The position numbers were made by a program, and so were the translations under genes. From Hydra vulgaris (Eukaryota > Cnidaria > Hydrozoa > Anthoathecata > Hydridae), in NCBI RefSeq assembly GCF_038396675.1, contig NC_088933.1:15276001-15340000 (forward strand): a DNA stretch of 64,000 nt, written 5' to 3'. Below are positions 1 through 64,000 of this stretch, one piece after another. Under the pieces are notes generated by a model. It was not told the DNA's origin. It worked only from the letters and a program-made list of their open reading frames with translations, and ran no database searches. How positions within the stretch are numbered: the first letter of the stretch is position 1; each line of letters starts with the position of its first letter.

Positions 1-54
1 TTTTTTTTAATTCTTTAAAACATGAAAAAACGACTTAAACTATTGTAACGGTAT

Positions 55-434
55 ACGATGAAAAAGGCCAATGGTTAACGCCGATGGTTAAATATATGTA
101 TATAAAGGTAATAAATCAATATTAGGTATGTAATTTGCATATTTAAGTTGCAACTATGCACCAGTTGTGGTTTCGACTATTAGCTAATGTCAATGCCTCG
201 ACCAATGGCACTTAATCGGCTAAACTATCGGCCAATTAATCGGCCAGTTATTGGCCGATAGTTGAGCTGATTAATTAGGATTGGCCAAGACATCGATATT
301 AGCTAATCGGCCAAACCACTACTGATGCATTGACACAACTTATTTATGGAAATTACATACATTATAATAATATATTACCGTTATATACATACATTAAACC
401 TTATTATTAGCCACAATTGGCCTTTTTTATCGAG
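55..434. repeat. Foldback MITE with ~130 bp inverted arms
   Basis: The left arm (about 55-190) and right arm (about 295-434) are imperfect inverted copies. Both outer ends carry AAAAAGGCCAA, followed inward by TATGTATATAA-GGTAAT, then ATGTAATTT and AGTTG. The centre (about 205-270) is itself palindromic and built of repeated ATCGGCCAATTAATCGGCC-type blocks. There is no coding potential. It reads as a non-autonomous inverted-repeat element; no clear target duplication was found. Confidence 0.75.
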
Positions 435-440
435 ACACCA

Positions 441-1239
441 CTAGTTAATATAATTCAAACTAAAGGTGAATACTAAAAAATAATAATGCAATTAAATAAG
501 AGCAAAATATTTTGTGCCAATATGGCTATATCTTTTTTAGGCAAAAAAATGTGTTTAATACATACTCAATTAAAGAATTTAAAAAAAAACTTAAATTATA
601 AAATAACTTTGAAAAACTCAAGTTTTACAATAAAAAGAATAAAGTATTTTTTAAAACTTTTTATGTTGACTCAGTTTCCACCATTATCGCAAAACAAATA
701 AATGCAGAGATGATAGAAATTGCAAATGAACACCATCCGATAATGTAAGACCAACTGTATTTTATAAGACTACTTTTATTAACTTCATTTGTGAACACAC
801 TTAATCCTATTGCCAAGAATATAGCTATAACAAAATAATCACATAAATAAAAATCGAAACTCTAAAACAAAGTTGTGAAAAAAATAGAACATCCATAAAA
901 AAGATTTTAAACTACTTATTTTTTAAACTAAATACTATATTAAATATATATTATATATACACTAAAAATACATAAAATTAAATAATTATATGTATATATA
1001 CTTTTTTTAATTGACAATTTGCTATAACAAAGTGGACTTAAATTGAACTAAAATTTGCTGCAAGTTAAAAAAAAAGATAATTAAGCTTAGGACCATTATA
1101 CCTGACAAATACTGGATGCCTAAACTTTGTAATTTGCAATTGAAATTTTAAAAAGGGTCTAATACCTATTTAGTATTTTTTTTACATATTTTTTATAAAC
1201 TAATTAGTATCCTTATAGATCTGCTCTCAAAACAAGTTT
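441..1239. other. A+T-rich stretch, no supported gene
   Basis: Mostly homopolymeric A/T. A 71-codon open frame at 486-701 has low-complexity lysine/asparagine-rich content. Another frame across about 560-750 reads slightly more protein-like, with stops. Nothing recognisable was seen. Confidence 0.5.
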
Positions 1240-2560
1240 TTATCTCAAAAAAAGCTCAACTGGGATTTCAACAAAAAATTGTTCGTCAAAAAGCAGCAAA
1301 AAAATGAAAATACTGTTAAAAGCTTCTATTAAAATTTGCCTTTTTTTTTGCGCAAAAGAAAAAAAGTTTTTCAAATAGGAAAATTGTAAAGGAATGTCTA
1401 TCACTTTATGCCGAAAACACTGAAGACTTAAGCATAAAGAAATCATTGCATATCAACCATAAAGAAATCACAAAATATTTATATGAAATACAAGAAGAAA
1501 TGGCCTCTGTTGTAGCAAAACAAATCATTGCTACTTCCTCGATTTCAAAACACTTTTCAATATATATTGATAAAAGTTGCGATTTAACTGACAATCCTCA
1601 ATTATTAATTACATAAGATGTGCCAAAAATAACTTTGATGTTGTCCGAGAACCTCTGGGCTTCGGTGAGCTTCAAACATCAACAGTTGGATCTAATATTT
1701 TTGAAACACTGAAAATTAAAACGTTAATGGTCACAATCTAAACTGGGATAAACTGGACAGTATTTACACTGAAGGAGTACCTTCAATGGTTGGGAAGCAC
1801 AGTGGATGTGTTACTTTTCTTGAAAAATATTTACAAAAGAAAACTTTTTAAATACAATTTTTTAATTCACCAAGAAGTGCTCTGCTCAAAAGGTTTGAAA
1901 TTTGACCATGTCATTAAAATCGCTGTTATTTGCATTAACAAAATAAGAGCAAGAGGACTTCATAGACGAGAAAATTGTTCATTTTTTGAAAGTGAAACAC
2001 ATGAAAACTTTTATTACGTTGTTCTTTTCGATAGTTATCAAAAGACTAAATGCTAAGTTTTCTGAAATAAAAATAAAGTTTTACAAATTTTGGAAGTCAA
2101 AAAGCGAACTACTATTAGAATGTGACTTTCTTAAAAACGAAGACCAGTTATGTTACTATTACTACTTTTTTATTGGATGTAACAAATTACCTAAATATCT
2201 TAAACACAAACTTGCACGGTAAATATTTTATTTCCAACATTATTTAATTAAATTAATGCTTTTAAGGCCAAGTTAAACTTATTTACAGATAGTTTATAAC
2301 AGCAAAATCTTTACCTAATTCCGACACTTGAAAATTGTTACATTAAAAATAAGATCACCAATGTTGCAATTCAAAAATACAAGCTGCCATTTTGACACTT
2401 TTACAATCATTTGAAACTCGCTATGCAGATTTTAAAGGGGAAGCAAAAATTATTTTGGTCTCTATTAAATCCATTCACAATATTAGATGATGACCTTTGC
2501 AATTATACACCAAAATTGCAGTCGGAAATCCCAAAAAGTCTGCCCACCCCTTTAATCATA
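1240..2560 (+). pseudogene. hAT-superfamily transposase relic (ZBED5/FAM200/GTF2IRD2-like)
   Basis: Broken reading frames on the plus strand give, in order, phrases typical of the hAT transposase core. They are IDKSCDLTDNPQLL (about 1568-1610), EPLGFGELQTSTVG (about 1650-1695), an NWDKLDSIYTEGVPSMVGKH phrase (about 1742-1800), and KFDHVIKIAVICINKIRARG (about 1897-1957). A degraded ETRYADFKGEAK (about 2413-2450) follows. In the family these lie around the RNase-H-like catalytic core and the region after it. The frame changes several times and stops interrupt it (for example TAA near 1614), so no full protein is made. There is no start codon, BED finger or C-terminal dimerisation domain that I can see. 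Assignment to hAT is firm; the subfamily is from memory. Confidence 0.72.
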
Positions 2561-3289
2561 CCTAAAATAATGCTAATATAAAAGCCTTTTTATCATAAAC
2601 GATAACAAAAACCGTTAAAAAGGTAATCTAAAGTTGACGTCAATAGAGTTTCAAAAGTCGCTGTTATTGGCTGAAAAAAAGAGAGAGTTTAGTAAACCAA
2701 AATTTTCTTCTATGACTTAACAGCAACAAAAACATTTTTGTAACTTCTTCTCATGTTACAACAAGTTCTGAGATTTTCTCAGTAAACTCTTGCAGAGAGG
2801 AGTAGAAACAGTTGCGAGGCGTTTTTCCTTAGAAGATATCACACAAACCTGTAAGTTATTTTGCATGCTTTAGATGCTTTTTTTAGAACAGCTCATAAAT
2901 TTGTCTTTCTTTTTTTGTCATTTTTTGACTGAAATTAGTGGATTTCAGTTATTTGATTTCAATCTAAAAAGTGTTTTTGTTACTTAGTTTTGGATAGAAA
3001 AGAACATGTTAGTTTGCATAACAGTTTTTAAAAATACTTGAACATGAAACCGTGCAGCTCATTTAAAAATTAAAACTACAGACTCTTTATTCATATGGAA
3101 TTACTAGGGTCAAATATTGATACAAAGTTGTAATTTTATTGACGATAACCATTATTACTGTAGCAAATATTTTTTATGGAAAAACAAAAAGTTGAGTCTT
3201 TTGCTGGAGGGCATTTATCAAAAAATTGCAAGGTTAGGATTTCTACACTTTGCAGTAATGTAAAAAGTAATTTGTTCCTTGCTCTATAT
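2561..3289. other. Non-coding, degraded
   Basis: A+T-rich sequence between two hAT relics with no convincing reading frame on either strand. Part may be decayed hAT sequence, since it lies between two such fragments on the same strand. Confidence 0.4.
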
Positions 3290-3299
3290 ATTAACAGAC

Positions 3300-3675
3300 A
3301 AAGCGACTGTTGAACTGAAAAAATATTAACTCAGTAGTTCTTTCATCAAAGTATGATGTGAGTCGCGATCTTGTTCTTTGGTTTTCTTCAGATCTACCAC
3401 CGTTCTCTCATGTTGATAATAAGGGATTTAAAAATATTTTTGAAAACAATATTGGTTTAAAAAATCCCACAGGATCTGCAAAGTCAAGTTGTTTTACCTA
3501 ATATTTACAAAATTTTAAGGTAATCTGTATTAGGAAATTTAAAAGATATTGATGCGGTAACAATTTTATTTGACGGTTACAAAAAATTAGTTATACGGGG
3601 TTAAAGTGTTCCATTGATAATTATAACTGGGATAAAAAATGTTTACAATTTCGTGTTTGCCTTTAAAAAATCATA
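3300..3675 (+). pseudogene. hAT transposase N-terminal fragment
   Basis: An open frame from about 3340 to 3505 reads DVSRDLVLWFSSDLPPFSHV followed by DNKGFKNIFENNIG. This is the hAT signature in which a short helix ends in DLxPFS-V-[ED]N-x-GF. After a stop, downstream frames still show a D-G-[WY] phrase (about 3569-3582) and NWDKKCLQF-like residues (about 3627-3655), as expected near the first catalytic Asp. The fragment ends where a mariner-like end begins at about 3676, suggesting the mariner inserted into or beside it. It may belong to a different hAT copy than the one at 1240-2560, because the domain order would be reversed. Confidence 0.55.
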
Positions 3676-4115
3676 TACTACTGTGATCAAAAAGTAAGGT
3701 GAATTTTTAATTTAAACTTCCCGCCTTGTTCGAATCGTCCAATCTTTTTTATTTTTAAGTTGGTAGGAATGTCATTAACATTTGCGCCAAATTACATGTC
3801 AAACTCATAATTATTATTTTTTGTTTACGCTTGTTTCTGAAGTATCAAAAGTGCATTCGGCGATTTTCACGATGTCTAATTTTGTTGAGCAAAGAAGTGC
3901 TATTAAATTTTGTTTGCGGAATGATATTTCTGCTGCTGAAACGTATCGAATGTTGCAAAAGGCCTTCGGTGAAGAGACTATGTCTCAAAAAAATGTTTAC
4001 AAGTGGTACAAAGACTTCAAAGAAGGCCGAGAACGTGTTGATGACTTGGAACGCTCCGGACGACCATCGACTTCGATTGATGATCGCCACATCAACAAAA
4101 TCAAAGAATTGGTAT
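3676..4115 (+). pseudogene. Mariner transposase N-terminal fragment
   Basis: From an ATG at about 3871 the frame reads MSNFVEQRSAIKFCLRNDIS, then a helix-turn-helix region with KNVYKWYKDFKEGRE and ERSGRPSTS. These are hallmarks of mariner/SETMAR-type transposases: the DNA-binding N-terminus with its paired HTH and the GRPSTS linker motif. The usual length is about 340 residues; only the first ~80-90 are present, with no DD34D catalytic residues. Upstream, CTGTGATCAAAAAGTAAGGT (about 3681-3700) looks like the 5' terminal inverted repeat. The frame runs into a small CAGGG-ended insert at 4116 and the mariner sequence does not resume after it. Confidence 0.8.
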
Positions 4116-4182
4116 CAGGGCCGGCGATTCGGGTTTCGAAGTGCCTTCTCTCCCCCCCCCCCCCCTTTATTTGTCGGCCCTG
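4116..4182. mobile_element. 67 bp CAGGGCCGG-ended micro-MITE with GGTAT direct repeats
   Basis: The segment starts CAGGGCCGG and ends with the inverse TCGGCCCTG. It is flanked by GGTAT on both sides (4111-4115 and 4183-4187). The interior holds a run of about 14 C. CAGGG ends are typical of hAT-type non-autonomous elements, though those usually make 8 bp duplications; here only 5 bp match. Confidence 0.6.
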
Positions 4183-4195
4183 GGTATGCTTGTAT

Positions 4196-4532
4196 TATCT
4201 AGGTAATGCTGCGGTTAAGCGGCCTAAAATAATTTTATTTTTTTGCTTGTTGCACTCTTGTCAGAGGAGACTTTTTAAACTTTAGGAATATTAAGTGAAA
4301 TAATAAAAGAAAGATTGCTGCCCCATGCCAAACCCTTAGTCGATGTAACAGCACTTCCGCTTATAGCAGCAGGCTATAAGATAGTCGATGTATGTACTGA
4401 AGCCAATAAATATTCCTTATCTTTATATTAAAAAGTCATTACTATGAGCAAGTCTTCACGCGAGAGCGCAACAAGCAAAAAAATAAAATTATTTTAGGCC
4501 ACTTAACTGCAGCTTTACCGTTATCTAGATGT
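4196..4532. repeat. MITE with ~75 bp terminal inverted repeats
   Basis: The left arm (about 4196-4273) and right arm (about 4455-4532) are inverted copies. They share GGCCTAAAATAATTTTAT, TTTTTTTGCTTGTTGC and GACTT. The right arm carries a short extra AACGG-type stretch near its end. The ~180 bp centre has no coding capacity. The element lies immediately downstream of the mariner fragment. Confidence 0.75.
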
Positions 4533-4539
4533 TCATATT

Positions 4540-5180
4540 ACACGAATCTACTTTATATGTTTCATTATATAATTATCATATATTATATTTTATAATTATT
4601 TTATATATTATTATTATATTATTAAACATTATGATATTTAAATATTTTATAATATTATATATAAGTTATTATATTCCTTAAATTAAGGTAAGATAAGATT
4701 TGTTAACTATTTTTGAAGAGATATTTATGTTCAATCGTAATAAAAACTTTTTTTATTTCCTCTACGTCATTATCAACTATTTGTGTTAAAGTTTACAAAA
4801 AACATAGCATGGCACTTGATTTAAATATAATATCGAAACAAAAATGCCTAATTTTTTTTTTTCAAAAAGTCCTATACGTCTCTGGTTCAAATTTCATCAA
4901 ATCGGTGTTTATATCGCAAATCAGTGTTTATTTATTCAGTCAATATTTTTAACTGCATTTGAAGGAATCATTTCTGTAACACATTTTCATTCTCAGACAA
5001 AAATGAGTCAAGCACTAAATAAAATTATACAATTAAAAAAATATATTATTACAATTTTTTTTTTTGAGTACAATGTTATTTTTCAAAAGTTGGTTGTTTT
5101 GACTTAAGGAATTTTCGAAATGATCTTTTCAGTTAAGAAAATCTTCTAAATAATCGTAAAGATAAAGGTAGCAATTTGGA
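4540..5180. other. A+T-rich, no gene seen
   Basis: Contains a TAT/ATT-rich stretch (about 4560-4670) and low-complexity frames only. The short frames at 4713-5107 overlap each other and lack any recognisable motif. Confidence 0.5.
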
Positions 5181-5187
5181 TACGAGG

Positions 5188-5660
5188 GCAGCTAGCTTAA
5201 TAAGCTAAAGACCCACGGGCCATTTTAGCAAGCGTTATATCGTAATAAGATCACTGTCTAAAAAATTTTGATAAGTTGCTATCATGATAGCAATGATAAT
5301 GGATAATGAATCATATATGATTCATTACCTTGGTAATGAACAAAATATCTACAAATTTTTAGCTGGTTACAACCAGTTATAGATTTGTAGATATTTTGTA
5401 GCTAACTACAAAGTGTTATGTAGCTAGCGACACATTGCTACAAAATTGCAATGTTTAAAGTTCAATTCTCATAATTATAATAGACACGAAAAATCGAATT
5501 TTTAAAGATGTTAAACACATTAGAAAAAAAAAATTAGAAAAAGTATTGCTTGAAAATCTCTGTAAAGCTAGCTAGCTTTATAGCGATTTGCAAGATTTAT
5601 AGCAACTAGCAAGCGACTAGCTAGCTAGTCGCTTGCTAGTTGCTAGCTCATTTCCCACGG
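5188..5660. repeat. Palindrome-rich foldback block
   Basis: Several inverted repeats are nested here. There is a TGAATCATATATGATTCA palindrome (about 5305-5323). An arm pair beginning ACAAAATATCTACAAAT and ending ATTTGTAGATATTTTGT lies at about 5340-5399. A perfect 44 bp palindrome sits at 5601-5644 and is built from AGCAACTAGCAAGCGACTAG plus its complement. GCTAGC-rich sequence recurs at both ends. It is probably a decayed foldback element. Confidence 0.6.
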
Positions 5661-6320
5661 AGTAGAAAAAGAAATTCCATTAGGATAGCAAATTTAAAAA
5701 AATCTTTAAAAATATTTATTAACATGCAGTTTCTGACGTCAAAGTAATTATGTAAAGAAAAACTTATCAAACTATTACAAAAGCGAGATCACTATTTAGA
5801 TCAAAAGATATTATTAAGTTTATAAAAACGCCTTATCAAAACAAAGCATGTGAATGTTTAATGGATTTATGGAAAGAAGCATTGCAAAGCAAATTTGTCG
5901 AGAAAATATTGAATAGAGACATTTCTTACAATAAGTAAAACGTTTAGGCTCTATAATCATTATTTTCAAATGCAAAACAGTTTATAGTTTTATTTTGTAT
6001 TTACTTTTACCTGTTGCAAGAAGAAATGCACCAGAGATTTTGTGATTTTTTATTTTCTTTGAATAACTTAACAAGCTTAACACAAAAGCAATAAAGTATG
6101 ACATGCAACCAATAATCATAAATGCTCTGGTAACGTGTAAGTAATCTAAAATGAAAAATATTTGTGATTACTTATTATAATAAACAATTTCACAATCAAT
6201 ATAATTAACTATTTACATGGTTGTTTCATTATTTTTTACAGAGTAGTAATGCATCCGTTAACAATTTAGTTGTATGCTCTTTCTCGTCGTATTAACACAT
6301 ATAAACAATCAGTTGTTAAC
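5661..6320. other. No supported gene; one short protein-like frame
   Basis: A 60-codon open frame without an ATG at 5755-5938 (plus) reads protein-like, for example KTPYQNKACECLMDLWKEAL. It matches nothing I recognise and could be a transposon scrap. The remainder is A+T-rich with no motifs. Confidence 0.3.
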
Positions 6321-6324
6321 AAGA

Positions 6325-6806
6325 ATTGAAAATTCTAAAAATTTATATTTTGTACTTATGTCAAATAAGGATGGGAACAAAAAACCCTAAAATTTTGGCC
6401 ACAATTACAACAAGAAAGCAACAATTTGATAAAATATTTTTTCTATTTTTGTTTTAAATAAAATTATATTTATCGATAAATTTTAAATTTCATAAAATAA
6501 TCTCTTATCGTTCAAAAATTATGATCTTATCAAAATTGCAACCTCATCAAATTGAGAGGAGTTCAAATTTTGTATAGTCATAACTTTTAAGACTATCACT
6601 AAGAGATTATTATGTGAAAACTAGAACTTATCAATGAATGAAAACTTCTTTTAGAATAATACAAAAAATATTTTTTAACTTGTTTAGGGCAGTTGTGGTC
6701 AAAATGTTAGGGTTTTTTTGTTTCCAGACTCCAATTATTGTAATTTTTGGCAAAGCATACTTATTTGGCATAAGTATAAACATAAATTTCTCAATAATAT
6801 TTCATA
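6325..6806. repeat. MITE sharing its arms with the element at 34367-34750
   Basis: An inward-facing pair of arms carries ACTTATG-C/T-CAAATAAG, GGGAACAAAAAACCCTAA and TTTGGCCACAA on the left (about 6350-6410). The complement is at about 6683-6785, where the right arm has an extra ~35 bp. The same arm consensus (ACCTATGCCAAATAAG, then GGGAACAAAAAAGCCCTAG) occurs at 34450-34525, so both belong to one family. No coding region. Confidence 0.65.
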
Positions 6807-6930
6807 ATAATATTTCAAAATATTCTGGTTCCGTTAAATAATATTTCAAAAAATTCTGGGTCCATTAAATAATATCTCAAAAAATTCTAGGTCCGTTAAA
6901 TAATATCTCAAAAAATTCTGGGTCCGTTAA
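6807..6930. repeat. 31 bp minisatellite, 4 copies
   Basis: Four head-to-tail copies of a 31 bp unit of the form ATAATATYTCAAAAAATTCT followed by GGGTCCGTTAA, with a few substitutions per copy. It directly abuts the MITE to its left. Confidence 0.9.
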
Positions 6931-7479
6931 ATAAGTTAGAAAGTTTATAAAAAGAAGTTAAAAAAGTGTTTATTTTTTTTTACTAATTTATTATTGCTCT
7001 GCATCTGTATTCACTTATCTTCGTTAAACTAACAAAGAATTTAAGTGATCATTAAAAAAAGATGCAAGGGGACAATTTCAAAAGTTAAGTTTGATTTGCT
7101 CCGCTAGTAGTTTTCGTGCTGTTTTTTTCATTGTATCTAAACGTTGCAATGGTAACTAGGAGTGATTTTGTTAATTTCGTAAATCGCACGCGAAGATTTT
7201 TAAATAATGATTGCTGCATAATTTTTTAAAGTAAATTAAAACACGCTACAATACAAAAGACTCTCAGAAATTATATGTACTTTAAACTTATATTTATTTT
7301 TTTAGACTTTATGCTTATCTTCTAATGACTCTATTTTAATCAATTTTTGAGAATGAATCAAAACCGAATATTTTTGTTGTGACACATCACGATCTTCTTT
7401 ATTGCACCAAATTGGATGTTTTGTTCTCCTAGCATATAAATATCGAAACCACCATGAATGAGTTGTGTCACTATGTAGC
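6931..7479. other. A+T-rich spacer, nothing recognised
   Basis: No reading frame or repeat structure that I can support. Confidence 0.5.
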
Positions 7480-8045
7480 GAGCACGTTAAAGAGATGCAA
7501 CCTTAGCAGATACTAGTTTTGAAATAGATTTGATATATAGTTTCCAAGAAAGACCGGAAATAAGAGCTAATAATAGAAGATGAAGGGCAGCTGACTCATT
7601 GATTACATTACCGTTCATAAATATAGGAAGATCTAGATTGTTGCAATAACAACTAGCCGAAAAAAATTTATTTTTATCTGAGTTAAAGTTCACCAGCTAC
7701 TTAGAACCCCATGCTGTAGCATAAGCAAAATTTTTTTCAAGCTTAAATGCCCCTTTCAAGCAATCAGAGAGTGTTGGTAATATTAGTATCATCAGCAAAC
7801 AATGCCACCTTAGATGCGAAAATATCTGGTAGTTCATGTTAATTAATTAGTATAGGCTAAGGATAGAACCTTGAAAAACCCCTGAAGTTACAGGATATGA
7901 AGAAGAGTTCTGTCCATCGAGGACAACTTTTGTAATACGATTGGTAACGAATGATTCAATAATCTTAAAGATGTTACCTGACATACCGTAAGAAAAGAGT
8001 TTATGGAAAAGAACAGCATGCCAAAATTTATCAAAAACAAAAAAA
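7480..8045 (-). pseudogene. LINE family A: reverse transcriptase fragment
   Basis: Minus-strand frames give FWHAVLFHKLFSYGMSGNIF, VLDGQNSSSYPVTSGVFQGS, then VALFADDTN around 7790-7805. After that come LPIFMNGNVINES and LALISGLSWKLYIKSISKL, in the order expected of a CR1/L2/Jockey-like non-LTR reverse transcriptase. FADD is the catalytic YxDD-type motif and is intact, but frameshifts occur on both sides (near 7845 and 7700). The fragment is truncated at both ends, with no endonuclease and no 3' tail. It is colinear with the copies at 22000-23670 and 59640-62060. Confidence 0.8.
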
Positions 8046-8321
8046 TTTAGTTCCGATAAAATAAATATAGCGTAGTGTAAACATAAAATACATCGATGAG
8101 TTAACTTAAAATACAACTTTTCGACAGTGAAAAATACAACGAACGTAAAATGCAAAGTTGAATCAACGTAAAATATTACGCAGTGCCCACTTAAAATATA
8201 ACGTTGTTTTTTGGTTGTTGGTGACGTCGCATTTGCAACCAAAATGATATAAAAACAACGTTGGCGGTCGATGTTGGGCCAACGCAACGCTCAACTTTAT
8301 TCTAACATTTTATTAACGTTT

Positions 8322-8460
8322 GTGTCACACAGCCATGGAATTACCATTAAGGTAAAAAAAATTTCCTTAGAAATTTTTTCTGCAAGGTCTTAGGTATATG
8401 CATGGACATGATTTTTACAAATTTTGAAAAATATTTTGCGACGTCCGAGAAAGTTAAAAC
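8322..8460 (+). repeat. Left inverted arm of the 8.3-12.1 kb element
   Basis: Inverse copy of 11915-12062, with about 80 percent identity by eye over most of its length. The GCGACGTCCGAGAAAGTTA block is the best conserved. Confidence 0.8.
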
Positions 8461-8849
8461 TATTTTAGTGTTTTCATTAGAATCGTTTTTAAAAACAATT
8501 TTTTTCGGCTTTATTTTGCAAAAAATGTTCCGGACTATTTAAAATTTAAAATTTTTATTTTTATCTTCATTAACAACATAAAAATCAGACCCATATACAA
8601 AAAACAATGCAATGTGATCTTAACCATTAGTTACCCAGAGATAATTTTAAAATAGAAAAATATTTAAAAAGTTCATTGTAAATTTATTTTTTCTACTTTT
8701 ACATTAGATTATATATTCACATTAAAGTTTTAAAGCTATTCTTTATATTAATAAACTATGGATTAGAACATAACATTTTTAAATAAGAAGTTTTATATTT
8801 TTCTATATTTACAAGTTACAAAATTTGACTCGTTTATCACTATCAACTT

Positions 8850-10705
8850 TTAGAGATGCCTTAAGCAATACCTAATTACACAATTCTTTAGTTTTTTACT
8901 TTATTCTGGATGACTCAAATTTTGTTTGTAAGCACCTGTTTCCCATAGCCTGCTGAAATCTGAATAAACTGATTCGGATGCTTGCTCACTCCGAAACCCA
9001 AGACATCTTGGGTTTTGGAGTAAGTAAAATTTTTTTGTAGAGTTGGAGGAAGTCTTTGTTGGGTAGTATTATGCGTATCAGCCTAATTGTCAATAAACTC
9101 AGGTATGTGCTTGATGACAGCATGAATTTTAGGTGTAGTTGAAATACCAAAGGCTTTGTACGCTCTTTCAAACAAAAGTATAGAATCTCTATAAGAGGAA
9201 ATTAGGACATTCCCAAAGCATGACTGTCTAACTGCATTAAATATTTTAAATGCAGAAATAAGTTTTTTTCCTTCATTTCCAACTTTTGCATTTGCAAGCA
9301 ATTCTTCTAGGACCCAACATTGTTTAGTAGATGCCTACATTGGTTTCAATTGAATTCTCCTCCATGGATTGGTGACCTGTAGATGCTTAGTTTGTTTGAC
9401 CAGTCAGTAGCTTTCAAAGAACAACAATTGGTTTTGCTAAGGATAGTTATCAAATGATCAAATAGCCTGCTGATAATTCCTACAACAATATGCAACTCTA
9501 GAATTTGCTTCAAATTCTCGAAAGATTTTTTCACAAATTAACAATTGCTAGGATCATGAGTTTTTTTACTCCTGAGTCACAAAAGGCTGAGAAGATGTAC
9601 CTTTTGAATAAGAAAACTTATGCTTTGTTTGTTCCTTTTGGATATCCAATATATTCATACAAACCTTGAGAAACCCACCAACTCCATGAATGCCTACTTT
9701 GATCATATAATCATCTGGTGGAAGGTCTCGATGGTCAAGGATGTGTTTAACCAAACCAAAAATGTCATTGCAAAAAATAACTGAGCCCTGAGTTTTTTCA
9801 CTTTGTTCATCACCATTGGAAGCATCAAAGTCCATTATTGTAGAATTGTAAAAAAAATCAAGTGTTTTGTCTCGTTGACTTAATTTTCGAACCAAACCTG
9901 ATTCAATTGATTGCAACCACTCCAAGTTCTGAAAAAGTAGCCGCTTTGTGAGTTTTTTTCAAAGAGAGACCTAAAGTAGATTGCAATCTACTAATTAACT
10001 CAGCAGATACATGATTCAAACGGAAACATGCTCTTGATTTTTGAGAATTGACACTTTTTGTGATTGTTAAATCCCTCCCTCTTGTTGCTAAAATAGCAAT
10101 TGAGTCTTCATCTTCAGATGCTGCAAGTATCATTTTGATCACATCAAAAGAAATAATTTTTGCTACACGGGGAACTTGGTCAATAACTGACTGAAGATTT
10201 TCCCTTGCATCTCAAACTGTACAACGGTTTGGATATGCTATTCTACAACCAACGGGCTGCCAACAGCGCTGACACACTTTAACTAGCCCACGAGGTGGTA
10301 AAAAATCTTCGGCTGCTACTGGAGCTTTCCTACTTGGAAAGGAACAGCCTTAGCTGATCCTTGGCTCATTCCAATTGGATCAAAACCTCTCAAATAAGAA
10401 AACAGCAAAAAGAATTTGATCTTGTCAGAGTCGTAAAAAAACTTTGGAAAAATCAAAAGGGCCATGTAGATCATTATTTGTTTTCTCCCCCTTTTCAATC
10501 TTAAGAAGAATTAATCTACATTTAGCACATATAGCAGAAGGTAAATGCTCTTCATTGGGATTATAGTTCTTAATGAAATATTTCTGATTTCTTGGAAGTA
10601 TCGAGTCTCTTCTAGCTGCCACCATATCTGATTCTTTTTGAAAGCAAACCAGACATACTTTAGCACAATTTTCTGTGTGGGATAAAGTCTTATTAGGCAT
10701 TGTGT
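8850..10705 (-). pseudogene. Unrecognised transposon-type protein with two Cys-rich clusters
   Basis: Reading the minus strand, the start at 10700 gives a first zinc-type cluster with CLVCFQ and, about 35 residues on, ICAKCRLILL. A second cluster, VCQRCWQPVGCRIAYPNRCT, follows (about 10215-10285). Further on are RACFRLNHVSAELISRLQST (about 9965-10035), a YMIKVGIHGVGGFLKVCMNI stretch (about 9660-9715), YRSPIHGGEFN (about 9350-9380), STTPKIHAVIKHIPEFIDN (about 9083-9140) and FRSEQASESVYSDFSRLWE (about 8937-8995). At least five frame changes and several stops (one right after the second cluster) break it. I recall similar repetitive invertebrate proteins but no named Pfam family. A link to N-terminal RAG1-like zinc-domain transposon proteins is conceivable but unproven. 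Ordinary codon content and a conserved motif order argue for a once-functional gene. Confidence 0.6.
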
Positions 10706-10854
10706 AGTTTTTTCGCAGATATACACCATTAAATTAAGATAATGTCTTTTCCTTACTCAACGAGAACTTGTTTCTTACAAAATTATAATCACAATTTATA
10801 CTAAATCACATACCTCGAATATGACAATTTCAATCCACATAATTATATTTACAA

Positions 10855-11091
10855 TTGGCCGAGTGAATAAAAATAAGCAATTGCTTTTATTCAGTAATTA
10901 GTCAGCTTTACGTGAAGAAAAACATTAGGAGTTTTGCTCAAATTTTTATTCACGTAAAGTTAAGCAATTTAATCAGTAATTGGTCAGCTTTACTTAAATA
11001 AAAACTTAAGCAAAATTTTACAGTTTTTATTTACGTAAAGCTGACCAATTACTGTGTAAAAGAATTTGCTTTTTTTTATTCACCCGGCCTA
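10855..11091. repeat. MITE, ~237 bp, inserted in the zinc-cluster element
   Basis: Terminal arms start GGCCGAGTGAATAAAAA on the left and are mirrored by TTTTATTCACCCGGCC on the right. They continue through CAGTAATTAGTCAGCTTTAC and its complement (about 60 bp per arm). A further inverse repeat of ACGTAAAG sits inside. A spurious 65-codon frame crosses its right arm and is not a gene. Confidence 0.8.
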
Positions 11092-11115
11092 ATTTCACAT
11101 TAACAATATAAACAC

Positions 11116-11521
11116 TAGGGTTATGACTTTTTTTAACCCCATGCTCCTGTAGTGTAGTTTGATGAATTTTTGCCTTAAAAGCACGAAATGAACTATTATT
11201 TGCATATCTTTTAAATAAGTTCACCCCGCCATTGAAAAATCGATTTTGACATAAGTACTACTATGTATTTCTAGTGGACACAAGACTTGTTTATAACGTC
11301 TAAAACACGAATTAAAACACATTGATACATATTTTAGGCGTTTAAAATACGCCTTGTGTCCACTGGGTTACATAGTAATACTTATGTCAAAATCGATTTT
11401 TCAATGGCGGGGTGAACTTTTTTCAAAAGATATGCAAATAATAGTTCATTTCGTGCTTTTTAGGTAAAAGTTTATCAAACTACAGTACAGGAGCAGGGTG
11501 TTGAAAAAAATTCATAACCCA
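11116..11521. repeat. Foldback MITE, ~406 bp, arms ~190 bp
   Basis: Nearly the whole element is an inverted repeat. AGGGTTATGACTTTTTTTAA, GCTCCTGTAG, AAAAGCACGAAATGAACTAT and AAAATCGATTTTGACATAAG on the left are mirrored on the right down to TTCATAACCC. The imperfect direct repeat ATAAACAC flanks it (about 11107-11114 and 11523-11530). A half copy lies at 26532-26632. Confidence 0.85.
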
Positions 11522-11914
11522 AATAAACACATTAGAAATTACACACAAAACCGTACAAACATATTAACAATAACTATCAAGTATAAACGCACTTTAACTA
11601 CAAACCACTTGATGCCACGGAACACTTTCAACATTTAGCTTACATTGCGACAATAGATTTGGACAACAAATATATATGCGTTACTGCAAGTCTTGATTTT
11701 CACAGAAATGACAAATGCAAAATTATGAACGTTAAAAACACAAAGGTTGACTTTTTTTTCTTCATAAAACCATAAATTTTTATAAATATTGCTTTTCTCT
11801 TGAATGGAAACCAAAAAACTATTTTACTTTAAAGTTTTATCAATTTATAACCTTTGTTTTAAAAATAAAGGAAATAAATATTTTCTGTATTTTAGGAATT
11901 CGACCAAAACGTTG

Positions 11915-12062
11915 AAATGGTCATAACTTTCTCGGACGTCGCAAAATATTTTTAAAAATTTGTGTGAATCATCTCCATGTATATACCTATATACCTAGCA
12001 CAAAAATTTTCAGAGGAAATATTTTTTGACCTTGATGGTAATTCCATGTCTATGTGGTGTGC
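11915..12062 (-). repeat. Right inverted arm of the 8.3-12.1 kb element
   Basis: Complement of 8322-8460; see that entry. It ends near GCTGTGT, mirroring CACACAGC at the left arm. Confidence 0.8.
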
Positions 12063-12070
12063 TAGCTGTG

Positions 12071-13214
12071 TAATGTCTTTATGGTAAATTTATGGTAGAA
12101 ATTTCAAAAAGAAAATCCATAATTATAAATCTAAATTATAAAAAAATATATAAATAAGTTGCGTCTAAACAAAAGTTACTAGTAGCAACAAAAAAAGTCC
12201 ATCCTTGGCTTTTAAAAAAAATTAAGTTAAAAAATAACGATAATAAAGTTGTTTAAACTTTTATCCATACGCATATAAGGTAATGTCGATTTATTGGTTT
12301 ATTGGTGATCTTTCTCAACAAGAAAATTGAATTAAGGTTTTTTTTATAACTTTTGTCCAAGTATTCATAACCTGTTAAATGTATATAATCTACATACTTT
12401 CTCTCCAATTAAGAAAATTAAATTTAAAAAATTATGATCAAAAAATTAATCATAATATCACAAAAAAGTCATAACCTTCCTATTTGTGACACCATGCTAC
12501 TAAAATTACCTAACATGTTGCTAAGACTGCCAAAAACTTTCCGTTTAAAATAAAATCAAAAGTTTGTAACTTTGTATTTTTTATAACTAAAATAAAAAGG
12601 AACAAAAAAATGTTGTTTTACTTAGAATATTTGTTGAAACTTTTATAATTAAATTATTTCTTTTTGCCAAATATTGACTTATTTTTGATTTCCTACTCTT
12701 GGTTATTTTCACGAGTCAAATCAACACTGCTATCATAAACCTTAAAAAATTGTTCTGCAAAACTTTTATGCATTTATTTTTTATTTAAAAAGAATAAATG
12801 CATTGTTTGATTAGAATATGAGAAATAACATTTACTAAAAGTACTAAAAGATGACAAATAATATCAGACAAAGGGTGACGTGGCTATATTGATTCTTCTC
12901 TCTATATAGTTATTACAGACCAGATTTTTCCGACACCCTTTCACTATTGCATACTTCTAACAGATTCACACAAAATCTACCACCGCTCATTTATCTATAC
13001 TTACTAAAACGCACAGCAGGATTTTGGTTGTTTTTTTTAACATTTATGTCAAAAGCTAATAGCGATAATTTTGTCGCTAATGAAAACAAATAATATTTTG
13101 TAGTAAATTAATACGAAGTGAAGTCTCCCTTAGATTTAATTACACTTTCACTCAACTTATATTTAAAAAATACTAATTTTATTTTTAAAATAAATAATTT
13201 TCGGCATTTCTTAG
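12071..13214. other. A+T-rich spacer, no gene seen
   Basis: No credible reading frames, no recognised repeat. A few poly-A/T runs only. Confidence 0.5.
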
Positions 13215-13850
13215 GTGTGATTACTCAATCACCAAACCTCTTGTACACAAGCCCAAACTTCATCCTTATTTTTAGGTGAAGTAGAAAGGTTGTAGACCCG
13301 TTGTAAAACTATTACACATAAGAGTGGATTAAGATCAGGGCTTTGTGCTGGCCAGTTAACGACTTCAATTTTTTTTCGTAAAGGAATTTAATGGTCTTAT
13401 CAACCTTATTTGAGGGTTTTTGTCTTGCATAAACATTGTGTTACGTACAGTTCTGCCCCATTTTCGAAGGTGTAAAATCTTGGTGGTTTACGTTTTTTTA
13501 TCTGTCCGAATCCAGTCATAAAAGTTATTAAAAGTTGGGTTTGCATGAAGTTTAACATAATTTAAACAAGATTGACGGTAACGAGAAACCAACACTGAAT
13601 TCTTGATCTTCTTTTTGGATTAAAAAACAATTGTTTTAAGCTCTCAATTGGCTGCTTGAACTGAAGCATGAGTCCGATAGCTATTATTATTAAATTTGGA
13701 ACTCCTTTTGCAGTTTTAGATTCTCCAGAAGCATCTAGACAAGCAATTGTTCTTTGGTTTTTTAGTGTAAAAATTTTCTTTTGACCACTTTAGTCTCATT
13801 TATTCGGAAATCACAGCACAATTTAATTTTATTTGTGAGATTATGAGTAT
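13215..13850 (-). pseudogene. Tc1-like transposase relic
   Basis: The minus strand reads VNWPAQSPDLNPLL (about 13320-13362), the conserved block before the third catalytic residue of Tc1-type transposases. It is followed by NKDEVWACVQEVW (about 13228-13266). Upstream, TMFMQDKNP (about 13415-13441) corresponds to the usual QQDNxPxH block holding the second Asp. In the DLNP block the expected IE is replaced by LL, so the catalytic Glu seems lost. Frames shift between the blocks. The N-terminal third is only weakly visible (about 13500-13850). Confidence 0.7.
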
Positions 13851-14570
13851 GAGATTATATATATGAGATTATAAGACTTTTAAAACTCAGCAGCTATTTC
13901 ACGATTTTTGCGATTTAATCCTTTCGACAATATTTTTTTCCTGCTCAAGATTTATTTTCTTCATGTTCTTAGAACATTTTTTTTAATGTTATGTAAACAA
14001 AATTCAATTTTAAATTCTTTGAAAAACTAATCTTTGGAAAGTTAATATGAGAAAGTTGGGTAGTCATGGAAATAAATTGCTTATTTCTCAAACGCTAACA
14101 AAAAAACTAAGTGTCAAATAATTTTTATGAAAGTAGAAACAATTATTTATTGATTTAAAAGCAAAAAATAGTTATAGTGCACTTAAATAAAATACTAAAC
14201 ATTAAAGAAATAAAGTTAGAAAACGTTTAAAAAAATTGGAGGGTAACCCAGACATTAAACAGGAGGTTTAAATCGAAACGGTAATAACAATATTCACAAA
14301 ATGTTAATTGTTAAGCTAAACCGTGAAATCATTGGAGTTGGTTGCAATGCTCATATTTTATCAAACGCCATAAACACTGCATCTGGTTGTTTATCTATTG
14401 ATTTATCTATTTTTTTAAATGTTTACCAATAATTTTTTTAAAGTAATGATATTGAAGTTTACAAAAGGGTATACAACTTCTTTTTATTTTAATTTTCTGT
14501 ATTTAAAAAAAAAGTCTCCTTCAAGATTTTTTTAAGATTTTTTGTTACTACTTTCAATTAGAAGTGAATT
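13851..14570. other. Spacer, no gene seen
   Basis: A+T-rich. May include decayed 5' sequence of the adjacent Tc1 relic, but no motif supports this. Confidence 0.4.
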
Positions 14571-14575
14571 TTAAA

Positions 14576-15440
14576 TTATAGGCTAGAAGCAGATATTAGT
14601 TTAGAAAATGGAAATGTTAATTGGCAAGTTAATCTTTGCAGAAATAAAAGAGAAAGGCTTAGGCGAGATAAATCAATAATTGAAAAAATGCTAGATGTGC
14701 TCTTCGGCAAGCAGAAAATAATTTGAAGCAAAATGAGGAGAGCGTGGTTAGGCAAGTTAAAAATAATTGTCACAGAAATGAAAGAGATAGGCTTAGCAGT
14801 CTTCTCCGTTTGAAATTTAATACAAACGCACAAAAAAGAGCTGGCAGGATGTTCTTTTTTAAGTTAGCCTGCGCGATTTAAAAAATTTATTTTTTTCTAC
14901 TACTTAAAAATAGCTAATAGAATGCTTTGAATAAATACTAGATAAAATAATTAAATAAAAAAAAGACAGGTAAAAAAAAGCATTTTTTATAAAAGTTATG
15001 CAAATGAACAAAAAAAATTTTGTTTTAATTTAAAACAAAACGCTTGATTTTTTTGGCAAGCGCTTTTTTATGTGCTCGCCAAAATTTTTGAAGGCGTGAG
15101 AGTAACTGCGAAAAGACTTGAGCGCAATATGCTGGCTTAACGGAGAAGACTGGCTTAGGCGAGATAAATAAACAGTCAACAAAATGCTAGATATGCTGCT
15201 AGAAACAAAAGAATGCATTGTATAGCAAGAGGTAATACTATTCCAGATTATAATTTATTAGAAGAATTAAATTTGTTAGCATTGGGGTGCTAAGAAATTT
15301 CCTGATGAAACACATTTTTTGTTGCCATAATGGAAAGCATTTTTGCAAAATTTATTTAAAGAAAATTATAATGACAGTCTATCTTTTACTTCATATACAG
15401 CAAATGTAGTTCAACCCTTGAATCATGGGCCTTTTTTTTC
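14576..15440 (+). pseudogene. Helitron-like Rep/helicase upstream fragment
   Basis: The plus strand contains arginine-rich repeats, LCRNKRERLRRDKSIIEKML (about 14622-14690) and NNCHRNERDRLSSLLRL (about 14760-14815), and then a repeat of the same type with GLRRDKSTVNKMLDML (about 15150-15200). A GAKKFPDETHFLL phrase follows (about 15288-15330), then LQNLFKENYNDSLSFTSYTA (about 15345-15405). Known animal Helitron proteins start with similar R-rich tandem repeats, followed by a Cys-containing box of the CGAxxFxDE type and a leucine-rich LLxNLF-SFTS segment before the Rep domain. Here the Cys residues of the box are partly lost and frames shift. No Rep HUH or helicase motifs follow, so only the 5' part is present. 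Confidence 0.5.
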
Positions 15441-16085
<645 letters not shown>

Positions 16086-16136
16086 ATAATTGTTACATTT
16101 GAGCTTCAATTTTTTCATCGGGTAGTAGTAACAGTA

Positions 16137-16590
16137 TCGAAAACAGCCAAACTAATTAATCTCGAAAAAGGACTTTCCAGAATAGCATCGAAATAGAGAA
16201 TAACATCAAAATTGTAAAAAAAGGAATTGTATCGAAAATCTGAAAAGCAGAATAATCTCGAAACTGTGAAAAAAGGAATAGTATCGAAAAGGGACTTTTC
16301 AGAATAATCTCGAAAAAGAGAATACATCAAAATTGTTAAAAAAGAAATAATAACGAAAATCCAAAAAGCAGAATAATCTCGAAATAGTTCAAAAGAGAAT
16401 AACTTCGAAAAGGGACTTACCGGAATAATATCGAAATTGTGAAAAAGAAATTCTATTGAAAATTCAAAAAACGGAACTAGATCGAAATTGTGAAAAAAGG
16501 AATAAAATCAAAATGGGACTTTCCGAAATAATATCGAAAATGTGAAACAAAGAATAGGTTCGAAAATTCCAAAAGCAGAATAAACAGAAG
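16137..16590 (+). repeat. TCGAAA-type degenerate tandem array (left arm)
   Basis: Around 15-18 copies of an AGAATAATATCGAAA-like unit alternate with GTGAAAAAAGGAAT linkers. The phrase CGAAAAGGGACTT marks a longer period. It sits just beyond the (TA)n tract. Confidence 0.85.
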
Positions 16591-17231
16591 GCCAGTATTT
16601 TGCGGTTTTGAATTAAAGTGTAGTAATTATACTGTATTGCATAATTTATACAATATAAACTAAAAGTTCTATTAGTAGAACAAAAAATATTGAATGTTGT
16701 GTTGTTGGCTATTTATAAAACGATTTAGAACAAGACGTTTTGATTTTATTTACATTTAATGTCAACAAACTATAAAAAGTTACAAAATTTTTAGTCAAAA
16801 TTAATAAAGATTTACGAACCATAAAAAGTTTAAAGGATAAAGTTATTTGTAAATATGCAAAATCATATGCCAACCAAGTCATCTGTAATATGTGCAAAAA
16901 AAATTCAAGTAAAAATACTTTAACAAAATACTTTAAAACAAGGAGAGCAGGATAAAAGATCCTGCCTAATAAAATAATTATAAAAGCTAATTAAAAAATC
17001 CTGATTAATAAAACAAGAAGAGCATGCTAAAAGATCCTTTTTAGTAAAAGATTATAAACAATACCCACTCTACCTCCAAATACCATGGAAAAATTACTAT
17101 TACATGTAGTCGTCTGGTCATTCTGTTCCAGAATGTTTAACATTGTAAATACAAAAAATATTGGGCACACAATTTTAAATACATTGCTGGTATGGTATGT
17201 AGCTACCAAATGTTAAAAATAAATTATCATA

Positions 17232-17496
17232 TTGTATTTTACAAGATTATTATTTAATAAAATTTCCATACCAGAAGTTATTGAGTTTATTATACAAGTT
17301 GCTGAGAGCTTAAATGAAAATATTTTACGAGTTGTCTATTGTCTTTACAAAACGTTTTGTAATAGTTATAAAAATTCCCTACATATTTATGTTGGAACAC
17401 TTTCCTACTTACTTACAAAATCATGCAGAATCTGTTTGGTTTGGTTTGGTTTTTGAAGAACTTAAAAAAAATAAAGAAGAAATTAGAAAATACTGA
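17232..17496 (+). other. Unassigned short open frame inside the foldback element
   Basis: Two overlapping frames occur here; one ends HFPTYLQNHAESVWFGLVFE then EELKKNKEEIRKY. The second half has protein-like composition. It could be an upstream part of the P-like transposase, since it lies about 190 bp before the DEMYLQK motif in the same orientation, but I see no diagnostic residues. Confidence 0.25.
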
Positions 17497-17681
17497 TAGA
17501 TATGCATTATTTTAGTGCTATACTTCCATGCAACTATTCAAAGCACACACTATATCACCAATGAAAATTATTTGGAAAGATTTTTCATTGCTTTCTTCAT
17601 TAAAAACACATTCTGGCTATATTGACACAATAGAATATGCAAAATTATTCAATATTTGCTCAAAATCAATATTGGCCCAAA

Positions 17682-17765
17682 ATGTTGCAAGATAAATGTT
17701 TAATATTTGATGAAATGTATTTACAGAAATATTCAGAACTGAACTTTGAACTAAAAAAAACTTAA
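17682..17765 (+). pseudogene. P-element-like transposase scrap
   Basis: A 27-codon stretch reads LQDKCLIFDEMYLQKYSEL and then meets a stop. CLIFDEMYLQK is the block around the first catalytic Asp in P-superfamily (THAP9-like) transposases, normally followed by a CEEY-G-G-like turn; here only Y-S-E-L remains. Protein-like sequence precedes it in shifted frames (about 17500-17680). No THAP finger and no other catalytic blocks are visible. Confidence 0.5.
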
Positions 17766-17831
17766 GTCTAAATTTTTTAAAAATCGTATACAATAGAAAA
17801 TTGTTAAGAACATTCATTAAATAATGGGAAC

Positions 17832-17989
17832 CAGGGATGCGGAGTACCAAAAAGGACTCCGGATTTGAAAGTCACAAAAAAATTACTTTATCCTAGTTTT
17901 TGGAATCCAGGAGCTCTAAAAATTTCAGACTTTTAGGTTAGTAAGTAGAAGATTTAAAGCCGGAGTCATTTTGGGACTCCGCATCCCTG
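17832..17989. mobile_element. hAT-type MITE, 158 bp
   Basis: Ends CAGGGATGCGGAGT and ACTCCGCATCCCTG are perfect inverse copies. The match continues through CCAAAA and GACTCCGG with small gaps. Flanking 8-mers ATGGGAAC and ATAAGAAC agree at 6 of 8 positions, consistent with the 8 bp duplication of hAT elements. No coding capacity. Confidence 0.85.
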
Positions 17990-18429
17990 ATAAGAACATT
18001 CCGTGCATAATAAAAACTGCTTAATTATAAAAATTGATAGTAATTGATTGAGAAATGAAACATTGAAACTGTGACTATTTTTTAAACAGTGCTTTTGGTG
18101 TGCAAACTTATATATTATATTGATAAGTTCTCAAACGACATTTGGGAATATTGAGTTTCTTAAAAGTTTCTTAAATTTCAAGTTTTAAATCGAATTGAAT
18201 TTCATTGCACGTGCAAATTAAACTGTTCATTTAACTGCTGTTCTCCATTGTAGATGATGCTAACTTCGCGTAAAGTTGATGCGATATTTAGGTGAAAAGT
18301 TAGGAAATATTCATCGAACTTTTAAATAAGTTTTTTATTGAAAAGTGACTAAGTATTAAAAGTTTCTTAAGATTCTCTCCTAGTACTGGTTTTTTATAAA
18401 ATAAAAAAAAGTGTGATTAAAATGAGTTT

Positions 18430-18612
18430 TCGATCTTATTCGTTTTTATTGTTTTCGATATCGTTCCACATTTGTGAATTTCGATATAAAAACTTTTCGA
18501 TATGATTCTGAAAATCACATTTTTGATCTTTATCGTTATATTGGGTTTCGGTCAGTTATTTATCGATATTAATCATTTTTTTGATCAGTTGATTTTCGAT
18601 ACTATTCCGCTT
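18430..18612 (-). repeat. TCGAAA-type array in inverse orientation (right arm)
   Basis: About seven copies of TTTCGATATNATTC-like units, the complement of the array at 16137-16590. Confidence 0.7.
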
Positions 18613-18619
18613 TCCCCTT

Positions 18620-18851
18620 TCATCTTTTTCATTAAAGTAAGATACACTGATTGGCATTGCTAATATTTTTATACAAGATAGTACATTGAAGTCTAGATTT
18701 TTTTTAAATAAAAAATAGTTGATTTTAATCAATATTGGTTTATTTTTATAATTTACTCTCAGTTTATTTCATATTCAGTTTGTATTTATTTTTTTGTCAT
18801 ACTAGTTTTTAACTTATATATACAGTTATCTATATAAACTTATACAAAGAT
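18620..18851. other. A+T-rich spacer
   Basis: No recognisable content. Confidence 0.4.
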
Positions 18852-19062
18852 ATGGATTTCAATAAATCAGTTAAACTATAATCTTTAATCAGAAAAGTTC
18901 ACAATTCCTACGACTTTTTTACTTTTATATTTTTAATTGTAACATTAGTAATATTAATCGTAGTAGTAATAAAATCAAAATTAATTGACATTGAAAAGAA
19001 AGATATGCTGCTCAACGAGCGGAAAGCATACTTGCCAGAATTTAGTGTCAGGAAGTGTTAAA
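18852..19062 (+). CDS. Candidate small single-pass membrane protein or exon, with an early stop
   Basis: From ATG at 18852 the frame reads MDFNKSVKL, then TAA (18879-18881). The same frame stays open for 60 more codons to TAA at 19060-19062. That part has a basic lead (IRKVHNSYDF), a strong hydrophobic run FFTFIFLIVTLVILIVVVI (about 18927-18983), and a charged tail with KKDMLLNERKAYLPEFSVRK. This is the shape of a type I or II single-span protein. TTAATCAG at about 18885-18892 could be a splice acceptor, which would make the open part an internal or last exon and the ATG irrelevant. I recognise no family; it may be a pseudogene or chance. Confidence 0.3.
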
Positions 19063-20897
19063 TTGATTTTACTCAAGACAAATCAAGTAAAATCAAATTA
19101 ACTTAAGAACAAAACTAAGTATAAATTTTACTATTCATAACAATAATTAATAAGTCTTTAATTTGAATGATTTTAATCTTTATTATAAATCCAAACATAT
19201 AATTATGTCCTTTTTTTAGTTGCATTTGTCATTACTTTAGTTTGCTTACTGTTAAAAAATGGTTTTAATTTAGTAAATTTATATAGTGTAAAGTTTACTC
19301 TATTAATGTTAACAGTTAAGGAGAAGCTGTCTTTATGTCGTTAACTATAAGCAATGACTAATATAACTACTGATATTTGCTGTTAGGGAGCCCAATTTAA
19401 AATATTATTTATAGATAAATTTATACGGGTTGCCTTCTGCTAGTTTAGAATTAATTTACTTTATTCAAAACTTATTTAAAACACTTTTTTCAACCAAAAG
19501 TACCTTTATTAAAATTTATTTATTAAAACAAAACTACAAAAAAAAAAATTTTCCAGATTAATTCTTTTTACTTGAGGTTATTTATTTTTCAACACCATAA
19601 AAACGTCACAATCATACTCAGATGTAAATCATACACAATTTTCATGTGCCTAATCTTTACATGTACCCAATCCTTACATATAAAGTACATAATTAATAAT
19701 GGTTTCAGGGTTTACAAATAAACAAGTAGCATGCATTGTTTGCTTTTTTTAATCTACTTTTCTGTTGTTTTTTTTATTTATTAAGTGAGTATGAGTTGCT
19801 TAACATAAAGAAAAAAGGAAAAATTTCACTTTTTTGAGCTTTCCTTTTTCTAGAATTGATTATTTTTTGAGAAATTGTAGGAATTAGCAGATTTAGTAGC
19901 TGCATTAAAAATTAATGATTTTTTTAAAAGGATTGCTAAGATAAATGTTGTAGAAACAAAAATGCCAATGTACATTATTAATTTATAAATCATTGTTGCG
20001 TGATTAAGAATGTTGTTACTTATGATGGCTCATTTATTTCTAATAGGTCATTTATTATTGAAAAATTATTTATTAATGATGGCTCATTTACTTGCCTTGT
20101 TGTTGTTGTTGATGGTTTAACTGCGATAAATACATCTTTTATCATAGATGGTAAATAATTAAGATCAGAAAATATATTTTTATCTAATATAAATATTTTA
20201 GTATATTTAAATCCACTTTAAGCTATTTCATAGCGTGCAACTTTCGAAAACATACTGGATTTTATTCTAAAATTTGCTGGTACTTAACTAAATACTGTCT
20301 CAAAATGTTTTAAGACAGATCTGTCTAATGTTTGTAACTTTTGGGTGGTATGTAAGCTTTAAAATTCTGTCATGAAGTGTACTATGTGGTATCTGATATT
20401 TTAAAGATCCATTTCTAATACACGATTTTTAATACACGATTTTTCTTCAGCTTCCGTACTAGTTGCTTTTATAAATTTTCTTCTTACCTTTTCTTCTTTT
20501 TTCTATTACCCCTCTTCTTTTTTTTGTTTTTTTGTTTTTGTCTATTCAACTATCAAAATGAGGGCTATTTATATATTTTGTTATATATATTATATATAAT
20601 AAAATAAACAGCTAAATAAAAATAGTATTTTTTCCAATAAATTTAAACGAAAAATAAGGAGGTTTTACTCTAATATTGCAAACAAAGAGAGCAACTATGC
20701 ATAATAAGGGATCGGGGTGGTGTGGGGTGGGGTACAATAATAGAAAGCAAAAAGCTATGTAATGTACTAATAATAGTAATACTAATAATAATAATTTGAT
20801 ATTTAATACAATACATTATTATTATCTTTTTGTCAATAAACAAAGGGTAAATGATAAAAAAAAACACATTAATCGCATAATTTTTAATTTATAAATG
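19063..20897. other. Long A+T-rich stretch, no gene supported
   Basis: Nothing recognisable on either strand. Minor features are a GTTGTTGTTGTTG run near 20099 and a G-rich GGGGTGGTGTGGGGTGGGG run near 20713. A TTATTAATGATGGCTCATTTA-like phrase occurs twice in direct orientation (about 20016 and 20070). Confidence 0.5.
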
Positions 20898-21575
20898 GGA
20901 TAAGGGTCGTCCGTAAATTACGTGACGCTTTAGGTGGGAAAGGTTAAGCGATTTTGTGACAATTTGTTTCGATGGGAGGGAGGGGGTCTCCGATTTTGTA
21001 ACGCAACATTTTTTTTTCAGTTTTAAATCTAGAGAAGATTTTCTTTTAATTAAAAGAGTACCTGACCAAACCACAACCCTCAGTTGATGTATCTACATGT
21101 TGATTGTAACTGCGCCTAAATCTTTCTTAGTCGATGTGTACGCTCCCTTGACGGAATAGTTACAGCCTGTTAACAAACTGTTAAAGTTTTAACAGTCTAT
21201 GTGGGGTACACGCTCTGCGCTTTGACTTTATATGGTCCAAGTGCAGAACTTTATTTATTTGATGCACAAAAGTGTGCAGCCACAAAAAATATGGCACAAA
21301 CAAAAAAAAATAGAAAAATTTCGTCATCGATAAACCTCGAAACTCTAAGTTTATTAGCCGGAAGCGGAATCCACTTGGCCACGCTAACATGACAAATAAT
21401 GAGAAAATTATATCTAAAATTAGAATGACGTTTAGGATAGCGATGTTAATTTATACAATTTTGCACGGAACTATTGGGGTGGAAAAAAAAAGCGATGCAT
21501 CACGAGGAGGGAAGGGGAGGGGTCAAATATTGTCAAAAATTGTAAGACGTAATTTATGGGCGGCTTCAAAGTTGT
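20898..21575. repeat. Candidate non-autonomous element with CGTAAATTACGT-type ends
   Basis: The left end reads GTCCGTAAATTACGTGACGC (about 20909-20928). Near 21543-21570 the inverse GACGTAATTTATGGGCGGC is found. Next to each end is a G-rich GGGAGGGAGGGGGTC (left) or GGGAAGGGGAGGGGTC (right, about 21510) block and a TTTTGTAAC or TTGTAAGAC block. Only the outer ~25-60 bp look paired; the G-rich blocks are direct rather than inverse, so the structure is uncertain. Short frames inside are not genes. Confidence 0.4.
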
Positions 21576-21999
21576 CCAGAGTTAACCTAGAAATATACGT
21601 CCAGCACCACCCATTTATACCACAGTTCAAGTTACTATTTTTAAAACCAATCATAAAAGTATAAAACAGTTTTTTTTTATTTTTAATAAATATTGTTAAT
21701 TAAATTTGTAACATAACTAAATAAAAGTTAAATGCATAAAATAAAAATTAGATACAATTATAAAATCATAATTGATGACACACAGCTATTCTGATGGTAA
21801 AAAACAATATATTGCACTACAATCCGATTGCTTTGAAATATTGGGGCGAAGTTGGAAGTAAAGATGTTTAAAAAAAAAATTTCTTTAAACATCTTCACTT
21901 CTAACAAGACTGCAAGAAACCACTATTAAAGTTTTAAGTTACTGAAAAACAAAAAATGAAGTTAATAAAGCAAGATAACAATTAACAAGCAAGATAAAA
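21576..21999. other. Spacer with one hairpin
   Basis: A+T-rich. A hairpin lies at about 21851-21904, where AAGTAAAGATGTTTAAA is mirrored by TTTAAACATCTTCACTT. No gene. Confidence 0.5.
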
Positions 22000-23670
22000 G
22001 ATTGTTAATTGTATGAATCAAGAAAACAAGACGAAGAGAGCAAAATCCAAAGAACTTATGTTCGAGGGAAAAAAACTAGACTAAGGAACAGTCGCAGTTA
22101 AAAGGTGAGACTTAGTTGAATGATAAGTAATACGAAAATGAGTTTTTGTTGGTAGCACAAAAGACACTACCTCTTTAGAGCAGCGCCTACTATAGCATTT
22201 ATAGAAAAGAAAAAGAGAAGCAACATTACGACAATGTGATAATTGTTGTAGGCTGGCAGCGAAAGCAGGTCCAACTATGTTTACAATGCATTTTTGCACT
22301 TTGTCTAAAAGAGAAAAGGCATGATTCAATGATATACTCCAGATATGGCAACAGCATTCTATGAAAGGATGGATTTGAGATTTATAGAGATAAAGAATAA
22401 AATCCGGAGTGAGAAAGTGGCTAGCGCGGTAAAGAGATGCAACCTTAGCAAATGCTAATTTTGAAATGGACTTGATAAATGGTTTCCAAGTAAGATCGGA
22501 AGTAAGAGTTAATCCTTGAAAACGAAGGGTAGATGACTCATCTAGTACATTACCGTTCATAAATATAGGAAAATCAAGATTATTGCAATAACGATTACCT
22601 GAAAAAAATTGAGTTTTATCTGAGTTAAAATTTACCCACCAACGAGAGCTCCATGCTGTAGTAGAAGTGAAACCCTTTTCAAGCTCAAATGCCCCCTTGA
22701 AACAATCAGAGAGTATTGGTTTCGTATCAAGACAAGAATAAATGGTAGTATCATCAGCAATACTAACTGTATTAGGTATACTAACTGATATTGAGTCAAT
22801 AGCTGTTTACTAAACTCTTAATTTTTCATAGCTTTGTTGAGGCAGCTCCTCCCCCCTCCCCCGGCACTGTTGGCCCTGAAGGACAAAACCTTGAAAACCC
22901 CTGAAGTTACAAAAAACGAAGAAGAGTGCTGTCCATTGAGGACAACTTCTATGCAATGATTGGTAAAGAAGGATTCAATAATCTTAAAGATGCTATCTGA
23001 TACACCGTAAAAATAGAAAGCTTTTAGAGAACCAACATGTCAAACTTTATTATAGGCTTTAGAAATATCGAGAGCGATAACCTTAACCTCTCAACATCTA
23101 TCTGATGCACAATAAAATCTATCGGGTTTTATCGTTAACAAATCAGCAGTAGAACGAGAAGACCGAAATCCATATTGATGATCAGAAAGTTATTAGGTTT
23201 AAGATAAGAGATTAGGTGTTTGTTTATTTAAGACTCAAAAACCTTGCTTATGATAATGAGAAGACTAAATAGACGGTAATTAGACGAATCAGATGGTTCT
23301 CCACGATTTTTGTAAATAGAGATAACACGTGACACAAGCTGTAGAAGAGTCTAAGCACGAAAGCACTTTTGATATAGAAGGTAGGGTGAAACGAATGTCA
23401 AGCAATGGATTAACCTGTTTGTCGAGTATATTAAGTAGAAATCAATTATGTAATCAAGAGATAAGATTGATGAAAAGCAATCTTATTTCTTGATTATCTT
23501 AGCAAACTGTTCATGACGTAACGAAATTTGAACCATGCAAGAGAAATAGTATAACATATTTGCCCTTATTATAAATACTGTTAAAGATTCTGCAGAAGTC
23601 TCTGGAGTCTATTTTATGAGATGAAAAACGAGATTTTGTGACTTGAGAATAGATATTTTGCGTTTGCCTA
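22000..23670 (-). pseudogene. LINE family A: RT to 3' end, 5'-truncated and rearranged
   Basis: The minus strand from 22560 to 22081 is open for 159 codons and holds the C-terminal region: LRFQGLTLTSDLTWKPFIKS, RASHFLTPDFILYLYKSQIH, CCHIWSISLNHAFSLLDKVQ, then the tail. Upstream, ADDTTIYS of the catalytic FADD motif is at about 22755-22778. Reverse-transcriptase palm sequence extends to about 23340, and the endonuclease-RT linker to about 23670. Around 22779-22877 the expected LINE sequence is replaced by about 100 bp of unrelated DNA. The 3' untranslated part (about 22000-22080) matches the copy ending at 59640. Frames shift repeatedly upstream of 22560. Confidence 0.8.
22783..22877. repeat. 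Foreign ~95 bp block replacing LINE sequence; inverse copy at 23955-24045
   Basis: AGGTATACTAACTGA, CAATAGCT and TTTGTTGAGGCA are repeated in the opposite orientation at about 23955-24045. The right end, CCGGCACTGTTGGCCCTG, resembles hAT-type CAGGGCC termini. The neighbouring LINE sequence lost about 80 bp at this point, so it is a substitution rather than a clean insertion. Confidence 0.6.
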
Positions 23671-24885
23671 TAAATCACAAAAAGAAAGTTTTTTTGGACA
23701 CTTAGAACCAAATAGCTTCTTTAGTTTTAGCTGTACATTAAGTTTTCTTTAGTTTTAAGTACATTAATCCTTTAATTTTTTTTTCTTTTAAAAAAATATT
23801 AAATGATTCTTTGTTCAAACTCGGTGACAAATTTACCGTCATATACCGTAGCTCAAAGAATCATTTTGTAATATTATTGTCAATAGTTTTTAAAACATAC
23901 TACAGCTTGATAATTTGTAATTTTCACTAAAGCGAAACCATTCAGGTAAAAAAAATATGATTGCCTCAACAAGGCTAAGAAAAACTAAAAGTTTAATAAA
24001 AAGCTATTGAATCAGTTAGTATACCTATTACAGTGATTGTACCTTTTTACTGTAATTAAATGTCCTATTTTGTTGCAGTTTAATTGCTGCATACTTCAAA
24101 CGAGCAGCATAATAGAGTATTTACATTGCAAAACAATGTAAATATTCCTAATGTTTACACTATATTTGAAGGTTAGATTAGAGTAATATGAGCACCTTTA
24201 GCAAAAATTGGAATATTTTTATTAATAATTATGCTGGATCCAAAATTTTTGTAAATAAACAATTTTTAGGGATCTCTACTCATGATCCACTTAGATATTT
24301 AGGCACCCAAAATTTTTTCTTAAAAACACAGAGGTTTTAAAAAAGTAGCAAAAGTGCTCATATAACCCAGACCACTTGGTAATAAGAGCACTTTAAAATA
24401 GCTCAAAAAATTAATATTAATTAAATAAAAAAAATATTAACCTGATATTTCTAACTAACTTTTGAAATGTAATGATTCGTTATAAACAAATCTTATCATT
24501 AAAAAATCAAATGTTAAGCCACTTTTTATTGAAACAATACTACATTTTTTTTCTGCCAGGAAAAAAAAATTGTTTTATTATATTTTCAATTTTATTAACT
24601 CAAACATACGAACAAAAAAATTCAAATATTTTTGAAATTAAATTACAGAAAAATATTTAGTAGTGTTGAAGTATTATAATTCTTTAATATCTTTTGTTTT
24701 TATTGAAAATCAATTAAAACCACTGCGATATTAGGACTTTAAGCACAGTATTGTTCAATTAGTTTCAGTATTATGCAATTAGTTGCATCAAACATTTTTT
24801 TTTGTTATTTGTTGTTTCATTCTACGTTTTCTCTCATTTAACTGTAATTAGAAATAAAAGTAAATTTGAAAAAAGTAAAAAGATA
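23671..24885. other. Spacer with the inverse block copy; no gene
   Basis: Contains the inverse copy of the 22783-22877 block (23955-24045). A mirrored AATGATTCTTTG / CAAAGAATCATT pair lies at about 23801-23877, and TTTACATTG-CAAAACAATGTAAA at about 24119-24142. Otherwise A+T-rich with no coding support. Confidence 0.5.
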
Positions 24886-24889
24886 AAGA

Positions 24890-26035
24890 TGGACACTACA
24901 CCAAGAAAAAGATCAAAAATATAAACTTTACTTCAGTATTCTAATAAATCTCAACGGGAAATAGCTACATTATGTTCAGTTAACCAATCTACAGTAAGAT
25001 GGGTCAAGAGGCATTACTTTGCAATAGGAAGCTTATCACTATTAAAACAAGGGAAATGTGGTCAAAAAACGAAAAACCTCAGTGAGAGATGACCGATATC
25101 TGATGCTGGAGAGTACTAAATATACAAAAAAGACAATTGAGCAACTAATAAATAATTTAGCAACGCATGATATCCATGTCTGCTCAAGTACTGTGCAGAG
25201 GAGGTTGATAGCTGTTAAAAAATTTGCTAGAAAACCTACTAAAAAACCATTACTTACAGATACCATAAAAGAAAAGCGTCTTTTGAGGGCACAGGAATAC
25301 ATAAAATGAATTAAAAAAAAATGAATAAGGGTACAATAAAAGTTGTAACTGCTAAGTTTGCATTTATTTTCTTTATTATATTTATGTAATCATGCTATTT
25401 TTAAAAACTAAAGATATTAAATTAAAGAGACTTGATAATTGTTAATTTATTTTCTCTAATAACAGTCTTGATAAATGTTAACTTTTTTAATGATTGGTTG
25501 CAGGTTTTATTTTTAGATGAATCACATTTCGAAGTGCAAGACCAGCAATCAAAGTTTTTTCGTCTTCCGATGGTGAGCATATAAGACCTGGACACGTTGA
25601 ACAATATGCCAAGTATCCAGAAAAGTAAAATTTTTTGAGTTGTTTCTCTGCTGTTGGACCAGGAGCACTCTATCCAGTTACTAGCATAATGAACTCTGAT
25701 ACTTACATCGAGGTTCTTCAAACACATTTAATTCGAGAGATGTTAAAAGGGTTTCCAAATAGAAACGAAATACTGCAGCAGGGCTTCTCATGGAAGAATT
25801 TAATATTAAAACACTAAAATAGTCTGGCAAACTCCATAGATCTCAGTCCAATTGAGAATCTCTGGACAATTGTAAAAAAAAGACTGCGAAAATATGACTG
25901 CACAAATAAAACTAAGCTTACACCACTATCCTTCAGATTTGGTTTGAAGAATCCAAAACCTTTGTAAAGATTTGATATATTTTTTGCCGAATTGTGTGCA
26001 GAAAGTTATAGCATTACTAGGAGGACACACTAAAT
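24890..26035 (+). pseudogene. Tc1-like transposase relic with a candidate intron
   Basis: The ATG at 24890 starts MDTTPRKRSK and then TAA. The frame continues as SQREIATLCSVNQSTVRWVK, a helix-turn-helix DNA-binding segment. After a +1 shift comes SVRDDRYLMLESTKYTKKTI, then RLIAVKKFARKPTKKPLL and RAQEYIK (to about 25307). LFLDESHFEVQ (about 25509-25540) holds the first catalytic Asp. FSAVGPGALYPVTSIMNSDT (about 25645-25704) and IEVLQTHLIREMLKGFPNR (about 25710-25765) follow. LSPIENLWTIVKKRLRKY (about 25843-25895) holds the Glu. The second Asp block is destroyed (QQGFSWKN-like). At least three frameshifts. A 162 bp GT-AG interval (25342-25503) interrupts the coding sequence just before the first Asp. 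Confidence 0.75.
25342..25503 (+). other. Candidate intron inside the Tc1 relic
   Basis: It begins GTTGTAACTG and ends TTGGTTGCAG. It is very A+T-rich with a pyrimidine-biased end. Removing it joins TIK to VLFLDESHF in one frame, which fits the family. Tc1 genes often lack introns, so it could also be an insertion that happens to end in AG. Confidence 0.4.
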
Positions 26036-26531
26036 ATTAGTGTATAACTTTTTATTATAATGGAGAGAAAAAACTTAAAAGTTCTAGGATTTTTATAGTT
26101 TTTGATTTTGATGCAAATAATTTGCAAAATAATCTGGGTAATTTCAATGAAAAATTCTAGGTAATTTGAGCATGCTTATGTCAAACAAAAATGGCCTTTT
26201 AAATAAACTCAAAACTAAATATTTCTATGCATTGTTTTTCAAACAAAAATGGAACGGATTTCTTGCTAACATACTTTTATTTATAAAAAATTAATTTCAT
26301 TATTTTAGCATTAAAGTTTCGCGCCACAGATTTATTTATGCGTTATGATATTATTTTAACAACGCAAAAATTTCATAGCGTTTTAAGTAGATAATAGCCG
26401 CTAGTTACTGCATATAAATTTACTCTATATATATTGATTCCTATTATCACCACATAAAGTTGGTTCAAAGAATATAAAGCAACTTTAACTTCACTGCTTG
26501 CTCTTATCTAAGAAATCTTTATGTATGCTCA
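26036..26531. other. A+T-rich spacer
   Basis: No gene or recognised repeat before the MITE fragment at 26532. Confidence 0.5.
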
Positions 26532-26632
26532 TTAGGGTTATGACTTTTTTTCAACCTTATGCTCCTGAACTGTAGTTTGATGAACTTTTACCTTAAAAGC
26601 ACGAAATGAACTATTATTTGAATATCTCATAG
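26532..26632 (+). repeat. Half copy of the 11116-type foldback MITE
   Basis: AGGGTTATGACTTTTTTTCAA, GCTCCTGAACTGTAGTTTGA and AAAAGCACGAAATGAACTAT match one arm of 11116-11521. The match stops near 26625, where Tc1-like sequence begins. Confidence 0.85.
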
Positions 26633-26634
26633 TT

Positions 26635-26930
26635 TACCAGTAAGAAAATTCAATTGTTAGAATGGCCAGCGCTCTTACCTGATTTAAATTCCATCGAAAA
26701 CGTACGAGGCATCTTAGTAAGACTTGTTTATGCAGAAGGAAACGGTATTCGAATGTCGATGAATTGAAAAAGGCAATTGTTCATGTTTGGAAGAACATAT
26801 TCCTTGCAGATCTTAGAAAACGTTCGGAAAGTATGCCAAATCGAATATCTGAAGTTATTCAGAATGGCGGCAATAAAACAACATGTTAATAATAAATTCA
26901 AATAGTAATACAAAGCATTATGGAACTTTG
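26635..26930 (+). pseudogene. Tc1-like transposase C-terminal fragment
   Basis: The plus strand reads LEWPALLPDLNSIENVRGIL (about 26658-26717), the PDLNPIEN block with the catalytic Glu. After frame shifts come NVDELKKAIVHVWKNI (about 26752-26800), then LRKRSESMPNRISEVIQNGG (about 26814-26875). These are the standard Tc1 tail motifs. Everything upstream of the third catalytic residue is missing, replaced by the MITE arm. Differences from the relic at 24890-26035 show it is a separate copy. Confidence 0.75.
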
Positions 26931-26940
26931 TAGAGTAAAA

Positions 26941-27153
26941 TTTTTTTTTATTTTTTATTTTTTTTTTATTTTTTTATTTAAGGTGCCCCAAGAAGGCCTA
27001 ACGGTCTTGTCACAGAGCACCGCGGAAATGCATTTAACCAGGAAGTTCACGCCTCCTTCCATACCGTGACGCGAAAATATGTCCAGAGCTCGTTTCGAAC
27101 CTGGATCTCCTGCTTATTAAGCAAGCGTTCTAACCACTGCGCCACGGCCGCAC
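26941..27153 (-). mobile_element. tRNA-derived SINE, complete-looking copy
   Basis: On the minus strand it starts GCGGCCGTGGCGCAGTGGTT (27152 downward), containing a Pol III A box (TGGCGCAGTGG). A cloverleaf-like anticodon arm CTTGC-TTAATAA-GCAGG follows, with AAT in the anticodon position (isoleucine type), then a B box GGTTCGAAACG. Next comes a ~100 bp body with AAGAAGGCCTAACGGTCTTG (plus-strand sense, about 26991-27010), and then an A-rich tail (plus-strand T-rich 26941-26980). The T stem is degenerate, so it is a SINE head and not a tRNA gene. The body recurs at three other places in the window. Confidence 0.8.
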
Positions 27154-27199
27154 AATGAGGTTATAATGAGGTTATAATTTGAAATGAGGTTATAATTTT

Positions 27200-27327
27200 G
27201 CACCATCATTTTTCTAAGATTTTCAAGTCAATTAACGAAATAAAACCAGATATATGTAAAGATCACAATGGGGCCAGTTCTTTTACGTTTAAAAGCACAA
27301 GATCTTGTCATTGTTATAAGCAATAGA
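27200..27327. other. Short spacer with GAGGTTATAA repeats
   Basis: ATGAGGTTATAAT occurs three times at about 27155-27200, next to the SINE head. The remainder is unremarkable. Confidence 0.5.
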
Positions 27328-27712
27328 GGGCAGTTAAGTTTTCTTAAAATATTTACGTTTTGTTTTGCAGAATTTTTTGCTAACTGATTGCCTCGTTCAG
27401 TTTATTCCAATAAAACAGAACACTGAAATAGGATTTCATATAGCTATATCAACAAATATCAAGGTGCTACTAAAATAGCTTCAGGTTTTGCTAAAACTAT
27501 CCACAAATCTTTATTGGAATTAATTTAAATCTTAGTAACTACTTAGAAACGTCTGAGGTTATTTAATGTAGTGCATTGATATATGTTGATATAGTGATCT
27601 AAAATCCTTTATCAGTATTCTGTTTTATTGGAATAAACTGAAGCAGGCGATTAATTAGCGAAAAATTCAGCAAAACAAAACGTATTTACTCTAAGAAAAT
27701 CTAACTATTATC
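27328..27712. repeat. Foldback MITE, arms ~140 bp
   Basis: Left-arm phrases ACGTTTTGTTTTGC, CAGTTTATTCCAATAAAACA and GATTTCATATAGCTATATCA are mirrored on the right (TGTTTTATTGGAATAAACTG, GCAAAACAAAACGTA). There is no coding capacity. Confidence 0.85.
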
Positions 27713-28444
27713 TAACCATTTTAATAATATAAGAATAAAACAATTTTATTGCAAACACGACTCATCGCAATCACAAGAATTTGTGCTTTTCAACATAAGA
27801 CAAAAAAAATATGCCTCTTGATGTTAAAAACATGTTTAATGCTTTTAACATTAATATTGCGTTTGAAACTTCTTATAGAATAAAATTATTATAAAACCTA
27901 ATTTATTTTATCTGAATACAACTTCATACAAAGACTAAAATAAATATGTAAAAAAGGAAATATTAACAAACAAAAAAAAAATGATAATAGTAATAATAAT
28001 GCATCTTAACTGATAGATAGAAATTAAAAATTATTTTGAATTAAAAATTTAACCACAAAATAAAAATTACTATATTTAAATAATTATATTTGACATGAAA
28101 TAATGATTATGGAAAAATCTTATGCATGGTAAAACATACTTAATAAACTATTTATCAATTCGTGACTTTTCATATTAAGGGAATTCGTTAGCCGAATGAG
28201 AAAAAATTCAAAGAAGAAAATTTTGCGGATACTAGGAAATAATACAAATAAATACACTAGGTATCTCACTAATACAAAAAAATGACAGAAAGCTAAACCT
28301 TATGTTATATCTCTGATTTGCGCAAGTGTAAGATTGTTAATGTAACTATAATTCAAAAAGGTATAGGATTGTTAAATTGCGCACCTATTAAATTATAAAA
28401 ATATATCATAAAGTTAATAAAACAATTTGTTAATAAAAAATTAC
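27713..28444 (-). other. A+T-rich; probable start of an intron of the claudin-like gene
   Basis: No reading frame or motif. It lies 3' of the exon at 28445-28622 on the minus strand and begins there with GTAATTTTTT, a plausible splice donor. No second exon is recognisable before the MITE at 27712. Confidence 0.4.
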
Positions 28445-28622
28445 CTAATTCATTTTTTATTTCCGTACAAATATCAAAAGCACAAGCAAACCATAACCCC
28501 GAATGAAACCATTGTAAATCAATCGATGATAGTCCCACCCAATAGTTTCCTATGATTGACAATATAGCAAATCCTTTTCCAACACAAATTAGCATGCAAT
28601 ATATAATATTTAAAAAAGCCAT
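28445..28622 (-). CDS. First exon of a claudin/PMP22-superfamily membrane protein (partial)
   Basis: Starting from ATG at 28622 on the minus strand, 59 codons are open with good composition. Residues 1-24 form a hydrophobic first membrane segment (FLNIIYCMLICVGKGFAILS). The first extracellular loop begins with GNYWVG. The motif HSGLWFACAFDIC follows (about residues 43-55), matching the W...GLW-x-x-C...C signature of the first loop of claudins, PMP22 and relatives. The Cys spacing (4 residues) is shorter than in classical claudins. The exon ends GAATTAG and is followed by GTAATT, a consensus donor, giving a phase 1 intron. Later exons (three more membrane spans) are not in view. In animals such proteins build septate or tight junctions or regulate membrane trafficking. 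It is the only convincing host gene piece here. Confidence 0.65.
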
Positions 28623-28779
28623 CTTAACACTTTTTTACAAGAATGATGAATTTAAATACTTGATGCGCTTTTTTGTTTTCAAGTGAAATGTATCTACTTA
28701 CTTTGAGTGTGTATTTGAAACTGATATCAAGTGAGTCATTTTATTAACAAAATGCATCATTTCCTAATGATCTATTTTG

Positions 28780-29115
28780 CTGTGCAAATCGTTTATATCG
28801 AAACCAAAACAAATTTTTATTTTAAAGGATTAGTTTTCGAATTATTTTAAAAGAATAAATTTATAGTTATAGCCTTTCAGCAATACACGAGTTGCTGAAA
28901 GGCTTTAACTATAAATTTAAAATACATGTATTGCTGAAAGGCTTTAACTATAAGTTTAAAATACATGTATTGCTGAAAGGCTTTAACTATAAATTTAAAA
29001 TACATGTATTGCTGAAAGGCTTTAACTATAAATTTCTTCAAATAATTCGAAAACTAATCTTTTAAAATTAAACTTTGTTTTGGTTCCGATATAAACGATC
29101 TGCACAGCAGAATAG
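28780..29115. repeat. MITE with ~105 bp arms and an internal 39 bp tandem array
   Basis: The outer arms (about 28783-28886 and 29010-29112) mirror each other: CGTTTATATCG-AACCAAAACAAA, GGATTAGTTTTCGAATTATT and TTTATAGTTA-AGCCTTTCAGC. Between them a 39 bp unit beginning TTGCTGAAAGGCTTTAACTA is repeated 3.7 times (28892-29036). The last unit forms the beginning of the right arm. No coding sequence. Confidence 0.85.
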
Positions 29116-29146
29116 AAATTTTCTATTTAAAAAAAAAATTATTATT

Positions 29147-29257
29147 TTGTGCATATGATTGAAATCGAAACCAAGACAAAGTAATTTTCTACAGGATTAG
29201 TGTTTAAATTATCTGAAGCAATAAATTTTTAGTTATTGTCTTTCAACAATACAGATA
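29147..29257 (+). repeat. Extra diverged arm of the same MITE family
   Basis: ATCGAAACCAAGACAAA, CAGGATTAGTGTTTAAATTA, TTTTTAGTTAT and CTTTCAACAATAC follow the same order as the left arm at 28797-28890. A second, older copy of the family is therefore present as a solo arm. Confidence 0.65.
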
Positions 29258-29284
29258 TTATTAAAGAATGATAAAACTTTAAAA

Positions 29285-29335
29285 GCTCGGAACTTACCAT
29301 GACCTTTATAATACGGGTCATGGTAAGTTCCGAGC
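29285..29335. repeat. Perfect 20 bp hairpin
   Basis: GCTCGGAACTTACCATGACC is followed by a ~10 nt loop and its exact complement, GGTCATGGTAAGTTCCGAGC. Part of it (CATGGTAAG) is repeated once more to the right. It is richer in G+C than its surroundings. Function unknown. Confidence 0.85.
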
Positions 29336-29344
29336 ATGGTAAGT

Positions 29345-29727
29345 CTTTTTCACGCAGATCATTTCTATAACTATTCTTTATACAATTGTTTTACTTTAAT
29401 AATTTTTAGTGGTAGAAAACAAAAATTCTTTAAAACTTTTGTTTTTAGATAACTATTAATGTCCAACTTAATTAATTACCTAATTTAACTAATTACCTAA
29501 CTTAATTAATTACCTAATCACATTAATAACATAAGTCGTGACATATGCGCAAAAAACCTCTCCGGCTGTTTTGATGTTTGTAGAAGTTTAAAGCATTTTT
29601 AAAAATCCTTTCCCTTTCGTTTGTTATATTACAAAATATTTTTATATAAGTTATGTAACAATAGAACTTTAAAAATGTTTTTTATTTGTACTTAAGAAAA
29701 ATGAAAAAGATTTAAAAAAATTAAGTG
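29345..29727. other. Spacer with a short AATTAATTACCTAA array
   Basis: Three copies of a ~17 bp TTAATTAATTACCTAA-like unit at about 29466-29518. Otherwise nothing recognised. Confidence 0.5.
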
Positions 29728-29802
29728 TCAAAGCGACAGGATTTGAACCCCGATTTCGTGCTACAAAAACGCAACGAGCTAACCACTTCGACCATTAAGG
29801 CA
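29728..29802 (-). other. tRNA-like pseudogene or SINE head
   Basis: The minus strand shows TGGTCGAAGTGG (A-box-like) and, about 40 nt on, GGTTCAAATCC (B box), at the spacing of an internal Pol III promoter. Acceptor strands do not pair and the anticodon stem is poor, so it is not a working tRNA gene. It differs from the isoleucine-type head at 26941-27153, so it represents another tRNA-derived family. Confidence 0.55.
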
Positions 29803-30170
29803 TACTAATTTTATAATTTTTAACACTATTTATTTAATAAAAGACTAAATAATGGAATAATTTTATAAAGAAAGAATAATTTTATAAAACAGCAAATTAA
29901 GAAGATATTGCCGCAATGCTATGTTCGAGTAAAAGTAAAACTGTAAAACTTTATACAATTTTTATTTTGAAGTTTACATATTTTGAAGTTTACGTATTTT
30001 GAAGTTTACATAAATTAGATATTTGCATAGATTTTCGTTCTTATATTCTTATAAAAAAATACAAAAGCAATTCTTTCTCGCCATTATTTCGAGTGCAATG
30101 GCTGCCGTGAGTAGCGTGTTAAACACTCACAAATGAGCATTACTGTTAAGTTGCTAATTAATAAATATAG
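29803..30170. other. A+T-rich spacer
   Basis: TTTTGAAGTTTACATA occurs three times in tandem at about 29966-30012. No gene. Confidence 0.5.
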
Positions 30171-30270
30171 GGGAGAGGTGCCTTAATTGAAACACTTAAG
30201 TGTTAGGGGAGAGGTGCCTTAATTAAAACACTTAAGTGTTAGGGGAGAGTAGCCTTAGTTGAAACACTTA
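30171..30270. repeat. 36 bp tandem repeat, 2.8 copies, with palindromic core
   Basis: The unit begins GGGGAGAGGTGCCTTAATTG and ends AAACACTTAAGTGTTA. AACACTTAAGTGTT inside each unit is a perfect palindrome. Confidence 0.85.
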
Positions 30271-31024
30271 AGGAATAAATATTTATTAACCAAAGATGGC
30301 TTAACTATGAAAACATTTATGATTTGATTAATACAAACAGACAACCCTACTATACTTTTAACCATAATTTGATATAATTTGTTGCACTGTTATTGGAAAT
30401 AAATTTGCTTTTGCAAAGATACCATTTTGTTCTAATCAAAGTAACTTTGCTGTTGTTGTTTTTTAAAAAAACAACAACAGTAAAATCAACAAAAATTGAT
30501 TACAAATGATTTTTATCTTAACAGTGAAAATTTAAGCAGTTCATTCAAATCTTATAATAGTATTAATATTAACCTGACAGACTGAAATTCTACAAACAAA
30601 AAGTTGTATAATAGCTTCAACTGTTATGACGTTCTCTTAATTCATTCATTAAAAATCACTAAATAAAGTAATATTTTTAGGGTTTATGGTTATTACTAAG
30701 TATTTTTAAATTGCGCTTGAACTATTTCCATAACCCTTTGATTTTATAACTAATTAAATAAGAAAAACTTCATAGTTCCAATCAAGGACACTTTGAAATA
30801 TTTTGTTATATCACTGCAATATCATGCTTGCAGCAACTTATAAGATGATTTTATATTGTTATTTTGCATTTTAAATCCCATCGAATTAAACACAAAAAAT
30901 CGTTTAACCTGTAGCAGTATAGTTGAAACAGCGTTATTAATATGGTGTGAACACAAAATTAGATCACCGAAAAAAAAGACATAAAAAAACTTTGAATCAA
31001 TTCTACACATGCATTTTTTGAGGA
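30271..31024. other. Spacer, no gene
   Basis: A CTGTTGTTGTTTTTTAAAAA palindrome with its mirror lies at about 30451-30481. The 62-codon frame on the minus strand has no features of a real protein. Confidence 0.5.
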
Positions 31025-31405
<381 letters not shown>

Positions 31406-31554
31406 TCATGTTAAACGTACGTTTTGACACATTTTTAAATAATCTCATATTAATGGTTTCTAATCAATGTTGTTATTATTATTATTAAAATACTAATAAA
31501 ATTATATGTGCGCAACCAATTCATCAGTTTATCATTCATTTATATTTGTTTTAT

Positions 31555-31590
31555 CTCAACGTGGAGAAACCAACATTTCTCCACGTTGAG
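31555..31590. repeat. Perfect 15 bp hairpin
   Basis: CTCAACGTGGAGAAA, a 6 nt loop, then TTTCTCCACGTTGAG. It is isolated in A+T-rich DNA with no neighbouring gene. Confidence 0.85.
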
Positions 31591-31695
31591 GTAGCCTTAA
31601 TCCCTTTTTCTTATAAATAATGAAAACAATCTTTCCAAAATACAGTGGATGCAGATGGTGCTAGTAACTTAAGTGCTCATTCTTAAACAATTGTT

Positions 31696-31797
31696 TTAGA
31701 TACAAATACAATGTTTAAGATACAAATACAATGTATAAGATACAAATATATTGTTTAAGATACAAATACAATTTTTAAGATACAAATACAAATATAC
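31696..31797. repeat. 20 bp minisatellite, ~5 copies
   Basis: The unit is AGATACAAATACAATGTTTA with small changes. It lies beside a SINE-body fragment. Confidence 0.9.
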
Positions 31798-31849
31798 AAG
31801 AGAGAAATTACAAGTGAAGATATCGTAAAAATAAATACATAAAAAATAA

Positions 31850-31905
31850 AGAAAGAAAGAACGCGGATACTCAAAGAAGGCCATTAGGTCTTGAAACCTA
31901 AAATT
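31850..31905 (-). repeat. SINE body fragment
   Basis: GCGGATACTCAAAGAAGGCC and TAGGTCTTG match the body of the SINE at 26941-27153, preceded by A-rich AATAAAGAAAGAAAG (tail side). Confidence 0.65.
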
Positions 31906-32014
31906 TATACAAAGTATAAAAGTCGTTATACAAATAAATGAAATCGTTAAGATTAAAAAATCCTTTTATAACTAGAAAATATAAATAAACAAAAAATATG
32001 CAAGTATTTGATTT

Positions 32015-32085
32015 AATAAATAAAAAGAATACGGACACACTCAGTAGACCATCAAGTCTTCATCAAGAACCGCTCGAAAATTTAA
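32015..32085 (-). repeat. SINE body fragment
   Basis: CGGACACACTCAGTAGACCA, AAGTCTTCATCAAGAACCGC follow the same SINE body pattern, again preceded by AATAAATAAAAAGAA. The tRNA head is absent. Confidence 0.6.
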
Positions 32086-32569
32086 AAATCTCATAAAAAT
32101 CAAATGCATACATACACGGTCAAGTGTATAAAGCACAAGAAAAATTTAACTGCATTTATATACATAATAAGTTTATATATATATACATATAACTTATATA
32201 CATATACAGTATATATACATATACATTTATATACATATTCAGTTGCATCACTGCATAAAAAATAAAAAAGTAAATTAAAAATACAAAAATATATCATCAA
32301 TAGACATACAGTATTGGACAATACATTTGCAACCAACATCGAACAATGCTAAAAAGTGTTCCTAATTTTACATGTCTTAAAAACGATACGAACTATACTA
32401 CCACAGCAAACATTTCAGGAGTCTGGAGTCATAGCATGCCATGACATGAGCAATCATCTGACAGGTGACAGCACACAGGCAGAATTTCGTTGACTAGTGC
32501 CATTTTGCAGCGGAAAAAACAAGTGTAACTTTTTGGTTTGTTTCATTTTCTTTAGTCTGGTCCGTGTCA

Positions 32570-32665
32570 ACGTCACAGAAGCATCCAGTAGCATCCAGAA
32601 ATATCCAGAAACATTCAGAAGCATCCAGACGCATCCAGAAGCTTCCAGAAGCATCGAAAAGAAGC
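32570..32665 (+). repeat. AGAAGCATCC short tandem repeats in the Tc1 leader
   Basis: Seven to eight degenerate copies of a 9-10 bp AGAAGCATCC unit. They resemble clustered enhancer-like sites upstream of the TATA-like box, but a role is speculation. Confidence 0.7.
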
Positions 32666-32991
32666 ATCTAAAATCTTCTACAACAGGTTTACACACGTTC
32701 ATTTTACTATATAAGAGACATGTAAATCGACATGTAGTTCAGTCAGTATATGGAAGTCAATCAGTCAGTATTATCAAGACAGTTTATCGAAGTGAGTTTT
32801 ATCAAAGTTTTATCGAAGAACATCAATACAAGAAGTGAAATACAACAAGTGTTTCATTACATCAATACAGTCCACATCCAACCAAGACGTTGTGTTCCAC
32901 AGAGCATTGTTGTATCATCACAAGGTAAATGTAACACGCCTTGAGAAGCGTGATTATTTATTTTTATTATTTTTATGACTTCAAGTGCAAA

Positions 32992-34107
32992 ATGGCTCCC
33001 AAGAGTCTTGGATTGGAACTAAGAAAGAAAATTATTGGCGATTACGTAAGTGGAATGTCACAAAAAAGTATTTGTGATAAATATCGCGTGAAAAAATGGA
33101 CCGTATCAAGACTATTTTCCAAATATCGTTCTACGGGGAAGTTGTCAGCAGATAACAAAGGTGGAAGACCGCGTTCCACCACTTCTAGAGAGGATTCTAC
33201 GATTGTCAGATCCGTCAAGAAGGATCCCTGTATATCATCAGTCGAGATACAAAAGCAATTAGAGCTCCCTGAATCGGACCAAACAATCAGACGACGTGCT
33301 GTTGAAGCCGGATTATTTTCTCGACGCCCTGCAAAGAAACCGCTGATTTCACTAAAAAACCAGAAGAAATGACTCCTGTTTGCTACATCTCATACTGACT
33401 AGAATGTGCAGAAATGGCGAACTTTCCTGTTCAGTGATGAATCGAAGTTCAACATCATTGGAAGCGATGACATTTGCCGTGTTCGTCGACCGGCCAAAAA
33501 ACGCCTCGATTTACGTTACTGCTATTAAACCGTGAAGCATGGTGGAGGCAATGTAATGGTCTGGGGGTGTTTTTCTGCTAACGGTCAAAGTCCAATACAT
33601 CGAAACGATGGAATAATGGACCGTTTCATGTATAAAAATAATCTGAAAAATGTTATGTTACCTCATGCTGAATAGAATATGCCAATAAAATGGGTTTTTC
33701 AGCAAGACAACGATCCGAAACACACTGCAAAAGTAGTCAAGCAGTGGTTTCAAGACAATCACCTATCGGTGATGGATTGGCCGCCTCAATCTCCGGATCT
33801 CAACCCTATCGAGAACCTGTTGGAGATCGTCAACCGCAGAATTAATCGTGAAGGTGTTCGTAATAAGGATCAACTGTTTGAACAAATTCAAAAGGCCTGG
33901 GCAGCGACTCCACAAAGTTTCATTGATCACCTGATCGAATCTATGCCTCAAAGATGCAAGGCTGTGATCGAAAACAATAGATTCGCCACGAATGGTCAAC
34001 ATTTTGTCGAGTTGCACTTGTTTTGTCCAGAAGGAAATCAACTTTTTTTAATACTTTTGATTAATTTATTATTTTCGTGTACAAATAATGAACTTTGTGA
34101 TGAATAA
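32992..34107 (+). pseudogene. Tc1 transposase with four in-frame stops, no frameshift
   Basis: One frame runs from ATG 32992 to TAA 34105-34107 (371 codons, near the family norm of ~340). The N-terminal paired HTH reads LRKKIIGDYVSGMSQKSICD and then RVKKWTVSRLFSKY. A GGRPRST linker and RRAVEAGLFSRRPAKKPLIS come next. The catalytic triad is intact: Asp in LFSDESKF (33436-33438), Asp in FQQDNDPKHT (33706-33708), and Glu in PDLNPIEN (33811-33813), which leaves 34 residues between the last two. Stops are TGA 33370, TAG 33400, TAA 33526 and TAG 33673; at least two would be Arg or Trp in relatives. The absence of indels indicates a fairly recent insertion. As it stands it cannot make transposase. 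Confidence 0.93.
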
Positions 34108-34366
34108 AACTTGAAGAGCCTTGTCTCTAAACAGTTACATAGTTATTTCTCTAAATTGAAAAAATGTGGCACTTTTATATAAAGGAACTAAATTAGCATT
34201 ATTTGGTTGCACTCGTTTAGTCCGATACTGTAATAATTTCTATAAGCTTTTTTTTGAATGAGAGATAACTCCATTCCAAAAAAAAATCAAAATTTTTTAA
34301 AACTATTTTATTCCAAAGAGAAGCTCCACGAAATGAAATGATTGATTTTCCAAAATTAGTTTGAAA

Positions 34367-34750
34367 CATGGGCGCCCGTACGATTTTTTGATGTTTCAGA
34401 TAGGGCACTTTCACACATTAGACAAACTCCAAACTTAAGCATGTTCATACCTATGCCAAATAAGAAGTCTTTGCAAAAGTTTGGGATTGCGGAGGCCTGG
34501 GAACAAAAAAGCCCTAGAACGTTTGCCTCCCCTGCCCAAACGTGAGGGCGCTAATGTTGTAAAGTTTTCAACTTTACGATATTAAACTATATTTAAATTT
34601 ATCGACAGATTTTAATTTTCGTAGAAAAATAATGTAAATTACAAAAGTTAAAAACAAATTTGGCATAGGTATAAACATACTAAAGTTTAGAGTTTGCACA
34701 AAGTGTGAAAGTGTCCAATCTGAAACATCAAAAAATTCTGCGGGCGCCCA
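34367..34750. mobile_element. MITE in the LINE 3' end, with target duplication
   Basis: The ends are TGGGCGCCCG and its complement, and arms of about 95 bp match (ATTTTTTGATGTTTCAGAT, CACTTTCACAC, CCTATGCCAAAT). The 10 bp TAGTTTGAAA is duplicated on both sides (34357-34366 and 34751-34760). Removing it rejoins the LINE frame YFQ-TNFGKS. Same family as 6325-6806. Confidence 0.9.
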
Positions 34751-34822
34751 TAGTTTGAAAATATGATTGAGGAATTAAATTATCATTTCTTATGTTATAT
34801 TTTTTTTTAACTTTTAAAGTAG

Positions 34823-35036
34823 GGGAGACCGGGGCTAGTTGCCCGCAGGGGTAAGTTGATGAACTTCGTTTATCTTCGGAGCCTTTCATCAGAAATTGAC
34901 AAAAATTACACAGAACCTTCCTAATTGACTATTTCATCATTCACTATAGTATTGTCTGGATTCGCGCATGAGCACAATAGATATTAAGATTTATGTATTT
35001 TTAGGACAAAAGCGTAACTTTTGGAACATTCCTTTT
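34823..35036. repeat. Insert of ~210 bp in the LINE, starting GGGGAGACCGGGGCTAGTTG
   Basis: LINE sequence on both sides (NYFLCKVK to the right, TLKVKKKYNIRND to the left on the minus strand) shows this block is foreign. Imperfect CTTT-GTAAAGTAAAAA-like repeats flank it. The left end is G-rich; no inverse end was seen. Confidence 0.55.
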
Positions 35037-36285
35037 TACTTTACAAAGAAAATAGTTAGTCGTAGGAAAAAAAATTGTTGTAAAAGTTCCTGTCACAAGT
35101 GGAGGAGTACATTTGAACATAAAACAAAGAATATTAAAAATATTTAATTGATATATATCAAGAATTTTCATTTCAAATAAGAGAGGCTTGGCATGAGTAA
35201 ATCTATCTTTAAAATTAATTAAACGAGCAACAGGCTTTTGTTGACAATAAGACGACCTAAGTTTGGATTTATTAGCACTACACCAAGCAATATTTGCATT
35301 GTTTAAATAACAATGGATAAAGGAGTAATATAATTGAGTTAAATTACGTTTATTTAAAGCACTTCTAGCTTTATACAATATCCGTATACTTTTAGCAACT
35401 CTATTACACAAAAACTCTATGTGATATTTCCAATTAAGGTTTTCATTGATATAGAAACGCAAAAAATTTGTATTATTTGCTCTTTTTATTACAATTTTGT
35501 CAATAAAAAATAATGGTAAATTGCAAGGCAGAAGTTTATTTTTAGAAGCTGGATAAAAAAGTAACCAATAGTTTTTTCAACATTAAGTGAAAGCTTGTTT
35601 ATTTTAAGCCATTTAGAAATTTTTGTTAATTTGGTATTCATATGTTGAAATAATGTTGTAATGTTGTTATCAGATAAAAAGAGGTTAGTGTCACCTGCAA
35701 ACATAACAGCGATCAAGTTCGAAGCTTTATGTAAATCATTGATGTAAATGAGAATGAGAAGGGGCCCAAGTATAGAACCCTGGTTATATTTAATAGATTG
35801 GAGGGGTTAGTTAAATCACTACAAACAAACTGTTTACGGTTGCTTAAATAGCTTTTAAGCAACAGAGAAACATTTCCTTTAATTTCATAATATTCAAGAA
35901 TTTTTAGGCAAATTTTACGATTAATTGCATCAAAAGCTTTTATCAAATCTTTACAACTCCCAATGTGAATTGAGAAGTTTCCAAAGATTCAGAAATATTG
36001 CGAATAATTTGGATTATTGCATATTCTGTTGAGATATTTTTTTAGGATCCGTATTGATTAACATTTAGTATATTATTTGACAAAAGGTGATTATAAAATA
36101 CGTTATTTAAAATTCTCTATACAACTTTAGAAACAATAGACAAAACAGAAATTGGGCGGTAATGAGAAACATTGGTTGCATCACCAGCCAATTGGAGTCA
36201 CTCAAGCTATTTTTAGAAAATCAGGAAAAACGCCATATTTTATTGAACAATGTAAAACATTAAATAGTACATTTTTTAAATGTAA

Positions 36286-36351
36286 TAAATGGTAATGTTG
36301 TCATCGAGTCTTATGAACCCCTATAAGACTCGATGACAACATTACCATTTA
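36286..36351. repeat. Perfect 29 bp inverted duplication inside LINE coding sequence
   Basis: TAAATGGTAATGTTGTCATC...TTAT (36286-36314) is followed by an 8 nt loop and its exact complement (36323-36351). The right arm is genuine LINE coding sequence (GNVVIESY on the minus strand); the left arm is an inverse copy of it. Confidence 0.95.
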
Positions 36352-37916
36352 TATTATCATGGCCAGCTGATTAATTACACTTAAGCATTTTAAAAGATTG
36401 CTCAAAATCTTCGTAAGAAAATTTATAGGATGTTAAGATTGAAGTTATCGAAAAATCATACTCATCTATTTTATTAGTCACAACAGGAATTTTATTAGCT
36501 AGGCTAAGGCCAACACAAATAAAAAATGTTTTAAGTTTACTACTTATTACAGTTAAATCAGAGGAAAGTTTGTCATTAATTTTTATAGCTTCGGGCAGTG
36601 AGCACGGTTTTATATTCTGCATGCCAGTAAGTTCTCTAAGAATTTTCCGAGTGTGTTTACGACTATGCTTGCTCCTCTCGAGTAAATTTGAGTAGTGCAA
36701 TTTTTAAAATTATTTTTTTCGTCTTAAATTTATTATCATAATTTTTATAAAGAATCTTACTTTCGTTTGTTTTGGTCTTTAAGTATTTGATATATAATTT
36801 TTGCTTAAATTTAGAGGATCTTCTAAGACCTTTTGTGATCCATGGTGACATTAAACTCTCGGTTTTTTTATTTTATGCACATTTCAGAAAGTTTATTTCA
36901 TATATTTTATAAAAAGTTTTAAAAAAAGTGTCATAAATTTGATTAGCGTCTGTAGATACTTCAATTTAATTCCAATGAAGCAGAGATAGCTGCTCTTTAA
37001 AAGATTTTAAATTCGCTGCGGTAAAAAAGCGTTTTGAAAAACTTGTTTTCTGTTGGGACATTTTTTCCGAGGCAATTTTAATCGAGATAAAAATATGTAA
37101 GTTATCTGAGATCTCGCCTAAAATTATACATTTTTTTAGAGATTTATTAAAAATATCATTTGTTATGATATTGTGAATTAAAGTAGCTGAAGTTGAAGTT
37201 ACTCTTGTTGGCTTAATAAATAAAGGTATTGTCCCATGTTCAATTGCTATGAGATTTATTAATTCCACAAATGGTGTGGTGTTGAAAACTATCAAATTTA
37301 ATGTCACCTATAAAATAGGATAATTTATTTTTTTGACTGCTTTTTTTTAAAACGTCATTAATAAATATATTAAAACTTCCAATTTGACCCGAAGGTGGGC
37401 GGTAGCAACAACTTAAAAATTATATTTTTGTTTTTTGTGGTTATGATTTCAATTGTTAAAACCTCTTTGTCATTATCAGAATTGTTCATGCTAGGCCTCA
37501 TTATATACCTCAAACATTCTTTAATATAACTTATTAAACCACCGCCTCGCTTTCTATTTTTACGCTCTATAGAAATTTTGTTAAAACCTGGTAGACAGTT
37601 ATTTTCGTTAGAAATTACGTCAACAGAGCTACACCAAGTTTTCGACATTAAAGTTAAGCTAAAAAAACTATAAGATTCTATCATATTTATACATAAAATT
37701 TCAAAATTTTATGTATAATTTTATGTTAATTTTCAGTTTCAGAACTTTATTTTTATCTTTTAAAGTATTAACTTGATTCTCCAAATTTTCAATTTTATTG
37801 TTAAAAGTTTTGATATTTCTACAATCATAAAGTACTAAAATTTCTTTTAATAGACCAATTGTAAAATTTTTTGCCATTTTCGACTTCCTTGTTTAGTTGC
37901 AGTTCAAACACGTCCG

Positions 37917-38035
37917 TTCGCGTTAAATGTTCGCGGTGAAGTTCGCGGTGAATGTTTGCGGTGAATGTTCGCGGTGAATGTTTGGGGTGATTGATCGTAG
38001 TGAATGTTCGTGGTGAATGTTCGCGGTGAATGTTT
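37917..38035. repeat. 13 bp minisatellite in the LINE 5' leader
   Basis: GTTCGCGGTGAAT repeats about nine times with variation. On the minus strand it lies just upstream of the endonuclease region, where LINE promoters often carry repeats. Confidence 0.85.
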
Positions 38036-38099
38036 GATTGATCAGAATTCAATACATTTTAAACTTCCTTGTGCAGTGAAAGAAGATTTTTTTTTCCTC

Positions 38100-38334
38100 T
38101 TTATTCAATTTACAATAAAAATTTTTTGCGCAATTATGCAGCGGAGTTGTGAAAAATGACATTTGACCAGATTTATTACACCCCCTGCTTATGTGCTTTC
38201 CACATGGAATGCAAATTGCTGTAAAATCACAGCTATCGTTAATTTTGAAAAACTTTTAAACAAAACTTGTCATTTAAAAGGTTTATCACTATAATATTTT
38301 ATCATAACAAAGTATATTTTTTAAAGAATTAAAT
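38100..38334. other. LINE leader remains and spacer
   Basis: A second ACTTCCTTGT-G/T-AGT block (about 38063) partly repeats 37882-37900. No gene. Confidence 0.4.
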
Positions 38335-38423
38335 TGCATTATCCGGCCGGATTATTTTTAAGTATCCGGGTATTCGATATCCGGTTGGATAATTAAAAAA
38401 TGCTATCTGAGACAACCCTAATA
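38335..38423. repeat. hAT-type terminal fragment with CCGGCCGG words
   Basis: ATTATCCGGCCGGATTATTT, GTATCCGGGTATTCGATATC, then TGAGACAACCCTA at the end. Its terminus is next to a (TA)n tract, the same arrangement as at 31025-31405. Confidence 0.55.
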
Positions 38424-38467
38424 TATACCAATATTACCAATAAATCACTTATATGTATGTATGTATG

Positions 38468-38470
<3 letters not shown>

Positions 38471-38533
<63 letters not shown>

Positions 38534-38545
38534 ATATATAAATAT
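38471..38545. repeat. (TA)n microsatellite
   Basis: TA repeats with one AATA break, preceded by TATG repeats (38451-38470). Confidence 0.95.
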
Positions 38546-38552
38546 ATATATA

Positions 38553-38762
<210 letters not shown>

Positions 38763-39135
38763 TTTTTGTCCCGGTTAACAACGTTTTTTTATGTGAAATA
38801 AAATGTCCTTTTTATACAAGTGATAAGTAGATATATATTCTAATTGAAAGCTTGCTGCCGTTTGTAGTGCTGCTACACTGACTGAGGGTTTGGTTAGGGT
38901 CAGCATCAAGGTCAGACTTAGATTTAGGGTTAGGTCAAGGTTTAAATATGGTTATATACCACTGTAATTAATTGTTTTTGTAAATAGATACAAAAAACAT
39001 GATTTATAATCTATAGGGAAAAGTCCGGTAGCCCCGGGCGGCGGGTAACTACGGAAACTTAAAATTCAGTTTAAACTAAAGTAGCTATGTGAATTTAAGT
39101 ACTATAATTTGAGTAAAAATATCGCATATGCAAGA
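38763..39135. other. Spacer
   Basis: Contains GGTTAGGGTCAG and TTTAGGGTTAGG words (38890-38935), and a G+C-rich GTAGCCCCGGGCGGCGGGTAA (39029-39049). No gene. Confidence 0.5.
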
Positions 39136-39138
39136 AAA

Positions 39139-39275
39139 GGAAAAAGTCTCCCTGAAAAACGTTTCCCATAATAATTTCCCCGAGATAAAATCCTCCCAGA
39201 AGAAATCCATCTGGAAAAATCTCCACCCGGAAAAAATTCCCCAAAAAGAAAAAAATCCTTGCAAAAAAATAAATA
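39139..39275. repeat. Degenerate 15 bp periodic repeat
   Basis: Units of the form TTYCCCNGAAAAAAT recur every 15 bp about eight to nine times. On the minus strand this yields Phe/Trp-rich pentapeptides (FFSGW, RFFQM, DFFWE and similar), which is a by-product of the period. Confidence 0.7.
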
Positions 39276-39289
39276 TTTCAACAACCAAG

Positions 39290-39450
39290 TGGGCACAAAA
39301 ACGTTTTACAAACGTTTAGCAAACGTTAAACGGTCGCTTGAGCGACGATTGTATAAGTAAAACGTTGAAAAAACGTTTTAATAGGAATATTCTTATTTAT
39401 TTATTTGCGGCACCTTTAAAAAACGTTTTCAAAACGTTTTATTTTTCGAG
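39290..39450. repeat. Cluster of AAACGTTT palindromes
   Basis: AACGTT occurs about seven times in 150 bp, beginning after AAGTGGGCACAAAAACG. It is likely a MITE whose ends I could not fix. Confidence 0.5.
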
Positions 39451-40059
39451 CTGTAAACGGCGCACTGAGCATGTCCAACTTTGCTTAAAAATGGAGTATT
39501 TTCATTTCCCTATGAACTTTTATGACTATAAAGTAAATTTTTTAAAGTAAAATATACATTCACAAATTCTAAAATAATTGAATGATAAATTTATTGTAAT
39601 TTTACAAACTGAAAAAAACCTTCATAACAAGTAGTGCATCTAAAAAACAAAAGAGCTTTATTTCTTAAACTGTTTTTGCTTTTTCTTAGACATTTTGTGC
39701 TTCACCATACACAATACCTATAACACTGCCTAACAGTGATTTTGTTTCGGAACCAAAATTAGTTACTTCTTACGTATTTCCATCTGCTGAATTCAAAAAT
39801 GACATTAAAAATGACAAAAAAGCAAAAATATTAAGGGTATAAATTTTCATTTTTTGATAAAAAAAATTTTTGTTTTTGACTATCCATAATGTTTTATTAA
39901 AAACTTGTGATATTAGTTATGTGTGTTTGCTAAAGTTTCTGGTCTAATCTACTCTTAGTTTTTTTTCGTTTTTATTTACTAGTGTAAAGGAAGTGTGTAA
40001 ATTTAGTGGATAATTTTTGCTACATTTATGGTGAAATAACATTTTTTTCACAGAAAAGA
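39451..40059. other. Spacer upstream of the pseudogene
   Basis: A+T-rich. A phrase TPCEN-like is not resolvable; no gene or repeat supported. Confidence 0.4.
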
Positions 40060-41360
40060 ACTATGACACCTCCTGTGAAAACTGCTTGCCAGCATTAGTT
40101 CGATATGAAGGTAGAAGACCAGAATAAGTCATGGGCTCCACATGTATGCTGTAGCTCTTGTTCGGTTACAACACTAGAATGGTTGAAAAATATAAAAAGA
40201 TCTTTGGCTTTTGCTGTTCCTATGGTATAAAGAGCCTAAAAACCATACAGATGTTTGTTATTTCTCTTTGACCCCACCCATTAAGGCAGGTTTGTCAATG
40301 AAGAAAATAGGAACAGTTAAATATCCGAATCTTCCATCTACCATTCAACCTATTCCACATTCAAATAGTTTACCAGTTCATACTCCACCACAAAGTTGCG
40401 AGTTAGAAGCAGAAAATGAAGGCAGAAATGAAGTAGAAATAGAAGAAAACAAGCCTTCCACATCAAATTATCCTAATTTTGTGTTGAAAGATGATGTGCC
40501 ACACATATTGAGTCAAGCAGAATTATGTGATCTTGTTCGAGATCTGGACTTGTCACAGAAAAAGGCTTTTACTGCACAATGGAAACCGTCTTTCTTCTGC
40601 TCCTATTGGCCATGCAATTCACATGAAAGAGACTTATATAAACATGAAAGTTCTCCTCAACTGAATTAACTACAATGAACACAAATGGAAAATTTGTTGT
40701 GATATACTTTTAGGTACGCAATTAGGGTATACTAAATACTGCTGCTTTTTGTGTATGTGGAACAGTAGAGACAGAAGTTCATATTATAAAAAAGAAGTCT
40801 GGCCTTCAAGAAATCTCAACACAGAAAAAAAAAAGTTATTGCTGAACCACCTGTGGATCCAAAAGATGTTTTTCTTCCACCATTACATATTAAGTTGAGT
40901 TTAATAAAAAATTTTGTCAAAGGTATGAACAAAGAAGGACAGGCTTTTAGGTATTTAAGAAACAAATTTCTAAAAATAAGTGATGCAAATGTTAAAGAGG
41001 GTATTTTTATTGGGCCACAAATACGTTAACTTAGAAGGAATCTGCATTTGAGGAAGTTTTGAAGGGGCAAGAAAAAAAAACTTAGAAAGCTCTTAAGGGA
41101 GTGATTTGTGGATTTTTAGGCAACAAAAGAGATGATGCTACATTCAAACGGTAACAGTACTTCTGCAAAAATACCATCAACTTGGATGTAACATGTCCCT
41201 CATGATTTATTTCCTCCACTCACACCTTAGACTTAGATATCAGGGTCGTAGGAATAAAGCTATGCTTGCAGATTACTGTTGGTTTGTGTGTAGGGATGCT
41301 ACAGAACTAGTCTACAAAAGAAAAGCAAAAAGATCACGATCTTGTGACGATACCCCATAA
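40060..41360 (+). pseudogene. Broken gene of an unnamed repetitive invertebrate family
   Basis: Plus-strand phrases in order: DMKVEDQNKSWAPHVCCSSC (about 40102-40160), LKNIKRSLAFAVPMV, EPKNHTDVCYFSLTPPIKAG (about 40226-40285), TVKYPNLPSTIQPIPHSNSL, LSQAELCDLVRDLDLSQKKA, VDPKDVFLPPLHIKLSLIKN (about 40854-40915), FVKGMNKEGQAFRYLRNKFL, ISDANVKEGIFIGPQIR, MSLMIYFLHSHLRLRYQGR (about 41190-41250), NKAMLADYCWF, then KRKAKRSRS. I remember this motif order from many insect and cnidarian predicted proteins of unknown function that are repeated in genomes. Paired Cys (CCSSC, CYF) suggest a metal site near the start. Its middle section is missing: after LDLSQKKA most of ~200 residues are lost. Stops and frame changes are numerous. 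Confidence 0.65.
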
Positions 41361-41809
41361 TCATCTTTATACCTATTAGCTTGATGATCATGATTTCTTT
41401 GTTTAAAACTGTTAGAATATATCTGTAATAAAAAAAACCAAATGTACTTTATATATTATTAGAATATGTAAATTATATGTCATATTGCTCTGTTGCAAAT
41501 TAACTGAAATAAAAATTTATTGCTATTGTATATCTCAGAAACTAGAGCTAATAAAATATTTTCTTTGTCATTTTCTTTTTTCTCAGTTCAAAATAAGTAT
41601 AATTTGAATAAAATTACTAAAGTTACAAAGAAAAAATTTTTTGTTGCCCAGTGTAATCAATAAACAAAACTAATAACTTCTTAAAAAAGTATTACTTTTT
41701 TTAATGATTTATTCTAACAAATAGTTCAAGAAAAACTTAAGCTTTTCAAACAATAGTTTAAAAAGATACTAAAAACAAAAATCTTGCATTACAGTTGATA
41801 AATTGAAAT
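41361..41809. other. A+T-rich spacer
   Basis: No gene or repeat recognised. Confidence 0.5.
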
Positions 41810-42190
41810 TAACTCACCCCAGAGTACTGTAGTCCAGGTTTTATGTACACCTTATCAGCTAAGAAAAAACAATATTTTTGAAATTCCTAAAACTCTTTAA
41901 ATATCACCTATAAATAATTAGTATCTTTTAGTTTACCTACTTTTGTTATTCTTTGTAACTCTTTTACACCTGGCAAAACATGCTTCTCTACGAAATCAAA
42001 ATATATTGATCAAGGTTTTGAATAAAGATGCAGTGCATCTAAAATGTTTCTAAAGAAAAAGGGGGTATTTTTTGCTTTATTTAACAAAGCTACTTGATGC
42101 CTAATATAACTTCCTTGCTTAGAATTTGTTTCATTATCAATAACATAACTAACTGCATTCTCCAGTTGAGAATTATATTTGATAATTCAC
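41810..42190 (-). pseudogene. P-element-like transposase fragment (tentative)
   Basis: A minus-strand frame from about 42185 to 41815 has only three stops and reads SQLENAVSYVIDNETNSKQG, SYIRHQVALLNKAKNTPFFF, RNILDALHLYSKP, a stop, FDFVEKHVLPGVKELQRITK, then YCFFLADKVYIKPGLQYSG. The last phrase resembles the IDxxxIKPxLQYxGG block around the first catalytic Asp of P/THAP9-like transposases (here the Asp is ADK). It is shorter than the family (~600-900 residues) and neither THAP finger nor later blocks are visible. Confidence 0.4.
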
Positions 42191-42874
42191 ATGTTTAAAA
42201 AAAAAGTTTAATTTTAAAAGTTGGCTATATTCATTAAATAAATATCTCCAGAATCTTCTAAAGCTAAATATATTAAAAACTTAGGTACTGGTCCACCATG
42301 TCAAGTAAGAAAAATAATAAGTAAGATTTTTATCATTTACGCTATTACCTGAAGTTGTATAAACTTTTTAATTTTTATTTTACTGTTTTTTTCTTTTCTA
42401 TTTTTTTTTTAGCTCATTAAATTTCTTTTCTCTTTTACATACCTATATTAATATATTATTTATTACCTTATTATTAGTTTTGTTATTGTATATTTTATTA
42501 TTGAGTGTTATTTATATTTGAATCGGTTCATGCTATAAGGGGAGTAGTCAACAACACATAGTTTTGAGTAAACTAAATAAAACTTTGCACAACCTTTTTT
42601 TTATTCAAAAAGATGTAATTTTGTGTGTATAAATTCTTTATTAACCCAGTTATTATGAAACGCACTTGATTTATGACATTTATAAAGCTTTCATATGAAA
42701 AGTAAACATTAAAGTTGTTTGCCTTTTCGCCTTTTAGCATAATTTGAAAAAAAGACAGTAACTGTGTTTAAAGAATAACGTTATTTACTAAAAACACCAA
42801 GAAATCAACATTTACATACACTCCTATATACAAAGAACTAATTTTAGAAATATTTGCTATCTTCAAATAAATCT
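42191..42874. other. A+T-rich spacer
   Basis: No gene seen. GGGGAGTAGTCAACAAC near 42540 is the only G+C-richer block. Confidence 0.5.
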
Positions 42875-44822
42875 CTATTGGTCTGAGATAAGCAATACAA
42901 GCAATGAAAACTTAGTCATCATTTTCAAATTAACGACTTTGTTTGTTGGCCTCATATAAATTTCAGCATAAAAGTCTTCAAACTCCCCTGGAATGTAGGG
43001 TCGTAGTTTTTTCGTGTCCGCCACTTTTACAATCGTTATTAGTAATTTCCCTGCAGGGTAAGCTTCTTTACTTAGAAAACATAAGTTTGGGCAACTCGTT
43101 GCTCTAAAGGAAAAGCTATGATTCATTATAGAATCAATGATAGGTTGGCCAATAACCTTAGATGGAAATTATTTTATATCATATGTGCAATGCATAAACT
43201 TGCTTACTAAAAAGTGCTTTCTGTCCTTTTTAACTTGCTTACCTTTGGTTTCATTGAAAGCACAACTTTTTTGGTAAAATTGACTTGAAGTTTTAAATTT
43301 CTGAGGAAATTTATCATTTTCGGAGAATGTCTTCACATACTTGGTCTAATATGTACATACTTTGTCTACTGGTCACATACTTGATCTACTGTGTACAGCC
43401 TATAGTGTCGGTTTATTTCTCGCTTTATTATGCTAAAATCCCTATCACACGGTAGAGTGCCCTCTTATTGGATAGAATTGCTTAATCTTTTCAAATTTCT
43501 TTAAATCAGTCATGGCTAAGAGTAGTTTAGATAATAAATTTTATTTTATCCCCAACAATTATCTGAGAATAAGTGGAGTTCGGTAAACTGCTTCTCTACC
43601 TTCATTAAATAGATAAATAAAAGGGAACACACTGCATCTGGTCCCTTGCCTGCTATGCCTCTGTGGTGAACAAAAATGTGTGTAATTTGTGTTCGTAACA
43701 ATAAATGTAACTTTGTTACTTTTATTGCTATGAACACAAAAAACATTAACTGATTTGTATGTTCTGCATAAAGTAAGAAAACGATGATAAAATTTGATTA
43801 TTGTTCATGTCATTGACGTCTTTTTGGATTCAATTATAAAATTTTTTCAATTTGCATTTAATTACATCAAGTTTAGATTGAGCACATCTCTTTGCTGCCT
43901 CATTGAGACGAGGACTTTTTAACTTTAAATTGAGTTTCAACTTTAAATCTTCACATGTGCAACATATGTCAATTTGCGGCCTTCCAATGGAAAGATTATA
44001 GTTTTCTTTAAAGTAGTTGAAAAACTTCGTTTCGCCAACTTTTATTAAAAAGTATTTTTCTTTAAACAGCCTATGCATAGCTTTAACATTAAAGTAACAA
44101 TAAAGTTAAAAAAATTTAAGTTTAAAGTGGCATCAAGAAAGCATATAGGTTTTCCAAGATAATGGCTTTCCTTAGCTGGAAAGTTTTCATTGTGCTGTCT
44201 GATAAAAAGTTTGGTTTCTTTAGACAATGCTTCTTTCATGTGACGTCCTCTTTTATCCTCTGAGTTTTTTCCAATTATTTCAAAGCTCTCAATCTTTCAA
44301 TTCGTTCTTTTGTAACAGCATGTAAACTTACAAAAGCTTGAAAATATAACTGAATTCGATCAGAACCCACCATTACGTGATAACTAAAAAAAGCACTTTT
44401 TGTTTAAAACCCTTTTCCTTCCTGGGCCGTATCTATTTTTTTGGGGGGAATCAATCAAGGATTTTAGGAACAAATCCAGCTCATTTTTAGTGTTGAAGGT
44501 ATGGAAATGTTTAATTTTTCAATTAGATCTTCTTCGTTAATTTTCTCAAGACATTTGTTTCTCTTGCAGCTAAAAGAAACAAAAAATACTTTTATACTGC
44601 GTGTTATTAAAAACTTTATCAGTGAAAATGAAACTTTAAAACTTTTAGTAACATTGAATACAAAAATATTTACCTGCTGGGTAAGCCAATGTACTTTTGA
44701 GGTGAAGAATTTACTTGGTAGTCAACGAACTCTTTGCCTTAAATTCATGCAACTTTCATAATGTTTCTCTTCCAAAGATTCGGATCAGCTTTCCTTTTCT
44801 TTGTTGACATTTTCTTAAGAAA
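42875..44822 (-). pseudogene. Broken transposase-like gene with intron, LHLFSD-C-GQ family
   Basis: The minus strand starts at about 44817 with MSTKKRKADPNLWKRNIMKV, then GKEFVDYQVNSSPQKYIGLP (exon 1). After a 94 bp intron come SCKRNKCLEKINEEDLIEKL, then AVTKERIERLRALK, KRGRHMKEALSKETKLFIRQ, NENFPAKESHYLGKP, MHRLFKEKYFLIKVGETKFF, GRPQIDICCTCEDLKLKLNL, the block THIFVHHRGIAGKGPDAVCS (about 43625-43690), FTELHLFSDNCWG (43550-43590) and finally SIMNHSFSFRATSCPNLCFL. The CTCEDL and CKRNKC pairs look like zinc ligands. LFSDNC is a likely catalytic Asp of an RNase-H-type fold. I cannot name the family. Stops and shifts interrupt every part. Confidence 0.6.
44580..44673 (-). other. 94 bp GT-AG intron of the 42875-44822 gene
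   Basis: On the minus strand exon 1 ends CCCAGCAG, then GTAAATATTT. The intron ends TTTCTTTTAG before CTGCAAGAG. Joining gives PSS-CKRNKC in a single frame. Confidence 0.6.
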
Positions 44823-46829
44823 ATTATCACTTTCTTTTCAATTTATTTCCATGTTTCACTTATGATAAGAGTAAGAACACAAAACATAAAGTTAGTTTAT
44901 AAATTTAGGTAAAGTTATACAGTAAAATACAATAGCAAAAGACTAAGAACAAAAGACATAAAGTTAGACATAAAGTTAAAAATAAAAAAAAGTATTTTAT
45001 TAAAAGAGAAGGAGTGGGTGAAATTTTTTTTTTTAATGTATTTATCTCAGTCAGTTCGTGAAAACTTTCGATCTGACGAGATGTTACAATAAAATTATTT
45101 TTTATAAAAACTTTAATTTATAAATTTATATTTTATATAAAATAGATGACTTGGCCGGTGGGCCAGCTGGCCAGTCTGTTACTTTTATCCCGAAGTTTCT
45201 CATTAGTTTTTTCAGATATACATCATGATAATTTCCAATTAGGTGCAATTGAGCAATTTAAACAGTTGCTTTTATTAACAAATGCTGATTCAATTTGATA
45301 GCTTTTGTTGAAAATTATTGAAATTATTCTTTTTTAAATTTTAAAAGTTAAGTTTTTAAGTTATTATTTTTATTGAAGACAACTTAAGAGATTAGAATAC
45401 TTGTTTGTTTTATAATAAAATGTTTACAACTAGAATACTTGTTTGTTTTACAATAGAATTATCAGATTTATGACCATAAACATCTGCATAGGTTTTCTTT
45501 TTATATTTCATTTTTCAATACTTTGATTTCGCTTTAAGAATTGAACGAGTATGTTTTGAAAGTTTTAGGGTAATAGTTTTAGAATGACATCAAAGCTCTT
45601 CATAATCTGTAACGAATCCTAATTTTCTAATAAAAACATACAGTTTTATTTTTTTTCATTCAACAATTTTGTTTTCTTCAAGCTAAAATCTAGAAGCTTG
45701 TCTTAGAGCTAGAATTAATTGTGGGTAGTTACAGGTGCTATCTACTTAAGTACAGATTTGGCTGTCAGCAGTCAGGGTTTTTAAACCTTTTTGCAGTTTA
45801 GTGATTTTTGAGTTTACTGATAAAGTTATGTCATAACTTTATCAGGGAAGTAATTTTTAAGATCTGCTTTAGCGTTTTCACTTGTAGAGCTAATGAGGCA
45901 ATACAACACAACCATTACTTTATCAAGATATACTGCACTCTCTTTGTCCAGACACGGCTGTATAAATGCAAAGCAAACATCTTTGCAAGAAAAAAATAAT
46001 AATACGATTCAACCATTTAGACACAAGTAACATTATACTAATAGAAAAAAAAGTGCATGCAAACTTAACAAGTATTGCAGTCTTGGAAAGCAATGGTTTC
46101 AACAATAATATTAATAGTATCTGTAACTAAAAACGCACATGAAACGCACAAGACAAGCTTTACGTGACTGAGTTTTCAATCTAATTTTCCGAAAAATTAA
46201 TGTTAACTAATATAAACATTAATTAAAATTTTTACTTTAGTAATTAAATTTCCGAGAAATCAATGTTTACTAATGTACTTCTTAAACAAGACGAAAAAAA
46301 AACGTTTTTTAACGTTTCAAAGGGTTACCCTCTCTGATTTTAAATCTTATTATTTTTACAAAAAATCATTAATGGTAACGTGTTTTATTAAATTAACGTA
46401 TATTAAATTAAGAATAATACACTAAGTGTTTTGATAGAAATTCGTATTGTTGCCATGGTAACAGATTTTTCATAACTTTTTCTCACCACCGCAACAAGAC
46501 GACCGAAGTTAAGGGTCAAATTTTTTATCTTTTTGTTGTCCAAAAACTTTTTTTTTAGTTTGAATAAAAATTTATTTCGTTCATATCATAGAGCTTAATC
46601 AGGACAATACACATCATTTCATAAGAAAATATTATACCGTTCTCCAAATATATTCACCGGCGTCCACAATTGCTATTCTGAGAAAAACACGATTAAAGCA
46701 AAACCTTTAAATACAGAAATATTTTAAGAAGGTAAAAAAAAAAAAAATCCAAATTTTCAAAGTCCACCAGGCACATACAAGTCACCATTTTTTTCAATTA
46801 TTTTGTCTTTTTATTTCAACTTTTTGGCA
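44823..46829. other. Long A+T-rich stretch, no gene
   Basis: Direct repeat of AGAATACTTGTTTGTTTTA (about 45393 and 45433). GGCCGGTGGGCCAGCTGGCC near 45154 is a small G+C palindrome-like word. A CGAAAAATTAATGTTAACTA / GAGAAATCAATGTTTACTAA pair is direct (about 46190 and 46255). No coding support. Confidence 0.5.
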
Positions 46830-47850
46830 TGTAATAATTGCCGTCTTGACTTATTGTCAGGGTTCATACGATATTTAGCATTTCTTATTCTTTTATTATT
46901 TAATGCTTTGCATCCTGCAATCATATGAAAGTCTGGTACCCTTTTCAATTCTTTAAGAATATCAAGTGATGCTTTTGCTCCAATATTTATTAAAGTAAGC
47001 TACAGCATCATATACAACAATTTCTACTTGGGTAAGTGAGACAAATGTTTGTTTTGGTAGGCGGTCCTAAATCATCCTATTAAACGATTCATTATTATTT
47101 TTTGTTTTGACATGCAAACATTTTTGTAACTCTCTATCTTCACTTAATTTTTCAAATAATCACATTCATAATAATGTTTATTGGTAAACCCAGTCCTGGC
47201 TTATATGTTGTTGTTTTATTTATTTTATCGGCATTGTATTTGCACCAGCTGCCTGAACCAGTTGGACAGTGTGGAAATTTTAAGCTTTTTTTTTTTTTTT
47301 TTTTATGAAGCCACATTAAATAGCAATGTTAACACTAATGCCTTCATATCTTTTATGTTACCTGCATTTTGTCTGAATGCAACTCCAACAAAATTTTGCT
47401 AGCGATCAATTGTCGCATCTGTAAGACGTTCTTTTCCACAAGGGCCTTTAAATTTCTTTAAATTCCGCAGCTGTGTTCCAACTCTTATTTGGTAAATGTC
47501 AATTTCTATATCAGGGTATGTATTTTTATCATTCATGTAATTTTTACGACCTCCATCACCTAAATAGTGAGTATATCTTAACTGGCGATTATCAATAGAA
47601 CACTAAAAAAATCGTTTTGCTCCTTCTGGCTCCATAACTACCAGCAGAACCTTAGTAATTATACTTACAAACGTGGGAATTTCTCAAGTGTGCATAATCA
47701 TTTTGATTAGACTTTTGAAGGCCTTGATTAATACTACAACTTTTACAATATCTAGACATGACTTCAACATCTGATACATTGCCACTATCAGTAGAGATAA
47801 CAGAAAAGACTCCGTTGAGCAATAAAAAACCACATTAAAAACGCTAATGT
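46830..47850 (-). pseudogene. Mutator-like transposase relic
   Basis: Minus-strand phrases in order: VISTDSGNVSDVEVMSRYCK (about 47735-47800), SCSINQGLQKSNQ, HLRNSHVCKYNY, GSAGSYGA, RYTHYLGDGGRKNYMND (about 47535-47585), YPDIEIDIYQIRVGTQLRNL, KKFKGPCGKERLTDATIDR, QNFVGVAFRQNAGNIKDMKA, CPTGSGSWCKYNADKINKTT (about 47215-47275), YKPGLGLPI, and FVSLTQVEIVVYDAVAYFNK (about 47000-47060). This order, with DxGN...CxxC...LGDGD...CPxGxxSWC, is what I know from animal Mutator-like (MULE-type) proteins. LGDG is a probable catalytic Asp. Stops, frame changes and an 18 bp T run (47288-47305) break it. Confidence 0.65.
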
Positions 47851-48655
47851 TCTACCATCTTTTTTAAAAAAAATTTAACCCTGTTTTCAAGGAATAAGAA
47901 ACTATTTTTTTAACTACGCGACCCCTGGTTTTTATTTTTGCCAAAATTTAACATATTTTTTGTTTGTTTGCTGTTGTTTTTTTTTGTTTGTTTTTTTGTT
48001 CTTTATTACAACATGAAAATTTGTATACAAATATATAAATTTAAAAAGTTTACTATTGAAGATTATGTTAAAATAATGATAGAAATTAAATAAAAATAAA
48101 GAACGTGGAAACTCAAAGAAGACTTAGAGGTCTTGTCATAAGAATCGCTAAAGTTTGACGCGTCAATAAAAGTTGATGTAAACTCATTCAATGCGACTAT
48201 CGCATAATTTATTGGTAATAAATATAGTATTTAAAGTTTTCCTTAAATTAACTTGAAATATGGATGGCTTTACTAGGATCATTATTCTTTGGATTTTTTT
48301 TGATTTTTTGATTTTATTTTTTCCTGCATCTTTTTTTCATTATACCACAATTTTCTTGAATAATTTTCATTTTTCTTCAAAATTATTATTTTCTTCAACA
48401 GTTATAAAACACCTCTGAAAACACATTATTGAATAGATTTAGATCTTATTTTTCTTCTTTTTTCTTTTTTTTAAGTATATCATGATGAATATTGTTTAGT
48501 ATATCGCGATTGTCTTGTTAAATTTATAATTACAAGATTTTTATTGTAATATCATGAATATTTTCTACTTTGGTAAAAGTTCTTCTTTGACCCACGTGGA
48601 GCAACTTTGAACCGGGTTTTTTTCAGCCGTTTTAGGCAAGTAGGTTAGTTTTGAA
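47851..48655. other. Spacer with a SINE body fragment
   Basis: AACGTGGAAACTCAAAGAAG and AGGTCTTGTCATAAGAATCG at 48101-48155 match the SINE body (minus orientation, A-rich tail AATAAAAATAAAG before it). The rest is T-rich low complexity. Confidence 0.5.
48085..48165 (-). repeat. SINE body fragment
   Basis: Shares ACTCAAAGAAG, GGTCTTGTCA and AGAATCGCT with 26980-27025. Third headless copy in the window. Confidence 0.65.
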
Positions 48656-48659
48656 GGTC

Positions 48660-49036
48660 ATACTAGTTTTTTACATGTATGTACATACATAACATCATAT
48701 GTGCATACAGAACATTTGTATGAACACAAGTAAACACATAGACATATACAAATAAAACATATAGATACATATTACATATATACACACATACATACATAAA
48801 TATATATACATAAATACATATATGCACACAAATATGCATATATATATACATACATACACATACATGCATACATACATACATACATACATACATACATACA
48901 TACATACATACATACATACATACATACATACATACATACATACATACATACATACATACATACATACATACATACATACATACATACATACATACATACA
49001 TACATACATACATACATACATACATACATACATACA

Positions 49037-49070
<34 letters not shown>

Positions 49071-49210
49071 CACACATACATACATATACACACATACATA
49101 TACACATAGACATACATACGCACACACATACGCACATATATACACATACATGTATACGCACACACAGGTGCATACACACTTACATATATACACATAAATA
49201 TACACACTCA
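48660..49210. repeat. (CATA)n / (ACAT)n satellite block
   Basis: The core 48866-49066 is almost pure CATA repeats. The flanks (48660-48865 and 49067-49210) are diverged CATA/CACA/TATA mixtures. It is open on several frames (Tyr-Val-Cys-Met or His-Thr-Tyr-Ile), which are artefacts of the period. Confidence 0.97.
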
Positions 49211-49399
49211 TACTCAATATATTTTATAAAGTATATTTTACTAAACTATATATAACATTATTTAAGAAAAAATTTACAGAATTAGTACTTAAGAACACTG
49301 TATATGTTTGCAATATATAATAACTTTAACAATAAAGTATTGTTCTAGAAAACACAAAATAAGAAAACTTAAAATCAAAATTTAAAAAAACATAGATAT
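49211..49399. other. Short spacer at LINE 3' end
   Basis: A+T-rich; may include the LINE 3' tail. Confidence 0.4.
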
Positions 49400-51023
49400 T
49401 TCATCTATTGAAAATATAATATTTTTTTAGTTTTAGTTTAAAGGAGGGATAACTACATTTCTTAAAAACATCAAAAAATTTTGTAATTATTTTATTCCAC
49501 AGAAAAGCTCTACAAAACGAGATGCAAAACTTTCCAAAATTTGTATGGTAAGAAGGTTGTCGAATAGCTTTATCATTTCTTAAGATATATTTGTTCTTTT
49601 CTTTCAAAGTAAATAAATTTTGAAAGGGTTCAGGAAATAAACTGTTTTTACATTTATACATAAAACAAAGAACATTGAAAATATTCAGCTCGTATATACT
49701 AAAAACATTCATATCAATTAGGAGAGGCTTGGCATGAGTAAAACGATCCCTAAAATTAATAAGGCGTGCAACATGTTTTTGTTGACAATATAGAGGTTCA
49801 AGTTTTCTTTTATTTATACTACTCCACGCAACACTTGAATAGTTTAGGTGGCAATGGATAAATGAATGATATAACTGAGTTAAAGTGTGCTTATTTAGGA
49901 TATTTCTTGTTTTATATAACATTCCAATACTTTTAGATATTTTATTGCCCAAATTTTCTATGTGTTTTTTCCATGAGAGACTTTCATCAATATAAACACC
50001 TAAAAATTTGGTAAAGCTTACTTGTTAGAGTATTGTCAATAAAAAGAAAAGGCATGTCATTTGGCAGTAAGTGTTTTTAAAAATGAGTGTGGATGAAAAT
50101 CCATTTGGTTTTGTCAATATTGAGAAATAATTTTTTTTGTCTTGAACCAATAAGAGATTTTAATTAGCTCGTTGCTCATGTTTTCAAATAGATAATTTGT
50201 TATTGAGAGATAAAAAAAAAGATGTGTCATCTGCGAACACAATTGTCATTAAGTTTGAGGCTTTATATAGATCATTGATGTAAATAAGAAATAATATTGA
50301 TCCCTGAGGTACTTTACATGTTATATCAAGCAAATTTCAATGCCAATTTGAATCAACGTAGACATATTACTTGCAATTACTTAGATAGCTTGTAATCCAA
50401 TTTAGAACATTACCAGTTATTCCATAATATTGCATAATAAACTTTTTTATAAGAATTTCACGATCTATGGTATCAAATGCCTTTGCTAAATCTATGAAAA
50501 CTCCCAAAGTATATTGGGAATTTTCAAATGATTCAGTTGTACTTCTTGAAAACTAGATAACTGCATGTTCCGTAGAATTATTTATTTTAAAACCATATTG
50601 GTTGATATATATGAGATTATTATTTAATAGGTGATTATATATTCTATGATAAAGAATTCTTTCTAAAACTTTTAAGAAAATGGAAAGAATGGATATAGAA
50701 CGGTAATTGTTAATATTAGTTAAATCCCCTCCTTTAAATATTGGTATAACCTTCGCTATTTTTGATTGATTAGGAAAAATTCCTTGTCTGATGGAACATG
50801 AAAATATCCTAAAAAGAATATCTTTTAAGACATCATATGAATTAATAACAATGTTTCCATTGATATCATCATGGCCAATGGCTTTGTTAGGTTTGAGCAT
50901 TTTAAAAGCACATTCAAATTCATCAAAAGTTAGCTCAAAGGAGTTAAGATGTGATGTTAGGGGGAAAGAAAGATATTTTTCAAAAGTATTAGTACTTGAA
51001 CTTTTTAGGCTAGGTTTTGGCCA

Positions 51024-51922
51024 ACGCACAGTGAGACAGAGTGTGCCAAAAGACCAAAAAATCAATATCAGCATTGCACGGTGAAAATTTGTCATAATGA
51101 TGAAGAGATGTTTATTAGAGGAAATACCTAGTTAAAAAAACATTAAATATTAGTTTAAGCGAAATTTTATTCGGTTATTTATACGTTAATTTGACATGTG
51201 TTCCAAAACGCTATTTTGCATTTTTTATTTATCAACTTTATTACGCTATTATTGTTTTAAATTAACTTTATTGACTTTCATTTTAAACTTTATTATTTTA
51301 ATTAAGATTGTCTTTTTCGCTCAGGCTTTTAAAAATAATTTAACGTAAATGTAATCATTAGTCTTTATGCATCGAAAACAGACAGTTTTCGATATTTTTT
51401 TTTGCTACTAACCTTTACTATTAGGTATCAGATAAACTATCCTCCAAACATTTGACTATGTAAATCTTTTGCTAAATGTATGTAAATAGCCATGCAACAT
51501 AAATATTTTGCAACTTTTTGCAATAAAATAAGTTATAACAAAAGATTGGTCTTTGGTTATTGGTCAGTTGATGAGAAATACTGAACATGTAAAAAAGATG
51601 TTTTGTACACAAAGAATACCAACAAAATCTTTCATTACTGTTATAATATATAAGTTTTGTAAATATAAATCTAAAAAAGTTATTTTATGACAAATACATG
51701 CATCGAAAAGTAATACTTTTAATGTTTACACTGATAAAAGTTGTCTTGTCCATTAAAAATACTTCGTATTTTTCAACAAAATAATAAAAAAAAATTTTTT
51801 TATTATATAAATACATGTTTATTACTTTATTTATGCATTTTATATATAAATATAGCTATTCTAATAAAAAAACTATGAAAATAATTTTGGCACAAAAAAC
51901 TCGATTTTGTCCCACTGTGCAA
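51024..51922. mobile_element. ~0.9 kb non-autonomous element with GCACAGTG ends
   Basis: The left end GCACAGTGAGACAGAGTGTG and right end GGCACAAAAAACTCGATTTT-GTCCCACTGTGC pair as inverted repeats of about 25-30 bp (CACAGTG-G-GACA...GTGCCAAAA). AAC lies on each side. The interior is A+T-rich with no gene. It interrupts LINE copy 2. Confidence 0.65.
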
Positions 51923-52941
51923 CGGATACAAAATATTTATTTAGTTCAGCAGCTATCTTCTCTTGATTAATCAAGAACTCTTCGTTTATTTTAATCGTTT
52001 AGGGCTAAGATATTTTTGTTTTGATACTGCCAGTAATTTCTTGAATGATTTCCTAAGTGCGTTTAGAATTTAGTTTATATTTTTCTAGCAAATTAGTATA
52101 GTATTTATATATAAGATTTTTTCTTTGTCGCTCAAAGATTTTAGCGTAATTTTTATAAATAGTTTTACTTTCTACCAATTTTGATTTTAAATATTTGATA
52201 TATAGTTTTTGTTTAGTTTTTGAAGATTTTCTTAGTTCCTTGGTAATCCATAGTGATTTGTTGTTTTTTGGTTTAAGATTAATTTTTATTTGTTTGAAAC
52301 TTGATTCGTAACAAAGAATGTTTAAAAAAAATTGTTGTAGACTAAGTTTACATTATCTAAAAAAATAATCTGTTCCCAATGTAGTAAAAATAGTTGTTCC
52401 TTAATTGATGTTAAATTTGCTTCATTAAAAATACGTTTAATGTGATATTGGTTTGTATTTGGCAATATTTTATTATTAGCATTAATCGAAAAGAATATCG
52501 GAAATTGATCTGAGATCTTTTTTAATTATGTCCTTTTGAATTGTTTCATTAAATAAATCATTGGTTATTATACTATCTATAAGAGATGTTGTTGATTGAG
52601 TGATTCTAGTTGGTTTATTAATTAAGGGAATGGATCCGATTTCAAATAAAGCATTATAAACCATTTTAATTTTTTTTATGACGTGATATTCGAAGCAATC
52701 GAGATTAAAGTCTCCTAATATGTAGATTTTTTTTTTCTTGATTGCATTTTTTTATTATATTGTGAAATAAAAATGTACCAAAATTTTTAATTACGCCAGA
52801 TGGTGGCCGATAGCAACAGCTAAGTAAAATGTTTTAGGTTCTTTTGGTTGAGATTTCGATAATTAAAACCTCTATATTGTTGTCAGAAATACTCATGTCA
52901 TGCCTGATAAAAAATTATAAATTTTCTTTTATAAAAGAAAA

Positions 52942-52983
52942 AGCGGTTTTCTTATTTACATAAATGTAAATAAGCAAACCGCT
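52942..52983. repeat. 20 bp inverted duplication in LINE endonuclease sequence
   Basis: AGCGGTTTTCTTATTTACAT and ATGTAAATAAGCAAACCGCT are inverse copies with one mismatch. One arm is real coding sequence (SGLLIY), the other its inverse copy, adding codons not present in copy 1. Confidence 0.85.
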
Positions 52984-53150
52984 TCCGCGTTTTTTAATTT
53001 TTCGCGCTAATGGTATCAAATTAAAACCTTGCAAATTAAAATTAGTGCAAGCAACATTATTACACCACGTTTCGGTTAAGCAAATTACGTTAAAAATTTA
53101 AAAAGTTTCCTCAATTATATTACAAAAATTATCAATTTTTTTTTTTTTAA

Positions 53151-53437
53151 ACTGCAATGTTTAAGTGCAACGCGTTTAAATTATCAGGTTCAAGAAATTC
53201 TTATATTTCGTTGGTATTTTCGTTTTTTGTTTCGTATTTTCGTTGGTTGATATTTAAATTTAATTCACATTTTAAGATGTGCATACATCAACTGACAAAT
53301 AGGGTTTGGAGCAATTAAATGTACATGGTTTGGATCAGGGTTAAGGTCAGAAATCAATAGGAAATGCGTTTTGTATTAGTGTTGATAGAAACCAGGCTTT
53401 TTTTAAAGTTGTTATTGTAAAGGAATTTTCTCATAAA
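53151..53437. other. Spacer between LINE and TIR element
   Basis: May include LINE leader. No gene. TTTCGTATTTTCGTTGG repeats twice (about 53210-53245). Confidence 0.4.
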
Positions 53438-53955
53438 GGTAATTCCGCATCAAATCACCCAAAATTTAGAAAATTTTGAACCATGGGTCTTCAAATTTTT
53501 TAAAAACCTCTTTGGCTGTTGCATCTTAAAAAGAAAAGTTAACATATAAAATTTTAGCTAAAAATGTTGAGAGGTTGACAAGATACTGCAATTTTAATAC
53601 TGACCTCGTTTCCTAAAATGACCCGGTTTTCATAACACTCTGAAAAAACATTTTTCTTAAAATAGTAAGAAATAAAAATGGCAAAAACATGAAAATAAAC
53701 ATATATAATGTTTTTTTGATGCTGAATTCAATAAATGTACTTAAAATGCTAAAATATAAAAGGAACATGCTTAAAAATTAATAAAACAACTAGTTTCTAT
53801 AAAACAACTTTGGGGCCCAATATCTCAAAACACCCCCATCAAAAAAAATTTTTTTTTGCTGTTAATATTTTCAGCTGTTTATAATCTTATTAGGCACAAA
53901 AAATCTAACTGGAAAAACGACTGAAACATACGGAACTTTAATTTCAAAGATGTAT
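53438..53955 (+). repeat. Left terminal inverted repeat
   Basis: Inverse copy of 55649-56157; identity looks highest over the inner ~330 bp (from about 53620). Confidence 0.9.
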
Positions 53956-54103
53956 CAAATTTTCAATAAGCTATTTTAAAAAACTTTCAAATAGAATTCT
54001 GTAAAATATTATATTTAGTTAAAAGACTCCTTTAAAAAAAAAAACAATTTTGTTATATTTAAGGAAGTCTTAATTATATGATAACCAAAGTGGTGCATTT
54101 TGC

Positions 54104-55538
54104 ATGGGTGCAAGTGGTACACATTCTGTTTGTGTTTGTTCTTATGCCATATTGCTAGTAGATGCTTTAAATATTGGACTAAAGTATAAGGACTTACTTT
54201 CAAAAACCGTTTGCTCAGTAGAAAACAAAGAATGCATGTTTGCACAGTGTGATGATTGTCCTGGTAAAGAACCCCTTACCAAATATTTGTATGAGATTTT
54301 TGGAGAATACGAAGATGATTTTGAGATACACTACAAGCAAGGGCAAACTACTGACCGTGCAACACTATTAAGTTTAACAGCTGATGTTCCAACGTTTGTT
54401 GAACTATTAGCATCTTGTTTTGAAAAGCTACAAGCTCATTCTTTTATTTCTCACTCTCAATCACAGTACCTTAACCAACTGAAGCAATATATGGATCAAT
54501 CAAACATTATCCTTATTGACGACTTTGCTGAAAATTATGCTTTTGTTGTCCAAGATGAAATACAGAGCTATCATTGGAACACCCAACAATGTTCTTTACA
54601 TCCATTAGTCATATACTATAAAGATGATAAAGGTGAACTGAAACATATTTCTTACTGTTTTATATCAGATGACATTATACATGATGTAACTAATATGTAC
54701 AAAATATTCCAACTAATCATACCAATATTAAAAATAAAATTTTCCAATCTGTCTAAATTACATTTATTCACTGATGGTTGCACAGGACAGTACAAAAATT
54801 GTAAAAGCTTTTACAATCTATGTCAACTAGAGAGCGAATTAAAATTGAGTGGTACTTTTTTGCCACGTCCCACGGAAAGTCACCATGCGATGGGATTGGT
54901 GGTACTGTAAAAAGATTAACAACACAAGAAAATTTAAAACGACCGTACAAAAACCAAATTCTCACATCAGAAGCTATGTATGAATTTTGTATTGATAAAA
55001 TCAAAGTTGTTAACTTCATTTACATAAAGGGATTGGACTTACAATTGCAACGTGAAGAGCAAAAAGAAAGGCACACTGGTGTAACAACTCTACCTGTACT
55101 CGTAGCTTTCATCAATTTATATATCTTGGAGATAACAAGGTTGGGGCAAAGAGGTGTAGTACAGACACTAATTATACAATAATCCACAATCTTAAAAAGA
55201 AACAAAACATATCTCAACTTGATACTGTCACTTTAGGTTGTTATGTCGCTGTAGTCTGTGATGATAAGTGGTGGATCGGCATTGTAACTAAAACCAACTT
55301 CGAAGAAGTTGATGCTAAAGTTAAGTTTCTTCATCCAAATGGTCCATCAATCTGTTTTAACTGGCCTGAAAGAGACGACTACTGTTTTATTCCAAACACC
55401 AACATATTGAAAAGACTATCTGTTTCACAAGCTTGCTCTAGTTCTGGTAGAAACTATGTGTTTGAAAATGCTGAAATAGAGGAAGTACAAGTAAAATGGG
55501 AGCAATATTGTAAACTATTACAAACACAGTCAAAATAA
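54104..55538 (+). pseudogene. Transposase-like gene of the TIR element, two frameshifts
   Basis: ATG 54104 opens 268 codons in one frame. Residues 1-60 hold MGASGTHSVCVCSYAILL and a Cys-rich stretch CMFAQCDDCPGKEPLTKYLY. Then come QGQTTDRATLLS (about 80-90), SNIILIDDFAENYAFVVQDE (133-152, Asp139/140), IQSYHWNTQQCSLHPLVIYY, YCFISDDIIHDV and LSKLHLFTDGCTGQYKNCKS (216-235, Asp224). A +1 shift near 54840 leads to EWYFFATSHGKSPCDGIGG, about 40 residues after Asp224. A second shift near 55080 leads to TRSFHQFIYLGDNKVGAKRC. The tail follows with VAVVCDDKWWIGIVTKTNFE, KVKFLHPNGPSICFNWP and the stop at 55536. Asp139/Asp224/Asp in SPCDG have RNase-H-like transposase spacing (inference). The tail with WWIG and HP-G-F-WP may be a Tudor-like barrel. 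I recall this family from predicted cnidarian proteins of unknown function. The start may be truncated, since relatives seem longer. Confidence 0.8.
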
Positions 55539-55648
55539 CTTTCATCTTTGATACCTTTACAAATCTTGTATATTTAAGTAACCTTTTAAATTACGATTAA
55601 CTTTATTTTATTTACAAATATATTTTTTGGGAATTTCTTGAAAAAGTA

Positions 55649-56157
55649 ATACATCTTTGAAATTAAAGTTCCGTATGTTTTAGTTGTTTTTCCAGTTAGA
55701 TTTTTTGTGCCTATTAAGATTATAAACAGCTGAAAATATTAACAGCAAAAAAAAATTTTTTTTGATGGGGGTGTTTTAAGATATTGGGCCCCAAAGTTGG
55801 TTTATAGAAACTAGTTGTTTTATTAATTTTTATGCATGTTCTTTTTATATTTGAGCATTTTAAGTACATTTATTGAATTCAGAATCAAAAAAACATTATA
55901 TATGTTCATTTTCATGTTTTTGCCATTTTTATTTCTTATTATTTTAAGGAAAATGTTTTTTCAGAGTGTTATGAAAACCGGGTCATTTTGGGAAACTAGG
56001 TCAGTATTAAAATTGCAATATCTTGTCAACCGCTAAACTTTTTTAGCTAAAGTTTTGCATGCAATATTTTTTTTATAATTAGGAATAATGTGTCAAAATA
56101 TAACACAAAAGGAAGACACATGGTTCAATGGACTGGGTGATTTGATGTGGAATTGCC
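55649..56157 (-). repeat. Right terminal inverted repeat
   Basis: Complement of 53438-53955. Confidence 0.9.
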
Positions 56158-56169
56158 CATAACCGAGAA

Positions 56170-56399
56170 TGACAAAGATGGTGAATATTAGCGTTTTTAA
56201 TGTGGTTTTTTATACTTTAACATCAAATTAGAGTACTTTCCTCAAGTTTTCAGACCTATGTTTTGATATGATTCTGAATCAGTATAATGTATTCTATCTT
56301 AATCAATCAAAAAACAGGAAGGAGGGGGGGGGGGTTAGAAAGTCGAATAGCGCTAATATCATTTGGTGCCAAAGATGTTTTTCGCAATTTATATTAAAG
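56170..56399. other. Spacer; short MULE-like word
   Basis: TTAGCGTTTTTAATGTGGTT-TTTTAT at 56188-56213 matches 47822-47847 in inverse orientation, the upstream edge of the Mutator-like relic. A 14 bp G run lies near 56326. Confidence 0.45.
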
Positions 56400-56492
56400 T
56401 TTGGGTTTATTTAAGGTAAAATGTATGGCGTTTGGATTTCATTAAGGTAAAATGTACGGCGTTTGGGTTTAATGAAGGTAAAATGTATGGTG
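56400..56492. repeat. 31 bp minisatellite, 3 copies
   Basis: Unit GTTTGGGTTTATTTAAGGTA plus AAATGTATGGC. Confidence 0.9.
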
Positions 56493-57242
56493 TATACAGT
56501 TAAATTGGCAATTTGACGATTTGTATGATCATACGCAGGTAAAAGTAGTTGAATTTTTTTTTTTTTTTTTTTTTAAATTTTAAAGGGGGATAGCCCCTTA
56601 AGGGAATTTTTACTAAGGATTAACTATTATTTCAAATATTCTTTATTTTTGATCAAGTATACTCAACACTACTTTACAGAATTAATTACATTTAATGATA
56701 ATAGTAAAAACAAATCAGTCAGCATTTTTTTTCATAAAATGCGTGTTCCCGCTGAAATAATGCGAAGTTTCCGTTTTAACTATCGTTAAATTATTCTGCG
56801 ACATTTGATAGGTTTGCTTCTAACAGCTAAAGTTTGCATTTCACTTTTGGGAGCAATTTTATTTCTTTTTTGGCAATGATAAAAATTTCCTGAGACTTTT
56901 TTTTTGTGATTGTAAATAAAACTTTGTTTTTATGCGTGCGTGTTTGCACAAAAAACTTGGTTTCTTTTTTCTTATTTTTTGTGATTGAACACTAAACTTT
57001 TTTTTCTTTTGTGCTGACTAAACTTTTGAGCTAGATGTAAATCAACTTTATTAATAAATATTTAACTCAACACTCTTATGAAAAACTATTTTTTTATTCT
57101 AAAAATAAGAAAATCCTAAAAAATCACTAGTTTTTTAAAATGATTTCAAAAGTGACCCTATCTAATCAAAAGTGACCCTATCTATTCAACGAAAGGAAGC
57201 CGAAAAATTTTAAAAATATAAATAAATTTTTTTTTTTAATTT
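56493..57242. other. Spacer, no gene
   Basis: A ~20 bp T run near 56552, and GTGACCCTATCTA-TC repeated twice (about 57152-57186). Confidence 0.5.
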
Positions 57243-57497
57243 TAATTGTTTATCAATATCACGTGTTCTCTTCAAAAGAGAGTATGTAAAATTGTTAACA
57301 TCAAGATTATCTCCAAATTTCGGAGATAATCTAGATGCATATTATCATATTCGTTATTATCAAAAAATAAAAAAATGCCTAAATTTTTTGAATGCTATAA
57401 TAATACGAAGTTTAGCCGAATAAAAAGTTATAAATCCAATCAAATATCACATAATCTCATTAAAAGAGAGCACGTGATATTTGATAAACAATTATAC
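57243..57497. repeat. MITE, ~255 bp
   Basis: The ends TAATTGTTTATCAATATCACGTG and the inverse CACGTGATATTTGATAAACAATTA pair, followed by TCTCTT/AAGAGA. A small internal hairpin AGATTATCTCC-loop-GGAGATAATCT is at 57304-57332. Confidence 0.85.
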
Positions 57498-57631
57498 TAA
57501 AAAATTTTTGCTCAACAAAAGCTGTAATTCAAATTGCTACTGAAAGTATAAATTACGTTATATTTTAAAGTTTTCTTAGAATTTTATGTACAACTACATT
57601 TTAAAATCACTGCAAAAGCTGTTTAGAAAAA

Positions 57632-57778
57632 ATGTCTACTAATTTGAACAAAGAACTCTCGTTTTCATCCATTAACGAAGTCATCTTGCTTGGAGACCTT
57701 CGGAGCTGTCCAGCTTTATCTGTGTTTATAGGAGAAGGAGGAACACCACGCCTCGATTTGAATCGATTTACAGCGTAG
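57632..57778 (+). CDS. Candidate short ORF, 48 residues
   Basis: ATG 57632 to TAG 57776. The sequence begins MSTNLNKELSFSSINEVILL and ends TPRLDLNRFTA. Base composition is visibly richer in G+C than the neighbourhood, with mixed codons rather than A/T runs, which suggests past or present coding. A TATAAATTA-like word lies about 85 bp upstream. There is no known domain, no signal peptide and no membrane span. It could be a first exon or a transposon scrap. Confidence 0.3.
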   Translation: MSTNLNKELSFSSINEVILLGDLRSCPALSVFIGEGGTPRLDLNRFTA

Positions 57779-58159
57779 AGAAAGTTACTCTAGTAAAATA
57801 GAAATAAAAAAAATAGTAAATATAACATTTACATATAACATAACAAAATAAAATTAATAATAAACATGATAAAGATAATAAAAAGCATGAAACTGACAAA
57901 ATTAAAATTATGCAAGCAATAAACGCTCTCCATACATATTTACTAAACATATTATTAGTACTTTTTTTTCTGATTTTCAAAAATCAAAGTTAAATAAATT
58001 ATATAACAGTTATATAATTATATAAAGTGCAAATAAATGATACTTTATTAAAATTCTTTTAGAATTCTTTTTAAAATACGCACAAATTATAGAAGACTTT
58101 TAAAAATAATCTTGAATCACGAAATTGTCAAAACTATGTACAGAATTGTTAAAGGATAC
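57779..58159. other. A+T-rich spacer
   Basis: A hydrophobic 70-codon minus frame (57768-57980) is low-complexity A/T sequence and I do not accept it as a gene. Confidence 0.4.
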
Positions 58160-58545
58160 GCTACAAATCTTTTCCAAAAATTTATTGAAAACGTAGTTGG
58201 ACCCGCTATCTACCAAGCTTGAGCCACTCTCTTACCATCGTAAAGCTGCATCTCTTTCTCTTTTCTACAAATACTATCATGGTCGTTTCTCATAACTAGC
58301 TCTATCAACTAAAACTCTCACTCGACTTGTCATTAAGCAAAGTCTCATCCTTTTACTGTATCTGTCCCTGCATGCTCTCAAAACTTTATTTTTGTTTTGA
58401 AGTTTTTTTTCGTTTTTGAAAAGTTGTCTTATTTTTTTCCTCGCACTTCAACCCTTCAGAACTCTCTTCGATCTTCATGTTTTCCTGACTCATAAAACCT
58501 CCAACTTTTCAAATCTTGTGTCAACCGTTTCAAAGTGGTTTTGAA
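58160..58545 (+). pseudogene. LINE family A-like C-terminal fragment
   Basis: Plus-strand phrases: ENVVGPAIYQA, KAASLSLFYKYYHGRFS, LSTKTLTRLVIKQSL, FTVSVPACSQNF, and FPDS-like remains. They match the end of family A (compare KCIVNIVGPAFAASLQ and ASLFLFYKCYS at 22081-22560). It is opposite in orientation to the other copies. Frameshifts throughout; no 5' part. Confidence 0.7.
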
Positions 58546-59639
58546 ATGAAAACAAAAACTTTGAAAGATTACTTACAAAAAAAACATGAGAGGAATGATT
58601 ACGAATATTGAAAAGTGCCATAACTAAAAGCTGCATAACTTATGCAAAATATACAATTGTTCGTATGATGATGACGATAGTTTTAATTAGGAAATTTTCA
58701 ATACAAAAAAAAAAAAAGAAGAAAATTTTTATATATTTTATTGGCCCAAAACCGGTTTTAATCTTATATTACCATAGCCAACCATATCTTTGGTCAAGGT
58801 CAAGTACTGGGATGTAATTTTTCTATTTGATAAAACTATCAAATAGAAAAACTTAAGCGTATACCTAATCAAAAGAATTTAAGTTAACTTTATTAAAAAA
58901 ACTTATAAACAAAATTTCAGTACATATTTCTTTACTTTTATAAATGTATTTGATCTTTATTGCCAAATTTATAATAATTAAGTCAACAAGACTTTTAAAA
59001 ATTTGGTTCACTGATATAATTCGTAGTTGATCCCATAGTTTTAAGTACAATTAAACAAATCATATTTAATATAACTAAACAATAAAATTTCATTCATAAC
59101 AATGCACACCAGATCGTCTACAACATGCTAGGTGGACAAAAATATTTTATTCTGCGATTTGATTACTAAGAATGCAATTAAGAATATTTTTGTATTGTGT
59201 TTCATTGATATGGTTTTTTTGGTTATTTGTAAGCAATTTTAGTATTGAAAATGCTAAATAATTAATAAAAAAAAAATACTTAATTTTAACAATTGTTAAT
59301 GTCATAAATTATGTAATAAAAATTTTATTAATAAATTTTGCATTGTTGTACAGCTCAGAACTTTGACTATATTAAAAAATTAGTTTGTAACATGTAAATA
59401 CAAAAGGCAGTAGGCATTGAAAAATTAAAAGAAAAAAAAGATTTTACAATATGAACTTTTTTTCCAAACTTTAAATAAAACTGTTAATGTGATTAAAAAG
59501 TACTTGCCTTCTAAATTAAAATTCATCAGAGCAACAAAATGGTTGTTTTTATAAAATCTTGTTATATGGTATTACAAGCACTGCATAATAATAACTGAAA
59601 TTTCAAAAAAAAATTTTTTTAGGATTAACAGACAACTTG
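58546..59639. other. A+T-rich spacer
   Basis: No gene. TTTGATAAAACTATCAAATAGAAAA forms a small hairpin near 58826-58850. GCTAGGTGGACAAAA at 59129 is mirrored by TTTGGTCCACCTAGC at 62148. Confidence 0.45.
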
Positions 59640-62060
59640 AAAGATTGCAAATTGTATGAATCAAAAAAACAAGATAAAGCAAGCGAATTCCAAAGAACTG
59701 ATGTTTAAGAAAAAAAAACTAAATGAATAAGAATTTTTGAAGCACTTAGAAACAGTCATGGTAGAAGGATGAGACATAAATATAGGAAGATCTAGATGAT
59801 TGCGATAATGATTAGCTGAAAAAATTGATTTTTATCTGAGAAATGATTTTCTAAAATCATTTCTCAGATAAAAATCAATATTTTATTTGAGAAATGATTT
59901 CAGAAAAATGATATCTGAAAAAATTGATTTTTATAATTCACCATCCATTGAGAGCTCCATGCTGTAGCAGAAGTAAGATCCATTTCAAGTTCAAATGCCC
60001 CATTCAAACAATCAGAGAGTGTGAGCTACTTCAAGACAAGAATAAATGGTAGTATCATCAGCAAACAATGCCACCTTAGATGTGAGAACTTTTTGAGGAT
60101 TGTTAATGTAAATCAAAAAAAGTATGGGGCCAAGGATAGAACCTTGAGGAACCCCTGAAGTTACAGGAAATAAAGAAGAGTTATGTCCACCGAGGACAAC
60201 ATTAATACTACGATTGGTAAGGAAGGATTCAATAGTCTTAAAGGTTTTACCTGTTTCACTGTAAGAAGAGAGTTTATGGAAAAGACCAGCATGCAAAACT
60301 TTATCAAAAGCTTTAAAAATGTTGAGAGCAATAGCCTTTCACATCTTCCTAATGGGCAACAAAACCTATGGTTTATTACTGTTAACAAATCAGCAGTAGA
60401 ACGAGAAGACCGAAATCCATATTGATGATCAGAAAATTATTAGATTCAAGATGAGAGACTAAGTGTTTGTTAATTAAAGACTCAAAAACATTGCTTATGA
60501 TAGGAAGAAGACTAATGGGACAGTATTTAAACGAGTCAGATTGCTCTACAGAACTTTTGAAAATAGGAATAACAGATGCTGCTTTTAGCAGGCTGGAAAA
60601 TAAGACTCTGATAAGCACTTAAATAGTTAAATAAACTGTTAAATAGTTTTGAAAGTATAGAAGACAGCTCAAAAGAACACTTCTGCAAGACTATAACAGG
60701 CATATTGTCTGGACCACAAGCTGTAGAAGAGTCAATGCAGGAAATCACTTTAGACACAGAATCTAGAGTGATTCGAATGTCAAGCAATGGATCAACCTGT
60801 TTGATGGCTATATCAGTTTAGATGTGATTAGTGGATTCAAGAGATAATTGGTGAAGTTCTTAGCAAACAATTTAGCTTTGTCTGCAGGTAAAGTAACAAA
60901 ATCTAAACCATGCAAGAGAGGTAGAATATTAGATTTGCATCTGAAGTCTCTGGAGCCTTATTTTTGAGTTGAAATACAAGATTTTGTGACCTGAGAATAG
61001 CAGGTTTTGGCATTTCACAAAACCTTTTCTCTAGCCATAGTAAACAGTTTGGTTTCTAGCCATAGTAAACAGACATCTATTTTCTGGAGAATTGTTTTGG
61101 CAACAGATATGGAAGTAATAGTTATGGTTAGAAATTGCAGCAACACAATGAGAAGAAAACCATTGAGAAGAGTGAGGCTTGATTTGGAATTGCCAAGAGA
61201 AAATAAAAGATTCCATGCCGGCCTAAATCCAAGAAGTTACATAAGAAGTTACATAAGAAGCACATTTGTCAGCAGGAAGACAAAAGACTTCCACCCAAGG
61301 CCCATCACAAAAAAAGTTCCAGTCAGCTTTAAGGTATGAGGTATTATGATTGGGGGATTCCGATGATGAAGAAGAATGAGATAATAATTTTAGAGAGACC
61401 AAACAATGATCAGAAGCACCTAAGGGTGAATGTGGAGAAACTGAGCACTGATTATTATCAGAAGCAAGACATAAGTCGAGTAGAGAAGGTAAATGATTTG
61501 GATTGTCTGGAAAGCATGTTGGAAAGTTGACAATTTGCATTAGAGATTGCATTAGAGAAAAACAAAAGTTATCGGCCTTAACCCCTTTAAAGTCACTGAC
61601 ACTAGAGGTAGTGATTTTGGCAAGTGACACTTAGTGGCAGTGATTTTGGCTGAAGGAAAAAGAGTAAGGGCTGGCCAAATTGATCAGAAATAACATCAAA
61701 AGGAGTGCAGTCTTGAGATGAAGAAGAGAAATATATAATAAAGAGAAAGGTGATAGAGTAAAGTGGTGCTAAACGAAAGTACATAAAAGAATAGTCTGCC
61801 GATTCAAACCTAGTTTCCTGATAAATGGGTGAATTCTTAAGAATGTATATGCCCAGGCCAAGCATGTGATTATTTAAGTCTTTACGAATTAAAGGAAGAT
61901 AACCATCAACACAAAGATCACAAAATGGGACAGCTGAACTCAAATTAATCTCACTATGAGCAAGCACTTCTGGTGAACCTTGAAAAAGATGACTCAACTG
62001 CAGAAAAATTACTTCGAAGGCCACAAATATTAGTGAATGATAGGTTTCAAGAATTTGGTA
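59640..62060 (-). pseudogene. LINE family A copy 3: endonuclease-RT, internally deleted
   Basis: Reading the minus strand from about 62060: endonuclease remains with RKDLNNHMLGLGIYILKNSP, TRFESADYSFMYFRLAPLYS (61800-61860), NFPTCFPDNPNHLPSLLDLC (about 61480-61540), LGASDHCLVSLKLLSHSSSS. RT follows with SSTACGPDNMPVIVLQKCSF (about 60668-60730), KAASVIPIFKSSVEQSDSFK, SLLPIISNVFESLINKHLVS, SFLTNRSINVVLGGHNSSLF, PVTSGVPQGSILGPILFLIY and VALFADDTTIYSCL (about 60045-60085, catalytic Asp pair intact). Between about 59770 and 59790 most of the thumb/C-terminal region is deleted and sequence jumps to the 3' end, which resembles 22000-22090. Numerous frameshifts. Clade CR1/L2/Jockey-like. Confidence 0.85.
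59825..59880. repeat. Near-perfect 56 bp palindrome in LINE sequence
   Basis: ATTGATTTTTATCTGAGAAA...is mirrored exactly around TCTAA. A third, diverged copy of the arm follows (59881-59935). The original arm is LINE sequence (compare 22605-22625). Confidence 0.95.
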
Positions 62061-62454
62061 ATGATGATGGTGGTTTTTTTGTGTTTTACAGTTTTTGATA
62101 CTTTAGTCACTTTTTAAATATAAAATATTTGATTTCTTGAACTGACTTTGGTCCACCTAGCTTGTATGAAGCGATACTAGGGCTGATCAAATAATGGACA
62201 AATTAAACTATTTAAATAAAAAATAATTTTTGGATAATTATTTAAATAGTTCAAATATTATATATTAAATTCAAATATTTATAGTATCAATAATAACATT
62301 TGTTTTTAGTACAAAGTAAATTGGTGCATGGTAAAAAGTAAAGACATTCCTAATATCTTGATAACCAATATAACAATATATTAAAATGTTATATATGGTA
62401 GCATATTTTATTTTATAAAGAATAAGAAAATTTGACTTATTGCTTCAGCCAAAC
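62061..62454. other. Spacer with a palindrome
   Basis: AACTATTTAAATA and TATTTAAATAGTT face each other at about 62206-62252, next to ACTAGGGCTGATCAAATAAT, which looks like a hAT-type end. No gene. Confidence 0.45.
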
Positions 62455-63510
62455 ACATGAAAATTATTTCTGGTTTAATTATGACCTTATTAAATATAAT
62501 ATATCAAATATTTCATTACTTAATGATATTCAAAGTTTGGTCATAAATAAGCCAGCCATGCCGAATCATCTTTCAGTTTCCACAGATGAAGATGACAAAG
62601 AAGAAAAGGCTGAATTTAAATTTTCTAAACCTTTTGGTCAATCATTAAATGCTTCAAACAACGCAAATTCTTTTTTAATAAGTAATAACATACTTTTAGT
62701 TGGTGAAGCCACAACAGGGTCAGATAAATATTCATAAAGTTCATCAATGTTACTCTTCTTTGGCAAAAATTCTTAGATTCTGGAGCATCACTCTTGTCAT
62801 TTGAATCAATTGATGGGCTATTTTCAATTGAGAATATATCTTTCAAGAAAAGTCTTTTGTATAGATCTTTTGCTATCATTTGAAGATCTTTCTTTTTTGG
62901 ATAATAAAAAATTGAGTTTTCAGTAACTTTTAAAGCCCACTAAAACCAGAGTTTCTTTTTTCGTTGATTCTTTCTAACACAGCAGTATAAAGATAACAGC
63001 AGTAATAACAGCACATTTCTTTTCATTTTATAAGATTAAATTCAAATCTTTTCATTTGTCAAGATGGTAAACATCTCTTTTACAAAGAGCAGTAGCTGTA
63101 ACCTTATCATTTCTAAACACTCAGCAGAATCCCTTACGAAATCAACTTCTGATTTAGTGAGTATTAATTCACTGGCAGGCAGATCATTAAAAATGGGATA
63201 AAAAACATTTATTATCTTTAGATACCTTGAAAGCATTTTGATCAAGGAATTCCATCTTGTCCATGTGTCAAAAATCGTTGATTGTTGTTTTCCAAGCTCT
63301 TTCAAACAATGTTGTTGAAGAATATCATTTTTGGTTGGAGATATCCTGAATAACTTGGCGATTTTTCTAATTTTCATTATAGTTTCACAAAGATGTCTGA
63401 TATGCCACCTGATGAACATACTTTGCTCATAATTTTTGTTGTAGGACTTTGCTAGAAAATTAAAGTTTTGAAACAAAGATGATTTTTTTTGTCTCAAATG
63501 CATTTAAGGC
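62455..63510 (-). pseudogene. hAT transposase C-terminal half
   Basis: The minus strand from 63503 is open for 153 codons: SMFIRWHIRHLCETIMKIRK, RISPTKNDILQQHCLKELGK, FDTWTRWNSLIKMLSRYLKI. After frame changes come MIAKDLYKRLFLKDIFS (about 62830-62879), then SSSSVETER-x-FGMAGLFMTK (about 62535-62600) and SLSNEIFDILYLIRS (about 62470-62525). TRWNS is the conserved hAT Trp region, and SVETER..AGLF.TK is the C-terminal dimerisation domain. The catalytic first half is absent, cut near 63510. At least four stops or shifts. Confidence 0.82.
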
Positions 63511-63526
63511 TAGATAATTGCCAAAT

Positions 63527-63673
63527 ATTCTCAAATACAAAAATCAGTTAACTAAAGAGTTGAAAATTTTGAACAACAAGTGTCCAGTTCAGCCATATCA
63601 TCAGTCTTTTAAAAATTCTGAAATGGATTGCTTTATCCCAAAGCAAGAAGATAGTAAAGATTATGTTGCTTAA
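63527..63673 (+). other. Protein-like open frame at the right edge
   Basis: The plus strand reads ILKYKNQLTKELKILNNKCP, then VQPYHQSFKNSEMDCFIPKQ and EDSKDYVA before a stop. No ATG and no recognised family. It begins where the hAT relic ends and runs in the opposite direction. Could be an exon or a transposon scrap. Confidence 0.25.
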
Positions 63674-64000
63674 AGGTAAATCCCTATTACCAAAGTTAAT
63701 GGTGTTATATATTTCCAGCTAGAAAATAATATAAACTGATCTTGTTTTATATACTTTTTTTTTAATTTATTTTTACTTATCCTTTACACTTTATTAGTCC
63801 TAAAACTGAAACAAATTAAAAACAATTCTCTGATGTTTCTTTCACAGAAAAAGTTAATTCTGCAAAACATGTCAAAATCCAATCTAAAATTAACTTTAAA
63901 AAAAAAACAATGATTTTATAGAGTTGTCTTTTGAAACTTTTATAGATTCTAAAATATTTAAGTGATTAGATTCCAACTCAGTTAATATTCCTTTATATAC
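63674..64000. other. A+T-rich edge
   Basis: No gene or repeat recognised up to the window end. Confidence 0.5.

Follow-up and report, generated by a model that had tools for sequence, protein, structure and literature searches.

What are the two long inverted repeats in this 64-kb stretch of Hydra vulgaris DNA (the window), and did the protein encoded between them once move them? The sequence-only reading took the locus for a nearly intact transposon with a transposase of no nameable family. In our view it is most probably a defunct copy of a cut-and-paste DDD DNA transposon that has suffered an internal deletion, and we lean toward placing its family within the Sola superfamily or as a sister group to it. 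The element and its ends, in window positions, are as follows.

53437..56158, no strand: whole element, 2722 bp, between the proposed duplications
53437..53975, + strand: left arm of the long terminal inverted repeat, inner end approximate; made up of a 23-bp tip (53438-53460), a more diverged stretch to ~53525 and a 444-bp core (53526-53969)
55629..56158, - strand: right arm of the terminal inverted repeat, inner end approximate; core 55635-56078, tip 56135-56157
53433..53436, no strand: left copy of the proposed 4-bp target-site duplication ATAA, from one insertion only
56159..56162, no strand: right copy of the proposed ATAA duplication, from the flush-match comparison

The arms, put at about 0.5 kb before, are ~540 bp long and identical at 466 of 535 ungapped columns (87%). 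Their 444-nt cores are 93% complementary, with 31 differences of five kinds. The longest exact inverted match runs for 63 nt, whereas none of 100 single-base shuffles of the 4-kb segment gave one longer than 22 nt. Beyond the more diverged stretch the match resumes at the tips, where the agreement noticed earlier extends over 23 bp with two differences: GGTAATTCCGCATCAAATCACCC (53438-53460) and GGCAATTCCACATCAAATCACCC (the reverse complement of 56135-56157). Provided that the arms started out identical, the 7% core divergence would point to an old insertion. No second copy of the arms or of the gene was found within the 64-kb window. Just to the right of the element, a 31-bp unit occurs in three head-to-tail copies (56399-56493).

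The left flank is CTCATAA and the right flank CATAACCG. The CATAA reported on both sides is literally present (53432-53436 and 56158-56162), but as a 5-bp duplication it was set aside because it would put the two ends one base out of register. Among ten registers tried at this one insertion, ATAA is the sole perfect flush match of at least 3 bp. A perfect flush match at least 4 bp long is expected by chance in 1.25% of random window pairs for one register and in 5.3% over five, and thus a 4-bp ATAA target-site duplication is plausible rather than proven. A 6-bp alternative pairs CATAAA with CATAAC at one mismatch, and the element would then span 53438-56157. The termini are AGG and GGG under the 4-bp reading, and GG and GG under the 6-bp reading.

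Between the arms lies the remnant of a gene, which we read against P0001, a related H. vulgaris protein.

54085..54108, + strand: first coding remnant, PKWCIL, from P0001 residue 349 onward; frame 1, placed by eye against P0001
54107..54847, + strand: main transposase fragment, frame 2, P0001 residues 356-605, 212/250 identical; carries D1 (DDFAEN) and D2 (FTDGCTGQYKN) and lacks the three residues HQN
54844..55083, + strand: fragment past the second frameshift, frame 1; carries D3 (SHGKSPCDGIGG); borders approximate
55089..55538, + strand: fragment past the third frameshift up to the stop codon, frame 3, including a predicted Tudor/SH3-like barrel (P0001 about 739-797); left border approximate

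A tblastn search of P0001 against the window recovered 54107-54847 (212/250), 54811-55152 (81/114) and 55035-55535 (128/169), in three frames; the PKWCIL remnant is too short for tblastn. The four stretches form one collinear run between the arms, with three frameshifts near 54105 (about 54103-54108), 54847 and 55085. For P0001 residues 1-348, nothing in the window scored better than E 0.61, and a three-residue deletion (CSYHQNAILL to CSYAILL) takes out an invariant His. The codons of all three catalytic Asp are retained. With the N-terminal half missing, three frameshifts and this deletion, the copy cannot be called nearly intact, and the single gene thought to lie between the arms is a remnant that begins at residue 349 of P0001. 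The copy is unable to make the enzyme. Given that both the N-terminal half and the reading frame are lost, any movement would depend on enzyme made by another copy.

The surrounding DNA is A+T-rich (25-34% G+C per 4-kb block), and the other open reading frames of the window resemble, by eye, remnants of transposable elements. On the + strand, the one at 3779-4285 resembles the N-terminal part of a mariner-type transposase and the one at 32935-34107 a Tc1-type transposase, both as remnants; on the - strand, pieces of non-LTR retrotransposon-like protein lie at 7847-8290, 22081-22806, 35001-35576, 49401-50024, 50553-51131 and 61223-62102. A nearly perfect palindrome (31025-31404; 190-nt arms, no spacer, 98%) has a related one with 65-nt arms 7 kb away (38617-38746). 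Several frames run open through the long short-unit tandem array at 48663-49255, encoding CMYV and HTYI repeats; they are probably not genes. No RNA family reached its gathering score in the window.

The read-through query matched 1190 homologous proteins (clusters) at E<=0.01, and our survey of the family rests on 120 listed matches of these 1190. Those listed are 328-851 residues long; longer members may exist, because the search admitted at most 1.75 times the query length, about 850 residues. Named hosts among the matches listed are H. vulgaris, Penaeus indicus, Bemisia tabaci and Araneus ventricosus, most rows being nameless, and the three best-named proteins near the gene (P0001, P0002 and P0004) are from H. 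vulgaris. In alignment A1, D497, D581 and D622 are each present in 70/70 rows; H616, K629 and R630 are also invariant, as are eight Cys/His immediately N-terminal to the core (C352, H361, C366, H369, C394, C401, C406 and C409). In alignment A2 the catalytic Asp occur in 69/70, 70/70 and 69/70 rows, one row having Glu at D1 and one Tyr at D3. The Asp are 84 and 41 residues apart in P0001, near the ~85 and ~40 counted earlier, and the three protein motifs pointed out then are all present. Further Cys/His are conserved around residues 45-106, judged on the 25 to 50 A1 rows that extend there, and both clusters may be zinc sites. Pfam HTH_23 was matched by 10 of the 70 members of A2.

These data bear on whether the arms and the gene belong together. 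A foldback-type repeat pair might instead flank a captured or host gene fragment, whose protein would not be the enzyme that moves these ends. The gene is indeed only a fragment, and its linkage to the arms is seen at one locus, but the remnant is a single collinear stretch between them, the DDD triad is conserved across its family, for which an RNase-H core is predicted, and the database clusters among the matches listed contain many member sequences. We regard such a chance pairing as very improbable.

Comparison of the predicted structure with RNase-H folds bears out the DDE/D-type transposase of a DNA transposon that had been proposed: an RNase-H fold is predicted, and the positions of the conserved triad fit its core. 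The predicted barrel is also conserved, with Y344, W349, F367, F377 and W379 (P0002 numbering) aromatic in 95-100% of rows. Sequence searches of the PDB returned chance-level rows only for the window fragment, A1 and A2; PHF19, found with A1 at E 1.2-1.3 and not with A2, was later backed by fold comparison. In a viral structure library, two rows at E<=0.001 (one unnamed, one a phage transactivator/viroplasmin) had rmsd of 19.5 and 17.7 Å and were left unused; several RNase H rows rank after them. Retroviral integrases share 7-16% identity in the rows listed and differ in their N-terminal modules and in the placement of core and barrel (10-19 Å over both). Their third catalytic residue is Glu, whereas here it is Asp.

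Nine proteins scanned against Pfam, NCBIfam and PHROGs matched no family named as a transposase core. Pfam holds core models for hAT, MULE, P, Tc1/mariner, Harbinger, KDZ/Zisupton and retroviral-type integrases, none of which the nine matched at E<=1. A Pfam scan of 70 members, for which 25 of 59 families were listed, gave, of transposase models, only the DNA-binding helix-turn-helix ones HTH_Tnp_ISL3 (in two) and HTH_Tnp_Mu_2 (in one), and no catalytic core among those 25. Of three weak NCBIfam matches, in two proteins, and a single PHROGs match, none carries a transposase name. Pieces of the window matched DUF2790, Chromo_MORC2_6th and GH97_C weakly, below cut-off. We take DUF2790, GH97_C and the sub-cut-off Pfam matches of the nine relatives as chance; the Chromo_MORC2_6th match falls on the barrel and may be a weak but genuine signal. 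Searches of viral contigs (23 pattern matches by protein profile, none confirmed; none by terminus pattern), of prokaryote genome contigs (56 pattern matches, none confirmed) and, by protein, of phages and plasmids (no match) were likewise negative.

In what was examined, therefore, no catalytic-domain transposase profile was matched, and the earlier suggestion that the relatives are listed only as hypothetical proteins holds for the names among the 120 matches listed: the named rows read 'uncharacterized', 'hypothetical' or 'unnamed'. The literature searched names no such transposase family either. All of this would suit an undescribed DDD transposon superfamily, separate from Sola and the other named groups, with DUF7869 proteins as a distant sister. 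We nevertheless consider this unlikely. To our knowledge Pfam has no Sola, Academ or Novosib model, so that absence from Pfam says little. Repbase has drawn on Hydra for years, and the family is therefore probably already there. In addition, the DDD triad and long terminal inverted repeats agree with Sola, as would the proposed flush 4-bp duplication.

The DUF7869 link came from a further search, which found 185 proteins at E<=0.001, many carrying PF25273 (DUF7869) among the 120 matches listed. Alignment A3 comprises 40 of these proteins, 33 of them with PF25273. In profile comparison with A3, the D2-D3 stretch of A2 scored a probability of 94.5% (E 8.1e-08, a single pair) and that of A1 93.2% (E 3e-07); none of 60 column-shuffled controls exceeded 2.5%, and the reversed control gave 0.2%. 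Over 90 columns the alignment keeps both blocks of the DUF7869 proteins in register with those of this family: the D2 block DGC.GQ.KN, and the D3 block, which opens with a His and contains the third Asp. The aligned similarity does not reach beyond D2-D3. Given this alignment, they seem to share at least the D2-D3 catalytic half. DUF7869, itself of unknown function in Pfam, may thus be a transposase core, since it aligns with the D2 and D3 blocks of a transposase family. The PF25273 model had no match at E<=1 in the nine proteins and is not among the 25 of 59 families listed for the 70 members. The literature searched mentions neither DUF7869 nor PF25273.

Among named superfamilies we favor Sola because the DDD triad, the length of the inverted repeats and the size of the element match, as would the proposed 4-bp duplication. 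According to PMC10741241, Sola elements have a DDD transposase, a 4-bp duplication and terminal inverted repeats of 11-1124 bp, and are mostly 2-9 kb long; PMC3627910 gives a Sola2-type protein of 888 aa in one amoebozoan element, and AWWT duplications for amoebozoan Sola2 elements. Here the triad is found in 70/70 rows of A1. The ~540-bp arms and 2722-bp element lie within the ranges, which is weakly diagnostic in an internally deleted copy. The flush ATAA comes from one insertion, at which the 6-bp one-mismatch reading is also present, and it does not fit AWWT. The comparison is with published features of Sola.

The family could instead be a diverged lineage of another named superfamily that lacks a good Pfam model (Kolobok, Academ, IS3EU, Zisupton/KDZ or the like), which we think rather unlikely. 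Kolobok, as described in PMC9587614, has a TTAA duplication and Glu as its last catalytic residue, and its transposases also carry zinc fingers near the core, which speaks for such a relationship. Its C/DxxH motif lies between the second and third catalytic residues; here a Cys and a His follow D2 in most rows. Against Kolobok, TTAA is absent from the flanks of this one insertion, and the third residue is Asp in 70/70 rows of A1. The TA..TA termini given for IS3EU in PMC10045372 are absent under either reading of the ends, and the lack of a transposase-core Pfam match in the nine proteins argues against KDZ and other modeled cores. For piggyBac, there is likewise no TTAA at the ends and no Pfam transposase match in the nine proteins. 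Tc1/mariner transposases (Mos1, Metnase) differ in the D1-D2 spacing (84 here), the Cys/His clusters and the Tudor-like domain; no flush TA duplication was found here, and no Pfam match in the nine proteins.

The intact relative codes for a single protein of about 840 residues. Its N-terminal Cys/His module and helical, helix-turn-helix-like region would bind the long inverted ends, and a second Cys/His cluster would provide further putative zinc sites. The predicted RNase-H core, with its D-84-D-41-D triad, would cut the ends and join them to the target with cuts 4 bp apart, while the C-terminal Tudor/SH3-like barrel would contact DNA or chromatin. In this scenario, full-length enzyme from an intact copy would have paired the ends and left ATAA on both sides. 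The copy would have lost the 5' half of its gene, perhaps by incomplete gap repair, with both ends kept; the reading frame would then have been lost three times as the copy decayed.

From the perspective of genome annotation, the homologous clusters (1190 counted), whose named members among the 120 listed are labeled as uncharacterized or hypothetical host proteins, are by this evidence transposases or their remains. A Pfam-style model built on the triad, the Cys/His cluster and the Tudor-like barrel would clean up many genome annotations. A more far-reaching and doubtful idea is that the family and DUF7869, linked by the D2/D3 blocks, together form a large undescribed DDD superfamily, in which the conserved Tudor-like barrel reads chromatin and so directs where the element inserts. 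Should the barrel recognize histone marks, this would be a DNA transposon that carries a chromatin reader of its own, a case open to testing.
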